A stretch of DNA of 64,000 nt from an uncultured Bacteroidales bacterium. GTDB lineage: Bacteria; Bacteroidota; Bacteroidia; Bacteroidales; Paludibacteraceae. This document shows, in pieces, positions 1 through 64,000 of this stretch. Numbering within the stretch: the stretch's first letter is position 1; each line of letters begins with the position of its first letter. Made by a program: the position numbers and the translations under genes. The stretch spans positions 1 to 64,000 of the forward strand of contig CACWZZ010000013.1 of NCBI GenBank assembly GCA_902765485.1, read 5' to 3'. Under the pieces are notes generated by a model that had not been told where the DNA came from, searched no databases, and worked only from the letters and a program-made list of their open reading frames with translations.

Positions 1-96
1 AGGAAAAGCAAGCTTCTCCCGCGCTGCCCCTCGACTTGCATGTGTTAGGCCTGTCGCTAGCGTTCATCCTGAGCCAGGATCAAACTCTTCGTTGTA
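1..96 (-). rRNA. rrs: 16S ribosomal RNA, 5' end (partial)
   Basis: Read on the minus strand, the sequence contains the universal 16S start AGAGTTTGATCCTGGCTCAG followed by GATGAACGCTAGCGACAGGC and CTAACACATGCAAGTCGAGG, which is the Bacteroidales form. The gene runs off the left edge, so only about the first 96 nt are present. The 5' end is placed by analogy with Bacteroides 16S genes, which begin TACAAnGAAGAGTTTG. Confidence 0.97.
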
Positions 97-333
97 AAAG
101 AAATTTATAAGATAGCTCAGAATAATCGAATTTATCAAGTGTAGAATTTTTCGGGAACCTAAATAGCTCATGACTTGCGTCATGGCTCTTTATGCAGTTC
201 ATGGCACAAGGCCATGGACTTCATATTCATTCAGTTCTTGTACTACATCTTGTTATGAATAGACATTCTTTCAAAGATCATTTTTTGCTTGCGCCCTTTT
301 GGGTAACCCCCGTTTTTTGGGCGAAAGCGAGTG

Positions 334-365
334 CAAAGGTACTACAAATTTTTGAACTGACCAAA
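334..365 (-). promoter_or_regulatory. rRNA operon promoter
   Basis: On the minus strand TTTG (365-362), a 20-bp spacer and TACCTTTG (341-334) match the Bacteroidota primary sigma consensus. Start of transcription would be near 327. Confidence 0.75.
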
Positions 366-643
366 TATTTTAGCAAAAAAATTGCATAAAAAATGCACTT
401 TCTTTGTAACTGATTGAAAATCAACAACAGAAATTTTAGGCTTTTTTGAGTGTTTTTTGGGGATAAGAGTGAGAAAAGGAGATTTGTGGGTATGAGGGTG
501 TTGGGCACGCGTGCCTATACGCGTATATAAGGAACGCGCGTACGTGCGCGATACGCGAATGGACGGGACGCGCAAAAATGTTCACAAATTAAGCAAATTA
601 AACAAAGATCTAGGCGCGAGAGATGCACAAAGAGGAGAGGAGA

Positions 644-675
644 CGAAAACGCCCCACTCTATGGAGAGCGGGGCG
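644..675 (-). terminator. Rho-independent terminator after dnaK
   Basis: On the minus strand, CGCCCC plus a CTC arm pairs with GAG plus GGGGCG around a short loop and is followed by TTTTCG. It lies about 100 bp beyond the dnaK stop codon. Confidence 0.6.
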
Positions 676-688
676 ATAGACCGATTTT

Positions 689-748
689 CCGAGATTTCGA
701 GATTTCGAGAATTCGAGAGATCGAGATTTCGAGATTTCGATATATCGA
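689..748. repeat. 8-bp tandem repeat (CGAGATTT type)
   Basis: About seven degenerate copies of CGAGATTT, with GAATTC in the middle, making the array partly self-complementary. It sits between the dnaK stop codon and the dnaK terminator, so it is in the 3' untranslated region. Confidence 0.7.
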
Positions 749-775
749 AACCGATTCGGGAAAGCGGGAGGGTTA

Positions 776-2701
776 TTATTTTACTTCCTCAAAGTCAACG
801 TCTTCGGCGGAAGGGTTGTCGCCGTTATTGCCGTTGTTTCCGTTGTTGCCGGAGGTTCCGGCATTTCCGGGCTGACCGGCATTCTGCTGAGCCTGCTGTT
901 GGGCAGCGTACATCTCAGCGGAAGCGGCTTGGAAAGCAGTCATGAGTTCGTTGTTCGCTGCTTCGCAGGCATCTGCGTCGCGTTTCTCGTACGCCTCTTT
1001 CAGTTTCTTGAGTGCTTCCTCAATCGGAGCTTTCTTGTCCGCCGGGATCTTATCGCCGAATTCCGCGAGTTGTTTCTCGGTCTGGAAGATCGTAGCGTCA
1101 GCACGATTGAGTTTCTCGGCTTGCTCTTTCGCCTTCTTATCGGCTTCGGCATTGGCTTCGGCTTCGGCTTTCATTCGTTTGATCTCCTCATCGGAGAGTC
1201 CGGACGAAGCTTCGATACGGATCTTCGCATCCTTGCCGGTAGCTTTATCCTTTGCAGTTACATTAAGGATACCGTTGGCATCGATATCGAAGGTAACTTC
1301 GATCTGCGGTTCACCACGTCTCGCCGGCATGATACCATCGAGGTGGAAGCGTCCGAGCAGTTTGTTCTGCGCCGCCATAGGCCGCTCGCCCTGATAGATG
1401 ACGATCTCGACAGAAGGTTGATTATCCACCGCGGTGGTGAAAGTCTCTGTTTTCTTGGTCGGGATGGTGGTGTTCGCCTCAATCATCTTGGTCATGACAC
1501 CGCCCATGGTCTCAATACCGAGGGACAGCGGGGTGACATCGAGGAGGAGGACATCCTTTACTTCACCGGTGAGGACACCGCCTTGGATAGCCGCTCCGAC
1601 AGCTACTACTTCGTCCGGGTTAACGCCCTTGGACGGCGCTTTGCCGAAGAACTTCTCAACCGCCTGTTGGATAGCCGGGATACGGGTCGAGCCGCCGACG
1701 AGGATAATCTCGTCAATATCGGATGTTTTGAGTCCCGCGTGTTCAAGAGCAGTACGACACGGAGCGATGGTACGCTGAATCAGATCGTCGATGAGCTGCT
1801 CGAATTTAGCACGGGTCAGGGTCTTAACCAAGTGGGCAGGCACTCCGTTGACCGGCATGATATACGGCAGGTTGATTTCCGTAGAGGTAGAGGACGAAAG
1901 TTCGATTTTCGCTTTCTCAGCCGCCTCTTTGAGTCGCTGCATAGCCATCGGGTCTTTGCTCAGGTCGGCACCGCCGTTCTCTGCCTTGAACTCCGAAACG
2001 AGCCATTCGATAATACGGTGGTCGAAATCGTCACCTCCGAGGTGGGTATCACCATCGGTTGCTTTTACCTCGAAGACACCGTCGCCGAGTTCGAGGACCG
2101 AAACATCGTGGGTACCGCCACCACAGTCGAAGACCACAATCTTCATATCCTTGTTGGACTTATCAAGACCGTACGCGAGTGCCGCTGCGGTCGGCTCGTT
2201 GACAATACGGCGGACATTGAGTCCGGCAATCTCACCGGCTTCCTTGGTAGCCTGACGCTGCGAGTCGTTGAAGTACGCAGGAACGGTGATGACTGCGTCG
2301 GTAACCTCCTGTCCGAGGTATTCCTCAGCGGTCTTTTTCATCTTCTGGAGGATGATCGCCGAGATCTCCTGCGGGGTATAGAGACGTCCGTCGATATCCA
2401 CACGCGGGGTGTTGTTGTCGCCCTTCGTTACTTTATAAGGAACGCGTGCGATCTCAGACTGCAAGCGGTCGTAGGTCTCGCCCATGAAACGCTTGATCGA
2501 ATAAATAGTTTTGGTCGGGTTGGTAATGGCTTGACGTTTAGCAGGGTCTCCCACTTTGCGCTCACCACCATCAATAAATCCGACAACAGAAGGAGTAGTA
2601 CGTTTACCTTCCGAGTTGGCAATAACGATAGGTTCGTTACCCTCCATTACGGCTACACACGAGTTCGTGGTACCGAGGTCAATTCCAATAATCTTGCTCA
2701 T
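776..2701 (-). CDS. dnaK: Chaperone DnaK (Hsp70)
   Basis: ATP-dependent Hsp70 chaperone of the cytoplasm that binds unfolded peptide segments with DnaJ and GrpE. The 641-residue protein starts with the canonical [20 protein letters not shown], has the nucleotide-binding domain to about residue 380 ([32 protein letters not shown]), then the substrate-binding beta domain and helical lid. The C-terminus is a Gly/Asn-rich linker (GNNGNNGNNG) ending EDVDFEEVK, close to the usual Hsp70 tail. No grpE or dnaJ is adjacent, so it appears monocistronic. Its upstream region is nearly identical to that of groES; no CIRCE operator is seen. Confidence 0.98.
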
Positions 2702-2790
2702 AGTTGTATGTTTTTTTAGTTAATAATCCAGTTTATCCAGTTTAACTAGTCGAACTAGGGGATCTAGTTGATCTAGTCGAACCAGGTTCG
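2702..2790 (-). promoter_or_regulatory. Conserved dnaK mRNA leader, twin of the groES leader
   Basis: About 90 nt directly before dnaK match the groES leader (11677-11771) almost base for base. It is built from CTAG-rich 9-10-mers. At 2745-2777 the mRNA can fold: ACTAG, three nt, AACTAG, loop ATCCC, CTAGTT, CGA, CTAGT. The same fold occurs before groES with only the internal-loop bases changed. Role (stability, thermosensing or protein binding) is inferred. Confidence 0.65.
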
Positions 2791-2800
2791 CTATGAGTAA

Positions 2801-2853
2801 GACAAAGTTTGTGCCAAAGGTTTTTTGGCAGAATAAGGCTGACAAAATGGCAG
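2801..2853 (-). promoter_or_regulatory. dnaK control region: sigma-54-like element and TGnCA palindrome
   Basis: On the minus strand TTGGCACAAACTTTGTC (2817-2801) has the GG, 10 nt, G(C/T) layout of a -24/-12 promoter, but with GT where GC is usual. Upstream, at 2853-2839, is CTGCCATTTTGTCAG, an imperfect palindrome (CTGnCA, 3 nt, TGnCAG). Both are repeated before groES with the same sequences at a distance that differs by 10 bp. Confidence 0.5.
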
Positions 2854-2854
2854 A

Positions 2855-3658
2855 TTAGAGGAGGAATCGGCGGCGGAGGAGGTGGATGTCGGCGGATGTG
2901 AGGAGAAGCTGGTTCTCCAGATAGGAGGACATGCCGCCAAACTCACGGTCGATGAGGTTGAGAGTGCGGATGAAATTATTGGTGGAAACGCCCATGAAGG
3001 CGCGGATAACTTCCATCTCGGGTTCGCCTCCACCACGACGGATGATCTCTGCGTTGAGGCGATCCACGAGTGTGCGGTACGCAGCGTTGGAGAGGTCAAA
3101 GTCCGCAATGATCGCTTCCCTGTCCACACCGAGGGCAAAAAGCAGATACGCAGCTCCCCACCCTGTCCGGTCCTTGCCTTGGAAGCAATGCCAGAGTATT
3201 CCGCCGTCCTCGGGGCTCTCCACGATCAGGCGAAGGAAGGTGGCGTACTGGAGTTGGGAATATTCGCTACGGATGAGCGAGGGGTACATGTTTGCCGCCA
3301 TGGCTTGCACCTCGGGATAGAAGGAATAGTTGACGATGTGGCTTTCGAGGTCGAGGAAAGCTTCTTGGGGAATCGGCTGCTCTGTCAGTCTCTCGGCGCT
3401 GAGGTCGATGGTCGGCAGGAGATGATGGGTTGCACCCTCCACAGGCTGATCCGGCAAGGCTTCCGCTTCTCCGAAAGAGCGGAAATCGAAGATGCGGACG
3501 AGGTTGAATTCGTCATGGAGACGTTTTAAGTCGGCAGGCGAAGCGTCATGGAGGTGCGCTGTACGCAAGATACGATGCGGTCGTACGGCGTGCCCTCCGG
3601 CGCCGATCATGCCACCCAAGTCGCGGGCGTTCACTATGTTATCAAAAGAGACTTCCAA
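2855..3658 (-). CDS. Tyrosine-protein phosphatase (Y_phosphatase3 type)
   Basis: A 267-residue dual-specificity/tyrosine phosphatase. The phosphate-binding loop is WHCFQGKDRTGW with nucleophile Cys158 and the Cx5R arginine; NARDLGG near residue 9 is the usual N-terminal motif of this family, and the conserved RIFDFRS strand follows. No signal peptide is present, so it is probably cytoplasmic. The start is TTG at 3658 in TTGGAAGTC, chosen because the NARDLGG motif needs to be near the N-terminus and no ATG precedes it. It is the last gene of the sensor/alarmone operon and follows the HD gene across a 7-bp repeat. The substrate is unknown. Confidence 0.88.
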   Translation of the reverse strand: MEVSFDNIVNARDLGGMIGAGGHAVRPHRILRTAHLHDASPADLKRLHDEFNLVRIFDFRSFGEAEALPDQPVEGATHHLLPTIDLSAERLTEQPIPQEAFLDLESHIVNYSFYPEVQAMAANMYPSLIRSEYSQLQYATFLRLIVESPEDGGILWHCFQGKDRTGWGAAYLLFALGVDREAIIADFDLSNAAYRTLVDRLNAEIIRRGGGEPEMEVIRAFMGVSTNNFIRTLNLIDREFGGMSSYLENQLLLTSADIHLLRRRFLL

Positions 3659-3662
3659 TTAA

Positions 3663-3690
3663 TGTTTAGCGTTTAGTGTTTAGTGTTTAG
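3663..3690. repeat. 7-bp tandem repeat (TGTTTAG) at an operon junction
   Basis: Four copies of TGTTTAG (one with C for T). Read in the sense direction the unit is CTAAACA, so a TAA occurs in every frame; the stop codon of the HD gene (3687-3689) is part of the repeat. Confidence 0.85.
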
Positions 3691-4271
3691 AGATGCGGAT
3701 AGAAGACATCGTTGATGAGGCGGAGGAACTCTTGGTAGGCAAAAGTGTCTGCGAGGGGCGAGAGAGCGTCTGCGAGTCCGCGGTAGTGCCACTCGTGGGA
3801 GAACTTGTCCGTGACATGGAAGATTGACCAGAGGTCGTCACCTTTGATTTGATAGTCGCGCCATATCGCGCGCATGTTACTTAGTTTATCTCCCATCGCT
3901 ACGACTTTTGCGTCAAAAGGCGCCGCCGCGAGACGGTTGATTGCCGCCTCTTTGCGTGCATGCCAACTATCCGCTTCGGAGACGCCATCGATGAAGACAT
4001 CGCTTTCGTCCTGAACGAGTTGCGCTACTCTGTCGCCAAAGAGGGAGCGGAGTTGGTCGATCGTGACGTCGGTGTCTTCGATCGTGTCATGGAGAGCTGC
4101 CGCCGCCAGAAGTTCCTGGTCGGAGGTGATGGTGGCTACAATCTCCACCGCCTCGAGAGGATGGACGATGTACGGAAAGCCTTTTCCGCGGCGCTCCGTG
4201 TTATGATGGGCGTTGACCGCAAAGATGATTGCACGGTCCAAGAGGTCTGAATCAATATATTTATTCGCCAT
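3687..4271 (-). CDS. HD-domain alarmone hydrolase-like protein (SpoT/MESH1 type)
   Basis: A 194-residue single HD domain. It shows AHHNTERRGKGFPYIVHP (His37), the metal and catalytic motif LHDTIEDT (His61, Asp62, Glu65, Asp66) and GDKLSNMR (Asp128), all as in the ppGpp hydrolase domain of SpoT and in small alarmone hydrolases. No synthetase, TGS or ACT domain is attached. The start is ATG at 4271 (MANKYID); the longer frame would overlap the upstream gene by 49 bp. Being in one operon with a RelA/SpoT-type synthetase (5216-6274) suggests a split synthesis/hydrolysis pair. True substrate (ppGpp or another nucleotide) is inferred. Confidence 0.82.
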   Translation of the reverse strand: MANKYIDSDLLDRAIIFAVNAHHNTERRGKGFPYIVHPLEAVEIVATITSDQELLAAAALHDTIEDTDVTIDQLRSLFGDRVAQLVQDESDVFIDGVSEADSWHARKEAAINRLAAAPFDAKVVAMGDKLSNMRAIWRDYQIKGDDLWSIFHVTDKFSHEWHYRGLADALSPLADTFAYQEFLRLINDVFYPHL

Positions 4272-4285
4272 AGATGCAAGAATGA

Positions 4286-5182
4286 TTAGTAAATTGTGCC
4301 CTCCAGCATAGCTCGGAACTCGGGCATCGGGCAATGGGTGTCACGCTCAACGATGAGTGTTTTGAGTCCCGCATAGACCTTGATTTGGCGCTCCACTTCG
4401 TTGAGATCAGCTCCGGGTCCGAAGAGAGGATTGCCGTTTTTATCCTTGGTATCATAAGGAATCAACGGGCAGTCGGGCGAGAGGAAATACTCTGCGGCAA
4501 AGGCATCCCAGAAACGTCGCGCGGTGGCATTGGACATGTGGTATTGCTCCATGGTCCACGCTTCGTTATTGAGACAGCAGCAGAGATAGACCATACCGAG
4601 GTCGAACATGGGATAGCCGTAGCAGAAATCGCCGAGGTCGATGAAATACGGCGTACGCACACCGTTTTTCTCGGTGAAGATACCGTTGGAGAACTGGAGG
4701 TCGCCATGAATAGCCGTATCAGCTTCCGGCGCAGCAGCAATGAAATCGTGGATATTCTGTTTTTGGTCGGGAGTAAAGTCGGGATTCGTGTCCAGCATGT
4801 GGTATAGACGGTCTTTGACCGACTCAAACCGGTCCGTGGGAACATGGATGGAGTGCAGTTTGATACAGAGGCGCGCGAACTCGCGTGCGTACTCCTCCGT
4901 GCGTTCCGGTTCATCTCCGCAAGCGCGCGAGTAAGAGCGTTTGCCTTCCAGACGACGGAAACGTATTCCGACCTGCTTACCGTCCGTCACCAAGTCTCCG
5001 GGTTCGGGCGAAGGGATGCCCAAGGCGTACACTTTTTGCGCCAGCTCCAACTCCAACGCCGCTGCATCAAAATTGCGGAAATAGAGTTTGAGCATGATAT
5101 TGGGATCCGACTTGTGGTTATAACTGGCACCGTTGGCTCCTTCGCCGGTGCGGATGTAGTCGTTGAGATCAATCTGGGTCAT
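4286..5182 (-). CDS. TIGR02172-type phosphotransferase (aminoglycoside-kinase fold)
   Basis: A 298-residue small-molecule-kinase fold. The catalytic loop is AIHGDLQFSNG (His159, Asp161, Asn166) and the metal motif is YFIDLGDF (about 180-186); the N-terminal lobe has IMLKLYF with a likely ATP-binding lysine. It resembles the Bacteroidota/Fibrobacter TIGR02172 family related to aminoglycoside and choline kinases. There is nothing to indicate drug resistance; the gene is embedded in a signalling operon, 15 bp before the HD gene. Its substrate (protein, nucleotide or metabolite) is unknown. Confidence 0.75.
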   Translation of the reverse strand: MTQIDLNDYIRTGEGANGASYNHKSDPNIMLKLYFRNFDAAALELELAQKVYALGIPSPEPGDLVTDGKQVGIRFRRLEGKRSYSRACGDEPERTEEYAREFARLCIKLHSIHVPTDRFESVKDRLYHMLDTNPDFTPDQKQNIHDFIAAAPEADTAIHGDLQFSNGIFTEKNGVRTPYFIDLGDFCYGYPMFDLGMVYLCCCLNNEAWTMEQYHMSNATARRFWDAFAAEYFLSPDCPLIPYDTKDKNGNPLFGPGADLNEVERQIKVYAGLKTLIVERDTHCPMPEFRAMLEGTIY

Positions 5183-5215
5183 GGGAATGTGAAATTAAAA
5201 ATTAAAAATGGAAAA

Positions 5216-6274
5216 TTATTTTTGCATGAAGGGGAGGTTGAGAGCTTGGGTGTACGTCAGTTCCGCCAGCTCGGCATTGTGGCTGTTATGCCCGTTCAGG
5301 ATGTCGAAAAGCCGCTCCAAGCCGATCTTGCCACCACCTGTACTAAGGACACAGACGATACAGATATTCTGCAGCCCGACCGCGGAAGAGATAATATCCA
5401 AGTCGGTGTTTCCGAGCTGGTGTCTCGCCAAACGATAAGCGTCCTCTTCATAGCGCGAGATAAGACGGCTGACGTCGCCCAAGGTGTTGCATTGGAGTTC
5501 CTTGAGGATGCGCAGGTAGCGAATGAGCGGCGCGTCCATAATCTCCGCCTGGTTAATCGCCGCAATGCGTTTATTGAGTGCATCGAAAGGCTTTGCCTGT
5601 AGGTACGAACGGAAGGTATCGCCATCGAGCAGCACTTCGTCCAGACGTCCGGAACTAACCAGTTGCTGGACACGGCGGCGGTAGTCGTTGATCTCCGTAC
5701 GGATACGGCTGAACTCATCGTCCGCCATCTCTAACATCCCGGCAAGTCGGTTCATACGACGCAGATACTCGCGCGGAATCTCGATGCCGGACTTATATCC
5801 CGTGTCATGGTTGATCGACGCCCACGCGTGCTGGAGGGTCGTGCGGAGCTGAAGCTCAAAACGCAGCGGGTAATTCGGCAAGCGGCAGATATAATGGAGC
5901 GAGTTATAGCCAAAACTATCAAGCTGGTGAAGCCGGCGTTTGTCCACCGAGTTTTCCCAGTCGATATCAAACATCTGCTCCGCCATCGCCGCGACACGGT
6001 CCACATCGTCGGTGTAGAACGTGATAATTCGCGCACCGAGGACATCCGTTATATCCGCGAGCGTCGCGTATTTAGCGCCCTTGAGCGCCAGTTTGCCCGC
6101 CAAACTCTCTTCGGTTTTGATACGCGCTTCGATCGCCGTGACATAAAGTCCGTTGCGGTCCAAGGCTTCGCGAAGCTTCGCAAGCACCTCCTCTTTCATC
6201 TGCTCCAAGAGCGGCAGCGAGTCGCGGTACTCGTCCAAGATGAGCTGGCAATGTAGATCAAGCGAATCCATCAT
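5216..6274 (-). CDS. RelA/SpoT-domain protein, putative alarmone synthetase
   Basis: A 352-residue protein with a RelA/SpoT nucleotidyltransferase domain at about 45-170: RIKTEESLAGK (Arg51, Lys61), DITDVLGARI with Asp73-like acidic residue, FGYNSLHYI, and ELQLRTTLQHAWASINHDTGYKS, which is the substrate-binding segment of (p)ppGpp synthetases. No HD or TGS domain is present. The C-terminal half (about 180-352) is helical and unassigned. It overlaps the STAS gene stop by 4 nt (ATGA), implying translational coupling to the partner-switching pair. Activity as ppGpp synthetase is inferred; it could make another nucleotide or modify tRNA like toxic small synthetases. Confidence 0.82.
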   Translation of the reverse strand: MMDSLDLHCQLILDEYRDSLPLLEQMKEEVLAKLREALDRNGLYVTAIEARIKTEESLAGKLALKGAKYATLADITDVLGARIITFYTDDVDRVAAMAEQMFDIDWENSVDKRRLHQLDSFGYNSLHYICRLPNYPLRFELQLRTTLQHAWASINHDTGYKSGIEIPREYLRRMNRLAGMLEMADDEFSRIRTEINDYRRRVQQLVSSGRLDEVLLDGDTFRSYLQAKPFDALNKRIAAINQAEIMDAPLIRYLRILKELQCNTLGDVSRLISRYEEDAYRLARHQLGNTDLDIISSAVGLQNICIVCVLSTGGGKIGLERLFDILNGHNSHNAELAELTYTQALNLPFMQK

Positions 6275-6573
6275 TGTATCTCAAAAAGGCTGATAAATCC
6301 GGTCATGATAAAGACCTGGCGAATATCGGCGTTGATGTTGCGAACAATCACTTTGGAACCATGAGCAGCCGCGTCCTTGCGGATAGAAAGGAAAATACGC
6401 AGACCGGACGAAGAGATGTACTCTAACTTGGTACAATCGAGGATGATCTCTTTGTGAGAAGCCTCCTGAAGGGGTTTCACTTGCTCCGCCGTAGCGACCG
6501 CAGCCGCTGTGTCCAGACGTCCGTCGAAATAGGCAATGATTTGATCACCGGATTCTTGAATTTGAGTTGACAT
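6271..6573 (-). CDS. Anti-anti-sigma-type STAS domain protein
   Basis: A 100-residue single STAS domain, the size of SpoIIAA/RsbV. The motif LEYISSSGLRIFL (residues 50-62) corresponds to the phosphorylation site of antagonist proteins (usually DSSGL; here Ser replaces the Asp). In partner switching such a protein is phosphorylated by an HATPase kinase and dephosphorylated by a PP2C phosphatase; both activities are predicted in the gene just upstream. No anti-sigma target or alternative sigma factor lies in the window. It begins 23 bp after the sensor gene and its stop overlaps the synthetase start. Confidence 0.9.
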   Translation of the reverse strand: MSTQIQESGDQIIAYFDGRLDTAAAVATAEQVKPLQEASHKEIILDCTKLEYISSSGLRIFLSIRKDAAAHGSKVIVRNINADIRQVFIMTGFISLFEIQ

Positions 6574-6596
6574 AATTTTATTTACAATTTAATGAT

Positions 6597-8642
6597 TTAC
6601 AATTTTTTAATGAGGGTAAGGATGTTCTTGTCATCTATGCGTTCGTAGATGATTTGGTCCATGAGCTGGCGCACGAGATGTATTCCGAGTCCGCCGATAG
6701 CGCGCTCTTCCGCCGAGAGGGTGATGTCCGCTTCGGATTTTTGGGTCGGATCGAACGGAATACCCGAGTCGGAGATCGTGAAGATCATTTGCCGTCCTTG
6801 CTCGGTCGGCACCTCCAGATACTCGACGAAGACTTTACCGTCCGTGCGATCGGGATAAGCATAGAGCATCACATTGCTGACCGCTTCTTCGAGCGCCAAG
6901 TTGATCGGCATATTGAACTCCGCCGGCACATTCAGCCCATCCACCCATTCGGCGAGGGTTGGAATCTGCTGGATGTCATTACGCATGACAATCGCAGGGA
7001 GTTGAAAACGGATAGCCAGCATGGTGAGATCGTCGCTCTGCTGGGCGTCGCCCGCGAAAGAAGCTACTTTGGCACGCATGGCGTCCACTATTTGGCGCGG
7101 CCGGAGAGCAAGCATTTTTTTCACCTCCTCCAACATACGCGACTCGCCGAACAGCTCATGGCGTGTGTTCTCCGCCTCGGTCAGTCCATCCGTATAAAGG
7201 AAGAGAAGGTCGGAGGGATGCAGGTCAATCTCCTGCGACTGATACTCAAAGCCGGTGAGGACACCGATCGGCAGATTCGGCAAGACAGTCAACATCTCGC
7301 CGTTGAGTAGAGGCGCGTTATGCCCGGCGTTGCAATAATGGAGATGTCCGTTCGTGAGGTCCAAGACGCCGACAAAGAGTGTGACGAACATGTTCTGGTC
7401 GTTCTGCTCAGCGAGCGTGTCGTTGATCTGAGTTGCTATCAAATGGGCGTGTTCCTCGTGCGCCGTGACGCTACGGAAGAGGGACCGGATCGTCGCCATG
7501 ACAAGCGAAGCCGGAACACCTTTTCCGCTGACATCGCCGACGCAGAAGAAGAGTTTGTCGTGGCGCACATAGAAATCATACAAATCGCCGCCGATCTCCT
7601 TCGCCGGATCGACCATGCCATAGATATTCAGATCCAAGCGGTCGGCAAAAGGCGGAAAGACCTTCGGCAACATCGCGCGCTGGATCGTTTGAGCGATCTC
7701 CAGTTCGTTCATCATTCGCTCCTTCTGGTAGTTCGCGGAGATCAGATTCTGGATATTACGCCCGCTATGATACATGATAAAAATCAGCAGCGCGAGGCCT
7801 AAAATCATCAGAATCGTCACAATAAAGCCCACGTAGCGGAGGTCGGCGTACAAGATGTCCTCCGGAATAATGATTGAAATATGCCACCCCGTCGCATCAA
7901 TCTTCTCCTCGAAGATCATATACTTGCGCCCCGGCATGGTGTCCGGACGGGCAACGATGTCCACTCCCATAGCCGAAGCGATCGAATAATAGCTGTCCTT
8001 ATAGACCTGGAGGTACTCCGAGACGCGGTGGAGACGGCTGATGGACAGATCGACGCAAACGACCGCAACCACTTTGCCCTCCTTGTCATGGACAGGGTAA
8101 GAGCAGCTGACGACCATCGCCCTCGCGCCCGCATCGTCCAGATAGGGCTCGGACCACCAAGTGCTGTCAATCGTGAGTCCATTATTGAACCACTCGGCTT
8201 GAAAATAGTCGTGGTCCTTATTACCTATTTGACGCGTGTATATGCGCGCGCTATCGCCGGAAGAGATCCGGCTGCTGCATATCTCATACCAGCGGCCTTT
8301 GGAGGGATAATAATCCGCGATGAACGCCACTCCGGCGCTCTCCACATTATCCAATGTCTCAACCAAGGTATGCGTGCAGGTGTACATGCCCTCCGGGTGA
8401 TCCAGGCTAAGCTCCACCATATTGGTCAGCATCTTCGCCGCCGCCTCCAGTTCCGCAGTAGCGGCATTGATCTCCAGCTCAGCAGCACGCAGTTCAGCAC
8501 GCGCCCTATTCTCCGCCTCACGCTGGATCGCTGCGCGGCTGTAGAAATATTGAAGACAAGCCGTTGCCTCTAGAACCAGTCCGGCTACCAATAAAATCCA
8601 GAATCCTCCCGCTCTCGCTAATTTCTTTTTATTCTCGTCCAT
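6597..8642 (-). CDS. Membrane sensor with SpoIIE-type PP2C phosphatase and HATPase kinase domains
   Basis: A 681-residue signalling protein. It has a membrane segment at 12-32, an extracytoplasmic dCache-like sensor at about 35-268 (SEPYLDDAGARAMVVSCSYPV, then KEGKVVAVVCVDLSI), a second membrane segment at 271-292, a PP2C/SpoIIE domain at about 315-550 (GGDLYDF, VGDVSGKGVPAS, SDDLTML) and a C-terminal HATPase_c domain with ALEEAVSNVMLYAY (N box), SGIPFDP and GGLGIHLVRQLMD. It therefore carries both phosphatase and anti-sigma-like kinase activities in one chain, acting on the STAS protein next door. It is the first gene of a six-gene operon; a promoter is at 8671-8702. Confidence 0.92.
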   Translation of the reverse strand: MDENKKKLARAGGFWILLVAGLVLEATACLQYFYSRAAIQREAENRARAELRAAELEINAATAELEAAAKMLTNMVELSLDHPEGMYTCTHTLVETLDNVESAGVAFIADYYPSKGRWYEICSSRISSGDSARIYTRQIGNKDHDYFQAEWFNNGLTIDSTWWSEPYLDDAGARAMVVSCSYPVHDKEGKVVAVVCVDLSISRLHRVSEYLQVYKDSYYSIASAMGVDIVARPDTMPGRKYMIFEEKIDATGWHISIIIPEDILYADLRYVGFIVTILMILGLALLIFIMYHSGRNIQNLISANYQKERMMNELEIAQTIQRAMLPKVFPPFADRLDLNIYGMVDPAKEIGGDLYDFYVRHDKLFFCVGDVSGKGVPASLVMATIRSLFRSVTAHEEHAHLIATQINDTLAEQNDQNMFVTLFVGVLDLTNGHLHYCNAGHNAPLLNGEMLTVLPNLPIGVLTGFEYQSQEIDLHPSDLLFLYTDGLTEAENTRHELFGESRMLEEVKKMLALRPRQIVDAMRAKVASFAGDAQQSDDLTMLAIRFQLPAIVMRNDIQQIPTLAEWVDGLNVPAEFNMPINLALEEAVSNVMLYAYPDRTDGKVFVEYLEVPTEQGRQMIFTISDSGIPFDPTQKSEADITLSAEERAIGGLGIHLVRQLMDQIIYERIDDKNILTLIKKL

Positions 8643-8670
8643 TTGGGGTCATAATTTTCATTTTACGGCG

Positions 8671-8702
8671 CAAAATTACTACTTTTTCGTCAAATATGCA
8701 AA
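8671..8702 (-). promoter_or_regulatory. Promoter of the sensor/alarmone operon
   Basis: TTTG (8702-8699), 20 bp, TAATTTTG (8678-8671), reading on the minus strand into the sensor gene about 30 bp away. Confidence 0.65.
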
Positions 8703-8739
8703 AAAATGAGGGGTAAAATGCATTTTTTTTCAAAATTAT

Positions 8740-8770
8740 TTTGTCAATTCAAAAAAAAGCAGTACTTTTG
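8740..8770 (+). promoter_or_regulatory. tRNA-Glu promoter
   Basis: TTTG (8740-8743), 19 bp, TACTTTTG (8763-8770), 27 bp before the tRNA. Confidence 0.65.
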
Positions 8771-8797
8771 CACCCGCTTTCGAAAAAGAACGCGCTG

Positions 8798-8870
8798 GGT
8801 GCTATCGTCTAGTGGCCTAGGACAACGGCCTCTCACGCCGTAAACCCCGGTTCGAGTCCGGGTAGCACTA
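8798..8870 (+). tRNA. tRNA-Glu (anticodon CTC)
   Basis: A complete cloverleaf: acceptor GGTGCTA pairs with TAGCACT (one G-U), the D arm has CGTCTAGTGGCCTAGGACA as in Glu tRNAs, the anticodon stem ACGGC/GCCGT encloses CTCTCAC (anticodon CTC, reads GAG) and the T arm is CCCGGTTCGAGTCCGGG. CCA is not encoded. Confidence 0.96.
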
Positions 8871-8872
8871 CT

Positions 8873-8902
8873 AAAAGGAACGCAAGAGCGCTCCTTTTTT
8901 TT
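8873..8902 (+). terminator. Rho-independent terminator after tRNA-Glu
   Basis: AAAAGGAACGC and GCGCTCCTTTT pair around AAGA with one mismatch, followed by eight T. Confidence 0.85.
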
Positions 8903-8952
8903 GTGTTGCCGGGGTTCCTTTTTTATTAAAAAATTATTTTTTTTTATAAATA

Positions 8953-8984
8953 TTTGCATATTCAACATTTTTGTTGTAATTTTG
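8953..8984 (+). promoter_or_regulatory. Promoter of the outer-membrane barrel gene
   Basis: TTTG (8953-8956), 20 bp, TAATTTTG (8977-8984). Transcription would start near 8991, which rules out the longer frame beginning at 8901 and supports ATG 9009. Confidence 0.7.
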
Positions 8985-9008
8985 TACCCGATTTTGAAAT
9001 CTAAGCAC

Positions 9009-9917
9009 ATGAAAGTTCGAAATTGTGTACTTGTAGCATTGTGTCTCCTATTCCTTCCTGTCTTTATACAGGCGAAAGAGAGAGGAGAGCGCGTGGTTTG
9101 GGCGTCGAAAGCAAATTCGCGTACGGGTCTATATACGACCAAGAATTTCTTCGTTTCACAAGGTATATCCATCGGCGTAAACGCCATGTACTATTTCGGC
9201 GATGTGGACAATGAGGGCTTGGCTTTTCATGGCGGATTCAACAAAGAGAACTTGAGTTACGGCGGCGGTTTGAATTTCGGATACAATATTCCTGCGGGTA
9301 ATCATTGCAATCTGCGCGTAGGACTGATGGCAGGAACGCTGCGGGGCAATAACAAGGAAAAATTCGATAATCTGCCCGAGCCTCGCGACGATTACCGTAA
9401 ATTTCAATCGGTTCTGATTCATCCTTCTTTCGGCGTACAATACTATCCTTTCGCCAACGCCGGGTTCTATCTATACGGCGGCGTGGCAGTAGCAGCCAGC
9501 ATTATCACCAATTATGAATTCTTCGCCTATCGCAAGCAGCCGGGCAGCGCAGAGCGTGTGCGCACGAAACTGGAGGGCAAGACATTCGGTATCCTGCCTA
9601 TAGTACAGTTGGGTATCGGATATAGTTGGCGGTTAGCTCCATCGTGGTCGATGAGTGCAGAGATCATGGTGCAGGAAGGATTGATTGATACCCATTACAT
9701 GAACCTGGATGCGTTCCCGTTGGCTCCTTCGCAGAGCAGCGACGGTCAGGCATTAGGCAACAGTTTCGGCAAATGGACAGACCGCTACGGCAACGAGCAT
9801 ATCCACTGGAACGACGGTTGGTTCCAAGTGGGTATTACTGTGACGTACCAGTGGCGTAACTGCGAGAACTGCCGGATACTGAACAACTACTCGGGTATCA
9901 AAGGCCGGAGACGTTAA
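9009..9917 (+). CDS. Outer-membrane beta-barrel protein (PorG/DUF6089-like)
   Basis: A 302-residue protein with a signal peptide (MKVRNCVLVALCLLFLPVFIQA). The mature part is rich in alternating aromatic/glycine strands: ISIGVNAMYYFGDVDNEG, YGGGLNFGYNIPAG, LRVGLMAGTLRG, QYYPFANAGFYLYGGVA and a final amphipathic strand WFQVGITVTYQWR. The YFGD segment near the N-terminus resembles the PorG/DUF6089 family, some members of which serve type IX secretion or gliding. It ends in a basic tail (IKGRRR). The start at 9009 is set by the promoter and signal peptide. Its stop overlaps that of the convergent gene by 4 nt. Confidence 0.75.
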   Translation: MKVRNCVLVALCLLFLPVFIQAKERGERVVWASKANSRTGLYTTKNFFVSQGISIGVNAMYYFGDVDNEGLAFHGGFNKENLSYGGGLNFGYNIPAGNHCNLRVGLMAGTLRGNNKEKFDNLPEPRDDYRKFQSVLIHPSFGVQYYPFANAGFYLYGGVAVAASIITNYEFFAYRKQPGSAERVRTKLEGKTFGILPIVQLGIGYSWRLAPSWSMSAEIMVQEGLIDTHYMNLDAFPLAPSQSSDGQALGNSFGKWTDRYGNEHIHWNDGWFQVGITVTYQWRNCENCRILNNYSGIKGRRR

Positions 9918-10564
9918 TTTTTCCGCTCCACCGTGCCGGTTTCGGCATACTCCACGAGATTTTTGATGATTATTTGGAAGCGCCACTCGATGGCGTTTTT
10001 CCATGTCTTGTCCGAGATAAAAGCAGAGAGCACTCTGCCGAAAGTGAGGTTGAATTCATAGTGTACGCGCGTGTGGGTCGGATCGATCGGGTCCAAGCGG
10101 AAGAGAACCTCCCCACCCTCCAAGATCGAGCCGCTATACGTAGCAACCATCTTTGCCGTAAGGGGATATTGGCTGGAAGCAGGGCGCGTGAGGGTATATT
10201 TGGTGCCCAGATGCTGGTCCTTCCACCAGCGCACACCCAGGACATAGATATCTATCGAGATGTCTCCGGTCTTGAGCACCGGGTCATAAACGCGTTCCTT
10301 ATAGTTCAGGAGAATCGCATTGCGGCTCTCTTTGGTCTGTTTTTTCAGGGTGTCCTCTTTCTCCCGTTTATCGATCCCCACGTACGCCCATTGATACAAT
10401 GAATCGGACTGCATCTGGAACTGGCGGCAGTATTTGGATGCCGCTTCCAGCATCGCCGGCAGCGGGGCATTACAAATAGTATCCACTACGACGCCGCGCC
10501 GCTGGGGACGACCAAAAACCACGGCTGAAGCCATGAGCAGAAGAAGCGTGATTCGAAACCTCAT
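9914..10564 (-). CDS. Secreted protein of unknown function
   Basis: A 216-residue protein with a signal peptide (MRFRITLLLLMASAVVFG). I do not recognise the family. The middle is charged (KREKEDTLKKQTKESRN); the C-terminal part, with YTLTRPASSQYPL, LFRLDPIDPTHTRVHYEFNL and two tryptophans in KTWKNAIEWRF, could be a lipid- or ligand-binding fold but this is a guess. Start at ATG 10564, 4 bp after the stop of the upstream Dabb gene; an upstream in-frame start would run through that gene. It is the third gene of the ubiE operon. Confidence 0.75.
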   Translation of the reverse strand: MRFRITLLLLMASAVVFGRPQRRGVVVDTICNAPLPAMLEAASKYCRQFQMQSDSLYQWAYVGIDKREKEDTLKKQTKESRNAILLNYKERVYDPVLKTGDISIDIYVLGVRWWKDQHLGTKYTLTRPASSQYPLTAKMVATYSGSILEGGEVLFRLDPIDPTHTRVHYEFNLTFGRVLSAFISDKTWKNAIEWRFQIIIKNLVEYAETGTVERKN

Positions 10565-10568
10565 AGAA

Positions 10569-10874
10569 TTAACATTCAAAATCCAGACAAGTACGCAATT
10601 CGGTATTCGGACGGACGACACCATCCGCCACCGCCACATGGGCAGGATGGACGGCATAGCCTTTGAGTGCCTCAAAAGACTCCAAGGTCGAGTCCAGCAT
10701 AATATCCGCATTGCTGGTTTCGAGGCGTCCGTCTATCTGGACATGTATATCCAGCAACCCGGGCACTTGACCTTTGAGCGCCTCCAGCCCCTGTTTGATC
10801 GCTTGCGCGGCTGCGCGTTTCTCCTCTGCGCTCAGCTCAGAACGCAGTTTCCAAAGAATAATGTGTTTTACCAT
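10569..10874 (-). CDS. Dabb-family (stress-responsive alpha/beta barrel) protein
   Basis: A 101-residue single-domain protein starting MVKHIILWKL, the usual first strand of the Dabb ferredoxin-like fold, with the conserved AVHPAHVAVADGVV segment. These proteins form dimers and a few are enzymes (for example polyketide or olivetolic cyclases), but most have no assigned reaction. It overlaps the end of ubiE by 7 nt, so translation is probably coupled. A role in quinone metabolism is suggested only by position. Confidence 0.85.
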   Translation of the reverse strand: MVKHIILWKLRSELSAEEKRAAAQAIKQGLEALKGQVPGLLDIHVQIDGRLETSNADIMLDSTLESFEALKGYAVHPAHVAVADGVVRPNTELRTCLDFEC

Positions 10875-11563
10875 TTTATAGCTGTATAAATCGTTGCAAT
10901 ACCAAAAGTGAGCGTTTCGAAATGCGCTTTCCCGAAGCCCGCGTCGCGCAGATGTTGCACAAACGTCTCTCCCCAGCAGAAGGACTTGACGCTCTTGTTA
11001 AGATAGGTGTACGCCGTTTTATCACGGCTCACCAGCCGTCCGATCCGGGGTAACACGCGCGTGAAATAAATATCGTATAGCGCGCGCACGAAGCGGTTGG
11101 AGGGATAGGAGAACTCCAGAATCGTCACTTGCCCGCCGGGTTTCAGGACACGGTACATCTCTTTTAATCCGGCGTCAAGGTCGCTGAAATTGCGGCAACC
11201 GAAAGCGCAAGTGACCGCGTCAAACGAGGCGTCGGCAAAGGGCATCTGCTGGGCATTCCCATAGACAAACGTCACACGGGAGGAGAGTTGGCGCGAAGCC
11301 GCTTTCTGCTCCCCTATCGCCATCATTTCGCGTGACAGATCCAGCCCTGTGACCTGCTCGGCTTTGCCTTTGCGCAGCATCTCGATCGCCAGATCAGCCG
11401 TTCCGATCGCTACATCCAGCACATGCCGGGACGGCTTCATCCGGCGCACAGCCCGGCAACGCCAAGAACGGTCGATATTCAGCGACAGACCATGATTCAG
11501 GCCATCGTAGGTTCGCGCGATACGATCGAAGAGTTGACCTATATGTTGCTTCTCTTGCTCCAT
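10868..11563 (-). CDS. ubiE: Demethylmenaquinone methyltransferase
   Basis: SAM-dependent methyltransferase for the last step of menaquinone synthesis (menG/ubiE family), acting at the inner face of the membrane. In 231 residues it shows FDRIARTYDGLNHGLSLNID, motif I VLDVAIGTADLAIEM, the family signature FGCRNFSDLDAGLKEMYRVL and LEFSYP. Start ATG 11563 (MEQEKQHIGQLF) is chosen because its promoter box lies only 8 bp upstream; the longer frame would start inside the promoter. It leads a three-gene operon with the Dabb and secreted proteins. Confidence 0.95.
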   Translation of the reverse strand: MEQEKQHIGQLFDRIARTYDGLNHGLSLNIDRSWRCRAVRRMKPSRHVLDVAIGTADLAIEMLRKGKAEQVTGLDLSREMMAIGEQKAASRQLSSRVTFVYGNAQQMPFADASFDAVTCAFGCRNFSDLDAGLKEMYRVLKPGGQVTILEFSYPSNRFVRALYDIYFTRVLPRIGRLVSRDKTAYTYLNKSVKSFCWGETFVQHLRDAGFGKAHFETLTFGIATIYTAIKW

Positions 11564-11571
11564 TTGCGGTG

Positions 11572-11603
11572 CAAAGGTACACTTTTTTTTTGATATATGC
11601 AAA
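11572..11603 (-). promoter_or_regulatory. ubiE promoter
   Basis: On the minus strand TTTGCATATATC (from 11603), A-tract, TACCTTTG (11579-11572). Only 8 bp separate the -7 box from the start codon, so the mRNA is leaderless or nearly so. Confidence 0.75.
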
Positions 11604-11628
11604 AAAAGTTGTATCTTTACAGACAAAT

Positions 11629-11671
11629 CTGCCAAAATGGCATATTTGCAGGTCTTGGCATGCCGTTTGTC
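11629..11671 (+). promoter_or_regulatory. groES control region: TGCCA palindrome and sigma-54-like element
   Basis: CTGCCAAAATGGCAT (11629-11643) is a palindrome of the same type as before dnaK; 11 bp further is TTGGCATGCCGTTTGTC (11655-11671) with the GG, 10 nt, GT layout. The dnaK copy has 21 bp in between, one helical turn more. A weaker primary-sigma promoter (TTTG 11589-11592, 19 bp, TATCTTTA 11612-11619) also exists. Confidence 0.5.
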
Positions 11672-11676
11672 ATATT

Positions 11677-11771
11677 CATAGCGAGCCTGGTTCTACTAGA
11701 TAAACTAGATCCCCTAGTTCGACTAGTTAAACTAGATAAACTGGATTAATAACTAAAAAACACATACAACA
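11677..11771 (+). promoter_or_regulatory. Conserved groES mRNA leader, twin of the dnaK leader
   Basis: From CATAGCGA to the start codon this matches the dnaK leader with few substitutions. The 33-nt hairpin is at 11695-11727: ACTAG, ATA, AACTAG, loop ATCCC, CTAGTT, CGA, CTAGT. Confidence 0.65.
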
Positions 11772-12047
11772 ATGAGCAAAATTCAACCATTAGCAGACCG
11801 CGTGCTGATCAAGGCGGCAGCTGCACCTGAAAAGACAGTAGGTGGAATTATTATTCCCGATGACCCGAAAGAGAAGCCTATGCGCGGCGAAGTGATCGCA
11901 GTAGGCGAAGGAACGAAAGACGAGCCTATGGTTCTCAAAGTAGGCGATGAAGTGCTGTTTGGCAAATGGGCCGGCACCGAGTTCGAACTGGACGGCGAGA
12001 AATTCCAGATCATGAAACAAAGTGAAATCTTAGCAAAAATTCAATAA
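11772..12047 (+). CDS. groES: Co-chaperonin GroES (Hsp10)
   Basis: The 91-residue lid of the GroEL folding chamber. It starts [14 protein letters not shown] and has the mobile-loop region with TVGGIIIPD and the roof and core strands GEVIAVGEG and [15 protein letters not shown]. Length and order are normal for bacterial GroES. It is followed by groEL after 3 bp. Confidence 0.98.
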
Positions 12048-13679
<1,632 letters not shown>

Positions 13680-13697
13680 TACCGACCTGAATCCATC

Positions 13698-13727
13698 AAA
13701 AAAGCACCCGTGCGGGTGCTTTTTTTT
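13698..13727. terminator. Bidirectional terminator between groEL and dnaA
   Basis: AAAAAAGCACCC and GGGTGCTTTTTT form a perfect stem around GTGC, with A- and T-runs usable from both sides. Confidence 0.92.
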
Positions 13728-13737
13728 ATTCACATTA

Positions 13738-15105
13738 TTAACTCCTAAGAGCGGACTCCAGTTGGGCAATCTGTTGCCGCAACGAGGGGTCAAACTCCAA
13801 TTGGTTCTTGACTATAGCCATCGAATGAAGCATCGTGGCGTGGGTACGTTTGCCCATTTTGAAGCCTATCTCGGTCAGCGAACTATTGGTCAGTTCCTTG
13901 CATAGATAAGCGGCGATATGGCGCACTTGGACGATCTCCTTCGACCGGTTGGCAGAGAGGATCGCTTTCTCGGAAATACCATAGTGTTCCGACACTGCGC
14001 CGATCACATCGCCTATCGTGATAGCGCGGGGCTGGATAGCAACAATATGGCTTACCACCTGCTCCGCCAGAGCCAAGTCTATCTCGCGGTCCGTAAGCGT
14101 GGAGTGCGCCAGAAGCGAAGCCAGAATACCCTCCAGATCCCGCACCGAATTGCGGACGTTCTGGGCAATAAAATCTACAACCTCGTCGCTGAGAGAAATA
14201 CCGTCACGACGCATTTTGGAGAGCAGGATATTCTTGCGCAAAACATAATCCGGTTCCTTGATCTCCGCCGAGAGACCCCATTTGAAACGGGTCAGCAGGC
14301 GCTCCTCAATATCCTTCAGCTCTACCGGCGGACGGTCGGACGTCAGGATCAGCTGTTTACGGCTCTGCTGCAGATAATTGAAGATATGAAAGAACGTATC
14401 CTGCGTTCCTTTGAGTCCCGCAAAATACTGGATATCATCCATGATCAGAACATCCACCGACTGGTAGAAATTCAGGAAATCAGGTATCTTGTTGTTCTTC
14501 GTCGCGTCCTGGTATTGCAACTTGAACGTGTTGGCGCTGACATAGATCACACGCGCCTGCGGATTCAGCACCCGCACCTGGTTGCCGATCGCGTTGACAA
14601 GGTGGGTCTTGCCCACTCCGCTCCCTCCATACACAAAAAGAGGATTGAAAGCGGTGTAACCCGGTTGTTTGGCGATCGCTAGACCTGCCGTGCGCGCCAG
14701 CTTGTTCGGCTCTCCTGCAACGAACGAATCAAAGGTATAGAGCGCGTTGAGCTGCGAGTCAAACGCACCTGCCTGCGCCGATTGAGCAACCGGCATTGGC
14801 TGGGAATTCATAGGCGCTCCGGCGGAAGGAAGACTCGTGCCGGCGCCGGAAGTCGAATCAATCAGAACGCGGTACTCCAATTTCGTCCCCTGCCCGAAAA
14901 CACGAATAATAGCAGCGGAGAGAAGAGGCAGATAGTTCTGCTCGATGTACTCCGCCACAAACTGGGATTTAACCTGCAAAACGAGCACTCCTTCTGCAAA
15001 CTGCAACGGCACGATCGGCGCGAACCAGGTGCGGTATGCGCTGCTCGTCAGATTGTCCGCCAGAATAGTCTGGCATTGAGCCCATTGTTGTTGAATCGTT
15101 TGCAT
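13738..15105 (-). CDS. dnaA: Chromosomal replication initiator DnaA
   Basis: Binds DnaA boxes at oriC and melts the origin in its ATP form. The 455 residues contain domain I (MQTIQQQWAQCQTIL..., SAYRTWFAPI), a short linker, the AAA+ domain with FVYGGSGVGKTHLVNA (Walker A) and VLIMDDIQYFAG (Walker B), sensor TSDRPP, and domain IV with the DNA-binding signature SLTEIGFKMGKRTHATMLH. Its leader contains a terminator-like hairpin between promoter and start codon. Confidence 0.98.
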   Translation of the reverse strand: MQTIQQQWAQCQTILADNLTSSAYRTWFAPIVPLQFAEGVLVLQVKSQFVAEYIEQNYLPLLSAAIIRVFGQGTKLEYRVLIDSTSGAGTSLPSAGAPMNSQPMPVAQSAQAGAFDSQLNALYTFDSFVAGEPNKLARTAGLAIAKQPGYTAFNPLFVYGGSGVGKTHLVNAIGNQVRVLNPQARVIYVSANTFKLQYQDATKNNKIPDFLNFYQSVDVLIMDDIQYFAGLKGTQDTFFHIFNYLQQSRKQLILTSDRPPVELKDIEERLLTRFKWGLSAEIKEPDYVLRKNILLSKMRRDGISLSDEVVDFIAQNVRNSVRDLEGILASLLAHSTLTDREIDLALAEQVVSHIVAIQPRAITIGDVIGAVSEHYGISEKAILSANRSKEIVQVRHIAAYLCKELTNSSLTEIGFKMGKRTHATMLHSMAIVKNQLEFDPSLRQQIAQLESALRS

Positions 15106-15146
15106 TTATTATATAATTATATAAGGAGTGTTTCGATTTGGGGGCT

Positions 15147-15174
15147 AAAAAAACACCCGGACGGTGCCTGGGTG
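15147..15174 (-). terminator. Terminator-like hairpin in the dnaA leader
   Basis: On the minus strand CACCCAGG and CCGGGTG pair (one bulge) around CACCGT and are followed by seven T. It lies between the dnaA promoter and the dnaA start codon, about 40 nt before ATG, so it could end transcription early. Confidence 0.6.
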
Positions 15175-15200
15175 ACGTGCCTCTGGTACGAAATCGAGTG

Positions 15201-15232
15201 CAAAGGTACTGTTTTTTTTTGACATGACCAAA
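15201..15232 (-). promoter_or_regulatory. dnaA promoter
   Basis: TTTG (15232-15229), 20 bp, TACCTTTG (15208-15201) on the minus strand. Confidence 0.75.
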
Positions 15233-15504
15233 TCGCAACTGCGATGAGCAAAATGCGTCTTGCTCTAACTATCGCATTTATAGCAAGTTAGATAGTAATA
15301 TTTGAAAAGACAAGCATTTACAAAATCGTGGAACTCGTAAACTACTGATTTTAGTATTGTTACAAAAATTGTTCCACAAAAGCAGCCTGTTGATAAGTTT
15401 TACAACACTTTGATTTTCAGCAGAAAAGAATGTGTTTAAAATTTTTGCTATTTAGAAAACACACAAACAAGCACAAGTTCTTTTTTGCGACATTTTTGGA
15501 AGAT

Positions 15505-16401
15505 TTATTTATCTTTTCTCCCGAAAACAGAGAAATGAACATAGCGTTTCGGGTGAGCCTTCAGATCGACGAGAAGCGAGTCCGCAGAAATGACCGTAGC
15601 GTCGATATGATCATACAGCGATTTGTTGTAAATCAGCTGTCCGAGTGTGCCATCTTTGGACCGTACGTCGGCAATCAGCCCGTTCACGCCGTCCACTGCC
15701 GTATCTACGCGCGCCACAGTAGCTGCGAGGTCCGCTTTCTTCAGATCCGAGACGATCACATTGAGATTCGCAATCGCCGTGTCCGCATTGTTCACGATCG
15801 TCGGCACCTGTTTGTTCATCATCCGTTTGAGATCCGCAGAAACGCCTGTGAGGTCGCCGGAGATACGGTCCACATTATGGAGCGTGTTTTTGAGGTGGTC
15901 GCCTTCCACTTGTCCGCGCAACTGCGCCACCAGCGAATCCAGGTCTTGGATCGCTTCATCCACATGAGCCAGCAGCTCGCCCTGAACGCTCTCCATCAGT
16001 CCCGGCACGTATGTGGTCGGCAGAAAAGAGCCTTTTGCGATCGGCTCTGCACTCTCTTCCGGCAGTTGCAACTCAATCGCCATGCCGCCGAGCAGTCCGT
16101 CTGCTACAAGCGCCATCTGCGTACCTTGCGGCAGAACGATGTCTTTTTTGATGGAAATATCTACGGTGAAAGCGCTGTCGCGCGTGAAATCATAACTTAT
16201 CCGGTCCACCTGTCCCACCTTGTGTCCGCGAATCTTGACTGCCGCCTGCTCCTCCAAGCCATGCAGGTTATAGTACGTGCCATGGAAGGAATTGGTCGGC
16301 GAGAAGATATTCACGCCTTTGAGGAAATTAAATCCAAAGAACAACAAAAAAAGACAGATCGTGGCGAGTGCGCCTACTTTGATTTCACGTGCGTATTTCA
16401 T
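15505..16401 (-). CDS. MlaD-family (MCE) lipid-transport protein
   Basis: A 298-residue inner-membrane protein with one N-terminal membrane segment (ALATICLFLLFFGFNFL, residues about 12-28) followed by an MCE domain in the periplasm (FHGTYYNLHGLEEQAAVKIRGHKVGQVDRI). Its C-terminal part is a long helical region with regularly spaced IADLNVI/VSDLKKAD-type segments, as in MCE proteins that form hexameric rings and tunnels for phospholipids. No mlaE or mlaF is adjacent. It starts 17 bp after the amidase stop and is probably cotranscribed with it, a common Bacteroidota pairing. Confidence 0.9.
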   Translation of the reverse strand: MKYAREIKVGALATICLFLLFFGFNFLKGVNIFSPTNSFHGTYYNLHGLEEQAAVKIRGHKVGQVDRISYDFTRDSAFTVDISIKKDIVLPQGTQMALVADGLLGGMAIELQLPEESAEPIAKGSFLPTTYVPGLMESVQGELLAHVDEAIQDLDSLVAQLRGQVEGDHLKNTLHNVDRISGDLTGVSADLKRMMNKQVPTIVNNADTAIANLNVIVSDLKKADLAATVARVDTAVDGVNGLIADVRSKDGTLGQLIYNKSLYDHIDATVISADSLLVDLKAHPKRYVHFSVFGRKDK

Positions 16402-16418
16402 TATTTTTCAATCAATTA

Positions 16419-17510
16419 TTATTTTTCAAATTTAGTAATCCAGCAATCGGGGAAGAGTTTCTTGATCTCTTTCTGTTTCTCAACGACCTTGTTGCGGTCG
16501 GTGTCTATGATGGCATAATATTTATACCAGTCGCCCACTTTGCGATGTTCGCAAACCAAGCCTTTCAGTTTCGGATCATCCGGTGCCAATTCCGTCCGCG
16601 AAGCACATACCTGCAAAGCATAATAGGTCGTCGGCTCAGCATTTTTCTTACTAGTTCCACTAGATTGACTAGTTTGACTGGTTTGGCTATCCGGCGTCGG
16701 AGCTGCGACTGCCGCCGTATCGATTGCCAGCTTCTCTTTTTTTACCGCCTGCTTGTGCGTATAGGCTCCAAAGGCGTTCACCAGCGCGTTGGCCATCTGC
16801 GCGATCGAAGTCTCTTTGTTCAGATAGCGTTCCTCCTCCGGGTTCGAGATAAAGCCCATCTCAAAAAGGATCGAAGGGCAAGCGGTCTTCAGCAGCACCC
16901 AGAACGAAGCCTGTTGCACGCCCCGGTCGGATCGGTTCAAATGTCCCACAAACCGTTTCTGCACCTGCTCCGCGAACTGAAGCGACTGATCCATAAAACT
17001 GTTCTGCATCAATTCGAACATGATATAGGAATCAATCGAGTTCGGGTCAAAGCCCTGGTAAGTGGTCTTGTAATCCGCCTCCAGTTTCATCACAGCGTTC
17101 TCGCGCATCGCCACATCGAGGTTCTTGTCCATCTTCTCCGTTCCGAGAATAAAAGTCTCCACGCCTTTCGCTTCCTTGCTGGGCGAAGCGTTGGCATGAA
17201 TGGAAATAAAGAGGTCCGCGTTGTTCTTGTTGGCTATGTCAGCGCGCGTCTGAAGAGGAATAAACACATCTGTCGAACGCGTGTAAACCACTTTCACATC
17301 CGGGTATTGTTCGTTCAGCAGCTCGCCGATCTTAAGAACGAGGGCGAGGTTCAGATCTTTCTCCTTGGAGAAACGTCCCACAGCACCGGGATCTTTGCCA
17401 CCATGTCCGGCATCGAGCACCACGGTATAGTTGGTCTCCTCGGCATGCATGGGCATAGCAGCCAACATGCCGCCCAACAGGAGAATCAATATATAGAGTC
17501 CTTTACGCAT
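16419..17510 (-). CDS. N-acetylmuramoyl-L-alanine amidase with C-terminal SPOR-like domain
   Basis: Cuts the bond between muramic acid and the peptide in peptidoglycan, in the periplasm. In 363 residues it has a signal peptide (MRKGLYILILLLGGMLAAMP...), the amidase_3 motifs VVLDAGHGGKDPGAVG (zinc His) and CPSILFEMGFISNPEE (catalytic Glu), a low-complexity linker (SQTSQTSQSSGTSKK), and a C-terminal segment beginning YYALQVCASR that looks like a SPOR peptidoglycan-binding domain. Start ATG 17510 gives the signal peptide; ATG 17531 is possible. The linker is coded by a CTAGT-type 9-bp repeat. It leads an operon with mlaD. Confidence 0.92.
   Translation of the reverse strand: MRKGLYILILLLGGMLAAMPMHAEETNYTVVLDAGHGGKDPGAVGRFSKEKDLNLALVLKIGELLNEQYPDVKVVYTRSTDVFIPLQTRADIANKNNADLFISIHANASPSKEAKGVETFILGTEKMDKNLDVAMRENAVMKLEADYKTTYQGFDPNSIDSYIMFELMQNSFMDQSLQFAEQVQKRFVGHLNRSDRGVQQASFWVLLKTACPSILFEMGFISNPEEERYLNKETSIAQMANALVNAFGAYTHKQAVKKEKLAIDTAAVAAPTPDSQTSQTSQSSGTSKKNAEPTTYYALQVCASRTELAPDDPKLKGLVCEHRKVGDWYKYYAIIDTDRNKVVEKQKEIKKLFPDCWITKFEK
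16652..16685. repeat. 9-bp CTAGT-type tandem repeat inside the amidase linker
   Basis: Four imperfect copies of ACTAGTTTG/ACTAGATTG, read in frame as the Ser/Thr/Gln linker. The unit resembles the CTAG repeats of the dnaK and groES leaders. Confidence 0.7.
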
Positions 17511-17559
17511 TTTCTGCAAATATATACGCATTTTTAGCCAATATAAATGAAATTCGCTG

Positions 17560-17590
17560 CAAAGGTACAAAAACTTTGCCAAATATGCAA
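17560..17590 (-). promoter_or_regulatory. Amidase/mlaD promoter
   Basis: TTG (17590-17588), 20 bp, TACCTTTG (17567-17560) on the minus strand. Confidence 0.65.
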
Positions 17591-17664
17591 GAAAAAAGTA
17601 AAAAAAGTTTTTGGGGCTTCTTTCCGCTCCCCCCTCCACCCTCAACCCTCCACGCTTGGCGGGG

Positions 17665-17733
17665 AGCCCGGTACCCCTTAGTAGAGTAGTCTATTCCCTA
17701 TGTAATAGGGATAGACCTACTAAGGAGCGGGCT
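17665..17733. repeat. 69-nt three-stem inverted repeat
   Basis: AGCCCG/CGGGCT (17665-17670 with 17728-17733), CCTTAGTAG/CTACTAAGG (17676-17684 with 17717-17725) and GTCTATTCCCTAT/ATAGGGATAGAC (17689-17701 with 17705-17716, one bulge) nest around loop GTA. No T-run follows, so it does not look like a terminator. It may be a small RNA, a protein-binding site or a mini-transposon remnant. Confidence 0.7.
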
Positions 17734-17909
17734 TCCACTGCCAAAAATGCAGTCATTTCCCTGTCGCCTTCCTTACCACTTCGTTACCACTACGTAACGT
17801 TCGACTACGGTCCGTCTAAACGGTAATTGCAACAATCTTGTAGAATAATTGCCATGTGTCAATTTTTCCACATAAAAACGAGGTTTTTTATGAAAAAATG
17901 CGCGCGGGC

Positions 17910-17940
17910 TTGCATATATCAGAAAAAAGCAGTAATTTTG
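17910..17940 (+). promoter_or_regulatory. valS promoter
   Basis: TTGCATATATC (from 17910) and TAATTTTG (17933-17940) with 20 bp between the TTG and the -7 box. The leader of about 55 nt consists mostly of AAATTGT-type repeats. Confidence 0.65.
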
Positions 17941-18001
17941 CAAGCATTTTGTGCAAATTGTAAATCGCTAAATTGTAAATTGTCAAATTGTAAATACTTT
18001 T

Positions 18002-20650
<2,649 letters not shown>

Positions 20651-20680
20651 AAAAAATGGAGCCACACGGCTCCATTTTTT
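20651..20680. terminator. Bidirectional terminator between valS and the 272-residue gene
   Basis: AAAAAATGGAGCC and GGCTCCATTTTTT pair perfectly around ACAC. Confidence 0.92.
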
Positions 20681-21497
20681 ATGCTGCTTCGGTATCCTCT
20701 GTATCCAACTCGTCAAAGGACTCGTCGTCAAGACTCTGATTCTTGTCCTCCGGCAGGATAGTAGCCTCAGCAAAGGTGTTACCGATACGATCGGCTTCTG
20801 CTTTCAACTCCTCCGGCGTCTTGGTCGCCTGCACGGACTCGATTGCCGTATATTCGGGATCGGTCTCTACCACCTCTTTGAAGAAACAGCATTTGTTCAT
20901 CGCTTTCACCGTCTCCTCATCGAAGCAACCGAAAGTAGCCGGATCAACCGCAGCGGTCTTCATCGCCTTCCACGACCTGGCATTGGCTTTATTGACTTTC
21001 GCAATCGCGCCGATCTCTTTCATACCTTTGGCAATCACCATCGGACCGCCCTTGACATATTTGGCATAAGTAAATGCATTGAGTCCGAGGTTCGGCAACT
21101 CCAACGTAGCGGTAGCCGTAGAGAGAGAAGCCGTGGTGGCATCCAGCACAATGTTCGTAGCCGAAAGGACAGAGTGATAGACCTGCCAGTTTACCTGCGA
21201 ACGAGTAACGATATTGCCCACCGAGTCGGTCATGTATGCCAGCAGATAATACTTGTCATTGTAAGCCATCGTATCTACATGGTACGTAAATTTGGCGAAC
21301 GTCTTCTCGTACACCTCGATCTCATTCCAAATCTTCGTCACATCGGTGAGATAGGAGTCAAAGGTCTCATTGCCGGACTTGGTACCATCCCAATCCCATA
21401 CATAGGGAGCTTTCTCTTTTTTAGGCTTTGCAGCCGACACTTGAATGGAGAACATGGCTACAGTAGCCAAAAGAAGGTAAGAAAAAATCTTTTTCAT
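20679..21497 (-). CDS. Secreted protein of unknown function
   Basis: A 272-residue protein with a signal peptide (MKKIFSYLLLATVAMFSIQVSA). The body has no family I recognise: it includes WDWDGTKSGNETFDSYLTDV, an Ala/Thr-rich stretch (SATNIVLDATTASLSTATATL) and ends in a strongly acidic tail (DDESFDELDTEDTEAA). It is the last of five collinear genes (25040 to 20679), all short-spaced, four of them exported, so it probably acts with them at the envelope. Confidence 0.8.
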   Translation of the reverse strand: MKKIFSYLLLATVAMFSIQVSAAKPKKEKAPYVWDWDGTKSGNETFDSYLTDVTKIWNEIEVYEKTFAKFTYHVDTMAYNDKYYLLAYMTDSVGNIVTRSQVNWQVYHSVLSATNIVLDATTASLSTATATLELPNLGLNAFTYAKYVKGGPMVIAKGMKEIGAIAKVNKANARSWKAMKTAAVDPATFGCFDEETVKAMNKCCFFKEVVETDPEYTAIESVQATKTPEELKAEADRIGNTFAEATILPEDKNQSLDDESFDELDTEDTEAA

Positions 21498-21520
21498 AGG
21501 ATTTTATTAATTATAAGGAT

Positions 21521-22606
21521 TTATAAAGTAATGTTGATTTCGGAATCCGCAGCAGGCACAAGGTGTGCCGTCTTCTCGCCGTCAAAGATGATATAGTCAT
21601 ATCCGTCCGGCAGGATCACAGAATAAGACCCGTCTGCTCGCACAGAGCCAATGAGCTTCTTCGGCGATTTGGATTTGGGTTTAGCCTCCTTACAAGCATA
21701 GATGGAGATGGTATTGAGCGCCATAGACGATTTATAGAGCCGCACCATGCCATGAGCGGAAGGACGCGTTTTGGTAACGGTCACTTTCTTTGTGGTCTGA
21801 CCGAGAGGATGGGAAGTGAGTTTCTCCTGCGCGGCAGAAGCCATCTGTTTGAAAGGCTTGGACTGCGGGTATTTCTGGGAGAGTTTGAGCGCAGCCTTAT
21901 ACGCCAACTGGAGGTAGTGATAAGTTGAATCCGAGTTATAGCCATACGTGGCAGCTTGTTCCGAGGCAATGCGATTCGCTTTCTCGTAGAGGAAAGTAAA
22001 CTTACGCATATACCGCATATTATCATATTCGTCCTGCAGGGGTTGCAACATCTCGGACGGGCAATCAGTATGCTTCATCGCTGCGTCGTACATGCCTGCT
22101 GCCTTGCGGAAATACTCCGAGTCGGAGTGCTCAAAGCGGTCCTTATACAGGCGTCTTGCCTCTTCCAGTTTCGCCTCAAAAGACTCGGCTACCAGCACGG
22201 TGTCCACCTCTTTCTCCGGCACAGAAATGACGAGCCGGTAAGTAGAACCGATCTCCAGCGATTTGATCTCACCGGAAGACGCTTCGGCAAAGAGCACCGG
22301 CAACACCTCATAACGGGGATGGGAAACAGAGACCTTCTTCGCTCCCTTCGCCATATATACCCAATATTCATTCTGGTGCTTTTCTGCGGGTCCTAAGATA
22401 TAACTGCCCTGGAAGGTGATCGGATCCTCGCAAAGCACTTGGATCTTAACCAGCGCACAGAGGTCGCTGTCCATGTCGAAACGCGGCGCAGTACGGGCAG
22501 CGAGATCCTGCAGGTCCTGTTTAAAAGAGACTACCGCCATTCCCTCCTCCTGCGCATAGAGCGCGAGGGAACACAAGGCGAAGAATAAGAGAGTTATTTT
22601 TTTCAT
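21521..22606 (-). CDS. Secreted protein with N-terminal PEGA-like domain
   Basis: A 361-residue exported protein (signal MKKITLLFFALCSLALYA). Residues about 25-130 match a domain common in secreted Bacteroidota proteins that often precede SUMF1 or TPR domains: DLAARTAPRFDMDSDLCALVKIQV, NEYWVYMAKGAKKVSVSHPRY. The middle is helical and TPR-like (EEARRLYKDRFEHSDSEYFRKAAGMYDAAMKH). The C-terminal 60 residues carry a Lys-rich segment then GSVRADGSYSVILPDGYDYIIFDG, a beta-sandwich-like end. Function unknown; fourth gene of the MORN operon. Confidence 0.8.
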   Translation of the reverse strand: MKKITLLFFALCSLALYAQEEGMAVVSFKQDLQDLAARTAPRFDMDSDLCALVKIQVLCEDPITFQGSYILGPAEKHQNEYWVYMAKGAKKVSVSHPRYEVLPVLFAEASSGEIKSLEIGSTYRLVISVPEKEVDTVLVAESFEAKLEEARRLYKDRFEHSDSEYFRKAAGMYDAAMKHTDCPSEMLQPLQDEYDNMRYMRKFTFLYEKANRIASEQAATYGYNSDSTYHYLQLAYKAALKLSQKYPQSKPFKQMASAAQEKLTSHPLGQTTKKVTVTKTRPSAHGMVRLYKSSMALNTISIYACKEAKPKSKSPKKLIGSVRADGSYSVILPDGYDYIIFDGEKTAHLVPAADSEINITL

Positions 22607-22623
22607 AGGCTTTATAGAAACGA

Positions 22624-23580
22624 TTAAATATCAAAATCATTGAGACTGAAGATCTCGTCGTCCGGAATACGCGAACCGTTGAGCTGGTCGGGCTGCCATG
22701 TGCGGACGTGGATCTGAGGCTGGTTCTCGTTGGTGAAATCCCAGAGGAGGAAGAGGTATCCCTCATCGTGATAGCGGGACGATGTATAGCCTTGGTGAAG
22801 CGTCACACCATAGAAATGCGGATTCACGGGATGGCGGAGCACCTTGATATCGTCAAACGTGACGCGGATATAAGCATTGTTGGCAAACGTGCGACGGAGA
22901 TTAGTCAGATACTCCTGCTTGGACTGCTTCTTATAGACGATCTTATCGGGCAGGGCGATATTGTCCTTCTTGCGGGAGATGACTCTGCCGGTGATAATAA
23001 GCGCATCGTCCGAGAAGACCTGCTCCAGGAAATTGATATCCTTAGTGTTATAGGACGTACGGAACTGCTCCACGTAGTCGAGAATCAACTGACGGCGGCG
23101 CAGGTCGGTGATCTGTTTATTGGACTTGATGACCGCCTGGTATAAATTATTGCTGAGGGAAAGATAGAAAGACTCCATGTTTCCGCGGGTGTCGAAACTG
23201 ACGACCGCTTCCTGGTACTCCTGTTCGTTGAACGAACGATCCTCACGGGGTTTCATCATCAGCGGGATATTACGGATCTGGTATCCGGTTCCGGTCGTGA
23301 TACAGCGCTCCGAGATAGTCTCTTCGGTACATACGAACGGCGCATTCTCCCAAAGCATTGAGAGCGAGAGCTGGATCGAAGGAGTAAGACGGAATGCAGC
23401 TAAATTGAGTGCACGTCCGTTGGCCTGGGCGTCGTTGATCTCGGTCAGCAGCGCAGACAGATCACGCTCTATCTTCGCACGCACGGCTTCGTCGTCCAAG
23501 CCGTCGGAGATAGTGAGCTGCACATTCGCCATCGCAAGGACGGGCAGAAAAATCAAAATAGAAAAGAGACATTTTCGCAT
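22624..23580 (-). CDS. Secreted protein with NTF2-like region
   Basis: A 318-residue exported protein (signal MRKCLFSILIFLPVLAMA). The region around residues 165-285 (ILDYVEQFRTSYNTKDINFLEQVFSDDALIITG, then GVTLHQGYTSSRYHDEGYLFLLWDF) has the order of a SnoaL/NTF2-like alpha/beta cone. The N-terminal part describes a small domain with paired strands. Such domains bind small ligands or serve as protein-binding scaffolds. Third gene of the operon; activity unknown. Confidence 0.8.
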   Translation of the reverse strand: MRKCLFSILIFLPVLAMANVQLTISDGLDDEAVRAKIERDLSALLTEINDAQANGRALNLAAFRLTPSIQLSLSMLWENAPFVCTEETISERCITTGTGYQIRNIPLMMKPREDRSFNEQEYQEAVVSFDTRGNMESFYLSLSNNLYQAVIKSNKQITDLRRRQLILDYVEQFRTSYNTKDINFLEQVFSDDALIITGRVISRKKDNIALPDKIVYKKQSKQEYLTNLRRTFANNAYIRVTFDDIKVLRHPVNPHFYGVTLHQGYTSSRYHDEGYLFLLWDFTNENQPQIHVRTWQPDQLNGSRIPDDEIFSLNDFDI

Positions 23581-23592
23581 AGTAACAGGGTT

Positions 23593-24396
23593 TTATTGTT
23601 TGATATTATGGGTCGGTACAAATGCCGTAAGGTTTGCTTCCAGTATTCCTTCGTCCATAGAAAGGTACTTTATCGGAATCCAAACAGAGAGGACATGCCG
23701 GTATGCCAAGTCGTTGTTTTGCGTAATGACGAGCACTCGCAGGCTCTCGGCGGTCTCCTCCTCGATGGCGGCGAAACAGCTCATCTGCTCTGCCGCCAGA
23801 TAATTGAGCCACTGCTCCAAAGAGACGGTATAGCGCGTCTGCTTGAATCCATAGAGGGACTGGGTGATTTGGAGCAGATAGTTCTTTCTCTCCTCTCCGC
23901 AGAAGAGGCGAAGGATAGTAGTATCGAGCGCAGAAGGCGAAGGCAGGTTGATCTCCGGGAAATGAACGGTGTCGATGCTTCGGCTGCGTGCAGGCGCCTC
24001 CGCAATGCGGAAGGGCATTTGAGCCTCTATCTCCGGCAGGGAAAGTCCCAAGATCAGTTCGTATGAGATGGGGAAAGTGGCACGCAGGAGGGTATCAGCG
24101 CCATTCGCCCATGTGACTTCATACGCCTTGTCATCATACCGCCGGAGGGAAAAAGCCGTGGTATCCGTGGCCGCATCCAGCGCTTCAATAGAGCCGGACA
24201 GAACGACGAACTTATCGTCGTACATCTTCTGATAAACGGAGACGTTCGGTTCGTTCCAAGCACGCAAGGAAGCGATATACCGGTCCAGGAAATCGCATAT
24301 CTGCGGATGGTCAGTAGCGCAAGGCATTCCTGCCGCTCGGACGCTCAGCCCGAGCAACAGCAAGAGAGCCGATATGCTACTGCGGCAGCGCATCAC
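23593..24396 (-). CDS. Secreted protein of unknown function
   Basis: A 267-residue protein with a signal peptide (MMRCRSSISALLLLLGLSVRAAG). It contains FLDRYIASLRAWNEPNVSVYQKMYDDKFVVLSGSIEALDA and a later all-beta half. Its layout resembles the 318-residue neighbour (early helical region with W/Y-rich segment, later strands), so the two may be distant relatives, but I cannot show it. It overlaps the MORN gene stop by 4 nt (24393-24396), so the pair is translationally coupled. Confidence 0.78.
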   Translation of the reverse strand: MMRCRSSISALLLLLGLSVRAAGMPCATDHPQICDFLDRYIASLRAWNEPNVSVYQKMYDDKFVVLSGSIEALDAATDTTAFSLRRYDDKAYEVTWANGADTLLRATFPISYELILGLSLPEIEAQMPFRIAEAPARSRSIDTVHFPEINLPSPSALDTTILRLFCGEERKNYLLQITQSLYGFKQTRYTVSLEQWLNYLAAEQMSCFAAIEEETAESLRVLVITQNNDLAYRHVLSVWIPIKYLSMDEGILEANLTAFVPTHNIKQ

Positions 24397-25040
24397 ATTC
24401 CGATAATAATACTGCCCTTCACATTATTGGCGGAGTCGTACCACACGCCCTGTACCAACTTGCCGTCCACAAACTCACCGATGATATAGTCGCCTTTCTC
24501 GGCGGTGCGATGTTGCGGATCGCGGGAGTCAATCAGATGCGATTTGGTATAGCGCATCGTGCCCACTCCATTCGGTTTTCCGCCCTTCCACGCACCGGAC
24601 CACTGACCATAGTCTAACTTTTTGCTCGTCTGCGCAGGCTTTGAAGCGGGTTGCTCCGCAGGCTGGGCGGCTTGCACTTTGGCTGCCGGCTCTTCCACAG
24701 GCACTACTGCCTCTACCGCAGGCTCCGGGGAGTGCTCCTCTTTGCTGCCCGGCATGAACAGAAGGGCACAAACGACAATCGCCACTATCGCCACTCCTAT
24801 ACCGATCCAAAGGAGCTTCTTATTGTCCTTCTTATCCGGTTCGCCCTTAAACTCCGCAGGGTCTTTCGGCTCAAAGGATCCTTTCGGTCCCATAACTGGT
24901 TCTACAGGCTCCACCGGAGGTGTTGGGGTAACAGGTGCTTGTTCGGCTCTACCGAAGATATCGGCTGGGCTGGATTCCTCTGCTGCAGTACCCTCGAAAT
25001 TACCGAAAGCATTGCTGTTAATGTCATTAAATTCGCTCAT
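24393..25040 (-). CDS. Membrane-anchored MORN-repeat protein
   Basis: A 215-residue protein. Residues about 1-75 are cytoplasmic, Pro/Glu-rich (APVTPTPPVEPVEPVMGPKG); a membrane segment follows (LLWIGIGVAIVAIVVCALLFM, about 75-95); then an Ala/Pro/Glu linker and a C-terminal domain with a MORN repeat (YGQWSGAWKGGKPNGVGTMRY) and a second half-repeat (YIIGEFVDGKLVQGVWY). MORN repeats bind lipids or proteins. It leads a five-gene operon of exported proteins and may anchor them at the inner membrane. A promoter lies at 25080-25111. Confidence 0.82.
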   Translation of the reverse strand: MSEFNDINSNAFGNFEGTAAEESSPADIFGRAEQAPVTPTPPVEPVEPVMGPKGSFEPKDPAEFKGEPDKKDNKKLLWIGIGVAIVAIVVCALLFMPGSKEEHSPEPAVEAVVPVEEPAAKVQAAQPAEQPASKPAQTSKKLDYGQWSGAWKGGKPNGVGTMRYTKSHLIDSRDPQHRTAEKGDYIIGEFVDGKLVQGVWYDSANNVKGSIIIGM

Positions 25041-25079
25041 AGGTTTTTTCCATTAAAAGTAAATAAACTATTTTCCGCG

Positions 25080-25111
25080 CAAAAGTACAAATAATTTTTG
25101 ATATATGCAAA
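25080..25111 (-). promoter_or_regulatory. Promoter of the MORN operon
   Basis: TTTGCATATATC (from 25111), A-tract, TACTTTTG (25087-25080) on the minus strand. Confidence 0.75.
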
Positions 25112-25147
25112 AAAAATCTGCATTTTTTCATGCAGATTGATTTTTTT
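25110..25147 (-). terminator. Terminator after the GSCFA gene
   Basis: On the minus strand AATCTGCAT and ATGCAGATT pair around GAAAAA and are followed by a T-run. It overlaps the -33 box of the MORN operon promoter. Confidence 0.75.
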
Positions 25148-25152
25148 AGGGT

Positions 25153-25998
25153 TTAATGCAACGGAATATGCCGATCTTGCTTCCATCGTTTAAACTCTAT
25201 TTGCATTTGGTTTCTGGTCTGCGGCGTGCAGAACACCTCCGTAAAACGCTCCCATATATAATTGACCGCGAGGGCAGAGGGATGGACGAGATCGTCGGCG
25301 TAAAACCTATAGTCCCGCAGTTCGTCCAGCACAATCTCGTACGAGGGGAAATAGGAAACCCCACCCGACCTCCCCTCTAGGGAGGTGAGTTGCTCTACCG
25401 CCATCAGAAGCGTAGCTTTGGAGAGTTGGTTCTCGTGCAGTCCGTCGCGTATATGGCGGATGGGCGAGACGGTGAAGAGCCAATGTTTGTCGGGATAGCG
25501 GTCCACTATCGGACGCCAGGCTTCGACGATCTCATCGACCGACAGACGACGGCGGGAGAAATAACTCTCCGGCATTTTATGGCAGTTAGCTACGATCTGA
25601 CCCTCCATCTCATACACCCAGGCGGAGCCGAAAGTGACGATCACGACCGTTGCCTCTGCGAGGGCATTTTGCATCGTTTCTATAGAGCCGCGCACGGCTT
25701 GCTCTGCGTCCTCTTTATTCGGACGGGAGAAAGCGCCGTGATGCGCCATGGAATGCCAAAGACCGTCGTGATTAATCATTGGAAGATTTGAAGATTCAGA
25801 TATTTGAAGATTGATCGCTTGCGCGATAGAGAGCGGGTTATAGAGCGTGCCGAAAGGATTCGAAGTGACATGCAGACCGCGACGGTGCATCTGCTCCCCC
25901 ATCTCGTCCGCGAAACACGAACCCAGCATGAGGATCCGGTCCTCATACCCGATCTGCCATTCCGAGGGCTTGATATCTACTATTGTTTGCAGTTTCAT
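25153..25998 (-). CDS. GSCFA-domain protein
   Basis: A 281-residue protein of the GSCFA family, relatives of GDSL/SGNH hydrolases. The name-giving motif appears as LMLGSCFADEMGEQM near residue 28, with TFGSAWVYE and FTVSPIRHIRDG later, the latter carrying the likely catalytic His. In some Bacteroidota this family is linked to acyl or carbohydrate esterase work, but no substrate is established. Two internal stretches look inserted: INLQISESSNLPM (coded by an AATCTTCAAAT-type repeat) and LEGRSGGVS (coded by a G-rich palindrome). 29 bp after the FtsX-type gene, across TTTCACC repeats. Confidence 0.88.
   Translation of the reverse strand: MKLQTIVDIKPSEWQIGYEDRILMLGSCFADEMGEQMHRRGLHVTSNPFGTLYNPLSIAQAINLQISESSNLPMINHDGLWHSMAHHGAFSRPNKEDAEQAVRGSIETMQNALAEATVVIVTFGSAWVYEMEGQIVANCHKMPESYFSRRRLSVDEIVEAWRPIVDRYPDKHWLFTVSPIRHIRDGLHENQLSKATLLMAVEQLTSLEGRSGGVSYFPSYEIVLDELRDYRFYADDLVHPSALAVNYIWERFTEVFCTPQTRNQMQIEFKRWKQDRHIPLH
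25353..25386. repeat. G/C palindrome copy 1 (inside the GSCFA gene)
   Basis: Read on the minus strand: ACCTCCCTAGAGGGGAGGT followed by CGGGTGGGGTTTCC. It is read in frame as LTSLEGRSGGVSYF. Same layout as the other copies listed at 39711, 40231, 40641, 42269, 56776 and 58488. Confidence 0.8.
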
Positions 25999-26030
25999 GA
26001 TTCACCTTTCACTTTTCACCTTTCACCTTA
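25999..26030. repeat. 7-bp repeat (TTTCACC) at the GSCFA/FtsX junction
   Basis: Four copies of CACCTTT, one altered. In the sense direction the unit AAAGGTG carries a TGA and is also Shine-Dalgarno-like. Confidence 0.8.
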
Positions 26031-27278
26031 CTCATAGTGCATTACTTTCGCAGGGCTGATTTTCGCAATGATCATAGAGGGCAAAAGAAGAATCAGCAGA
26101 GACAGTATAATAGTCATTATATTGAGCGCCAGCAGCCATCCCCAAGGGAACGCAATCGGCACATACGAGACATAATACGTAGCGGCATCAAGGGGGATGA
26201 TATGGGTATAATACTGGATTGCCGCCAGAGCAAATCCGATGAGATTGCCATAGAGCACACCCTTGCCGATCAAGAGTGCAGCCTGAGTGAGGAAAATACG
26301 ACGGATGAAACGGTTGGTAGCACCCAAGGCTTTGAGCGTGCCGATCAGTTGCACACCGTCCAAGATCAAAATGATCAGCCCCGAGACAATATTGAAACCC
26401 GCTACAAGGAGCATTAAGATAATAATAACCACTACGTTCATGTCCAACAAATCCAGCCAAGCGAAGATAGCTGGATTCTGCTCCTGCAATGTCTGCACAT
26501 AATATACATTATATCCGTCCTCGTCCAGATGGTTGACGGTAGCGAAATAGATGCGATCCGCCGTCTCGTCCAAATAGCGCGTGTCGTCCACCAAGATCTC
26601 CACGCCGGAGTAATAAGGTTCCTCGCCTTCGGCAGGAAGAGAGACCGTCAAAAGCCGCTGTGCCGTCTCCAGCGGAGCAACGACGAACAGGTCATCAAAC
26701 TGCGAAAAACCGGTCTCGTATATTCCCGATATACTAAACCGCCGCGCACGCACATCATTCTCATCCACGAAATAAGCAAAGACCGGATCCCCCACCTCCA
26801 ATTGCAGTTCACTCGCCACCGCACGGGAGAGCAGCACTTGATTCGGTTCGGCTGGCAACTCGCCTGCTACTAAATTATGCGCAAAGAAAGCCCAATAGTC
26901 CGTGCCCTTCAGCACCATGCCGTGAAACGCGCTGTCGGTCTTGAGCATGCCCGGTTTAGTCACAAACGGCGCCGCCGCTACGACATGGGGATACTGCCCC
27001 AGTTTCGTCAACAGCGAGTCCGACACAGGGATCGGTTGAAGGTCGTAGGTATTATTATTATCAAAAGAGACCACTTGGATATGTGCGCCAAATCCCGCTA
27101 CCTTTTGGGTCACCGTCTGCTTGAATCCCACGACGATACAGATTGTCAAAATCATGACCATCACGCCGACCACCATTCCGGCTAACGCAACGCGAATGGC
27201 AGGACGCGAATAACGTCCCTCTTCTTCGGCAGAAAAATAAAGTCGCATTGCCAGCGCTATTTCGGGTATCTTCGGCAT
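26028..27278 (-). CDS. FtsX/LolE-family ABC transporter permease
   Basis: A 416-residue inner-membrane permease with the MacB/FtsX layout: a membrane segment at about 32-55 (GMVVGVMVMILTICIVVGF), a large periplasmic MacB_PCD domain, and three C-terminal segments (about 285-310, 335-360, 380-405) with the conserved AIFAWLDLLDMNVVVIIILMLLVAGFN region and SLLILLLPSMIIAKISPAKVMHYE end. This is the form of LolC/E proteins that release lipoproteins, but no ATPase lies next to it, so its partner must be encoded elsewhere. It precedes the GSCFA gene on the same strand. Confidence 0.87.
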   Translation of the reverse strand: MPKIPEIALAMRLYFSAEEEGRYSRPAIRVALAGMVVGVMVMILTICIVVGFKQTVTQKVAGFGAHIQVVSFDNNNTYDLQPIPVSDSLLTKLGQYPHVVAAAPFVTKPGMLKTDSAFHGMVLKGTDYWAFFAHNLVAGELPAEPNQVLLSRAVASELQLEVGDPVFAYFVDENDVRARRFSISGIYETGFSQFDDLFVVAPLETAQRLLTVSLPAEGEEPYYSGVEILVDDTRYLDETADRIYFATVNHLDEDGYNVYYVQTLQEQNPAIFAWLDLLDMNVVVIIILMLLVAGFNIVSGLIILILDGVQLIGTLKALGATNRFIRRIFLTQAALLIGKGVLYGNLIGFALAAIQYYTHIIPLDAATYYVSYVPIAFPWGWLLALNIMTIILSLLILLLPSMIIAKISPAKVMHYE

Positions 27279-27333
27279 GATTTTTGTGGTGAATTTTACA
27301 AATACCTAGGTGTACCTAGGACAACCTATAATT

Positions 27334-27741
27334 ATGTTCAAAAAACTATCTTTTATTCTATTTATCGCCCTCATGTCGGGCGGTTTATGGGCACAAGAGC
27401 CTGCCGGTGAACGTCCTCAACGTACGCCCGAGGAGGAGGCTTTGACGCAGACCACACGGTTGGTGCGCGAGTTGGGTATTCACGACTCGGTGCGCATTGA
27501 CACGATCTATCGTATGCACCTGAAGTATGCCAAGTATCGCCAGAAGGGTCTGAGCCGCGCGGAGAACATGGAACGCATGCAAGCCATCTACGACGAGTTG
27601 AAACGACTCCTGACGAAAGAGGAGTTCGAGCGGTTTATGAACCACCCGGCGGAGCAGCCTCGCCGTCCACGCGGAGCCAATACCTTAATGCGGCAAAGAC
27701 AAGCACCGCCCACAGCGCCCCAATCAGCAGACCAACAATGA
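27334..27741 (+). CDS. Small secreted protein (DUF4890/Spy-like)
   Basis: A 135-residue protein with a signal peptide (MFKKLSFILFIALMSGGLWAQ). The mature part is helical and charged: RTPEEEALTQTTRLVRELGIHDSVRIDTIYRMHLKYAKYRQ, then LKRLLTKEEFERFMNH, an arrangement like periplasmic Spy/DUF4890 proteins with LTxxQ-type segments. Start ATG 27334 gives the signal peptide. Its last 36 codons overlap the end of the convergent PAP2 gene by 107 bp. Confidence 0.75.
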   Translation: MFKKLSFILFIALMSGGLWAQEPAGERPQRTPEEEALTQTTRLVRELGIHDSVRIDTIYRMHLKYAKYRQKGLSRAENMERMQAIYDELKRLLTKEEFERFMNHPAEQPRRPRGANTLMRQRQAPPTAPQSADQQ

Positions 27742-28207
27742 TATCCGAGGGGTAATGCACCCCGAGATACATGCGGCTATAGCAATTCAGAGCCACCCAG
27801 GTCATCAGACTTGCGGTGGCTGTTTTGTTTCTGTACAGCAAGCTGAACAGCAATCCGCACGCCATCGTGTTCGCTGCATGCGAGGAGCAAAAACCGTATC
27901 TTCCGCCTGTGTATCCGTTCACCAGATGCAGCGGATCGAGCGCCGGTTCATGCGTGGGACGCAAGCGGCACACAAGCGGTTTTATCAGCCCGCTGCAAAG
28001 CCAGTCGCTAAGCCCCACCGCTATACCAAAACCGATCAAGATCACCAGCACGGTTCTCCAGTTGCGGTATTTCCATGCAATCAGCCCCGCCAGCAGTACA
28101 TAGAGCGGAATCCAAGTCTTTGCGCGGCTGATCGTCCACATCGCGCTATCCAACCATGGCGCCCAATGACCGTTGATCCATAGTAATATGTCTGCGTCAA
28201 TATTCAA
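27635..28207 (-). CDS. PAP2-family membrane phosphatase
   Basis: A 190-residue integral membrane phosphatase for lipid-linked pyrophosphates or phosphates. The three family motifs are present: KPLVCRLRP (KxxxxxxRP), SSHAANTMACG (variant of PSGH) and SRMYLGVHYPSD (SRxxxxxHxxxD). About five or six hydrophobic segments span the chain. Possible substrates are undecaprenyl pyrophosphate or phosphatidylglycerol phosphate; the sequence does not decide. It follows rsmE by 6 bp and ends inside the convergent small secreted-protein gene. Confidence 0.92.
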   Translation of the reverse strand: MNIDADILLWINGHWAPWLDSAMWTISRAKTWIPLYVLLAGLIAWKYRNWRTVLVILIGFGIAVGLSDWLCSGLIKPLVCRLRPTHEPALDPLHLVNGYTGGRYGFCSSHAANTMACGLLFSLLYRNKTATASLMTWVALNCYSRMYLGVHYPSDIIVGLLIGALWAVLVFAALRYWLRVDGEAAPPGGS

Positions 28208-28213
28208 TATTCT

Positions 28214-28921
28214 TTATTCATTGACTAATACCGCGGTATGGCAAGCCACGACCGCTGCTGTTTCGGTACGCAGCCGAGAATTGCCCAGACTGACAGGGAT
28301 AAAACCAGCCGCAAGCGCCTCAGCGATCTCTTGTTCGCTGAAATCACCCTCCGGTCCGATGAGTACCAGCACATCCCTGCCCTGTTCTATCTCGTTCTTG
28401 AGCACCCGCTTGTCCTCTTTGTAGCAATGGGCAATAAATTTCTGAAGGCTGACAACTGATTTCTGGCGGCTGATAAACTCGTCGTACGGCGTCAGTTCGT
28501 GCAGGACGGGCAAGTAAGGTGTGAGGGACTGTTTGGCGGCGGAGAGGATGATTTTCTCTAAGCGGTCGGTACGCAGCTGTTTGCGCTCCGAGAAACGGCA
28601 CAGGAGCGGTGTGATCTCGTCCACACCGATCTCCACGCATTTCTCAATCGCCCACTCCAAACGCTCTATATTCTTGGTCGGTGCTACCGCTATATGCAGA
28701 TGAAAATGATGGTGCGGCTCCTGCTTCTCGCGGCTGATGATCTCAAAATCGCAATGCTTGGGATGCGGGTTCGTGATCCGCGCCGTGTACGTAGTGCCCT
28801 TTCCATCGGTAATGAGAATCTCATCGCCGACGCTGTATCGCAGCACTCGCACGCAATGCCCGCTCTCTTCCTCCGAGAGCGTCTGCTTGGTTTCTATGTC
28901 CGGACAATAAAACAAATACAT
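28214..28921 (-). CDS. rsmE: 16S rRNA (uracil-1498-N3)-methyltransferase
   Basis: SAM-dependent SPOUT methyltransferase of 235 residues that methylates U1498 of 16S rRNA. N-terminal PUA-like domain (HCVRVLRYSVGDEILITDGKG) and C-terminal knot domain with LIGPEGDFSEQEI and SLGNSRLRTETAA, the SAM-binding signature. In the ffh-folD-prfA operon; 19 bp after prfA. Confidence 0.96.
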   Translation of the reverse strand: MYLFYCPDIETKQTLSEEESGHCVRVLRYSVGDEILITDGKGTTYTARITNPHPKHCDFEIISREKQEPHHHFHLHIAVAPTKNIERLEWAIEKCVEIGVDEITPLLCRFSERKQLRTDRLEKIILSAAKQSLTPYLPVLHELTPYDEFISRQKSVVSLQKFIAHCYKEDKRVLKNEIEQGRDVLVLIGPEGDFSEQEIAEALAAGFIPVSLGNSRLRTETAAVVACHTAVLVNE

Positions 28922-28940
28922 CGTATTTGTAGTTTGTAGT

Positions 28941-30041
28941 TTACAATTCCGATTCCTTAAGTCGCTCGGCGTTTTCGGCTACTTGCAGGGCATCGATGAC
29001 GCCTTGTATATCGCCGTCCATGAACGCCGCGAGGTTATAAACCGTATATCCGATACGATGGTCGGTGATACGTCCTTGCGGGTAGTTGTACGTGCGGATC
29101 TTGGCGGAGCGGTCACCCGTGGAAACCATGGTCTTGCGGCGCGCAGCGATGTCGTCGATATATTTCTGGTGCTCCTTATCATATATCTGCGTGCGCAGGC
29201 GCGAGAGCGCGCGTTCCTTATTCTTCGGCTGGTCGCGTGTCTCGGTACACTCAATCAGGATCTCCTGCACTTCACCCGTGTTGGGGTTCCGCCAGTTATA
29301 ACGCAGCCGCACGCCGGACTCCACCTTGTTGACGTTCTGTCCTCCGGCACCGCCGGAACGGAAAGTCTCCCATTTGATTTCGCCTTCGTTGATATGCACT
29401 TCGAACTCGTCCGCTTCGGGCAGCACGGCTACCGTCGCAGCCGAGGTATGCACGCGTCCCTGGGTCTCCGTCACCGGCACTCGCTGCACGCGGTGGACGC
29501 CGGATTCATATTTGAGCGTGCCATAGACGTTCACGCCCGTCACATTGAAGATGATCTCTTTGTATCCTCCGGAAGCGCCTTCGGTGAAAGACGAAACGGT
29601 GTATTTGAATCCCTTGATTTCAAAATACTTGGTGTACATGCGGAAGAGGTCTCCGGCAAAGATCGCCGCCTCGTCGCCGCCCGTACCGCCGCGAATCTCC
29701 ATTACTACGTTCTTGCCGTCTTCGGGATCTTGCGGCAGGAGTTGCAACTTCAACTCTTCCTCCAGCTTCGGAATCTGCGGCTCCAGTTCATCGATCTCCG
29801 CTTTCGCCATCTCTTTCAGTTCGGGATCCGACTCATTGAAAAAGAGGTCTTTGGCTGCCTGCAGGTCGGTCACGGCTTTCTTGTACCGGTGCGCACACTC
29901 CAGCACGCGTTCCAAATCATGGTAGTCGCGGTTGAGACGCACATAGCGCGCCTGATCGGCTATCACAGCCGGGTCTGTAATCAAGAGAGACACCTCGTGA
30001 AACTTCGCCTCCAGTCCTTCTATTTTTGATAAAATATCCAA
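28941..30041 (-). CDS. prfA: Peptide chain release factor 1
   Basis: Releases peptides at UAA and UAG. The 366-residue protein carries GGQ in RSGGAGGQNVNKVESGVRL (catalytic loop), the RF1-type codon-recognition region RVQRVPVTETQGRVHTSAATVAVLPE, and the helical N-terminal domain. The recognition tripeptide reads PVT in place of the usual PxT with Ala, which still fits PxT. The start is TTG or GTG-type-free ATG in MDILSKIEGLEAKF. It is in the ffh operon, 21 bp after folD. Confidence 0.96.
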   Translation of the reverse strand: MDILSKIEGLEAKFHEVSLLITDPAVIADQARYVRLNRDYHDLERVLECAHRYKKAVTDLQAAKDLFFNESDPELKEMAKAEIDELEPQIPKLEEELKLQLLPQDPEDGKNVVMEIRGGTGGDEAAIFAGDLFRMYTKYFEIKGFKYTVSSFTEGASGGYKEIIFNVTGVNVYGTLKYESGVHRVQRVPVTETQGRVHTSAATVAVLPEADEFEVHINEGEIKWETFRSGGAGGQNVNKVESGVRLRYNWRNPNTGEVQEILIECTETRDQPKNKERALSRLRTQIYDKEHQKYIDDIAARRKTMVSTGDRSAKIRTYNYPQGRITDHRIGYTVYNLAAFMDGDIQGVIDALQVAENAERLKESEL

Positions 30042-30062
30042 TGTTTTACAAATTAATAAATG

Positions 30063-30971
30063 TCAAATGTCAAATTTCAAATCATACGCCTGCAATGTGT
30101 TTTGCAGCAGGCTGACTATTGTCATCGGTCCCACTCCGCCGGGCACAGGGGTGATTGCTCCGGCGATAGGCTCCACGTGTTCGAAATCGACATCGCCGAC
30201 GAGCCGGTAACCCTTCGGCGAAGCGGGATCGTCCACTCGGTTAATTCCCACATCAACGATGGTCGCGCCGGGTTTGACCATCTCTGCGGTCAGCAGCTTC
30301 GGACTGCCTGCGGCTACAATGATGATATCCGCCGTGCGGCAAATAGAAGCCAGATCTTGGGTCTTGGAATGGCAGATGGTGACCGTGGCGTCGCCTAACG
30401 AAGAAGCGCTCATGCCAGGCAGACTCAGATACGGACGCTGCATCAACAGCAAAGCAACGGGTTTTCCGACGATATTGGAACGTCCGATCACTACCACATG
30501 CTTACCCTCCGTCGGAATGTTATACCGCGCCAGCAGTTCGCGGATACCGCGGGGCGTGGCGCTGATGATAGACGGCAGCCCCTGAACGGTCCTGCCCACA
30601 TTCTCCGGCGTCAAACCGTCCACATCCTTGCGGTAGTCGATGGCGGTAAGGATTTTCGTCTCGCATATATGTTCCGGCAGAGGCAGTTGCACAATGAAAC
30701 CGTCTATTGCAGGGTCGTTGTTGAGCCGTTGCACTTCGGCAAGCAGTTCCGTCTCCGTCACCTCGCTTTCGAACGCGATCTTCTCCGCCTCAATACCCAC
30801 TTCGGCGCAAGCCTTGATCTTGTTTGCCACATAGGTCTCACTCGCGGGGTTATGTCCTACAATCACGATCGCCAGTTTCGGCGCACGCTTGCCTGCCGCG
30901 CGGAGCGCCTCTATCTGCTCCCGCAACTCGCCGCGGATCTCGGCTGCTATTTTCTTGCCGTCTAAAATCAT
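30063..30971 (-). CDS. folD: Methylenetetrahydrofolate dehydrogenase/cyclohydrolase
   Basis: Bifunctional one-carbon enzyme (302 residues) interconverting methylene- and formyl-tetrahydrofolate. It shows DPAIDGFIVQLPLPEHI, the cofactor segment VIGRSNIVGKPVALLL and PKLLTAEMVKPGATIVDVGIN, and PVPGGVGPMTIVSLLQNT. Start ATG 30971 (MILDGKKIAAEIRGEL) overlaps the stop of the upstream membrane gene in ATGA. Its last residues, DLKFDI and stop, are coded by a 7-bp repeat (TTTGACA type), so the C-terminus has grown or been trimmed with the repeat. Confidence 0.97.
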   Translation of the reverse strand: MILDGKKIAAEIRGELREQIEALRAAGKRAPKLAIVIVGHNPASETYVANKIKACAEVGIEAEKIAFESEVTETELLAEVQRLNNDPAIDGFIVQLPLPEHICETKILTAIDYRKDVDGLTPENVGRTVQGLPSIISATPRGIRELLARYNIPTEGKHVVVIGRSNIVGKPVALLLMQRPYLSLPGMSASSLGDATVTICHSKTQDLASICRTADIIIVAAGSPKLLTAEMVKPGATIVDVGINRVDDPASPKGYRLVGDVDFEHVEPIAGAITPVPGGVGPMTIVSLLQNTLQAYDLKFDI

Positions 30972-31477
30972 TTGCCTTCCTCCTTCAACCTTTCCTGTTC
31001 CTTCTCGTGTTTTTTCTCCCATCGCATCACTTTGAATTCCTCCCAAATCTTCTTCCATTCGCGTTTGGTGATATACCATTTGTCTTCGCGTTTGGGCGGA
31101 CGGTAAACAGGTCGTGTCTCGATCTGCACATTGCGTTTGAGTGAATCCACGTTGTATGCCTGCGCGAGGCTGTCACCTAATAAGATCGCGTCCTGTTCGT
31201 CGGCTTTGTGAATCCGCAGTTCGTCCACTTTCATCTCCGTAGCCGGGTCGTCGTTCGGCATGGCGCGCAACTCATCGGCGAACATCCGCACCAGTTTGTA
31301 CGCTCCGAATCCAAGTACAGCCACCAAGATCACAATCAGCCCGTAATACGCCTGTTTGTCCTTCATCCGCACAGCTCCACCGATACCGTTGTTGGCAGAG
31401 CGATATGAATACGAGCTATGCCGCCGTTTCTCTTTCTTCTCTCCCCATCCGGGCTGATATGTCTTCTCCTCTTTCAA
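30968..31477 (-). CDS. Single-pass membrane protein of unknown function
   Basis: A 169-residue protein: basic N-terminal tail (about 1-37), one membrane helix (AYYGLIVILVAVLGFGAYKLV, about 43-64), then an extracytoplasmic or cytoplasmic part ending in a highly charged helix (KWYITKREWKKIWEEFKVMRWEKKHEKEQERLKEEGK). Possible starts are TTG at 31477 inside the CTTTCAA repeat, or ATG 31366 directly before the membrane helix. It lies between ffh and folD and overlaps folD by 4 nt. Unknown family. Confidence 0.68.
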   Translation of the reverse strand: MKEEKTYQPGWGEKKEKRRHSSYSYRSANNGIGGAVRMKDKQAYYGLIVILVAVLGFGAYKLVRMFADELRAMPNDDPATEMKVDELRIHKADEQDAILLGDSLAQAYNVDSLKRNVQIETRPVYRPPKREDKWYITKREWKKIWEEFKVMRWEKKHEKEQERLKEEGK

Positions 31478-31478
31478 C

Positions 31479-31532
31479 TTTCAACTTTCAACTTTCCTCT
31501 TTCAACTTTCAACTTTCAACTTTCAACTCTCA
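31479..31532. repeat. 7-bp repeat (CTTTCAA) between ffh and the membrane gene
   Basis: About seven copies of CTTTCAA in two blocks separated by CTTTCCT. In the sense direction AAAGTTG/TTGAAAG includes TGA in each frame and a TTG usable as start codon. Confidence 0.88.
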
Positions 31533-31533
31533 A

Positions 31534-32838
31534 TTACCTTCTCCTTCCTCCCATCTGCTGCACTTTGCGCATCATTTTGGCGGTCTGGTCAAACTGCTTC
31601 AGGAAACGGTTAAGGGCTACTATATCCACTCCTGCACCGCGCGCGATACGCGCTTTGCGGCTGCCGTTCAGGATTGCAGGGTTAGCACGCTCTTCCGGCG
31701 TCATGGAGTTGATCATTGCCTCGATCGGTTTGAACGCGTCGTCGCTGATCTCCACGCCTTTCAGCGCTTTGTCCATGCCCGGGATCATACCCATCAACTC
31801 TTTCATCGAACCCATCTTCTTGATCTGCGCCAGCTGACCCAAGAAGTCATTGAAATCAAACTGGTTCTTGGCGATTTTCTTGCTGATCCGGCGAGCCTCG
31901 GCTTCGTCGTATTGCTCCTGCGCACGCTCGACGAGCGAAACGACATCACCCATTCCGAGTATTCGGTCCGCCATACGCGCAGGGTGGAAGACGTCGAGCG
32001 CCTCCATTTTCTCGCCCGTTCCGATGAACTTGATCGGTTTATCTACTACCGAACGGATCGAGAGTGCCGCACCACCGCGGGCGTCGCCGTCCAATTTGGT
32101 CAGTACCACGCCGTCGAAATCGATGCGGTCGTTAAACTCCTTGGCGGTGTTGACGGCGTCCTGTCCGGTCATGGCATCGACCACGAACAGCGTCTCGCTC
32201 GGTGTGATCGCTTCTTTGATAGCAGCGATCTCCTGCATCATCTGCTCATCTACCGCCAGACGTCCGGCAGTATCGACGATCACTACGTCATAACCCATCC
32301 GTTTCGCCTCGGCGATCGCCGCCTGCGCTTTTTTCACGGGATTCGTCTCGTCCAGACCGAGATAGACGTTCGCTTTGATCTGCTCGCCCAACACGCGCAA
32401 CTGCTCGATAGCCGCAGGCCTGTACACGTCGCAGGCTACCAGCATCACACGCTTGTTCTTTTTCGTCTGAAGGTAGTTCGCCAGCTTGGCGGCAAAAGTC
32501 GTCTTACCGCTACCCTGCAGACCGGACATCAGAATGACTGCCGGATTGCCTTTCAGGTTCACTTCCTGTGCCTCGCCGCCCATCAGCTCTGCCAGCTCGT
32601 CATGGGTGATCTTGATCATCAACTGACCCGGACGCACAGCGTTGATCACGTTCTGACCGATCGCCTTTTCCTTCACGCGGTCGGTAAACTGCTTGGCGGT
32701 CTTGTAGTTCACATCCGCCTCCAGCAAAGCCTTGCGGATGTCCTTCACAGTCTCCGCAATATTGATCTCGGTAATACGACCCTCACCTTTGAGAATCTTG
32801 AAACTTCTCTCTAATCGTTCGCTTAAATTATCAAACAT
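31534..32838 (-). CDS. ffh: Signal recognition particle protein Ffh (SRP54)
   Basis: GTPase that delivers nascent membrane proteins to the translocon. The 434 residues have the N domain, G domain with GLQGSGKTTFAAKLA (P-loop), DTAGRLAVDEQMMQEI, TKLDGDARGGAAL and TGEKMEALDVFHP, and the methionine-rich M domain ending KMMRKVQQMGGRRR. First gene of an operon running through folD, prfA, rsmE and PAP2; promoter at 32865-32896. Confidence 0.98.
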   Translation of the reverse strand: MFDNLSERLERSFKILKGEGRITEINIAETVKDIRKALLEADVNYKTAKQFTDRVKEKAIGQNVINAVRPGQLMIKITHDELAELMGGEAQEVNLKGNPAVILMSGLQGSGKTTFAAKLANYLQTKKNKRVMLVACDVYRPAAIEQLRVLGEQIKANVYLGLDETNPVKKAQAAIAEAKRMGYDVVIVDTAGRLAVDEQMMQEIAAIKEAITPSETLFVVDAMTGQDAVNTAKEFNDRIDFDGVVLTKLDGDARGGAALSIRSVVDKPIKFIGTGEKMEALDVFHPARMADRILGMGDVVSLVERAQEQYDEAEARRISKKIAKNQFDFNDFLGQLAQIKKMGSMKELMGMIPGMDKALKGVEISDDAFKPIEAMINSMTPEERANPAILNGSRKARIARGAGVDIVALNRFLKQFDQTAKMMRKVQQMGGRRR

Positions 32839-32864
32839 TTTACTCCTAATTTACATTTTGGGTG

Positions 32865-32896
32865 CAAAGGTACAATAATTTTTGCATATATGCAAA
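32865..32896 (-). promoter_or_regulatory. ffh operon promoter
   Basis: TTTGCATATATGC (from 32896), 20 bp, TACCTTTG (32872-32865) on the minus strand. Confidence 0.72.
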
Positions 32897-32976
32897 GAAA
32901 AACTGCTATTTGGCAATTTTTTACCTTATTTTTGCATAATTCCTGATTTTAAATTTATAATTTCGAATTTTTGTTG

Positions 32977-32984
32977 TACCTTTG
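32977..32984 (+). promoter_or_regulatory. -7 box of the EFR1 ferredoxin gene
   Basis: TACCTTTG 25 bp before the start codon; the matching -33 element is weak (AT-rich only). Confidence 0.5.
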
Positions 32985-33008
32985 CGCCGAAAATTCAGCT
33001 AATCTACA

Positions 33009-33797
33009 ATGGTCATTTATTTCTCCGGCACAGGAAACAGTCTTGCTATCGCACGGGCGATTGCAGAGGCGACGTTAGATCAGGTTATGCCCTTGGTGGA
33101 AGCCGTGCGGCAGGATCTGAGTAACGAAAAACGCATCGGTCTGGTCTATCCGTCCTATGATTTCAATGCGCCTCCGGCGGTGCGCAACCTCGTTCCGCGT
33201 CTGAAACTCAATCCGCAGGCGTACGTGTTCATTATTATCCCTTGCGGCGCGCAGGCGGGCAACTCCTCGTGGACAGTACGCAAACTCCTGCGGCAGAAAG
33301 GAATAGAAGTCGCATATATCCATAAGATCCGCGTGCCGGATAACAGCGCGATCGTCTTCGGACGCAATCCCAATGACCAGAAATGGAAGTTCGAACGCTT
33401 CTCCAAACGCTTGGAGACCATCGTCTCGGACATCCGCGCGGAGCGTCACGCGCATCACTATAGTTGGTGGAGTCCGCTGGCATGGATCATGGGCACCGAG
33501 CGGATGCAACAATGGATGATTCGCACCTTCCGTCCCTCGGTCAACGCAGAGAAATGTATCGGTTGCGGTATTTGCACCCGCGTCTGTCCGATGCGTAATA
33601 TCGCGCTAACCGACCGCGAGACGCCCAACGATCGGTCTACGGAGGTTGCTGCCATCGGTCCGCATTGTACTGCCTGCCTTGCCTGCCTGCATGCCTGTCC
33701 GCAGCAAGCGATCGAAGCGGGTAACAACCCCACCCTCAAAGAGCGTCAGTACCGCCATCCGCAGATCAAAACAACCGATCTATTCCTGCGCAAATGA
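33009..33797 (+). CDS. EFR1-family ferredoxin (flavodoxin-like plus 2x[4Fe-4S])
   Basis: A 262-residue redox protein. N-terminal flavodoxin-like domain (VIYFSGTGNSLAIARAIAE, FMN phosphate loop) followed by a two-cluster ferredoxin domain with CIGCGICTRVCPMRNI and CTACLACLHACPQQAI. It is a soluble electron carrier found widely in anaerobes; its partner enzyme is unknown. It stands alone between ffh and tRNA-Ser, with its own promoter. Confidence 0.92.
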   Translation: MVIYFSGTGNSLAIARAIAEATLDQVMPLVEAVRQDLSNEKRIGLVYPSYDFNAPPAVRNLVPRLKLNPQAYVFIIIPCGAQAGNSSWTVRKLLRQKGIEVAYIHKIRVPDNSAIVFGRNPNDQKWKFERFSKRLETIVSDIRAERHAHHYSWWSPLAWIMGTERMQQWMIRTFRPSVNAEKCIGCGICTRVCPMRNIALTDRETPNDRSTEVAAIGPHCTACLACLHACPQQAIEAGNNPTLKERQYRHPQIKTTDLFLRK

Positions 33798-33870
33798 CAC
33801 TCCCGAATTGCATTTTGTGCTGTCTTTGTACTGCTTTTTGACCTAAAAATGCACTATTTCGCAAAAAAAA

Positions 33871-33902
33871 TTTGCGTATATAAAAAAAAAGCAGTACCTT
33901 TG
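33871..33902 (+). promoter_or_regulatory. tRNA-Ser promoter
   Basis: TTTGCGTATATA (from 33871), A-tract, TACCTTTG (33895-33902), 27 bp before the tRNA, the same distance as at tRNA-Glu. Confidence 0.75.
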
Positions 33903-33929
33903 CACCCGCTTTTCGCCTAAAAGAGCGAA

Positions 33930-34018
33930 GGAGAGTTGTCTGAGTGGTCGAAAGAGCCGCACTCGAAATGCGGTATACGCATTACGTCGTATCGGGGGTT
34001 CGAATCCCTCACTCTCCG
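33930..34018 (+). tRNA. tRNA-Ser (anticodon CGA)
   Basis: Acceptor GGAGAGT pairs with ACTCTCC, discriminator G; anticodon stem CCGCA/TGCGG around CTCGAAA gives CGA (reads UCG); a long variable arm (TATACGCATTACGTCGTATC) as in Ser tRNAs; T arm GGGGTTCGAATCCC. CCA is not encoded. Confidence 0.95.
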
Positions 34019-34201
34019 CAAAGAAGTCCATTGGGCTTCCGTTTTATTATTGGGCGATAGGTCTGACATTGAGAGCTCGCTCTTATATGGCGGACATAGC
34101 GGACAATAATAGCAGACACATCGTGTCGTTTAGTTTCTGCTAATCACTCGGTTTCCCATGCTCTCGCTTTGCCCAGGATACCGCCGGCAGGCATTAGGGT
34201 T

Positions 34202-34242
34202 TTCGAGGTGGGATTGCCACAGGCAATGTCGGTGCCCTCGAA
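34202..34242. repeat. Nested inverted repeat downstream of tRNA-Ser
   Basis: TTCGAGG pairs with CCTCGAA and, inside, ATTGCC with GGCAAT around ACA. The end of this element includes TCGAATCCCTCA, which also occurs in the T arm/acceptor end of the tRNA at about 33999. Confidence 0.55.
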
Positions 34243-34263
34243 TCCCTCAGATACAATATATCA

Positions 34264-35214
34264 TCAAATTTCAGGATAATAGCCGCCCTTTTTAGCAACA
34301 CCGCGGAAGGAGATTTGTTTGCTTTCGGTCAGTTGCTTGAGATAGCGCTGGGTGGTACGTAGACTGCGACCTAAGCGAGCAGAAAGCAAAGGAGCATTAA
34401 GCCCAGGAGTGTTTGTAATTGTTTCTAACAGACGTTTGGCAAAATCTTCGGCTTTTGGTGTCGGTTCATTGGCTTGGAACAGGCGCAGGATATCCAATTG
34501 GGTCATAATCACCCGATCGGCAATAAAACTATTGAAAACCGCCGCGTCTTTATGTCCCGCTTCCAAAGCTGCAACATATTCGGACCGGGTAACAGCTGGA
34601 ATGATAGCGATATTATAATCGTTGCGCAGCAATGCCAAATTCATTAACAACCGTGCTACCCGACCGTTGCCATCAATAAACGGATGGATGTATACAAACC
34701 GTTTGTGTAGTTCCGCCGCCAGTAAAACGGGATGAAGTTTTCCCTCATGATTCGTGTACCATTGTACCAGCTGTTGCATCCTTTTACTGATCTCCGTTAC
34801 CGGTGCAACAGCATATTGGCTGCCACTAATAAAAACCGGCACTTTTCTGTACTCACCGGCTCTCTCTGGGTCCACTTGCTGATAGAATAGTTTATGAAGC
34901 GTACGTACTGTCTCTTCTGTAATGGGCGCATCATGGCTCAGTTCGTAGAGGTAATCGTATGCTTTTGCATGCCCGACTGCCTCATACACATCACGTAATG
35001 GTTTGCCTTCAATAGTTAAACCGTCTTCGATAACAATCTTCGTTTCCGATTCAGTCAGACTGTTCCCCTCCAGCGCATTACTGGTATAAGTTAAACCGAC
35101 ACGATAATACTCGCGCAGCGATTGCAGCGTTTCATTGCTCAAGGGTCTAAATGCCCATAATTGTTGTTGCTGTCGTTCACATTGAGCTAATTTCTTTTGT
35201 AACTCAGATGCCAT
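34264..35214 (-). CDS. Fic-family protein with N-terminal inhibitory motif
   Basis: A 316-residue Fic protein that probably AMPylates (or otherwise modifies) a target protein. The catalytic motif is HPFIDGNGRVARLLMNL (about 173-189). The N-terminal segment YTSNALEGNSLT contains the S/TxxxEG/N inhibitory motif of class II Fic proteins (SNALEG). The C-terminal 60 residues (LNAPLLSARLGRSLRTTQRYLKQL) form a winged-helix domain, suggesting self-regulated transcription. No antitoxin gene is adjacent. It lies in a possible tRNA-Ser-linked insertion; the flank is AT-richer than its neighbours. Confidence 0.92.
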   Translation of the reverse strand: MASELQKKLAQCERQQQQLWAFRPLSNETLQSLREYYRVGLTYTSNALEGNSLTESETKIVIEDGLTIEGKPLRDVYEAVGHAKAYDYLYELSHDAPITEETVRTLHKLFYQQVDPERAGEYRKVPVFISGSQYAVAPVTEISKRMQQLVQWYTNHEGKLHPVLLAAELHKRFVYIHPFIDGNGRVARLLMNLALLRNDYNIAIIPAVTRSEYVAALEAGHKDAAVFNSFIADRVIMTQLDILRLFQANEPTPKAEDFAKRLLETITNTPGLNAPLLSARLGRSLRTTQRYLKQLTESKQISFRGVAKKGGYYPEI

Positions 35215-35289
35215 AATATATAAGTTTTACACCGCCAAATGGCAGTTTAAATACCGCCATATTTTATTTTACACCGCCAATTCCGGTTG

Positions 35290-35321
35290 CAAAGGTACTG
35301 CTTTTTTTTGAGATATGCAAA
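35290..35321 (-). promoter_or_regulatory. Fic gene promoter
   Basis: TTTGCATATCTC (from 35321), A-tract, TACCTTTG (35297-35290) on the minus strand. Confidence 0.72.
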
Positions 35322-35323
35322 TA

Positions 35324-35412
35324 AAAAACGCCCCGAGGGACGTTTTTTATTGTTGAGCGCAAGCAAAGCTTGCAGTTTAGTGCGGCTGTGCCGCGTTTAT
35401 TGCCTTCGGCGT
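35324..35412 (-). terminator. Terminator and small-hairpin run after the lipoprotein genes
   Basis: 35324-35349: AAAAAACG.CCC/GGG.CGTTTTTT with one mismatch. Upstream in the same transcript are three short hairpins: GCC/GGC around TTC, GCGGC/GCCGC around TGT, and GCAAGC/GCTTGC around AAA, spaced by GTTTA-type linkers. Confidence 0.6.
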
Positions 35413-36885
35413 TTAATTCAGGCGTACCATGACGGAGATGACTTGTCCGGCGGTGGATTCGCCCGGTTTGAAGACGCGTGCTTTGCCTTTGTTCTCACCG
35501 GCTACATCTACCATGATAGTTAATTGTTTACCATTCATAGTGATAGCCGTCTTTTGAAAGGATTGGGTGCTTGGATCATACTTGCCAAACGGTTTCTCCG
35601 TCACTATCTGTGCCTGGTAAGCATCGTATTCGCTCCAATCGATAACAACCTGTTCAGCTGCATCTTTTGATAAATCACAGATATAGAACGAGTGTTCATC
35701 GTTATTCATGATATAAGCGATATTATCGTAATAATCACTTTCGTTATCCGGGTAGTAGTCCGGCATATCCATGTGCGTGACTTTTTTGCCTTTAGGGTCA
35801 AAGGTAAACTTCTTATTGTGGTCAAGCCATGATAGCGTTTCGGTTTTGCTAATAGGGCCGGGTACGGTCTCAATGTCCGGCAATTCTGCGAGCAATTCAC
35901 CTACTTTGGCCTGAGCAACAGGCGATTCTTGTAAGTCTAAGGCATAGAAAGCAGTACCGTATCCGCGAATAACGGCAATGGCATATAGCGTATCATTGAT
36001 GGAAGATACATACCAATTAGCCTCTTTATGCTCCTCGCTTGTAATAGCAACAATGTCCAGCGTATTCGGGAAGAGCACTCCGGTCTTATACGTCCATCCC
36101 CATTCGCCTCCGCGATAGCTGATGTAACCGCCTATGGCACCTCGGTTGTCCGGAAGAATAGATTCGAAATAGAGCGTGTTCTCATGCATCATACGTACTT
36201 TCAGGTAATCGCCTTCGTCTTTGAGTTGGTACACCATTTTGGCATAGCCATATTCGCTTAAACAATACACCTCACCCTTCATACTCTCCACAATGGTGTA
36301 GATATCTGAAGGACGACGGTTTCCCGCCAGCGGATGTCCCCCAACACCGTATTCCAGATAAGGCATAATATTGTAATCCCATTCAAAAAGCGCACCGTCT
36401 TTGAGACGGACGAGGAAATGCTTGCTTAACATAGGGTCGCATTTTTTAGCCAACATGCTGTGGTATGGTTCTGCCACTTGGTCCAATTCCGGATAATCAT
36501 AGCGGCAATTATACAACCACAACCAATCTTTGCCTATTGGGTAGATATATTCCATAACAAGACGCATATGCGCCTGAACCATCTCTATAATTTCCCCTTT
36601 GCCACGACAATTGATGGTGTATGAGACTTCGACTAAAGTACCATCTTCCGAAACGGAATAGATGGGGTCTCTCATATCATAAACGGTGTCGCCTTCAGCA
36701 GCAGGAGCACGCCGTGGCGCATTTTGTGCATCAGAACTGATAGAAGCTAAGGCAAGCGCGTTAACTCCGTTTAAGTGCATACGCTTGAAGTCAATATCTC
36801 CAAGATCATTACCTCCTCCATCGCAAGAGGTCATACCTATTGCAGCCACTATGACCGCAAGGGCGTAAATGAAACGAGGTTTCAT
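35413..36885 (-). CDS. Lipoprotein, paralogue of the upstream gene
   Basis: A 490-residue protein with a lipoprotein signal (MKPRFIYALAVIVAAIGMTSC, Cys21). Not a family I recognise. It aligns by eye with the 511-residue gene upstream along its whole length: both have the acidic leader (FKRM...ALALAS), PIxxVSEDGTLVEVxYTI, GDDWLWLxNCxYDYP, FYICDLSKDAAE and the end KGKARVFKPGE.TAGQVISVMVRLN. The many Trp/Tyr/Asp and repeated beta strands suggest a propeller-like fold on the cell surface; this is inference. Confidence 0.85.
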   Translation of the reverse strand: MKPRFIYALAVIVAAIGMTSCDGGGNDLGDIDFKRMHLNGVNALALASISSDAQNAPRRAPAAEGDTVYDMRDPIYSVSEDGTLVEVSYTINCRGKGEIIEMVQAHMRLVMEYIYPIGKDWLWLYNCRYDYPELDQVAEPYHSMLAKKCDPMLSKHFLVRLKDGALFEWDYNIMPYLEYGVGGHPLAGNRRPSDIYTIVESMKGEVYCLSEYGYAKMVYQLKDEGDYLKVRMMHENTLYFESILPDNRGAIGGYISYRGGEWGWTYKTGVLFPNTLDIVAITSEEHKEANWYVSSINDTLYAIAVIRGYGTAFYALDLQESPVAQAKVGELLAELPDIETVPGPISKTETLSWLDHNKKFTFDPKGKKVTHMDMPDYYPDNESDYYDNIAYIMNNDEHSFYICDLSKDAAEQVVIDWSEYDAYQAQIVTEKPFGKYDPSTQSFQKTAITMNGKQLTIMVDVAGENKGKARVFKPGESTAGQVISVMVRLN

Positions 36886-36908
36886 ATTTGTAATTGGTTA
36901 TTGGTGAT

Positions 36909-38444
36909 TTAATTCAAACGAACCATGACGGAGATGACCTGCCCAGCGGTGTTTTCGCCCTCACGGAAAACGAGCGCCTTGCCTTTATATTCGCCAGATA
37001 CATAGATATAGATGTTCAGCATAGTGCCATCCGTCAACATGAGAGACGATCTGAACGATTGCGTATTGGGATCGTAGCTGATAGAACCGCTCTTACCGGG
37101 AACAATCTTCATCAGATATTCAGCCAAAGCGCTGTAATCAATGGTCACTTCCTCGGCGGCATCTTTCGATAGGTCGCAGATATAGAACGAACTCGGCAGC
37201 GGGTTTTGCGGGTCGTCTACGGAATAGGCTATGCCGTCATAATAACTATTCTCATCGCCTGGATAGTGTGCAGGCAGCACACGTTTGGCAACGGTCTTGG
37301 CTATCGGGTCAACAGAATAGATGGCATTGCCTTGCCACCACGTCATGACAGAGGTTTTATACGGTCTCTTGAACGGCCACATAGCAGTGGGAGTCCATAA
37401 TATCTGTTGGAGTGATTCGGCCGTTGTTTTACCCAAATTAACAAGTACATCTGTTGCAATCCACATATCCTGTGGATCTGTGATATGCTCAATGGCTAAT
37501 AACGCAGCATCTGTAACATACATATCTTCGGTATATTTGAAACCGATAGCATATAATGTATTGTTTATGCTGACCAAATGGATATTGCCATAGGGCTCTT
37601 TCCCTTCTTCTGTTTTGGACCAAACCAATTGGGTTTCACCCGGCTTGTCAGGAAAAATGAATGCGCCCTGTTCATAGATAATAGAGCCGAATATGCCACG
37701 GCTGTCGGGGAGCAGACATTCAGCTTGCTGCGTACTGTTAAGCATATTCACTACATTCAGGTAGTCGCCTTTGTCCTCCAATTTATAGACTCGTCCGTAA
37801 TAATCATCCAGCCCGCCCATAGAAGGACAAGAGAAAATATCTTTGCCCATTGTTTCCACTTCACCATAGACATCGCTTGGACGCCAGTAACCACGCCCAC
37901 GCCCAGGACGACCTTCCTCACGCGACCAAGCGAAAAGTGCACCATCAGACCTGCGGACAAGGAAATTCGACTCAAACCCAGCGTGCATCAAATTACGAAT
38001 CTGACCGCGCAAGGGCTCTTTGACCTCATCAATACCCGGGTAGTCGTACTCGCAGTTGACGAGCCAGAGCCAATCGTCACCGATCGCGTAGATGTACTGC
38101 GCTTTGAGGCGCATATTCGCCTTGATCATGTCCACGATTTCGCCGTTACCGACCACCTCAATGGTATAGTGTACTTCTACCAACGTGCCATCCTCGGAAA
38201 CCGTAAAAATGGGATTTGAGATATTATACTCCGGATCTCCCTCATCCATCAATGCCGCAGGCATGCGCGCCGGCGCGTTCTGTTGATTATTGCCATCGGA
38301 AGCCAATGCAAGCGCTTTTGCGCCGGCAATATTCATCCGTTTGAATTGCATGGAACTGACTTTGCCTCCACCGCTTTCGCAGGAGACGAGAAATAGCATG
38401 GCACATACTACAATGCCAAGTGCTGAAAGAACGTTTTTTCTCAT
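36909..38444 (-). CDS. Lipoprotein, first of a tandem pair
   Basis: A 511-residue lipoprotein (MRKNVLSALGIVVCAMLFLVSC, Cys22). Conserved blocks shared with its downstream paralogue include SEDGTLVEVHYTIEVVGNGEIVDM, GDDWLWLVNCEYDYPG, SSFYICDLSKDAAEEVTIDY and the terminal GEYKGKALVFREGENTAGQVISVMVRLN. Start ATG 38444 is set by the lipobox; the longer frame would begin in the leader. Cotranscribed with the paralogue after 23 bp. Function unknown. Confidence 0.85.
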   Translation of the reverse strand: MRKNVLSALGIVVCAMLFLVSCESGGGKVSSMQFKRMNIAGAKALALASDGNNQQNAPARMPAALMDEGDPEYNISNPIFTVSEDGTLVEVHYTIEVVGNGEIVDMIKANMRLKAQYIYAIGDDWLWLVNCEYDYPGIDEVKEPLRGQIRNLMHAGFESNFLVRRSDGALFAWSREEGRPGRGRGYWRPSDVYGEVETMGKDIFSCPSMGGLDDYYGRVYKLEDKGDYLNVVNMLNSTQQAECLLPDSRGIFGSIIYEQGAFIFPDKPGETQLVWSKTEEGKEPYGNIHLVSINNTLYAIGFKYTEDMYVTDAALLAIEHITDPQDMWIATDVLVNLGKTTAESLQQILWTPTAMWPFKRPYKTSVMTWWQGNAIYSVDPIAKTVAKRVLPAHYPGDENSYYDGIAYSVDDPQNPLPSSFYICDLSKDAAEEVTIDYSALAEYLMKIVPGKSGSISYDPNTQSFRSSLMLTDGTMLNIYIYVSGEYKGKALVFREGENTAGQVISVMVRLN

Positions 38445-38802
38445 AAAAAATGGGTATTTAAATCCGGCTCTTACACCTTCGCCGGGCTTGGTTTCTGCGC
38501 TCTTCCCATGCCACAAAAAAAGTATGGGCTCTCGCTTGTTGATATTGGTATTATCGGGCTTCCACTCCCATAGACTCCAATATATGCAGAAAGTCCACCT
38601 TTGCAGCGTGAACATTCGCGATATTTCGGAAGTCTATTACTGTTTGTGGAAGAGTGATAATATCCTAATAAAGCAAATGCTTAATTATGTATGTCAGTAA
38701 AATTCGTTTTTATGCCATAGGCGGTAAGTTGTTCAATTTTGCTGCAAAGGTACAGCTTTTTTTTGATATATGCAAGGATTTTAGCGTTTTGATTTGATTT
38801 TT
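38445..38802. other. Leader region of the lipoprotein pair
   Basis: About 300 nt between promoter (38745-38775) and start codon. It holds TATGGG/CCCATA arms (38567-38572 and 38523-38528) followed on the minus strand by seven T (38521-38515), a weak terminator-like structure. No gene seen. Confidence 0.5.
38745..38775 (-). promoter_or_regulatory. Promoter of the lipoprotein pair
   Basis: TTGCATATATC (from 38775), A-tract, TACCTTTG (38752-38745) on the minus strand. Confidence 0.72.
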
Positions 38803-39240
38803 TCAGGATTTGAGGTCTTGATAGATCATAGCACGAATGAAATTATCAAAGCGGAAATAATGTTTCTTCCGTCCACTTTTATCGACCGGAGCTTGTGGAT
38901 CCGGGTTCCCTTTCAGTTGCGCTTCAAAGCGGCATCTGAATTGCTCCAAGAGAGCCTTCTGCTCCTCCGTAGCGGTGTCCGGAAACTTATAGGCATAGAT
39001 CAACTGGGTCGTGCGTTTGGCAGCTTCCCCAAAATGTTGCAAATGAGCGAGTTCCGCTCCCTTGGGCGGATTTTGCTCATAGTCGCGTTTATGCCGCTGG
39101 AGATAGACTTCGGGGGCACATTTCTTGGAGACGCCACCCGCTGTGTCATGAAGATGTTTCTGGCGATTAATGAGTTTGTGTTCGCTGTCCAAGGCACCCT
39201 TGATCAGCTCGATGCCAGGAGAATAAAAAATTTTAGCCAT
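38803..39240 (-). CDS. Conserved-looking small protein of unknown function
   Basis: A 145-residue soluble, charged protein. It begins MAKIFYSPGIELIKGALDSEHKLINRQ and has a basic mid-part (SKKCAPEVYLQRHKRDYEQNPPKGAELAHLQHFGEAAKR) and a basic C-terminus (DKSGRKKHYFRFDNFIRAMIY). It resembles no family I can name; the K/R pattern could suit nucleic-acid binding. Preceded by an unusual leader of six 11-bp repeats (39355-39420) and its own promoter (39446-39476). Confidence 0.65.
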   Translation of the reverse strand: MAKIFYSPGIELIKGALDSEHKLINRQKHLHDTAGGVSKKCAPEVYLQRHKRDYEQNPPKGAELAHLQHFGEAAKRTTQLIYAYKFPDTATEEQKALLEQFRCRFEAQLKGNPDPQAPVDKSGRKKHYFRFDNFIRAMIYQDLKS

Positions 39241-39354
39241 ATTATTTGGTTTTTGAGGGTTAATTGTATATTTTTGCCATTCTTTTGGGGTATTGGCGTC
39301 GTAAGTACGTCGTATTTACGGCATAGGATTGTCAGGGGATGATGCCGATTATAA

Positions 39355-39420
39355 CATACTAATCACCTACTAATAACCTACTAAACACCTACTGGTTATA
39401 TACTAATTTTGTACTAATCA
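39355..39420. repeat. 11-bp tandem repeat, six copies
   Basis: Six consecutive 11-mers of the form CCTACTAATAA (others: CATACTAATCA, CCTACTAAACA, CCTACTGGTTA, TATACTAATTT, TGTACTAATCA). On the transcribed strand it lies in the 5' leader of the 145-residue gene. Confidence 0.85.
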
Positions 39421-39445
39421 CGGTGAGTTGAAAGCAAGTTGAGTG

Positions 39446-39476
39446 CAAAAGTAGTACTTTTTTTTGAATTGTGCAA
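39446..39476 (-). promoter_or_regulatory. Promoter of the 145-residue gene
   Basis: TTG (39476-39474), 20 bp, TACTTTTG (39453-39446) on the minus strand. Confidence 0.6.
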
Positions 39477-39531
39477 GAAAAAAAGAGAAAAGAGAGAAAA
39501 AATGACATAAAAGGCGATTTTTTTTCTTAGT

Positions 39532-39833
39532 GGGGGAAGGGAAAGGGGGAGAGAGAGGGCAACAGAGATGCCGGACACAGGACACCGCGGAACGGAAAAG
39601 CCGGCTTAATATGCCGGAACAATAAACAATGCTAATAACAACGCGGCATTCGATGCCGCGACAATAAACAAAGAACGCGGGGCTTACGCCACGCGAAGCC
39701 AACGAAGCCACCAGACCCCCTAAAGGGGGAGAGAGGGAATGGGGAGAGAGGGAAAGAGAGGGAGGGGGGGAAGGGAAAGGGGAGAGATCCAGCAACAGAG
39801 ATGCTGGACACAGGACACCGCGGGACGGAAAAG
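39532..39833. repeat. Direct repeat, about 69 bp
   Basis: 39532-39600 and 39766-39833 share a purine-rich start and then the block GCAACAGAGATG...GGACACAGGACACCGCGG with few changes; the copies are 234 bp apart. Confidence 0.75.
39711..39743. repeat. G/C palindrome copy 2
   Basis: ACCCCCTAAAGGGGGAGAGA then GGGAATGGGG; nearly identical to copy 3. Confidence 0.75.
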
Positions 39834-39888
39834 GGATAGGCTCGCCGGTACATCGGCGAGAGGTAGACGGATGGCGGGGACGGGCAGG

Positions 39889-39935
39889 AGAAAGGTGAAA
39901 GGTGAAAGGTGAAAGGGGAAAGGGGAAAGGAGAAA
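39889..39935. repeat. 7-bp repeat (GGTGAAA)
   Basis: Five or six copies of AAAGGTG shading into AAAGGGG, in non-coding DNA. Confidence 0.8.
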
Positions 39936-40230
39936 GACCGCTTCGCTAAAAGAGAAAAGACCGCAGGCGGTGCCTGCTCAAAGAGAAAAGCGAATTAGGG
40001 AATTAGGATGAGGGATGAGGAATGAGGAATGAGGAAAGGAAGGAAAAAAGATGGAAGGAAGGAAAAAAGATGGAAGGAAGGGCGGGCAATAACATTGCCC
40101 TGAAATGGACATAGAGACGAGACGGCAGAGCCGTGTCCAAATCAAATTTGGACGCAATGGAAGAAAGGGGCTCGCGCAAAAATGCGCGAGAAGGGAAAAG
40201 GCGAATTGGGGATTGGGAGACGGGGAGAGG

Positions 40231-40269
40231 AAGCCCCCCGGCCCCCTAAAGGGGGAGAGAGGGAATGGG
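40231..40269. repeat. G/C palindrome copy 3
   Basis: GCCCCCCGGCCCCCTAAAGG then GGGAGAGAGGGAATGGG, directly before the first YitT stop codon. Confidence 0.75.
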
Positions 40270-40284
40270 TATGGAAGGGGAGGG

Positions 40285-41292
40285 TTATTTGGGTTTGATT
40301 TTGTCGAAGCCGGAGCCGAAGACACCGCCTACATCGGCAATGGAAACCAAAGCTTCCGGGTCAATGGAATGGATGAGACTGAAGACAAGCGAACTCTCGG
40401 GTTTACGGACCAAGACGGAGATCACTTTGACCGGTTTTTTCGAATACCAGCCGGTGCCATCCAAGACTGTCACTCCGCGGTTGACGGTCGTATTGATCGC
40501 TGTGGCGATCTCATCGTATTTGGAGGAATAAATCAAGAAATGGACAGAACGATGCAGGCGCGCCATGAGCCAATCCACAGCGACCGTATAAGAGAGCGTC
40601 ATGGCTACACCGTAGAGGACACGCTTGATTTTAAGGAATAGCAGGCCCCCCTCAATTCCCCCCTGGAGGGGGGAAGAATGGGTGTATTCCTGCAACATGG
40701 ATTCCGGAAGGGGGAGGAAGAAAGCGGAGGCGATGATGACTACGTCACACGCCAGCATGATATTTCCGAGAGATATATTACGATAGTGGTTGACGATCAT
40801 CGCCACAATATCCGTTCCTCCGGAGGAGCCGTTCGCCGCCAAGACACAGCCGAGCGAGAGCCCAAAGACAAAACCTCCGATGATCGCCCCGAGCCATGGG
40901 TCTTCGATAATAGGTTGCGGCAAGATCGGAATGACACGATACCAGAAAGTGATTGCTGCTACGCCCACCATCGTACGGATGGTGAAGCGCCAGCCGACCG
41001 TCAAACCGGCAATGAGAAGCAGTATCGCATTGAAAACGAAGGTAGTAAGCCAAACCGGAATCGCTCCTCCATATTCGGGAAAGAGCGAAGGGAAGAGTCC
41101 GCCTGTGACATAATAAATAGCCGAACAGATACCCGTGAGCCCTCCGCCGACGAAAGCGTGCGGCAAAAGTACCCAGTTGACCATCAACGCCATCGGGGCG
41201 ATGCCGATGATAATAACCAAGTATTCAAATATGGTACGCGCGCGGGAGGTGCTGGGCGCGTTGTGGGGGTTGAAAAAATGGCTGTAACGCAT
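40285..41292 (-). CDS. YitT-family membrane protein (paralogue 1)
   Basis: A 335-residue protein of the YitT/DUF161 group: five hydrophobic segments (for example TIFEYLVIIIGIAPMALMVNWVLL and PVWLTTFVFNAILLLIAGLTVGW) with the family motif LAANGSSGGTDIVAMIVNHY, then a cytoplasmic DUF2179 domain (NRGVTVLDGTGWYSKKPVKVISVLV). Function is not established in the family. It carries an insertion YTHSSPLQGGIEGGLLF in a loop after the fifth segment, coded by a G/C palindrome that its paralogue lacks at this position. Follows paralogue 2 across a long TTTCACC array. Confidence 0.9.
   Translation of the reverse strand: MRYSHFFNPHNAPSTSRARTIFEYLVIIIGIAPMALMVNWVLLPHAFVGGGLTGICSAIYYVTGGLFPSLFPEYGGAIPVWLTTFVFNAILLLIAGLTVGWRFTIRTMVGVAAITFWYRVIPILPQPIIEDPWLGAIIGGFVFGLSLGCVLAANGSSGGTDIVAMIVNHYRNISLGNIMLACDVVIIASAFFLPLPESMLQEYTHSSPLQGGIEGGLLFLKIKRVLYGVAMTLSYTVAVDWLMARLHRSVHFLIYSSKYDEIATAINTTVNRGVTVLDGTGWYSKKPVKVISVLVRKPESSLVFSLIHSIDPEALVSIADVGGVFGSGFDKIKPK
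40641..40680. repeat. G/C palindrome copy 4 (inside YitT paralogue 1)
   Basis: On the minus strand TTCTTCCCCCCTCCAGGGGG then GAATTGAGGGGGGCCTGC. Read in frame as SSPLQGGIEGGLLF. Confidence 0.85.
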
Positions 41293-41298
41293 GGAAAA

Positions 41299-41363
41299 GT
41301 GAAAGGTGAAAGGTGAAAGGTGAAAGGTGAAAGGTGAAAGGTGAAAGGTGAAAGGTGAAAGGG
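41299..41363. repeat. 7-bp repeat (GGTGAAA), about nine copies
   Basis: Nine nearly perfect copies of GTGAAAG between the two YitT genes. In the sense direction it reads CTTTCAC, the opposite orientation to the copies at 25999 and 55311. Confidence 0.92.
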
Positions 41364-42356
41364 TTATTTGCCGTTGGTCATGGGGTCGAAGCCCTGCCCG
41401 AAGACACCACGGACTTGACTTTGGCTGACAAACGCATTGGGGTCGATCGATCGTACAAGCCGGAAGATCGTAGCCGATTCATAGGAACGGGCTATCGTTG
41501 TGACGACCTTCATCGGCTGCCTGTTATAGCCGCCCTCCGCCTCAAGGAAGGTGCAGCCCCTGTGCGCCTGGGTAATGATCGCTTCCGCTATCTCATCGGG
41601 TTTCTGGGTGAAGATCATGAACTGGACGGATTGCCTCATTCGGTTCATGACCCAATCCACCGCCGTAGAGGACATGAAAGTGTATGTAAGACCGAAGAGT
41701 ATCTTCTCAATCGCGCCCTGCGTTCCCGCCGCCTGAATGGTAGGGAGGAAGAAAGCCGACGAGATAATAAGCAGATCCGACATCATCAACACCCGTCCCA
41801 TCGGCAGGTGATGGTATTTATTAACAATCATGGCAATAATATCCGTTCCTCCGGTCGAGCCGTTGTTGAGGAAACAGATGCCGAGGAAACAGCCTGTGAA
41901 TAGTCCTCCTATGACGACCGCCATGAACGAGTCGGTCAACAAAGGGACCGTAGCAATCGGGATCACTTTGAGCCATATTGTCAGCCATAGTACGCCCCAG
42001 ATCGTGCGGAGGGCATACCTCCAGCCGACCGTGATCGCCGCCAGAATAAGCAGCAAGATATTGATGAGCGCAGAGGAGAGCCAGATCGGCACGTATGTGT
42101 TCGTAGCAAAATAAATGATCTCGCATAGACCTGTTACTCCTCCTCCGACGATAGCATGCGGCACAAGAAGTTGGTTGACCGTAAGGGCATAAGGAATGGT
42201 GCTGATGACGATCATCAGAAATTCCTTGATCGTGATCCACGGCAACATGCGGCGGTATTGGCGGAGGTGAAGCCCCCCTCGCTCCCCCCGTGAAGGGGGG
42301 AAGAATGAAGGGGAGGAGAATTGGTGGTTTGTGGTTTGTGATTTGTTGTTGGTCAT
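41364..42356 (-). CDS. YitT-family membrane protein (paralogue 2)
   Basis: A 330-residue paralogue of the downstream gene: TIKEFLMIVISTIPYALTVNQLLVPHAIVGGGVTGLCE, LNNGSTGGTDIIAMIVNKYHH and a C-terminal DUF2179 domain (HRGCTFLEAEGGYNRQPMKVVTTIA). The N-terminal 30 residues (SSPSFFPPSRGERGGLHLRQ) are coded by a G/C palindrome; the true start may therefore be ATG inside MLPWITIKEF near 42247, with the palindrome as leader. The tandem pair probably forms one operon. Confidence 0.88.
   Translation of the reverse strand: MTNNKSQTTNHQFSSPSFFPPSRGERGGLHLRQYRRMLPWITIKEFLMIVISTIPYALTVNQLLVPHAIVGGGVTGLCEIIYFATNTYVPIWLSSALINILLLILAAITVGWRYALRTIWGVLWLTIWLKVIPIATVPLLTDSFMAVVIGGLFTGCFLGICFLNNGSTGGTDIIAMIVNKYHHLPMGRVLMMSDLLIISSAFFLPTIQAAGTQGAIEKILFGLTYTFMSSTAVDWVMNRMRQSVQFMIFTQKPDEIAEAIITQAHRGCTFLEAEGGYNRQPMKVVTTIARSYESATIFRLVRSIDPNAFVSQSQVRGVFGQGFDPMTNGK
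42269..42312. repeat. G/C palindrome copy 5 (5' end of YitT paralogue 2)
   Basis: On the minus strand CATTCTTCCCCCCTTCACGG then GGGGAGCGAGGGGGGCTTC; closest to copy 4. Confidence 0.82.
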
Positions 42357-42360
42357 TATT

Positions 42361-42420
42361 TATAATTGCTTCGCGGCAAGCCGCAATAGATAATTGCTGC
42401 GACCAAAGGTCGCGGAATAT
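42361..42420. repeat. Paired hairpins after gcvP
   Basis: GCGGCAAGCCGC and GCGACCAAAGGTCGC with TAATTGC linkers, immediately after the gcvP stop codon. The 60-bp layout resembles the hairpin run at 35350-35412. Confidence 0.6.
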
Positions 42421-45240
42421 TTAGAACTTAGCTACCAAATTACGATCACCGAACCCATTGTCCACTCTGCCGACGGGGCACCAGAACTTGGTCTGTGCGA
42501 CCCAATCGGTGGGGTACGCCGCCTGACGGCGGGAATACGGATGGGTCCATTCGTCCGCCACCACTTCGTACTCGGGGTGCGGGGCATTGAGAAGCACATT
42601 ATCGGTCTTGTCCGCCTTGCCGGACTCGATGTCGGCTATCTCTTGACGGATCCGGAGCAAGACGTCGCAGAAACGGTCGATCTCAACGAGCGACTCGCTC
42701 TCGGTCGGCTCAATCATGAGCGTGCCGTGGACAGGGAAAGAGAGGGTCGGCGCATGATAACCGTAGTCCATCAGACGTTTGGCTATGTCCGCTTCGGTGA
42801 TGCCGATAGCATGGAATTGTCTGCAGTCGAGGATCAGTTCATGCCCCACTCTACCCGTTGCGCCGGTATAAACGACGCCGTAGGCATCTTTGAGTCGCGA
42901 AGCCATATAGTTCGCGGAGAGGATCGCCGCCGCGGTCGCGTGACGGAGTCCCTCTGCGCCCATCATAGCGATGTAGCCCCATGAGATAAGCGCCATGTTG
43001 GCATTGCCGTAAAGCGCCGAGGAGACGCGGTTGGCTTCTTCGGTCGGCAGGCAGTCCGCCATGGCTTCGGTACAGCAGACAGCCCCCACTCCGGGACCGC
43101 CTCCGCCGTGAGGCGAAGCAAAGGATTTATGCAGGTTGAGGTGGCACACATCGGCCCCGATAAACGCCGGATTGGTCCAGCCGATCTGGGCGTTCATGTT
43201 CGCGCCGTCCATATAGACATAGCCGCCGTTGGAGTGGACGATTTGGATCATTTCGCGGATGGCTTGCTCGAAGATTCCGTGGGTGGAGGGGTATGTGATC
43301 ATACATCCGGCGAGGGTGTCTTTGTTCTCCTCCGCTTTCTGTTTCCAGTCGGCGATGTCGGTATTGCCCTGCTCGTCGCATTTGACGACGCAAGGGATGA
43401 AGCCCGCTTGAACGCAGGAAGCAGGGTTGGTGCCATGCGCGGAAGCCGGGATGAGCAGCACTTTGCGGTCGGTCTGTCCCAGCCGGCGGAGGTATTCACG
43501 AATGACCACCAGACCGGTGTATTCGCCTGCGGCTCCGGAGGTCGGTTGGAGCGTGCACGCGTCGAAGCCGGTGATGGCACAGAGCTGCTCCTGCAGCTGC
43601 TCCATGATCGCTTCGTAGCCCGCCACTTGCTCCGCCGGCGCCATCGGATGCGGCGCCATGGCAGCCCCGTACGTAACAGGGATCATTGCTGCCGCCGGGT
43701 TCAGCTTCATCGTGCACGAACCCAACGGGATCATAGAGGTAGCAAGGCTGATATCCTTGCGGTCAAGGCGCTTGAGATAGCGCATCAACTCGGTCTCGGT
43801 ATGATAGAGTTTGAAGACCTCCGCCTGCATGTAATCGACGTCGCGGACACGGCTCTCATCGATCGCCCAGAGTCCCTCGAAGGCTTCGTCAGATTCCTCG
43901 TACTGCGGCATGTTATCCGAAGCCTCAGCGAAGATCTCGATCAGCTCGTTCATATCGTCGATGTCCACCGTTTCGTCGATAGACAGTCCGATCCATCCGG
44001 CAGGGTCGTAGTAGAAATTGATACTATGTTCGCCCGCTTTCTCGCGCACGCGCTCGATCCATCCTTCGTCGCCCTCGCGGGTGATGCGCAGGGTGTCGAA
44101 GAACTCCGCGTTCTCCTGGGTATAGCCGTACGCCTGCAACATCTCGTTGAGGTACGATGCCTTGCCGTGTATTCCTTCGGCGATGGAGCGGATGCCCTCT
44201 GCGCCATGATAGACGCCGTACATGCCCGCCATCATAGCCGAGAGGGCTTCGGCTGTACATATATTCGAAGTTGCCCGTTCGCGTTTGATATGCTGTTCGC
44301 GGGTCTGGAGCGCCAGGCGGAAAGCCGGATGGTCGTGTGCGTCCTTGCTCAGTCCGATGATGCGTCCCGGCATCTCACGTTTGTACTCGTCACGGGTCGC
44401 CATATAGCCGGCGGTCGGACCGCCAAAGCCCATCGGCAAGCCGAAACGCTGCGCCGTGCCGCACATGATATCCGCGTCCAGCGGTTTGAGCAACGCCAGC
44501 GCCATGAGGTCCGCTACGACGGTCACTTTGAGTCCCGCCGCATGGCAGTCCTCGATGAAGGCGTCGTACTCCTCGATCGAGCCGTCGCTATTAGGCCACT
44601 GCACGAGCGCACCGAAGAAAGAGCTGTCGGGCGTGAAGTCCGCATAGGAGCCGAGGACGATCTCTATACCCTGCCCCGCCGCACGAGTGCGCAAGACAGC
44701 GAGGGTGTTGGACCAGATTTTCTCGTCCACAAAGACCTTGCGGACGTCCGCTTTGACCTGCTCACGCGAACGCAAGTTGCGCATCATGGTCACTGCCTCC
44801 GCCGCCGAAGTGGCTTCGTCGAGGAGGGAACAGTTCGCCAAAGGCAGCCCGGTGAGGTCCGAGATCATGGTCTGGAAGACAAAAAGCGCTTCGAGCCGTC
44901 CCTGGCTGACCTCCGCCTGGTAAGGCGTATAGGAGGTGTACCACACAGGGTTCTCCAGCATATTACGGCGAATGACGGCAGGCGTGATGGCGCCATACCA
45001 TCCGCGCCCGATATAGGAACGGGCAGGTGTGTTCGCAGAGAGCACCGCCTCCGCGATCTCCAAGTGCATTTGTTCCGTCAAAGGCTGGTCCAACTCGATT
45101 GGCTCCGGCAGCAAGATGTCCGACGGCATGGTCTCTCTAATGAGCGCTTCCATCGACTCGGCACCGATCGCCGATAACATGTGTTTTTCGTCTTCAGGCG
45201 TGAGTCCAATATGACGAGACTCCAGATAATTTTCTTTCAT
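42421..45240 (-). CDS. gcvP: Glycine dehydrogenase (decarboxylating), P-protein
   Basis: PLP-dependent P-protein of the glycine cleavage system. The 939 residues contain both halves of the fused protein: RHIGLTPEDEKHMLSAIG at the start, YTPYQAEVSQGRLEALFVFQTM in the N-half, and the active C-half with GSCTMKLN, PTSGAAGEYTGL, SAHGTNPAS and the PLP lysine in LHKSFASPHGGGGPG. Start ATG 45240 is chosen because the promoter is at 45279-45310; the longer frame would start upstream of the transcript. No gcvT or gcvH is adjacent. Divergent from the Crp/Fnr gene, so that regulator is a candidate controller. Confidence 0.97.
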   Translation of the reverse strand: MKENYLESRHIGLTPEDEKHMLSAIGAESMEALIRETMPSDILLPEPIELDQPLTEQMHLEIAEAVLSANTPARSYIGRGWYGAITPAVIRRNMLENPVWYTSYTPYQAEVSQGRLEALFVFQTMISDLTGLPLANCSLLDEATSAAEAVTMMRNLRSREQVKADVRKVFVDEKIWSNTLAVLRTRAAGQGIEIVLGSYADFTPDSSFFGALVQWPNSDGSIEEYDAFIEDCHAAGLKVTVVADLMALALLKPLDADIMCGTAQRFGLPMGFGGPTAGYMATRDEYKREMPGRIIGLSKDAHDHPAFRLALQTREQHIKRERATSNICTAEALSAMMAGMYGVYHGAEGIRSIAEGIHGKASYLNEMLQAYGYTQENAEFFDTLRITREGDEGWIERVREKAGEHSINFYYDPAGWIGLSIDETVDIDDMNELIEIFAEASDNMPQYEESDEAFEGLWAIDESRVRDVDYMQAEVFKLYHTETELMRYLKRLDRKDISLATSMIPLGSCTMKLNPAAAMIPVTYGAAMAPHPMAPAEQVAGYEAIMEQLQEQLCAITGFDACTLQPTSGAAGEYTGLVVIREYLRRLGQTDRKVLLIPASAHGTNPASCVQAGFIPCVVKCDEQGNTDIADWKQKAEENKDTLAGCMITYPSTHGIFEQAIREMIQIVHSNGGYVYMDGANMNAQIGWTNPAFIGADVCHLNLHKSFASPHGGGGPGVGAVCCTEAMADCLPTEEANRVSSALYGNANMALISWGYIAMMGAEGLRHATAAAILSANYMASRLKDAYGVVYTGATGRVGHELILDCRQFHAIGITEADIAKRLMDYGYHAPTLSFPVHGTLMIEPTESESLVEIDRFCDVLLRIRQEIADIESGKADKTDNVLLNAPHPEYEVVADEWTHPYSRRQAAYPTDWVAQTKFWCPVGRVDNGFGDRNLVAKF

Positions 45241-45278
45241 ATAGTATGATATTTTTATTTTCAAAACCTTTGCGAGTG

Positions 45279-45310
45279 CAAAGGTACACATTTTTTCTAA
45301 TATACGCAAA
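45279..45310 (-). promoter_or_regulatory. gcvP promoter
   Basis: TTTGCGTATATT (from 45310), 20 bp, TACCTTTG (45286-45279) on the minus strand. Confidence 0.7.
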
Positions 45311-45355
45311 AAAAAGAGCGCATAAATAAGAAATATGTTAAAAAACATAATTAAA

Positions 45356-45387
45356 TTTGCACATATCAAAGAAAAGTAGTATATTTG
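45356..45387 (+). promoter_or_regulatory. Crp/Fnr gene promoter
   Basis: TTTGCACATATC (from 45356), 20 bp, TATATTTG (45380-45387). Back to back with the gcvP promoter, with 45 bp between their -33 elements. Confidence 0.7.
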
Positions 45388-45414
45388 CAACATATTTCGA
45401 AACGTAACGAAATC

Positions 45415-46110
45415 ATGACAAATCTGGCAGGAGAAATCACCCCCATCTGGGAACTGAATCCCCTATGGGAGACGTTGACGGAAGAGGAACGCACACGCGT
45501 ACTCGGGAAAATCGAGATCGTTCAATACACAAAGAACGAGATGATCCATTTCGATGGCGAAGAATCATCCCACATGGGCATGCTGATCAGCGGAAAGATC
45601 AGGATTTATAAAGAAGGTATCGGTCAGAAACAGATTATCCGATTGCTCAAACCGTATGACGTGTACGGTTACCGCGCGTGCATCGCGAATGGTCCGTATA
45701 ACTCCAACGCCAGTGCATTTGAGGACAGCGTAGTATATCGGTTGCAGCGCGATGAGTTCGTCCGTCTGGCGAAAGAGAACGGCGCCTTCTGCTACGGAGT
45801 GATGCGGATGATGGCACAGGACCTTGCGATCTCGGAGATCCGGACCGTGAACCTGACGCAGAAACATATCCGCGGACGGTTGGCAGAGAGCCTGCTGCAA
45901 CTCGTGCATAAATACGGCGTGGAGGAAGACGGTCAGACATTAGCCATGCTGCTGCCGCGCGAGGATCTGGCGAACATGAGCAATATGACGACCAGCAATG
46001 CCATCCGGACGCTGAGTCAATTTGCACAAGAAGGGCTGGTCGCCATCAACGGACGAAGGATCAGTATCCTGAATGAGAAAGAGTTAGAAAAAATATCGCG
46101 CCTCGGTTGA
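45415..46110 (+). CDS. Crp/Fnr-family transcription regulator
   Basis: A 231-residue cyclic-nucleotide-binding-fold regulator. N-terminal beta-roll (HFDGEESSHMGMLISGKIRIYKEG, then LLKPYDVYGYRACIA), dimer helix, and C-terminal winged helix (LPREDLANMSNMTTSNAIRTLSQFAQEGLVAINGRRISILN). The Cys residues of oxygen-sensing Fnr are absent. Start ATG 45415 is taken because transcription should begin near 45394. It faces the M23 gene at its end and is divergent from gcvP. Ligand unknown. Confidence 0.92.
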   Translation: MTNLAGEITPIWELNPLWETLTEEERTRVLGKIEIVQYTKNEMIHFDGEESSHMGMLISGKIRIYKEGIGQKQIIRLLKPYDVYGYRACIANGPYNSNASAFEDSVVYRLQRDEFVRLAKENGAFCYGVMRMMAQDLAISEIRTVNLTQKHIRGRLAESLLQLVHKYGVEEDGQTLAMLLPREDLANMSNMTTSNAIRTLSQFAQEGLVAINGRRISILNEKELEKISRLG

Positions 46111-46121
46111 GACGCGATTTT

Positions 46122-47087
46122 TTAATCCATCATGTTGCCCATATTGGAGGACATCTGTACCATCCGGTCGTACTCCTCGGGCGAGAGGTCATAGAAATAA
46201 TAGTTGCGCGGGTCGATCGGTCGTCCCTGGTAGTGCACCTCGTAGTGGACATGCGGACCGGTGGACTTGCCGGTGTTACCGACGAGGGCGATCACGTCCC
46301 CTCGTTTCACTTTCTGCCCCACTTTCACGAGCCGTTTGGAGCAATGGGCATAGAGGGTGGCGTAATTGAAGCCATGGTCGATCTCCACCGTCTCGCCATA
46401 CCCTTGGCGCCAGCCGGAATAAGTGACCACGCCGTTTCCGGTAGCGAAAATATCCGTTCCGACGGGCGCAGAGAAGTCCATCCCCTCGTGGAAACGGCGG
46501 ATATGATAGACAGGATCGACACGCCATCCGAAACCGGAAGCCATGTGCTTGAGGTTCTTATTGAGCACCGGCTGGATCGCCGGAATATTCTCCATACGCG
46601 TCTCCTGCTTCTTCTCCAGATCCAAGATCTCGTCGTACGACCGCGCCTGCACGTACAGTGCCTTCTCCAGTATATCCACCTTACGCTGCAGATCCGCCGC
46701 CAGCTGGGTATTGGTCATGCGGGCAAGCGAGTCATAATAACTGATCTGCTGGGTTGCGCCCATACGGACGGAGATAGGGATCGGCTCGGCGCCGAGGATC
46801 GCGCGGTAGAGATTGTCGTCGCGCTGGGAGAGGTCGGAGAGGACGATCTGCATCTGGTCCACTTGCTTCGAGAGGACCTCCAACTCCGCCGAGAGGTTGC
46901 GGTTATATTGCATGAGCGACGCCTCGCGAGGGGACGGGAAGAAATAGAGGAAGGCATAGAAAAAGATCACGCCCAAGCATATACCTCCGATAATATATCC
47001 GCCGGAGCGGCGAAGCCAATAACGAAAGCCATGCTCTATGCGTTCCAGTTGGAGCGTCTCGGGATTAATACGATACTTCTTTGACAT
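46122..47087 (-). CDS. M23-family metallopeptidase
   Basis: A 321-residue cell-wall endopeptidase of the LytM type. It has one N-terminal membrane segment (YIIGGICLGVIFFYAFLYFF, about 30-50), a coiled coil (about 60-170) and the zinc-peptidase domain (HEGMDFSAPVGTDIFATGNG with the HxxxD motif, and GPHVHYEVHYQG). Membrane anchor plus coiled coil is the arrangement of enzymes that act in division or shape. It is last in the dnaX-ygiQ run; preceding gene end is spaced by a 52-bp 7-bp-repeat junction. Confidence 0.93.
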   Translation of the reverse strand: MSKKYRINPETLQLERIEHGFRYWLRRSGGYIIGGICLGVIFFYAFLYFFPSPREASLMQYNRNLSAELEVLSKQVDQMQIVLSDLSQRDDNLYRAILGAEPIPISVRMGATQQISYYDSLARMTNTQLAADLQRKVDILEKALYVQARSYDEILDLEKKQETRMENIPAIQPVLNKNLKHMASGFGWRVDPVYHIRRFHEGMDFSAPVGTDIFATGNGVVTYSGWRQGYGETVEIDHGFNYATLYAHCSKRLVKVGQKVKRGDVIALVGNTGKSTGPHVHYEVHYQGRPIDPRNYYFYDLSPEEYDRMVQMSSNMGNMMD

Positions 47088-47095
47088 AAAATTTA

Positions 47096-47139
47096 TTTAC
47101 AATTTGACAATTGACATTTGATATTTGACATTTGACGAT
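47096..47139. repeat. 7-bp repeat (ATTTGAC) at the YgiQ/M23 junction
   Basis: Five imperfect copies of ATTTGAC/ATTTGAT between the two genes. Confidence 0.75.
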
Positions 47140-48837
47140 TTATTTCTTGTACCAGAAAAAGTACTGGTTCTGGGATTTCTTCTCTTCGGGTGTGCGCGCG
47201 ACATAAATAGGTTCGCGCGTGTAAGGGTTGATGCCGGTGTAGAACATCGTGGTGGAGAGGGTCATGGGCGTCGGAGTGAAGTCCTGGACCTGCTCCGGGC
47301 GGTAGTGCATCTTCTTGGTCTCCTCGGCAAGCAGCGCCATGTCGCGTTTGGTGCAACCCGGGTGGGAGGAGATGAAATAGGGGATAAGTTGCTGGTTCAG
47401 CCCTGCCTCTTTGTTGATCCGCAGGAATAGTTCGCGGAAACGGAGGTAGTTCGCCCACGAGGGCTTGCGCATGATCTTGAGCACAGCGTCCGACGAATGT
47501 TCCGGCGCCACTTTGAGCCGCCCGGACACATGGCGGGTGATTAGTTGCCGCGCATACGCCTCCGACATCAGATCATAGCGAATGCCCGATCCCACAAAAG
47601 CATGTTTCACATACGGCAGTTTATCCACCGTTTGGTATATATCAAGAATCGCGCCAAAGTCTTGATTCAGGTTCTTGCAAATAGCCGGTTGCAGGCAGCT
47701 GGGTCGCGCGCATTGTTCGCAAATCGACCGATCCTTGCCATGCATGCCGTACATGTTCGCCGACGGACCGCCCAGATCGGAGATCACGCCATGCCAGTCC
47801 GGTAACCGGCTCAGCCGCTCTATCTGGCGCAGGATAGAGGCTTTGGAGCGCGAGACGATCTGTTTGCCCTGGTGGGCAGAGATCGTGCAGAACGAACAGC
47901 CGCCGAAACAGCCGCGGTGCATGCAGACCGACCATTTGATCATTTCGTACGCCGGGATATGTTTGTCCTTGTATTTGGGGTGCGGCGTATAGGTGTACGG
48001 CAGGTCGTAGATAGCGTCCAGTTGCTCGGTGGTCAGCGGCAGATAAGAGGGGTTGACCACCACCCATCGTTTGCCGACCGGCTGGACGATCGGCGTCTGG
48101 TGGATCTTATTGGACTCGATCTCTATGAGGCGGAAGTTCTCGGCGTGCGCGCGTTTGTCGCGCAGAGCCTCTTCGTGACTCGCCAGACGAATCGCGTTCT
48201 CCGGGATCTCGCTCTTGTCGGAAGTGAGGAATGCCGTCTGGGGCACGTCATGCGGCACGCGCGAAGGGTCGTTAGCAATCCGATTCGCGATGTCCGTCAT
48301 GGCTTGTTCGCCCATGCCATAGACCAGCAAGTCTGCGCCGCTGTCCACCAAGATAGACGGCATCAGCTTGTCCTGCCAATAGTCATAATGGGTGAGCCGC
48401 CGCATGGACGCTTCGATGCCTCCGATCACGATCGGCACATCGGGGTAGAGCTGTTTCAAGATCCGGCAATAGACCGTCGTGCAATAATCGGGTCTTGCTC
48501 CGGCGCGCCCCTCCGGCGTATAGGCGTCGTCCGAACGCTTGCGTTTGGCTGCCGTATAATGGTTTACCATCGAATCCATCGAGCCTGCCGAAACGGCGAA
48601 ATAGAGACGCGGACGACCGAACTTCTTAAAATCGCGGTAGTCGCCATGCCAGTCCGGTTGGGGAACGATGGCAATGCGGTAGCCCGCTGCCTCCAGCACA
48701 CGCCCCAAGACCGCTGCGCCGAAAGAAGGATGATCGATATAGGCATCGCCGGTGAAAAAGACGATGTCTAACTCATCCCATCCCCGGAGATCGGTCTCCT
48801 TGCGGGTGGTGGGTAGGTATTTTAAGAGATCAGCCAT
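47140..48837 (-). CDS. YgiQ-family radical SAM protein
   Basis: A 565-residue radical SAM enzyme. N-terminal B12-binding-like domain (FTGDAYIDHPSFGAAVLGRVLEAAGYRIAIVPQPDW), then the iron-sulfur motif MHRGCFGGCSFCTISAHQG (CxxxCxxC), GGPSANMYG and a C-terminal DUF3362 region. The reaction of YgiQ is unknown; the fold resembles enzymes that modify tRNA or tetrapyrroles. Between dnaX and the M23 gene in a collinear run. Confidence 0.95.
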   Translation of the reverse strand: MADLLKYLPTTRKETDLRGWDELDIVFFTGDAYIDHPSFGAAVLGRVLEAAGYRIAIVPQPDWHGDYRDFKKFGRPRLYFAVSAGSMDSMVNHYTAAKRKRSDDAYTPEGRAGARPDYCTTVYCRILKQLYPDVPIVIGGIEASMRRLTHYDYWQDKLMPSILVDSGADLLVYGMGEQAMTDIANRIANDPSRVPHDVPQTAFLTSDKSEIPENAIRLASHEEALRDKRAHAENFRLIEIESNKIHQTPIVQPVGKRWVVVNPSYLPLTTEQLDAIYDLPYTYTPHPKYKDKHIPAYEMIKWSVCMHRGCFGGCSFCTISAHQGKQIVSRSKASILRQIERLSRLPDWHGVISDLGGPSANMYGMHGKDRSICEQCARPSCLQPAICKNLNQDFGAILDIYQTVDKLPYVKHAFVGSGIRYDLMSEAYARQLITRHVSGRLKVAPEHSSDAVLKIMRKPSWANYLRFRELFLRINKEAGLNQQLIPYFISSHPGCTKRDMALLAEETKKMHYRPEQVQDFTPTPMTLSTTMFYTGINPYTREPIYVARTPEEKKSQNQYFFWYKK

Positions 48838-48864
48838 CAGTTTTCAGCCATCAGTTCTCCGTTA

Positions 48865-50580
48865 TTAATCGATCTGCAAATCCAGTTTCTCTTTGAGCAC
48901 AGCGAGCGCGGGGTTGGACTCCTGCATCAGCGCATATTTCTCCTCCGCCGTGTATGCCAGCTGTTCTCTGTCGTACTCCGCCAGGACCAGACGGATGGTC
49001 AGCTGATCATTATGCAGTTTGCTCCGAAGTTGCGCCAGAAGGGCAGGCATGGCTGCGCGCATCTGGTTCATCTGCCACGGGTTCGGCATCTGGATCTCCG
49101 CGGTGGTCTCATCCACCAGCACGGGAGAATAATTCTCGATCAACTGTTTCAGACGCAATTCCTCTGTATGGGTTGTAGCCAGACCAACCCACGCGTCTCT
49201 GAGTTGGTCAGCCGTGAAAGGGCTGTTCTGCTCCTCCTTGGGCGGTTGGGGTGTCTCCGGGGCATCGGGTTTGGGAGCAGGTTTGGGTCCCAGCCCGAGA
49301 CTGATCTTCGGCATCTTCGGCATCGAAGGAGCGGAAGGAGCGGCAGGTTGAGCCGCAGGTGCTGCCGGAGTTGCCGGAGTTGCCGGTTTCTCAGCCATCG
49401 GTTGAGGAGCCGGTTGCGGCGCTTGTTTCGGCGTCGGAGCCGCAGGTTGAGGGGCTTGTTGCGGAGCCGCTTGAGGGATATTTTGCGGCACTCCCAACTG
49501 GCATAGTTTGACGAGCGCCAACTCCACCGTCAGGCGTTTATTGCGCGCCGTACGATAGTTGATGTCGCATGTATTGAGGATGTCCAGCGCTTGGAAGATC
49601 CACATCGGCGCACAATGCTGCGCCTGCGCGGCATAGCGCGCACGGATCGCGTCGCTGGTCTCCAGAAGCGGAAGGGTCTGCGGGTCTTTGCTGACCAGCA
49701 CATCGCGCAAGTGTTGCGCAAAACCGGTGACAAAATGCCCGGCGTCAAAGCCATGATTCAGCACCTCATTCAGCAGCAGCAGCGCGCGGGTGACATCGTG
49801 CGTCAGCGCACTATCCACCAAGCTGAAGTAGTAATCCACGTTCAACACATTGAGCACCTCGATCGTGCGCTCGTACGTGATCGTCGTGCCGCAGAAAGCC
49901 ACCAGCTGGTCAAAGATCGAAAGGGCGTCTCGCATACCTCCGTCCGCCTTTTGCGCCACTACATTGAGCGCCTCCTCGGAAACGGTGATCCCTTCGTTCG
50001 CCGCCAGTTTTTGGAGGTGAGCGATGATATCGGGCACGGTAATACGGTTGAAGTCATACACTTGGCAGCGGCTCAGGATCGTCGGCAGCACCTTGTGTTT
50101 CTCCGTCGTCGCCAAGATGAAGATCGCGTATGAGGGCGGTTCCTCCAGCGTCTTCAGCAACGCATTGAACGCCGCCGTAGAGAGCATGTGCACCTCGTCG
50201 ATGATATAGACCGAATATTTGCCGATCTGCGGCGGGATGCGTACTTGGTCGATGATCGATTTGATGTCCTCCACCGAGTTGTTGGACGCCGCATCCAGTT
50301 CATGGATATTGAACGACCGCTGCTCGTTAAACGCCCGGCAGGACTCGCACTCGTTGCAAGCGTCGAAACCGTTTTGCGGGTTCAGACAGTTGATCGTCTT
50401 GGCGAAGATACGGGCACAGGTAGTCTTACCCACTCCACGCGGTCCGCAGAACAAATACGCATGCGCCAAGTGCCCCTGACGAATGGAGTTCTGCAAGGTC
50501 TGCGTGAGCGTCCCCTGCCCCACCACCGTCTCAAAAGTCTGAGGACGGTACTTGCGCGCTGAAACAATGTAATCAGACAT
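48865..50580 (-). CDS. dnaX: DNA polymerase III subunits gamma/tau
   Basis: Clamp-loader ATPase of 571 residues. It has FCGPRGVGKTTCARIFAKTI (Walker A), zinc-binding CNECESC, IIDEVHMLSTAAFNALLKTLEEPP (Walker B region) and sensor residues, then a Pro/Ala-rich linker (about 385-455) and a C-terminal part (about 460-571) that in other bacteria binds the polymerase. No frameshift-type A-run is evident, so a separate gamma form is not predicted. It follows the phosphopantetheinyl transferase by 5 bp. Confidence 0.96.
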   Translation of the reverse strand: MSDYIVSARKYRPQTFETVVGQGTLTQTLQNSIRQGHLAHAYLFCGPRGVGKTTCARIFAKTINCLNPQNGFDACNECESCRAFNEQRSFNIHELDAASNNSVEDIKSIIDQVRIPPQIGKYSVYIIDEVHMLSTAAFNALLKTLEEPPSYAIFILATTEKHKVLPTILSRCQVYDFNRITVPDIIAHLQKLAANEGITVSEEALNVVAQKADGGMRDALSIFDQLVAFCGTTITYERTIEVLNVLNVDYYFSLVDSALTHDVTRALLLLNEVLNHGFDAGHFVTGFAQHLRDVLVSKDPQTLPLLETSDAIRARYAAQAQHCAPMWIFQALDILNTCDINYRTARNKRLTVELALVKLCQLGVPQNIPQAAPQQAPQPAAPTPKQAPQPAPQPMAEKPATPATPAAPAAQPAAPSAPSMPKMPKISLGLGPKPAPKPDAPETPQPPKEEQNSPFTADQLRDAWVGLATTHTEELRLKQLIENYSPVLVDETTAEIQMPNPWQMNQMRAAMPALLAQLRSKLHNDQLTIRLVLAEYDREQLAYTAEEKYALMQESNPALAVLKEKLDLQID

Positions 50581-50585
50581 ATTTC

Positions 50586-51182
50586 TTAGTTTTTATAGGC
50601 GATAGTATATATATATTTCTCTTTTTCAATGGTCTCCAGCCGGTATGTTTTATTCGCCGGCAGAAGCGTTTGCAGTTGCTCGAACGAACAGATCCCGGTG
50701 CCTTCCGCTTTCACAACCGCTTCTTTTTGGGTCCAGAGGCGGGTGAACATTCGATCCGGCTGTGCCGCAGAACGGATCATTCGCTGCTCCTCCTCATTCA
50801 TCGTCCGCTCAATCAACTCCTCATCGGCATGGCGGATGGACTCGATGTCAATGCCGATCGGCTGCTCGTCCACGGCGACCGCTATGCCTGCCTTGCAATG
50901 ACTGATGCTGAAAAACGGTTCGTTCGGCAAAAAAGGTTTGCCGTGTTCGTTATATTCCATTTTCTGCCACTCGATCGGGGTTTTGTCGGGGTTTTGTCGG
51001 GGTTTTGTCGGGGTTTTAAGAATATCCCGCAACATAACCCAACTCTTCAGGCAGCAAAATTGTCCCATCGTGTGTTTGTATCGCAGCGCTTGTTCGCGCC
51101 GTTGGTCGGAAACGAGCGGTAACATCCTGTTCACCTCCGCCTCCGTACATTCCTCCATCCGGTCAAAAACAACCACTTTCAT
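50586..51182 (-). CDS. 4'-phosphopantetheinyl transferase (Sfp-type)
   Basis: Attaches phosphopantetheine to carrier proteins, using CoA and magnesium. In 198 residues it shows PIGIDIESIRHADEEL (Asp/Glu metal site) and FTRLWTQKEAVVKAEGTGI (W.KEA.xK), the two conserved Sfp-type motifs. Start ATG 51182 (MKVVVFDRMEE); a TTG at 51197 within the repeat is less likely. An inserted segment LKTPTKPRQNPDKTP (about 60-75) is coded by an 11-bp repeat. It overlaps nothing but abuts the RND pump gene across CTTTCAA repeats. Confidence 0.92.
   Translation of the reverse strand: MKVVVFDRMEECTEAEVNRMLPLVSDQRREQALRYKHTMGQFCCLKSWVMLRDILKTPTKPRQNPDKTPIEWQKMEYNEHGKPFLPNEPFFSISHCKAGIAVAVDEQPIGIDIESIRHADEELIERTMNEEEQRMIRSAAQPDRMFTRLWTQKEAVVKAEGTGICSFEQLQTLLPANKTYRLETIEKEKYIYTIAYKN
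50977..51017. repeat. 11-bp tandem repeat inside the phosphopantetheinyl transferase gene
   Basis: 3.7 copies of GGGGTTTTGTC. Three extra copies restore the frame, which is what is seen. Confidence 0.88.
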
Positions 51183-51215
51183 CCCTTCAACTTTCAACTT
51201 TCAACTTTCAACTAC
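51183..51215. repeat. 7-bp repeat (CTTTCAA) at the RND/transferase junction
   Basis: About four copies; the RND pump stop codon TGA (51201-51203) lies in the repeat. Confidence 0.85.
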
Positions 51216-54200
51216 TCCGTCCTTCTTCGCGTACACTTTCCAATACACAACAGGCAGGATCGTTACGGTCAACGGCAAGGTGAAGATCGTTCCGAAACAG
51301 ATCACTACACCCATCGGCATCCACAGACTGGTTGCGGCAATGATCATCGGCAGCACACCCAGTGCCGTTGTGGCGCTGGTCAGGAACACAGGCCGCATAC
51401 GACGCAGACCTGCCATAAATGCCGCCTCGCGATAAGAGAGGTGTTTGTATTTGCGGCTGTCCTCGGCGTACTCATACATCATAATAGCGTTCCGCACAAT
51501 AATTCCTATCAGACTGACGATTCCCAGCACCGCCGTAATGGAAATATCCAAACCGAAGATCCACAGTCCCAGCATAGAACCGAACACGCATAGGATCGCG
51601 GACGAGAGGGTCAGCAAAGCCAAACCAACTTTGCCGAAATGGTACAGCAGCAACACCAGCATGACCGCCAATGCCGCCACTACGGACCAAAGGATCTGCG
51701 GAATGAGCATACCGTTGATCTCGGAAAGTCCTCCGTAACTGATAGAGACGCCTGCGGGCAGGTTCGTTATATGTGTCTCCACCCATTTTTTCACTTTCTT
51801 CTCCGCCGAGACCTGACTGACAGAGCCGCGCAGGTCAGCTCCCACGGTGATAGTGCGCACGGCGTTGCGCCGCTCCAGCGAGGTATGATGCCAGTCCGGC
51901 ACAAGCGTCGCTACCTGACGCAGCGGAACCCATACACCGGGAATCGCCGTCGGCACCTGAATAGCTTTCAGCTCATCCGGCGTCAGAGCCGACGAATGCG
52001 CCGTATAAAGCACTACCGGCACTCCGTAACTGCCCTCATACAGCGTCGTGATCGTTGCGCCTTGGGTGGTCTGACGGAGGTAAAGAGACAGCATCGTCTG
52101 GGTTATGCCGAGACGCGTTGCCTCATCCGGATCGAGCACAATGCGTGTGGACGAAGCTAAGTTATTATAGTCGCAATGAACCCATTGCAGCTCCGGCAAA
52201 GAAGACATATATTGCAGAATCGAGTCGGCAAAGGACGCCATTTCTTCCCATCGTTCACCTTGTACGCGGACCTCCAGAGGGTTCTTAACGGCTTGATAAT
52301 CAAGTTGTTTAAACCGCGCATAGGCATTCGGGAAATAGTTCTCGTACGTCCCTGTATATTCGCGCAATAGTTGCGCCGTAGCCTTGCCGGAAGTCGTGTT
52401 GACGATCAACTGCGCATAATTGGGCGCCGGCGTCTGAGGCGTGTACGTAGCATGGAAACGCGGAGAGGACTGGCCTATAAAAGCCGTCACACTTGTCACC
52501 CGCTCATCTTTGCGTAGAATAGAAGCCAGCGAATCCGCCACCGCGGCACTCTCTTTCTCCGTGGCTCCGTCGCGCAAATGGATCTCTACGGCGAAGAACT
52601 CACGCTCCGCTTTCGGCAGCAACTGCAAGTTCAGACGCGTCAACAGCACGACACCGATCACGGTCGTAGTGATCAGAAGCGTCCACACAATAGTCGGATG
52701 GTCAAAACAGAGTTGCAGCATCTTTTTATACCCGTCTTGCAGCCACGTGAAGAACTTGTTTTGTACCCTCTCCACGAGAGTCAGTTCTTCGTCCTTGCGT
52801 TCGCGGATAAAACGGAACGCGAGGAAAGGCGTTACCCACGAAGCATAGAAAATACTGGCTACCAGCGCAAAGAGAACCGCCCAAGGGAAGAGTTGCACGA
52901 ACTCGCCTAGCGGACCGGTAATGATTCGCGTCATGGGGAAGAACATACCGCTAATCGCCATCGTTGCCAACGACATCGGCACGAAAAGAAGAGAGGTGCT
53001 CATTACCGCCGAATACCAGCGCGAATGACGTCTCGCCAGTTGGTTGGTGTAGCCGTCAATGACGATCACACTATCGTCCACAATCATGCCTAATACAAAG
53101 ATCAGCGCCGCCAGCGTCACGGTGTTCAATTCTATGCCTGTCAAGTACATCAGTCCGATACAGATCGCCGTACATACCGGCACTCCGGTAGAAGCCACCA
53201 GCGCCGTCCGAAGCGGGAAAAGCACCAACATGACTGCAATCACCACCAGAATGGAAATAACAATATCTCGCAGGAACGAAATGACCGAATCGTTCACCAC
53301 TTTCGGCTGGTCGGTGATGCGGTGGAAACGGATGTCCGGCGGCAGCAACGCAGCGGCTTGCGCCAGCTGACGGTCCACTTCTTCGCCGAAAGCCACAATA
53401 TTATTGCCCGGTACCATCTCCATATTCAGGATCAGACACGCCGCACCGTCAAACTCGACATATTGTTTGGGCGCCTGGTACCGCCGCACAATAGATGCGA
53501 TATCTTTGAGCCGGATGACACCTCCTGTGACCGGATCGGACCACACGATCTGCTCCTGCATTTCGTATTCCGACTGATAGGGAATAACAACCTGCAGCGC
53601 GCCCTGCGCATCACTCTCCCCGCCTATTGTGCGAAGCCCCTGCAATGCCATCTGCGCCTGCAGAGCTGTCGGGTTGATGCCATACCGCGAGAGTTGCTCT
53701 ACGTCAATCGTGATTGCGATCTCCTCGGTCTGCTTACCCATAATACGCAGTTTACCCATCTCGGGGATCGTGCGCAGCGAAGAACATATCTGCTTGGCAT
53801 ATTCCTCTAATTCGCGCGGGCTACGTTCATCGCTCTCCACCGCAATCAGAATAGACGAGGTATTGCCGAAATCGTCTATCAGCGCTGTCTGGAGCACACC
53901 TGCCGGCATCTGGGTTTTCTGCAACAACGGCAGTCCGGCGCGGATCTTGGTCCACGCCGCCGCATCGTCCTCCACATCATTGCGCAGCATCACATAGACA
54001 TAAACAATCCCGTCCTGGCTCTCCGAATAAGTCATCGATTTGTTTACCGTCTCAAACGAATTGATATAGTCCTCCAGCGGAATGGTCACTTGCTGCTCCA
54101 CCTCGCTGGCAGTAGCGCCCGGATAGAGCGCCACGACAAGACCTTGACGGATGGTGAACTGCGGAAACTCATCTTTGTTCATCCGCGGCAGAGACCAGAT

Positions 54201-54284
54201 GCCGAAAGCCATCAGTCCCAAAAACAATGCCATCACAAGACCGTGATGCCGCATTGCTCCTTCTATGTGTTTGCTTGTCTTCAA
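51201..54284 (-). CDS. RND-family efflux pump (inner-membrane transporter)
   Basis: A 1027-residue proton-driven transporter of the AcrB/HAE type. Two homologous halves each begin with a membrane helix and a large periplasmic loop; conserved helices include LNTVTLAALIFVLGMIVDDSVIVIDGYTN (the TM4 acid pair Asp-Asp) and ISITAVLGIVSLIGIIVRNAIMMYEY. The start is TTG at 54284 overlapping the adaptor stop by 4 nt. The adaptor precedes it; no TolC-type outer-membrane partner is in the window. Substrate unknown; divergence from classical AcrB is evident, so it may export something other than drugs. Confidence 0.94.
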   Translation of the reverse strand: MKTSKHIEGAMRHHGLVMALFLGLMAFGIWSLPRMNKDEFPQFTIRQGLVVALYPGATASEVEQQVTIPLEDYINSFETVNKSMTYSESQDGIVYVYVMLRNDVEDDAAAWTKIRAGLPLLQKTQMPAGVLQTALIDDFGNTSSILIAVESDERSPRELEEYAKQICSSLRTIPEMGKLRIMGKQTEEIAITIDVEQLSRYGINPTALQAQMALQGLRTIGGESDAQGALQVVIPYQSEYEMQEQIVWSDPVTGGVIRLKDIASIVRRYQAPKQYVEFDGAACLILNMEMVPGNNIVAFGEEVDRQLAQAAALLPPDIRFHRITDQPKVVNDSVISFLRDIVISILVVIAVMLVLFPLRTALVASTGVPVCTAICIGLMYLTGIELNTVTLAALIFVLGMIVDDSVIVIDGYTNQLARRHSRWYSAVMSTSLLFVPMSLATMAISGMFFPMTRIITGPLGEFVQLFPWAVLFALVASIFYASWVTPFLAFRFIRERKDEELTLVERVQNKFFTWLQDGYKKMLQLCFDHPTIVWTLLITTTVIGVVLLTRLNLQLLPKAEREFFAVEIHLRDGATEKESAAVADSLASILRKDERVTSVTAFIGQSSPRFHATYTPQTPAPNYAQLIVNTTSGKATAQLLREYTGTYENYFPNAYARFKQLDYQAVKNPLEVRVQGERWEEMASFADSILQYMSSLPELQWVHCDYNNLASSTRIVLDPDEATRLGITQTMLSLYLRQTTQGATITTLYEGSYGVPVVLYTAHSSALTPDELKAIQVPTAIPGVWVPLRQVATLVPDWHHTSLERRNAVRTITVGADLRGSVSQVSAEKKVKKWVETHITNLPAGVSISYGGLSEINGMLIPQILWSVVAALAVMLVLLLYHFGKVGLALLTLSSAILCVFGSMLGLWIFGLDISITAVLGIVSLIGIIVRNAIMMYEYAEDSRKYKHLSYREAAFMAGLRRMRPVFLTSATTALGVLPMIIAATSLWMPMGVVICFGTIFTLPLTVTILPVVYWKVYAKKDGVVES

Positions 54285-55312
54285 TTACAAACCACCTTAC
54301 ATCCTTTGTATAGTTTCTGGTAGCCCTCAACGATCAGGCTGTCACCCGGATTAAGACCCGAAGTAACCCGCACGCCGGAAGACAAATAGCCTCCGGTGGT
54401 GATTTCTCGCCGCACAGCCTCGCCTTGCTCTACCACCCATACAGTCGGTCCTTCGGGCTTCAGCAAAATGCACCCTGCGGGTACTACGATCTCTTCGCTC
54501 GACTGATGCTTTCCGCCATGAATCATTACTTTCGCCACCATACCGTTCATCAGGATCTCTTTTCCGCCTTTGATCTTCGCCACCACGTCATAGGTGTGCG
54601 TGACAGGGTTGGCGGTAACGCTTTTCTCCGTGATCTCAATCGGCAGCACGGTATCTACTGCGGCACATTCCACTAATCCGCTGATCCGCTCTCCGGTCAG
54701 TCCTTTGATCTCTCCTTCCGGAACCGTGAAACGCACCGAGAATGAAGACACATCCAGGATCGAACAAACCTTTGCGCCGGGGATCAACGTCTGACCCTTC
54801 TCCGCCTTCAGTCCGTCCATTATTCCGTCGCACGGAGCCTTGAGCGTACATTCCGCCAGCTGTTGTTTTGCCGCGGCGTAGAGCGATTTGGCTTGCGCTA
54901 ACTGGCTCTCTATCTCCACCATTTTCTGGTCCGACACTACCCCTTTGGCATGCACCGATTTCACACGGTTGTAGCCGTCCTGCGCGTGCTTGAGCGTAGC
55001 CTCCGCCGAACGAAGGGCATTCATCGCCTGGGTGTTATCAATGGTCAAAATCGTCTGTCCGGCTCGTACCTTCTGACCGTTCTTCACCTCGATCGTCACC
55101 ACACGCCCTGCGCTCTGCATACTGAGCGGCGTCTCGCGCTCCGGCTCGATCGTACCCACATAACGCGTAGCAGCACTACTATCGTGCGGCGCAACGACCA
55201 AGGTCTTCACGCGCAGAGGCGCTATCTCCTGCGGCGTCTTATCGCTGTGTGTACAAGCGAGTAAAGCCAACGCCACACATCCTAATATAATATATCTTCC
55301 TTTCACCTTCAT
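54281..55312 (-). CDS. RND efflux periplasmic adaptor lipoprotein
   Basis: A 343-residue membrane-fusion protein. Lipoprotein signal MKVKGRYIILGCVALALLAC (Cys20); barrel-sandwich hybrid (GRVVTIEVKNGQKVRAGQTILTID), helical hairpin (EATLKHAQDGYNRVKSVHAKGVVSDQKMVEIESQLAQAKSLY), beta barrel and C-terminal domain (DSLIVEGYQKLYKGCKVVCN). Start ATG 55312 is preferred to a GTG at 55327 because it gives the lipobox. It pairs with the RND pump directly downstream. Confidence 0.93.
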   Translation of the reverse strand: MKVKGRYIILGCVALALLACTHSDKTPQEIAPLRVKTLVVAPHDSSAATRYVGTIEPERETPLSMQSAGRVVTIEVKNGQKVRAGQTILTIDNTQAMNALRSAEATLKHAQDGYNRVKSVHAKGVVSDQKMVEIESQLAQAKSLYAAAKQQLAECTLKAPCDGIMDGLKAEKGQTLIPGAKVCSILDVSSFSVRFTVPEGEIKGLTGERISGLVECAAVDTVLPIEITEKSVTANPVTHTYDVVAKIKGGKEILMNGMVAKVMIHGGKHQSSEEIVVPAGCILLKPEGPTVWVVEQGEAVRREITTGGYLSSGVRVTSGLNPGDSLIVEGYQKLYKGCKVVCN

Positions 55313-55345
55313 CCTTTCACCTTTCACCTTTCACCTTTCAATTTT
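55311..55345. repeat. 7-bp repeat (TTTCACC) at the MATE/adaptor junction
   Basis: Four to five copies of CTTTCAC; it spans the end of the MATE gene and the start of the adaptor gene. Confidence 0.85.
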
Positions 55346-56767
55346 CACCTTCCTCCATTCGATAGTAAGGTACGTCGCGCGCGCTATCAGGTGCGCGAAA
55401 TAACCGATATAGAGTGCCTGCGCTCCAACGAAACGATAAGTGAGCGCATAGCCCAGCACAAAACCCGCGGCAGCCCAGATCATGGAATTGCGAATCTGCA
55501 CACCTGCCGTAGCGCCGACATACACACCGTCCCACATGAACGCCAGCGTGCTAATGATCGGCATAGCAATCAACCAGCCGATGTATTTCGTGGAAGCCTC
55601 CAATACGGCTGCATCGCTCGTCAAAAGCGCAATAGATCCTTTTCCCCAGATGCCGTATATCGCAGTGAAGATCGCTCCGACTGCCAAAGCCCATAGGAAC
55701 AGCGCACGTACTACGGCATTGACACCATTGTCCTTGGTAGTTGGTACTTGGTCACTTGGTACTTGGTCACTTGGTACTTGGTCACTTGGTACTTGGTCAC
55801 TTAGTACTTGGTCACTTGGTACTTTCCCCCACGCTTTTCCCACCAGCGCTTCGCCCGCATAGGCAAAACCGTCCACAAAGAAGGAGAAGAACATAAACAG
55901 CTTCATCATAATACTGCTCACCGCCAGCTCGGTGTCGCCGTAGAGGCTGGCGAGAGAAGTATAACCCACATAAACCACCATGAAACAGAGCGAACGAATA
56001 AACAGATTGCCGTTCAGACTCATCATTCGCTTGATCGCTTTCCATTGCATAGCTGCGCGCCACTCCTCGAAATTCCGGAATAGCGACTTGCCGAAATAGC
56101 GTGCAAACAAGATGATCAACGCCAGCAACAGACCGCTGTATTGCGCAATGAGCGTGCCCCATGCCACACCGACCACTCCCAGCGGCGTATAAACCGCCAG
56201 CGCGTAACTCGCCGCCATATTGACCACATTGACCAATATATCAATCGCCATCGGACTCTTGGTGTCCTGCATGCCGATGAACCAGCCTTTGAAAGTGAAC
56301 AGACATAAAGTCGCCGGAGCTGCCCAGATACGCACATAGAAATACTTGCGCGCCACAGCCGCCACTTCTGCCGAACAAGGCACGATGGCTAACACCGCCG
56401 TCACGAACACCCATTGGATAGCCCATATCACCAGCGCAGCAATCAGCGCGATCGACACACTCTGGGTCAGTATCTTCCGACACTCGTCCGGCACCTTGGT
56501 ACTTGGTCCTTTGTCACTTGGTACTTTGTCACTTTGTCCCTTTCCATAGGCTTGCGCCGTCAGACCGCTGGTGCCGATACGCAGAAAGCCAAAGTTCCAA
56601 TAGAGCAAATCAAAGAGCATCGTACCGATCGCAATACCGCCGATCGCCGAAGCGTCACTCAAGTGACCCACGATAGCAGTATCGACAATTCCCACCAAAG
56701 GAATCGTGATATTGGCTAAAATGCTCGGTATCGCCAGCCGTAATATGTCTTTGTTTATTGCTTTCAT
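55331..56767 (-). CDS. MATE-family efflux transporter
   Basis: A 478-residue multidrug/metabolite exporter of the MATE fold: 12 helices in two halves (LAIPSILANITIPLVGIVDTAIVG at the start, and second-half equivalents). Two loops carry low-complexity insertions: GKGQSDKVPSDKGPSTK (about residue 80-95) and WGKVPSDQVLSDQVPSDQ with three more units (about 325-350), coded by ACTTGGTCACTTGGT-type 15-bp repeats. They fall in connecting loops, so folding should be intact. Between the AAE transporter and the RND adaptor on the same strand. Confidence 0.92.
   Translation of the reverse strand: MKAINKDILRLAIPSILANITIPLVGIVDTAIVGHLSDASAIGGIAIGTMLFDLLYWNFGFLRIGTSGLTAQAYGKGQSDKVPSDKGPSTKVPDECRKILTQSVSIALIAALVIWAIQWVFVTAVLAIVPCSAEVAAVARKYFYVRIWAAPATLCLFTFKGWFIGMQDTKSPMAIDILVNVVNMAASYALAVYTPLGVVGVAWGTLIAQYSGLLLALIILFARYFGKSLFRNFEEWRAAMQWKAIKRMMSLNGNLFIRSLCFMVVYVGYTSLASLYGDTELAVSSIMMKLFMFFSFFVDGFAYAGEALVGKAWGKVPSDQVLSDQVPSDQVPSDQVPSDQVPTTKDNGVNAVVRALFLWALAVGAIFTAIYGIWGKGSIALLTSDAAVLEASTKYIGWLIAMPIISTLAFMWDGVYVGATAGVQIRNSMIWAAAGFVLGYALTYRFVGAQALYIGYFAHLIARATYLTIEWRKVKIER
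55739..55830. repeat. 15-bp tandem repeat inside the MATE gene
   Basis: Six copies of GGTACTTGGTCACTT (one copy with A for G), each adding five residues (VPSDQ). A related degenerate block is at 56495-56545 in the same gene. Confidence 0.92.
56495..56545. repeat. Degenerate CTTTGTCACTTGGTA-type repeat in the MATE gene
   Basis: Mixed units of CTTGGTA and CTTTGTC, coding KVPSDKGPSTKVPDE. Same composition as the 15-bp array 700 bp away. Confidence 0.75.
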
Positions 56768-56775
56768 CTTTCGAC

Positions 56776-56810
56776 TTCTCTCCCCTGCGGGGGGGAGCCG
56801 GAGGGGGCTA
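56776..56810. repeat. G/C palindrome copy 6
   Basis: TTCTCTCCCCTGCGGGGGGG then AGCCGGAGGGGGCT between the AAE transporter and MATE genes; it touches the AAE stop codon. Confidence 0.8.
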
Positions 56811-58472
56811 TAGGAATAGCAAAATCATCAGCTGTCCGGTCAGCACACGCAGGAACATCGTCAGCGGATAAACCGTTGAGTAAGCCACCGCTGCGCGGTC
56901 GTTCGCCGAACTCTGCGCAGTAGCATAAGCCAGCGCAGGAGGATCGGTCGTCGATCCTGCAATCAGACCCATCAGCGTGAAATAATCCAGTTTCATCCAA
57001 TACCGCGCCACAATACCGATCAGCAGCAGCGGCAGCAACGTAATGATCACGCCATAGCCGATCCATACATAACCTCCGCCAAGGAGGGTTGGAATAAAAC
57101 TCTTACCGGCTCCGAAACCCACCGCAGCCAAGAAGAGCGAGATACCGATCTCGCGGATCATGAGGTTCGCGGAAGTGGTCGTATAGGTCACCAGATGCCA
57201 TTTGGTACCGAACGCGCCCATCAGGATAGCTACGATCAGCGAACCTCCGGCGATTCCTAATTTGAACGGCTGCGACAGACCCGGCAGCGCAAAAGGAATA
57301 GAACCCAATGTCACGCCTAAAATGATGCCGAAGAACAGCGACGCCAAGTTCGGCGCGTCCAGTTTCTTGGTGGAATTACCGAACGCCTTTGCGATCTTGT
57401 CCACCGCCTCTTTCTCGCCCACTACGGTCAGTCGGTCGCCTAATTGCAGCCGCAGATCCGGCGTCGCCAGCAGCTCGATTCCTGCGCGTCGCACGCGCGT
57501 AATAGTGATATGGAAAGCGTCGCGCACCTTCAGGTCACAGATCTGTTTGCCGTTTATCTTGTCCTTGGTGACCACAATATGCTGGTTCACCAGGTGAATA
57601 TTCTTCTCTTTCTCTTCCCATTTGATCTCCGCTTTCTCGCCGAGCAGCAACACCGTCCGCTCGTTCTTCTTGTCCGTCACGAGCCGCACTTGGTCGCCCA
57701 CATGCAGCAGCGTCTCCGCGTCGGGCATGAACTCATTGCCGTCTTTGTCCAGCACACGGCTGACTACGATCGTCACATGCGTCAGCAGACCCAAATCGCG
57801 TACATGCAGTCCGTCGATCTGCGGGTTCGTCAGCTTCATGTCATAATGTTCCACTTGCTGTACCTCGCCTTTCTCCGCTTTCACCTGCTCTTCCTCCTTT
57901 TCCATCTTGATGCGGAACACCCAGCGGATCACGAGCATGGAGAACAGGATGCCTACTACGCCCAGCGGATAAGCCATCGCGTAGCCGGACGCAATATCCG
58001 GATTCGACACGCCCGTCAAATCCTGAAAAGTCTGTTGCGCGGCACCCAGACCCGGCGTGTTCGTCACCGCTCCGAAGAGCACACCCGTCATTGTTGCAAT
58101 GTCCGTTCCGCTCAAGAGGTGAATGACGTACGCCGTTGCGCAGCCTAATACCACTATACTTGCCGCCAGCATATTCAGACGCAAACCGCCTTTGCCGAAC
58201 GACGAAAAGAAACCCGGTCCCACCTGTAAGCCTATCGAATAGACAAACAGGATGAGACCCAGGTCTTTTGCAAACGATTCCACCAGCGGATCAAGCGTCA
58301 TGCCGAAATGGCTGCACGCGATCGCGCAGAATAGAATCCAGGTGATGCCGAGGGTGATTCCCTTGAACTTGAGTTTCGCGCCCAAGAAAATACCCACGGC
58401 GATCGCCAACGCTAGCACAAAAATCGAATGTGCTATGCCTGTACCAAAAAATAAACTACTAAACCAATTCAC
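56808..58472 (-). CDS. Aspartate:alanine-exchanger-family transporter with two RCK_C domains
   Basis: A 554-residue membrane transporter of the AAE/YidE group: two sets of helices (about 10-175 and 380-554) flank two TrkA-C/RCK_C regulatory domains at about 210-365 (GLHVRDLGLLTHVTIVVSRVLDKDGNEFMP and GKQICDLKVRDAFHITITRVRRAGIELLA). The motif GVLFGAVTNTPGLGAAQQTF is conserved in the family. Some members exchange aspartate and alanine; for YidE-like ones the substrate is not known. It begins a long collinear run; no ligand-specific neighbour is evident. Confidence 0.93.
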   Translation of the reverse strand: MNWFSSLFFGTGIAHSIFVLALAIAVGIFLGAKLKFKGITLGITWILFCAIACSHFGMTLDPLVESFAKDLGLILFVYSIGLQVGPGFFSSFGKGGLRLNMLAASIVVLGCATAYVIHLLSGTDIATMTGVLFGAVTNTPGLGAAQQTFQDLTGVSNPDIASGYAMAYPLGVVGILFSMLVIRWVFRIKMEKEEEQVKAEKGEVQQVEHYDMKLTNPQIDGLHVRDLGLLTHVTIVVSRVLDKDGNEFMPDAETLLHVGDQVRLVTDKKNERTVLLLGEKAEIKWEEKEKNIHLVNQHIVVTKDKINGKQICDLKVRDAFHITITRVRRAGIELLATPDLRLQLGDRLTVVGEKEAVDKIAKAFGNSTKKLDAPNLASLFFGIILGVTLGSIPFALPGLSQPFKLGIAGGSLIVAILMGAFGTKWHLVTYTTTSANLMIREIGISLFLAAVGFGAGKSFIPTLLGGGYVWIGYGVIITLLPLLLIGIVARYWMKLDYFTLMGLIAGSTTDPPALAYATAQSSANDRAAVAYSTVYPLTMFLRVLTGQLMILLFL

Positions 58473-58487
58473 TTTTATAATAATTAT

Positions 58488-58534
58488 GTCCCCCCTTCCC
58501 CCTCCCCTCGTGGGGAGGGTCGGGGTGGGGTTTT
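58488..58534. repeat. G/C palindrome copy 7
   Basis: CCCCCCTTCCCCCTCCCCTC then GTGGGGAGGGTCGGGGTGGGG and a T-run, between the pectinesterase stop and the AAE start. The stem-loop plus T-run could also end pectinesterase transcription on neither strand efficiently. Confidence 0.8.
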
Positions 58535-58537
58535 TAT

Positions 58538-61312
58538 TTATAGCTCCGCACCGAGGGTATTGAATTCACGTCCGTCGCGAACAATGATCACTTGTCCGTC
58601 GCGAACGATCTTCTCTACCTTGCAATTACAGGAAGAGGTATTGTCAATGCCTTCTTTCTGCTCCTCTCCGGCTTTCAAGCCGAAGCCGCCGCGACCGTTC
58701 GCCTTGCGTACGGTATAAGTCTTTCCGTCATAAATTGCGAAACGGTCCATGTACTCGCTGCCTTTGATAATAGCCTCGAACTTGCCATCCGCCTCTACAA
58801 GATAGAGACCGTCCGCTTCGAAATCTTTCGCTTCTTGTTCGGCGACAGCCTGTGTCGCCTCTGCCGCAGCCGTTGCAGCCCATGCGCCGAGGGTGTATTC
58901 CATCGTCAGCTCAGCTGCGCGCTCTGCGCTCAGTACGGTCTCGATATTCTGCGTCGCATTGCCGCTCTTCGTATCAACGAAAGTAACCACGTTGCTCTCC
59001 GGCGTCAGAACCGTTCCGTCTGCCAGATGGGTGTTGTACTCGCCGAACTGAGGCCAAGCATTGGCGTTCATCAGCTCTTTGGTCCAACGAGCAATCTTGC
59101 CGTCCGCGCTCTCAAAGCCGAACTCGCCTGCGCTGTAGTCCACAAGGGTATTGAGGAACGCAACGCTCGGTTTGTTGTTCCAAGCACGACCCATACTTAC
59201 GGTCGGGCACTCGCTCTTGACAATACAGCCTTCGAACACATAACCCTTGTCCGTCGCAGGACCGTTGTTTGCGGTCAACGCATCGCTGCCGCCGCCGTTC
59301 GAGCTGCGTTTCTCGCAGTAAAGCAGGTTGTTCTTGAAATAAACGCTACCGTCGCCGCAGATGAAATCGACTGTTCCGTGGATCTCGCAATCCTCGAAGT
59401 ACTTCACGGCTCCCTGCAGGTTGCTGTAATAGGTATCCTGATAACTCAACAGACGCACGTTCTTGCAAACGGTCTGTGTTCCTTGATCCCACAATGCCAC
59501 AGCGCGGCCGTTGTTGTTCTTGTAGTAATCCAGCGCATTCTGGAGCGTCAGATCCTGCAAGTACGTGTTCTTCACGTTCTTGTTGATCTTGATCGTTGCG
59601 GTCTTGTCGATCGACTCTTTCGCAGCGTCCGGAGCGTTCTTGATGATCACGCCTTCCATCGACTGACCGATGAGAGCAATATTGTCCTTTGCGATCGTCG
59701 TCAGGCAGGTCTCGCCTAAGTCATACACACCGTTCGGCAGGAAGATCTTGTCGCCGCTCTCGGCTTGAACGAGTGCCAGCAGGAACGAAGCCACATCGCC
59801 TGCCGGAACCATGAAGTAACCCGTTGCTTCTTCTTTCTCCAGGAAATCCAATACATTGTAAACCACAATCTTATGGATATATTGCTTTGCCGTCCAGCTC
59901 AGCGTCAAGGTCGTAGCCTCGCCGGTATATTTGAACGAATACTCGGTTCCGTCTGCTGTCTCGCCTTCCGATCCTTTCTTCACAACGCTCGTGCGACCAA
60001 CCTCACTCTCGCCGTTCATTAGAACTACGTCGCCGCTCTCCGAATAGGTGCAAAGCGTCACATTCACAATCGCATTGCCGGCTACCTGGATCTGGATGTT
60101 TCCGTCCTCATTGAAATACCAGCCGTGGTTGTTGTAATAACTACCGCCGTTCGCAGTTACTGTCTCATGGTCCTCCGGATAGAAGATTGCCGAAGCGAAA
60201 TCGTAGGTCTGTACGCTTCCGACAGTAGCGGTTTCAACAGGAGTAACCTTGGCTGTAATAGTGGTGTTGCCGGTGATGGCGTCGCCAACAACGGCTTTCT
60301 TGCCGCTCGTGTAGAACCATCCGCGGAACACTTCGCCCTCAGGGATCGTCAGGTCGCTCTCGCCGTAAGGCAGCACGGTCAAGTTGGCTCCTTCGTACGT
60401 CTCAATCTTGCCCAGCGTAGTACCGTTCTGATCCTTGAAGATCACGTCGCAAGGAGTGATCTCCGTTGCCTCTGCAAAGAAATAAGGCAGATAGGTCTGC
60501 GAGCCCAGTTCGAAAGTCAGCGTAGCTGCATCGCCCGTATAGACGTACAGCACGTTCTGTGCGAAATTACCTTCCGTCTCGCCGCAATCTGCTTTGTTGC
60601 TGATGGTCGCAAAATACACGCCGTCCTTCTTGATAGTTATGTCGTGTTTGCTGTGCTGGCATGCGCCCAGAGTGAATTTTACAGGACCGTCCACAGGAAC
60701 GGTAATAGTACCGCCATAAACACCATGCTGACCGCCGTTGTAATTTGTTCCTTCTACGCTCACGCCCTCAGGCAATTCACCGCCTTCCGGCAGAAGTACC
60801 GTATATGGATTCTCGCGGAACTCGATCTTGAAATCCACGAACGTACGCGGAACGGTCTCCACAAACTGAATCTTGGTCAGACAGGTCTCCGTGTTCTGCA
60901 AACGCTTGATATAGATATTGTTCTGCGTCTCGCTCAACTCTACGATCACCGTCTGCAACTCCGTTACCTCTGCGGTCTGCGCGATCGAAGTGGTAGCCGC
61001 TGCCGTCTCGCCTTCCCATGTGAAGATTTCCAACGAAACCTTGCTCTCACCGCTACGTGGACCGTAAGTCAGTTTCAACTTACCTGCTACGGCTGCTTTC
61101 GTGAAATAGCAATAACCGCTGGCGTTCAGCTTGATACCATACAGACCGTTGTTTTTGCCGGGACCGTCATTAATGACGCTTCCATAAGTCAACCCTCTGT
61201 CAGGGTTGGCAGTCGGAGCGCCCTCCGTGTAATCCCACAGCAGGTCATTCTCCCCTGCCCACATGGCGACGCTCATCAGAGCCGCCGCCATTATTGTAAA
61301 AATCTTTTTCAT
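58538..61312 (-). CDS. Secreted pectinesterase-like protein (CE8), multidomain
   Basis: A 924-residue exported protein (signal MKKIFTIMAAALMSVAMWA). Middle-to-C-terminal region (about 520-830) is a right-handed beta helix of the pectin methylesterase family: GQSMEGVIIKN, RLLSYQDTYYSN (catalytic Gln/Asp region), CEIHGTVDFICGDGSVYFKN (catalytic Asp) and MGRAWNNKPSVAFLNT. The N-terminal half has beta-sandwich, lectin-like repeats (TITVPVDGPVKFTLGACQ; TVNGGSYYNNHGWYFNEDGN). The tail EKIVRDGQVIIVRDGREFNTLGAEL resembles short C-terminal extensions often found on Bacteroidota secreted proteins. It would de-esterify pectin outside the cell. A small lipoprotein gene lies upstream. Confidence 0.88.
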   Translation of the reverse strand: MKKIFTIMAAALMSVAMWAGENDLLWDYTEGAPTANPDRGLTYGSVINDGPGKNNGLYGIKLNASGYCYFTKAAVAGKLKLTYGPRSGESKVSLEIFTWEGETAAATTSIAQTAEVTELQTVIVELSETQNNIYIKRLQNTETCLTKIQFVETVPRTFVDFKIEFRENPYTVLLPEGGELPEGVSVEGTNYNGGQHGVYGGTITVPVDGPVKFTLGACQHSKHDITIKKDGVYFATISNKADCGETEGNFAQNVLYVYTGDAATLTFELGSQTYLPYFFAEATEITPCDVIFKDQNGTTLGKIETYEGANLTVLPYGESDLTIPEGEVFRGWFYTSGKKAVVGDAITGNTTITAKVTPVETATVGSVQTYDFASAIFYPEDHETVTANGGSYYNNHGWYFNEDGNIQIQVAGNAIVNVTLCTYSESGDVVLMNGESEVGRTSVVKKGSEGETADGTEYSFKYTGEATTLTLSWTAKQYIHKIVVYNVLDFLEKEEATGYFMVPAGDVASFLLALVQAESGDKIFLPNGVYDLGETCLTTIAKDNIALIGQSMEGVIIKNAPDAAKESIDKTATIKINKNVKNTYLQDLTLQNALDYYKNNNGRAVALWDQGTQTVCKNVRLLSYQDTYYSNLQGAVKYFEDCEIHGTVDFICGDGSVYFKNNLLYCEKRSSNGGGSDALTANNGPATDKGYVFEGCIVKSECPTVSMGRAWNNKPSVAFLNTLVDYSAGEFGFESADGKIARWTKELMNANAWPQFGEYNTHLADGTVLTPESNVVTFVDTKSGNATQNIETVLSAERAAELTMEYTLGAWAATAAAEATQAVAEQEAKDFEADGLYLVEADGKFEAIIKGSEYMDRFAIYDGKTYTVRKANGRGGFGLKAGEEQKEGIDNTSSCNCKVEKIVRDGQVIIVRDGREFNTLGAEL

Positions 61313-61332
61313 GTTATTAATTTTCGATTTTA

Positions 61333-61731
61333 CTATTCGTTAAAAATAGTTTGCTTGATTTCTGCGTTTTTCTTCTCGCCCGGTTTTACCGTCACAGCGG
61401 TCTGACCGTTCAGGTTTCCGTCCTTGTCGTACGTGCAGAAGATGAAGGTCTGCTGATCTTCATACCCCACTCCGCTCGGCACAAAATCACCCGGAGACTT
61501 GAGCTCGAAATGAGCCACACCCGCTGCATCGGTAGCCACGCTGCCGTTCGCATTCTCCTTGTAATTAACGCTAAAATCAGACCCGTTGAATTTATACACC
61601 AACTCGCCTGCGCCCACCGTCTTTCCCAGCGGGTTCTTGACGGTCACATCTACCGTCGCTTCTGTCTTGAACAGACAGGAACTCATCGTCATGGCTATTA
61701 TAGCCATCAATACAATTTGAATTTTCTTCAT
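61333..61731 (-). CDS. Small lipoprotein
   Basis: A 132-residue lipoprotein with lipobox MTMSSC after a short hydrophobic stretch (MKKIQIVLMAIIAMTMSSC). The body looks like one beta-sandwich domain (TVDVTVKNPLGKTVGAGELVYKFNGSDFSVNYKENANGSV, then GVAHFELKSP). It lies between hpf and the pectinesterase gene, 20 bp before the latter, so it may be cotranscribed. Family not recognised. Confidence 0.75.
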   Translation of the reverse strand: MKKIQIVLMAIIAMTMSSCLFKTEATVDVTVKNPLGKTVGAGELVYKFNGSDFSVNYKENANGSVATDAAGVAHFELKSPGDFVPSGVGYEDQQTFIFCTYDKDGNLNGQTAVTVKPGEKKNAEIKQTIFNE

Positions 61732-61732
61732 T

Positions 61733-62008
61733 TTAAGCATTTTTACGTTTCTCTAATTGTCCCTCCAGGGCAGCCAAGCAAGCGTCGATTCCCTCCTCAA
61801 ACGAGTCGGCTGTCTTCTCCGCGAACATACCTGCGATACGGATTTTCACCTCTTTGTTGGCGTTGGTCTGCGGTTTGATCACGCTCATGCGGACCTCCAC
61901 TTTGTCGTCGGCGTTCAAATGACGCTCAAAGCGATTCATTTTCTTCTCGATAAACTGTTCGAGTTTCTCTGCCATCTCGAAATTTACTGCATTAATTGTC
62001 AGATTCAT
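61733..62008 (-). CDS. hpf: Ribosome hibernation-promoting factor-like protein
   Basis: A 91-residue HPF/RaiA-type protein that binds the 30S subunit in stationary phase and blocks tRNA and mRNA entry. It begins MNLTINAVNFEMAEKLEQFIEKKMNRFERHL and has EVKIRIAGMFAEKTADSFEEGIDACLAAL, matching the short HPF form without a dimerisation tail. A promoter (TATCTTTG at 62078-62085) lies about 70 bp upstream. Downstream lipoprotein is spaced by 1 bp and possibly cotranscribed. Confidence 0.9.
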   Translation of the reverse strand: MNLTINAVNFEMAEKLEQFIEKKMNRFERHLNADDKVEVRMSVIKPQTNANKEVKIRIAGMFAEKTADSFEEGIDACLAALEGQLEKRKNA

Positions 62009-62077
62009 AATACGATTTATTTTAAAGGTTAAACAAGATTTATTTTATACTTTCTACAAAAGTTTCAAAATCGGCTG

Positions 62078-62109
62078 CAAAGATACTACAAAAAATCGAC
62101 ATATGCAAG
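62078..62109 (-). promoter_or_regulatory. hpf promoter
   Basis: CTTGCATATGTC (from 62109), 20 bp, TATCTTTG (62085-62078) on the minus strand. Confidence 0.68.
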
Positions 62110-62197
62110 TGCATATGAAGAAAAATCTTTTTTCTGCAAGTTTTTAAGCGATAAATTTTAGCAAAAATAGAATTTATTCTATTGTTTCGTGATCGAA

Positions 62198-62229
62198 TTT
62201 GCATATATCAAATATTTTTTGTACCTTTG
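62198..62229 (+). promoter_or_regulatory. Promoter of the 223-residue gene
   Basis: TTTGCATATATC (from 62198), 20 bp from TTTG, TACCTTTG (62222-62229). It is the best match in the window to the extended consensus. Confidence 0.75.
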
Positions 62230-62378
62230 CAGCGATTTTGAAATTCAATCTCGCTAACTTGCTTGTAAGTTGCTGAAAATGTGGTATTTGTGCCGTATGT
62301 TTGCCGTATAAAGTCTAGAACTACAACGAAAGTACCATTACACGGAATTTATTTAGGGTCGAAAATGAAAGCAAAAAT

Positions 62379-63050
62379 ATGTCTATGCACTTGAAAACCA
62401 TAGTGATTAACCGTTTGAAATGGGATGGATTCGATTTTGTCTCACTTCCGCGGACGGACACGCCTCACAAACGTGGTGTGCACTATTTCCATACCCCTGT
62501 GGAAGTGAAATCTTTGTGGGGCGCCATGGACACACGAAAAGAAGGCCGGCACTACAAAAAGCGCATCGTCGTCCGCCCTTCTCGCTTCCGTTTGGGGCTC
62601 TTTGAACTCTACGCATACCACTTCCCGACCCACTGGTCCAAAGCCTGTGTAGCCAACCGTGAGTTGATCAAAGAAGCCCAAAAACAAGCTCACGCCATCG
62701 AGCACGACCATTCGCTGGAGGCGCTTACTTGGCGCGTGCGCTTCTTCAACCATTATTTTACGGTCGTCAAAGGCGGCGCAAAGCCCGAAGAAGGCATGAA
62801 GCGCTATACTCGTTTCTATCAATATACATACGTCTCCATCTACCGCCAACTGCAAGCGGAGCGCAAGAAAGCCGCCGAACCGGAACCCATCTCTTTTGAA
62901 CCTGTCTCCGCGGACCACCCCTTCCGTCTCCAGCGCCATACCTTCCATACCGCCGCAAACACGGTTCTGAACGCCTTTTCCAAGCCAAAAGACACTTTCG
63001 AACCCCAAAACGAAGCCATTTGGCACGCTAATTTACCCCCTCCGATATAA
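62379..63050 (+). CDS. Protein of unknown function
   Basis: A 223-residue soluble, Arg/His-rich protein (for example YKKRIVVRPSRFRLGLFELYAYHFPTHW and THWSKACVANRELIKEAQKQAHAIEHDHS). No signal peptide, no family I recognise. Large share of His, Arg and aromatic residues suits nucleic-acid or metal binding. Start ATG 62379 (MSMHLKTIVINRLKW) or the ATG six bases later. It has a strong promoter 150 bp upstream and metK directly downstream. Confidence 0.7.
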   Translation: MSMHLKTIVINRLKWDGFDFVSLPRTDTPHKRGVHYFHTPVEVKSLWGAMDTRKEGRHYKKRIVVRPSRFRLGLFELYAYHFPTHWSKACVANRELIKEAQKQAHAIEHDHSLEALTWRVRFFNHYFTVVKGGAKPEEGMKRYTRFYQYTYVSIYRQLQAERKKAAEPEPISFEPVSADHPFRLQRHTFHTAANTVLNAFSKPKDTFEPQNEAIWHANLPPPI

Positions 63051-63065
63051 AAATCGCTCTAAAAA

Positions 63066-63097
63066 TTTGCATATATCGAAAAAATGTACTATCTTTG
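63066..63097 (+). promoter_or_regulatory. metK/SAM-II promoter
   Basis: TTTGCATATATC (from 63066), 20 bp from TTTG, TATCTTTG (63090-63097). Transcription starts about 10 bp before the riboswitch. Confidence 0.72.
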
Positions 63098-63109
63098 CAC
63101 CCGATTTTG

Positions 63110-63160
63110 ATGTGAGGATGGATTTGACTGCTTGCAACCTCGTTAAAACAATGCTAAAAC
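63110..63160 (+). ncRNA. SAM-II riboswitch
   Basis: The core matches the SAM-II class: P1 GAGG (63114-63117) with CCTC (63138-63141), conserved GATTTGA between, TTGCAA directly before the 3' P1 arm, then GTTAAAAC and AATGCTAAAAC at the end. SAM-II folds as an H-type pseudoknot and binds S-adenosylmethionine to shut off SAM synthesis genes. Here it precedes metK. A terminator follows at 63166-63200. Confidence 0.85.
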
Positions 63161-63165
63161 TTGTG

Positions 63166-63200
63166 CCGCAAGACCAAACAGTCACTTGCGGTTTTATTTT
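63166..63200 (+). terminator. Terminator downstream of the SAM-II riboswitch
   Basis: CCGCAAG (63166-63172) and CTTGCGG (63185-63191) pair and are followed by TTTTATTTT. Control by termination is unusual for SAM-II, which is mostly seen with translation control. Confidence 0.8.
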
Positions 63201-63212
63201 AGTAAATTACAA

Positions 63213-64000
63213 GTGAGTGACCAGATATCCGACGCGATACTGGACAATATGTTGGCGCAAGATCCGCAGGCTCATGTGGCTTGCGAGACCCTGTGCACGA
63301 CCGGGCAAGTGGTGATTGCCGGAGAAGTGAGTTGCAAGGGCTGGGTGGACATTCAGCAGATCGCCCGCAAGACCATTGCCGAGATCGGTTACACCAAAGC
63401 GGAATACAAATTTGAGGCGGAGAGTTGCGGTATTCTGACCGCGCTGCATGCCCAGAGCCTGGACATCAACATGGGCGTTTCGCGTGCGGAAGCGGACGAA
63501 CAAGGAGCCGGTGACCAGGGAATGATGTTCGGTTATGCGACCGACGAAACGGACAACTACATGCCTCTGACGCTCGACCTGGCGCACACCTTAGTCTATA
63601 CGCTTGCGCGCATTCGCAAAGAAGGCAAACAGATGCTTTACCTTCGTCCGGACAGCAAGAGCCAAGTGACCATCGAATATGACGAGCAGAACCGTCCTGT
63701 GCGCATCGACACGATCGTATTGAGCACGCAACATGACGAGGGAGTTACTTCGGAGTTGATCAAACAGGACGTCATCAACATCCTGTTGCCGCGCGTAGCA
63801 ACGCGTGACAGCCGTTACGGACACCTGCTGCACGATTTTCTGGAGGACAAGAACGCCAAACTATTGGTGAACCCGACAGGCAATTTCGTCATCGGCGGTC
63901 CTCACGGCGACACGGGTCTGACCGGACGCAAGATCATCGTGGATACGTACGGCGGTCGCGGCGCACACGGCGGCGGCGCATTCAGCGGAAAGGATCCGTC
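63213..64000 (+). CDS. metK: S-adenosylmethionine synthetase, partial and lacking the normal N-terminus
   Basis: Makes SAM from methionine and ATP. From [17 protein letters not shown] the reading frame is intact to the window edge: [82 protein letters not shown] and [24 protein letters not shown]. But the usual first ~17 residues, including the FTSESVSEGHPDK segment with its ATP-binding His and Asp, are absent: GTG at 63213 is the first possible start, 12 bp after the terminator T-run. Either the 5' end was deleted or misassembled. The rest looks functional. Confidence 0.85.

Follow-up and report, generated by a model that had tools for sequence, protein, structure and literature searches.

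Which described systems come closest to the locus reported here? For c-di-GMP, control of second-messenger enzymes by partner switching has precedent: in the available text of PMC8457831 the diguanylate cyclases SiaD, HsbD and BgrR are controlled by STAS or STAS-like proteins, and in SiaABCD of Pseudomonas aeruginosa, HsbA-HsbD and BgrV-BgrR the phosphorylation state of a small switch protein governs the second-messenger synthase; our locus resembles these in its gene linkage. For partner switching on a RelA/SpoT enzyme, no report was found among the best matches in the open-licence literature. On the alarmone side, the available part of Atkinson 2011 (PMC3153485) gives Rel plus RshB as the typical RSH set of Bacteroidia. 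Like these long enzymes, the six-gene set analysed here encodes predicted alarmone synthesis and hydrolysis, but the two domains, which share one chain in the long RSHs, are separate proteins in the module.

The set lies in the window, by which we mean the whole 64,000-nucleotide stretch analysed, from an uncultured Bacteroidales bacterium. We propose, at a rough probability of one half, that it is a self-contained module in which partner switching links a periplasmic signal to alarmone turnover, with the direction of control, the STAS partner and (p)ppGpp as the alarmone being those that we infer below. L-numbers and G-numbers label related loci and genomes, respectively.

Results

Six genes on the minus strand (2855-8642), with intact catalytic motifs and one Bacteroidetes-type promoter in front, encode in order a PDC sensor-PP2C-HATPase fusion, a STAS protein, a small alarmone synthetase (SYN), an APH-fold kinase (KIN), a MESH1-like stand-alone hydrolase (HD) and a Y_phosphatase3 protein; domains were assigned with Pfam and NCBIfam profiles at their own cut-offs. 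The intergenic gaps are 23, -4, 33, 14 and 28 nt when HD is started at ATG 4271 (MANKYIDS, as in relatives), not at TTG 4334. A preliminary description of this DNA had noted six closely packed minus-strand genes, an ATGA overlap of STAS and synthetase, and no sigma factor here. All six were found at that place and on that strand, the overlap is the gap of -4 nt, and a domain search of the operon proteins returned neither a sigma factor nor a separate anti-sigma kinase. The promoter (8671-8702, minus strand; TTTG-N20-TAATTTTG) lies 28 nt upstream of the first gene and follows TTTG-N20-TAnnTTTG, which we take to be the Bacteroidetes-type consensus; such sites number 17 in the window against 0.59 expected, and this is the sole one on the minus strand in the operon region.

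The first gene (6597-8642, minus strand) encodes a 681-residue fusion of a PDC/Cache-type sensor, a SpoIIE-family PP2C domain (168.4 bits) and a HATPase_c_2 domain (69.6 bits). The fusion had been described with a dCache sensor; the fusion itself and a PDC sensor stand, but dCache_1 scores 26.7, under its cut-off of 45, and PF22673 MCP-like_PDC_1 is the better and top match at 53.4 bits. The PP2C Asp residues, among them those presumed to bind metal, are invariant (72-73 of 72-73 rows), the HATPase motifs E..N, D.G and GGLG are kept in 74/74 rows, and the N/G1/G2-type boxes are conserved. Judged by sequence, the parts of a partner switch are present: a SpoIIE/RsbU-type PP2C, an RsbW/SpoIIAB-type HATPase and a STAS protein with a conserved phosphorylatable Ser. 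On family grounds, the fusion would unite a STAS phosphatase and a STAS kinase within a single membrane protein.

These families, with their catalytic and phospho-site residues, are those of RsbU-RsbV-RsbW and SpoIIE-SpoIIAA-SpoIIAB, but the module has neither a sigma factor nor a separate anti-sigma kinase in its operon, and its phosphatase and kinase are fused in the sensor. In the window genome, whose assembly is 82.76% complete, no other SpoIIE PP2C, stand-alone STAS or HATPase_c_2 was found above cut-off. Control by a hidden anti-sigma kinase is unsupported there, the HATPase_c_2 of the operon being the only one above cut-off. Elsewhere an RsbW-like protein can be present: of the 17 genomes described below whose only PP2C and stand-alone STAS are those of the module, G597 has a separate HATPase_c_2 in a 137-aa frame and G593 part of one at a contig edge. 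The SiaA phosphatase is of PP2C type, with which the name of its NCBIfam model agrees. That equivalog model scores the module fusion at 54.4 bits against a cut-off of 700, and the module differs from SiaABCD in its fused kinase and phosphatase, in its switch protein (a plain STAS, where SiaC is a DUF1987 protein) and in its output, where a RelA/SpoT-domain synthetase is accompanied by a hydrolase of its own and an APH-fold kinase.

The STAS protein (6271-6573, minus strand; 100 aa) scores 59.7 bits, and its phospho-site motif YISSSGLR, whose serines are residues 54-56 and which is identical in 74/74 rows, bears out the STAS antagonist of the preliminary description; the motif reads YTSSQGLR in L039 and L042. 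In a tree of 39 rows and 98 columns the STAS proteins of SYN modules form no single clade, which leaves specificity of STAS for SYN by descent unsupported.

SYN (5216-6274, minus strand; 352 aa) carries a RelA_SpoT domain at residues 51-163 (63.6 bits) and, by fold comparison, a helical C-terminal domain at about 210-352. The catalytic residues that had been claimed for it are in place (R51, K53, S57, K61, Y123, E140 and Q142 in 81/81 rows), R82 is invariant in 44 rows, and with no HD, TGS or ACT domain SYN fits a small alarmone synthetase by sequence. Residues to which the available text of PMC11782079 assigns ATP binding in FaRel2 are kept as well. Over the first ~208 residues its fold and active site are like those of RelQ/RelP (TM 0.65-0.82 depending on target); SYN departs from these enzymes in its operon context and in the extra C-terminal domain, for which no separate hit appears among the 50 structure matches listed. 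In the SYN tree, a single group (97/95) unites the synthetases of cassette-bearing modules with those of two SYN-HD loci and excludes cassette-less homologues, and outside Bacteroidales the homologues stand alone, with partners in 0/11 loci.

Could SYN and HD be a toxSAS-SAH toxin-antitoxin or phage-defence pair housed in a sensor operon, with (p)ppApp or pyrophosphorylated tRNA as product? FaRel is known with an adjoining SAH gene in the available text of PMC11782079, occurrence is patchy (42/71 genomes of the window's genus, many incomplete), a relative lies among phage genes in a Bacteroides finegoldii plasmid record, and PADLOC, run on the six proteins, returned a weak match of SYN to the candidate model PDC-S33 (E 6.7e-14) and none for the other five. 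We nevertheless consider such a pair very unlikely: the closest solved relatives of SYN are RelQ/RelP-type synthetases (E 2e-18 to 6e-14), with toxic CapRel far weaker (E 0.0014), the sensor-phosphatase and STAS are absent from the toxSAS layouts in that same available text, and the ORF list holds no further small gene in the operon. The RelQ/RelP kinship is suggestive only, and what it suggests as the SYN product is (p)ppGpp, in preference to (p)ppApp or modified tRNA.

HD (3687-4271, minus strand; 194 aa) is of MESH1/SAH type, with an HD_4 domain (67.5 bits) and the H, HD, ED and D..N motifs; the H, D, E and D of HDxxEDT and the D and N of GDKLSN are kept in 75/75 rows, in keeping with the stand-alone hydrolase (HDTIEDT, GDKLSNMR) first described. 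Solved relatives are 7qoc, 4yf1 and 3nr1. Domain and HDxxEDT motif are shared with MESH1/SAH, but HD is tied to SYN and KIN and forms a single protein with KIN in five loci (L039-L042 and L127); at L037 the hydrolase position is filled by another HD protein, which is distinct and shorter. The module HD is the sole full HD_4 match in the window assembly. The idea that the genome has no other alarmone hydrolase was rejected, strong HD_4 matches (E 3e-41 or better) in long frames (585-884 aa, one 371) being found in 64/71 genus genomes; a long bifunctional RSH is probably simply missing from the incomplete window assembly.

KIN (4286-5182, minus strand; 298 aa) matches APH at 59.7 bits and TIGR02172 at 216 bits. 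The TIGR02172 small kinase of the preliminary description is thus right as to fold and relatedness, but the score is under the family cut-off of 228.2, which is exceeded in 19/71 genus genomes. The AF2 model (mean pLDDT 93.3) has an APH(3')/methylthioribose kinase fold (TM ~0.5), a sequence search against solved structures gave no match, and HGD...N and D.GD are kept in 75/75 rows. A search of the open-licence literature for TIGR02172-type kinases by name found no report. The last gene (2855-3658, minus strand; 267 aa, TTG start) encodes the Cys-based tyrosine phosphatase that had been recognised, a Y_phosphatase3 protein (180 bits; HCFQGKDRTG, with HC.QGKDRTG in 47/47 rows), which we regard as accessory because it is present in 29/44 loci only.

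How widely is this gene set kept? A search for relatives returned at least 586, distant ones among them. Among 80 named loci, 44 have more than 7 kb on both sides, and of these PP2C and STAS are present in 44, HD and KIN in 43 and the phosphatase in 29, with PP2C, STAS, HD and KIN all together in 42. The exact six-gene order occurs in 41 of 100 rows, a count that includes four contigs twice, five weak partnerless homologues and loci cut by contig ends; other orders include SYN-HD-KIN-PP2C-STAS, KIN-PP2C-STAS-SYN-HD and HD-PP2C-SYN-STAS. The neighbourhood expected from the preliminary description does recur in related genomes, but its order is frequent, not fixed: the gene set is a conserved module whose order varies among lineages while its content is kept. 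Recurring in many genomes with shuffled order, and present or absent as a block, the module is far beyond chance.

Presence and absence were compared in 71 genomes of the window's genus, 42 with SYN and 29 without, many of them incomplete and all sharing descent, so that Fisher tests on co-occurrence overstate independence. Among the matches listed (E to ~4e-6), a short-frame HD is found in 41/42 SYN-positive and 0/29 SYN-negative genomes. PP2C is found in 42/42 and 8/29, respectively, and STAS lies within 250 nt of SYN in 41/42 SYN-positive genomes. In 17 SYN-positive genomes, the window's included, the PP2C and stand-alone STAS of the module are the only ones found, a count that leaves out STAS domains in frames longer than 300 aa (e.g., permease-like).

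Discussion

The likeliest reading is that partner switching would act on alarmone turnover much as SiaC, HsbA and BgrV act on c-di-GMP synthesis. We propose that the PDC/Cache-type sensor tips the fusion between PP2C phosphatase and HATPase kinase activity, and that this bias would set the phosphorylation state of a STAS serine. In one of its states, STAS would bind and regulate enzymes encoded beside it, most likely SYN; the stand-alone HD would remove the SYN product and so make the signal reversible, KIN may act on the hydrolase or STAS side, and the phosphatase would be an optional extra. The preliminary description had likewise wired partner switching to alarmones, and is backed in part, by the genetic linkage of the cassette to a split synthetase/hydrolase in a genome where no other PP2C, stand-alone STAS or HATPase_c_2 was found above cut-off. 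Just short of an even chance, in our estimate, is the complete path, in which an extracellular ligand would act through the Cache-type domain on STAS phosphorylation and so switch SYN and/or HD-KIN directly, independently of ribosome-sensed amino-acid starvation and of sigma factors.

Which enzyme would STAS touch? KIN is a possible partner because STAS-KIN fusions occur in L141 and L186, two genus members without a close SYN. STAS might then control KIN, not SYN, with KIN phosphorylating a small molecule or protein and working on or with HD, and SYN and HD lying downstream. The five HD-KIN fusions are consistent with this arrangement, as is the distribution of KIN, a close form of which is found in 41/42 SYN-positive genus genomes and otherwise only as the divergent STAS-fused form (2/29). 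We think it unlikely, however, for L036 and L037 have STAS and SYN without KIN in the stretch examined, four SYN-positive genus genomes hold further KIN copies, and SYN lies within -60 to 150 nt of STAS, beside or overlapping it, in 62/73 loci (the two are not adjacent in 11/73).

Alternatively, PP2C-STAS could act on a remote target in the cell, with the alarmone genes merely co-transcribed to ensure joint expression of sensing and a growth brake. Adjacency alone names no STAS target, because within the window's genus PP2C-STAS cassettes are likewise found next to NRPS-like or amino-acid-ABC-transporter-like genes. In G432 and G249, of another family, SYN-HD has no STAS, PP2C or KIN in the ~20 kb examined, and their PP2C-STAS sits elsewhere, beside a binding-protein-like gene; the separate HATPase_c_2, in at least G597, also fits a remote target. 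The 17 genomes with no other PP2C or stand-alone STAS nevertheless make such a target improbable, as do the window genome without an RsbW-like kinase, the content kept across order changes and two cassette types, and the 21 PP2C-less genus genomes, none of which has a close SYN.

If alarmone turnover is indeed what the switch controls, a periplasmic signal would, in some Bacteroidales, set the alarmone level through a protein switch that can be reversed, synthesis and removal would fall to separately encoded partners, and an outside signal could set growth rate directly. Alarmones would then join c-di-GMP in having partner switching as a front end, in an alarmone counterpart of SiaABCD, and the natural fusions and rearrangements of this compact system would suit tests of binding-protein control of RelA/SpoT-domain enzymes. 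It would also place a TIGR02172-type kinase in a functional context for the first time.

Searches of plasmid and phage collections for a mobile module copy found none: the 14 and 3 records returned all fall below 60% identity and 80% cover; the phage-gene setting of the B. finegoldii record is the only neighbourhood viewed among them. The module's carriers are some Bacteroidales, many of them ruminant-derived.

Conservation of the gene set

How firmly are the six minus-strand genes (2855-8642) held together? They encode a sensor-PP2C-HATPase fusion (PP2C), a STAS protein, a small alarmone synthetase (SYN), a TIGR02172-related kinase, a MESH1-like HD hydrolase and a Y_phosphatase3 phosphatase, and are packed as tightly as the preliminary description held, with intergenic gaps of 23, −4, 33, 14 and 28 nt. 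ATG 4271 is the probable start of the hydrolase. A Bacteroidetes-type promoter, matching what we take to be the consensus, lies at 8671-8702 (minus strand), 28 nt ahead of the first gene. Sites of the form TTTG-N18-22-TAnnTTTG number 17 in the 64-kb window (334-63097) against 0.59 expected, and the consensus scan of the window found no second site on the operon's strand inside the operon. Upstream is a tRNA-Glu gene (8798-8871, plus strand), and downstream a DnaK-like gene named by eye (776-2701).

A close synthetase is present in 42 of 71 genus genomes, leaving out two weaker matches (G111 and G592). In raw counts over these related genomes of one genus, many of them incomplete assemblies, a short-frame HD_4 protein occurs in 41 of the 42 and in 0 of the other 29, among the matches listed (to E ~4e-6); the corresponding figures for PP2C are 42/42 and 8/29. 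A close kinase accompanies the synthetase in 41 of the 42, four of which hold extra copies; the other 29 yield only two kinases, both of a divergent STAS-fused form (L141, L186). In 41/42 genomes, G561 being the exception, no more than 250 nt separates STAS from the synthetase, and 17 genus genomes have one PP2C and one stand-alone STAS each, a count that drops rows with an open frame above 300 aa.

Close synthetases (≥50% identity) were found in 9/150 family and 9/393 order genomes, the window's own counted in both and two genomes being common to the lists; the 15 loci other than the window's were all retrieved. Of these, 13 have PP2C and STAS nearby, 14 a hydrolase (L035 is cut off by the contig end, and L037 has a different, shorter HD protein in this role), 11 the kinase, in four cases fused to the hydrolase, and 4 the phosphatase. 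In two of the loci that lack the APH-fold kinase, a protein that by eye is cytidylate-kinase-like sits between synthetase and STAS (L036:10484-11116 and L037:10506-11138).

Scanning named genome contigs gave at least 586 relatives, distant ones among them, and the best 80, all Bacteroidales or Bacteroidia by title, were kept. Where more than 7 kb lies on both sides (44/80 loci), PP2C and STAS each occur in 44, hydrolase and kinase each in 43 and the phosphatase in 29, with PP2C, STAS, hydrolase and kinase all present in 42; these figures describe the nearest relatives rather than all of the at least 586. Across the combined set of 100 loci (20 + 80, with L030/L063, L032/L090, L034/L104 and L035/L107 probably the same contigs), the six-gene neighbourhood put forward in the preliminary description recurs in exact order in 41; the remainder are rearranged, truncated or without partners.

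Active sites and predicted folds

Motifs were compared over the window and those relatives found among the 80 named loci. Synthetase R51, K53, S57, K61, D77, Y123, H127, E140, Q142 and R144 are kept in 81/81 rows, as are the hydrolase HDxxEDT (H, D, E, D) and GDKLSN (D, N) residues in 75/75, the PP2C Asp residues in all 72-73 rows having letters at those columns, the HATPase E..N, D.G and GGLG motifs in 74/74, kinase HGD...N and D.GD in 75/75, and phosphatase HC.QGKDRTG in 47/47. The STAS motif YISSSGLR is the same in 74/74 rows; L039 and L042 have the variant YTSSQGLR. Matched by spacing, SYN R51, K53, S57, K61, R82, E140 and Q142 correspond to the ATP-site residues R64, K66, S70, K74, R95, E145 and Q147 of FaRel2, as given in an excerpt of PMC11782079. 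At the sequence level this match shows an intact RelA/SpoT-type site; because FaRel2 is itself a toxic enzyme, it says nothing on (p)ppGpp specificity. The "alarmone" label for this gene set (the module) rests on family membership.

The synthetase model (mean pLDDT 87.2, pTM 0.63) matches RelQ/RelP over ~190-200 columns (best E 2e-9, TM by target 0.65-0.82) and the listed CapRel proteins more poorly (TM ~0.35-0.37). Residues ~210-352 are predicted, mostly with confidence, to form a helical domain, which has no separate structural match among the 50 listed. A less likely possibility is a toxSAS-like role for the synthetase: a 357-aa relative (L185:5989-7062, plus strand; 42.3% identity over residues 12-208) is encoded among phage structural genes in the record of Bacteroides finegoldii plasmid 44. 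The kinase model (mean pLDDT 93.3) has an APH-type fold with TM ~0.5 to APH(3') and methylthioribose kinase, a predicted likeness too distant for naming a substrate and one that gives no sign of action on antibiotics.

What does the cassette control?

Because a single sensor protein carries both a PP2C and a HATPase kinase domain, the PP2C-STAS cassette would have what it needs to set STAS phosphorylation. We favour a mechanism in which STAS would then control the synthetase, and the hydrolase would make the response reversible. Consistent with this proposal, the STAS gene overlaps or closely adjoins that of the synthetase in 62 of 73 loci. The nearest precedents are pairs in which a STAS or STAS-like protein switches a diguanylate cyclase, namely SiaC-SiaD, HsbA-HsbD and BgrV-BgrR (PMC8457831). 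In the window's genome the sole HATPase_c_2 domain above the cut-off is the one in the sensor, so a separate RsbW-like kinase cannot be the output there; another HATPase_c_2 is present in G597 and perhaps in G593, two other genomes. The cassette's companion genes encode the synthetase, hydrolase and kinase. Among the matches listed from the open-licence literature, we found no description of this gene set.

Against STAS acting on the synthetase, two genus members without a close synthetase carry fusions of STAS with a TIGR02172-like kinase (L141:6744-7937, plus strand; L186:3379-4617, minus strand), which point to the kinase as the STAS target. In L141 the fusion gene precedes those for a PP2C sensor and a further STAS protein, and then, at the contig end, the beginning of the phosphatase gene. 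Also against it, other genus cassettes adjoin, by eye, NRPS-like and transporter genes. Paralogous cassettes in L130, L133, L134 and L135 (L134 least sure) stand directly ahead of very large NRPS-like frames, possibly a second output of the same switch. In L137, L139, L140 and L143, PP2C, with or without separate HATPase and STAS, adjoins what by eye is an amino-acid-type ABC transporter, its binding protein and permease apparently fused. Since HsbA has HsbR and an anti-sigma factor as further binding partners (PMC6482189), one STAS may, by analogy, bind several proteins. Synthetases of one kind are accompanied by two cassette types, the window's fused sensor-PP2C-HATPase and a PP2C with a separate HATPase (L039-L042).

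Distant synthetase relatives

Outside the order, a synthetase homologue (E≤1e-20) occurs in 11/395 phylum genomes, excluding the window's own as a twelfth, and a profile search of these loci (8-16.5 kb each; L165, L170 and L171 end at contig ends) found STAS, PP2C, hydrolase or kinase in 0/11. In a 45-row tree the module synthetases group with those of two SYN-HD loci, apart from 17 others (97/95), several of the latter being long-branched. One of the 17, L047, has an HD-like protein alongside its synthetase that the profile missed; by eye, L047:9058-12239 encodes this protein, then an 864-aa protein with a synthetase domain, then an ion-channel/TrkA-like protein. The SYN-HD genomes, G432 and G249, nest within the module group, so the cassette has probably been lost or moved in both. 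Each keeps a PP2C-HATPase protein and STAS elsewhere, adjoining a binding-protein-like gene, and in L043 an amino-acid-type ABC transporter, identified by eye, adjoins the SYN-HD pair.

One locus (G000:C8, L144:3556-4992) encodes a 478-aa RelA/SpoT-like protein that begins past the hydrolase motifs, and many genus genomes have, besides a full HD_4 match, a partial one (profile ~110-155) in frames of ~440-590 aa. Judging from L144, the one such sequence read, these are apparently natural synthetase-side long RSH proteins.
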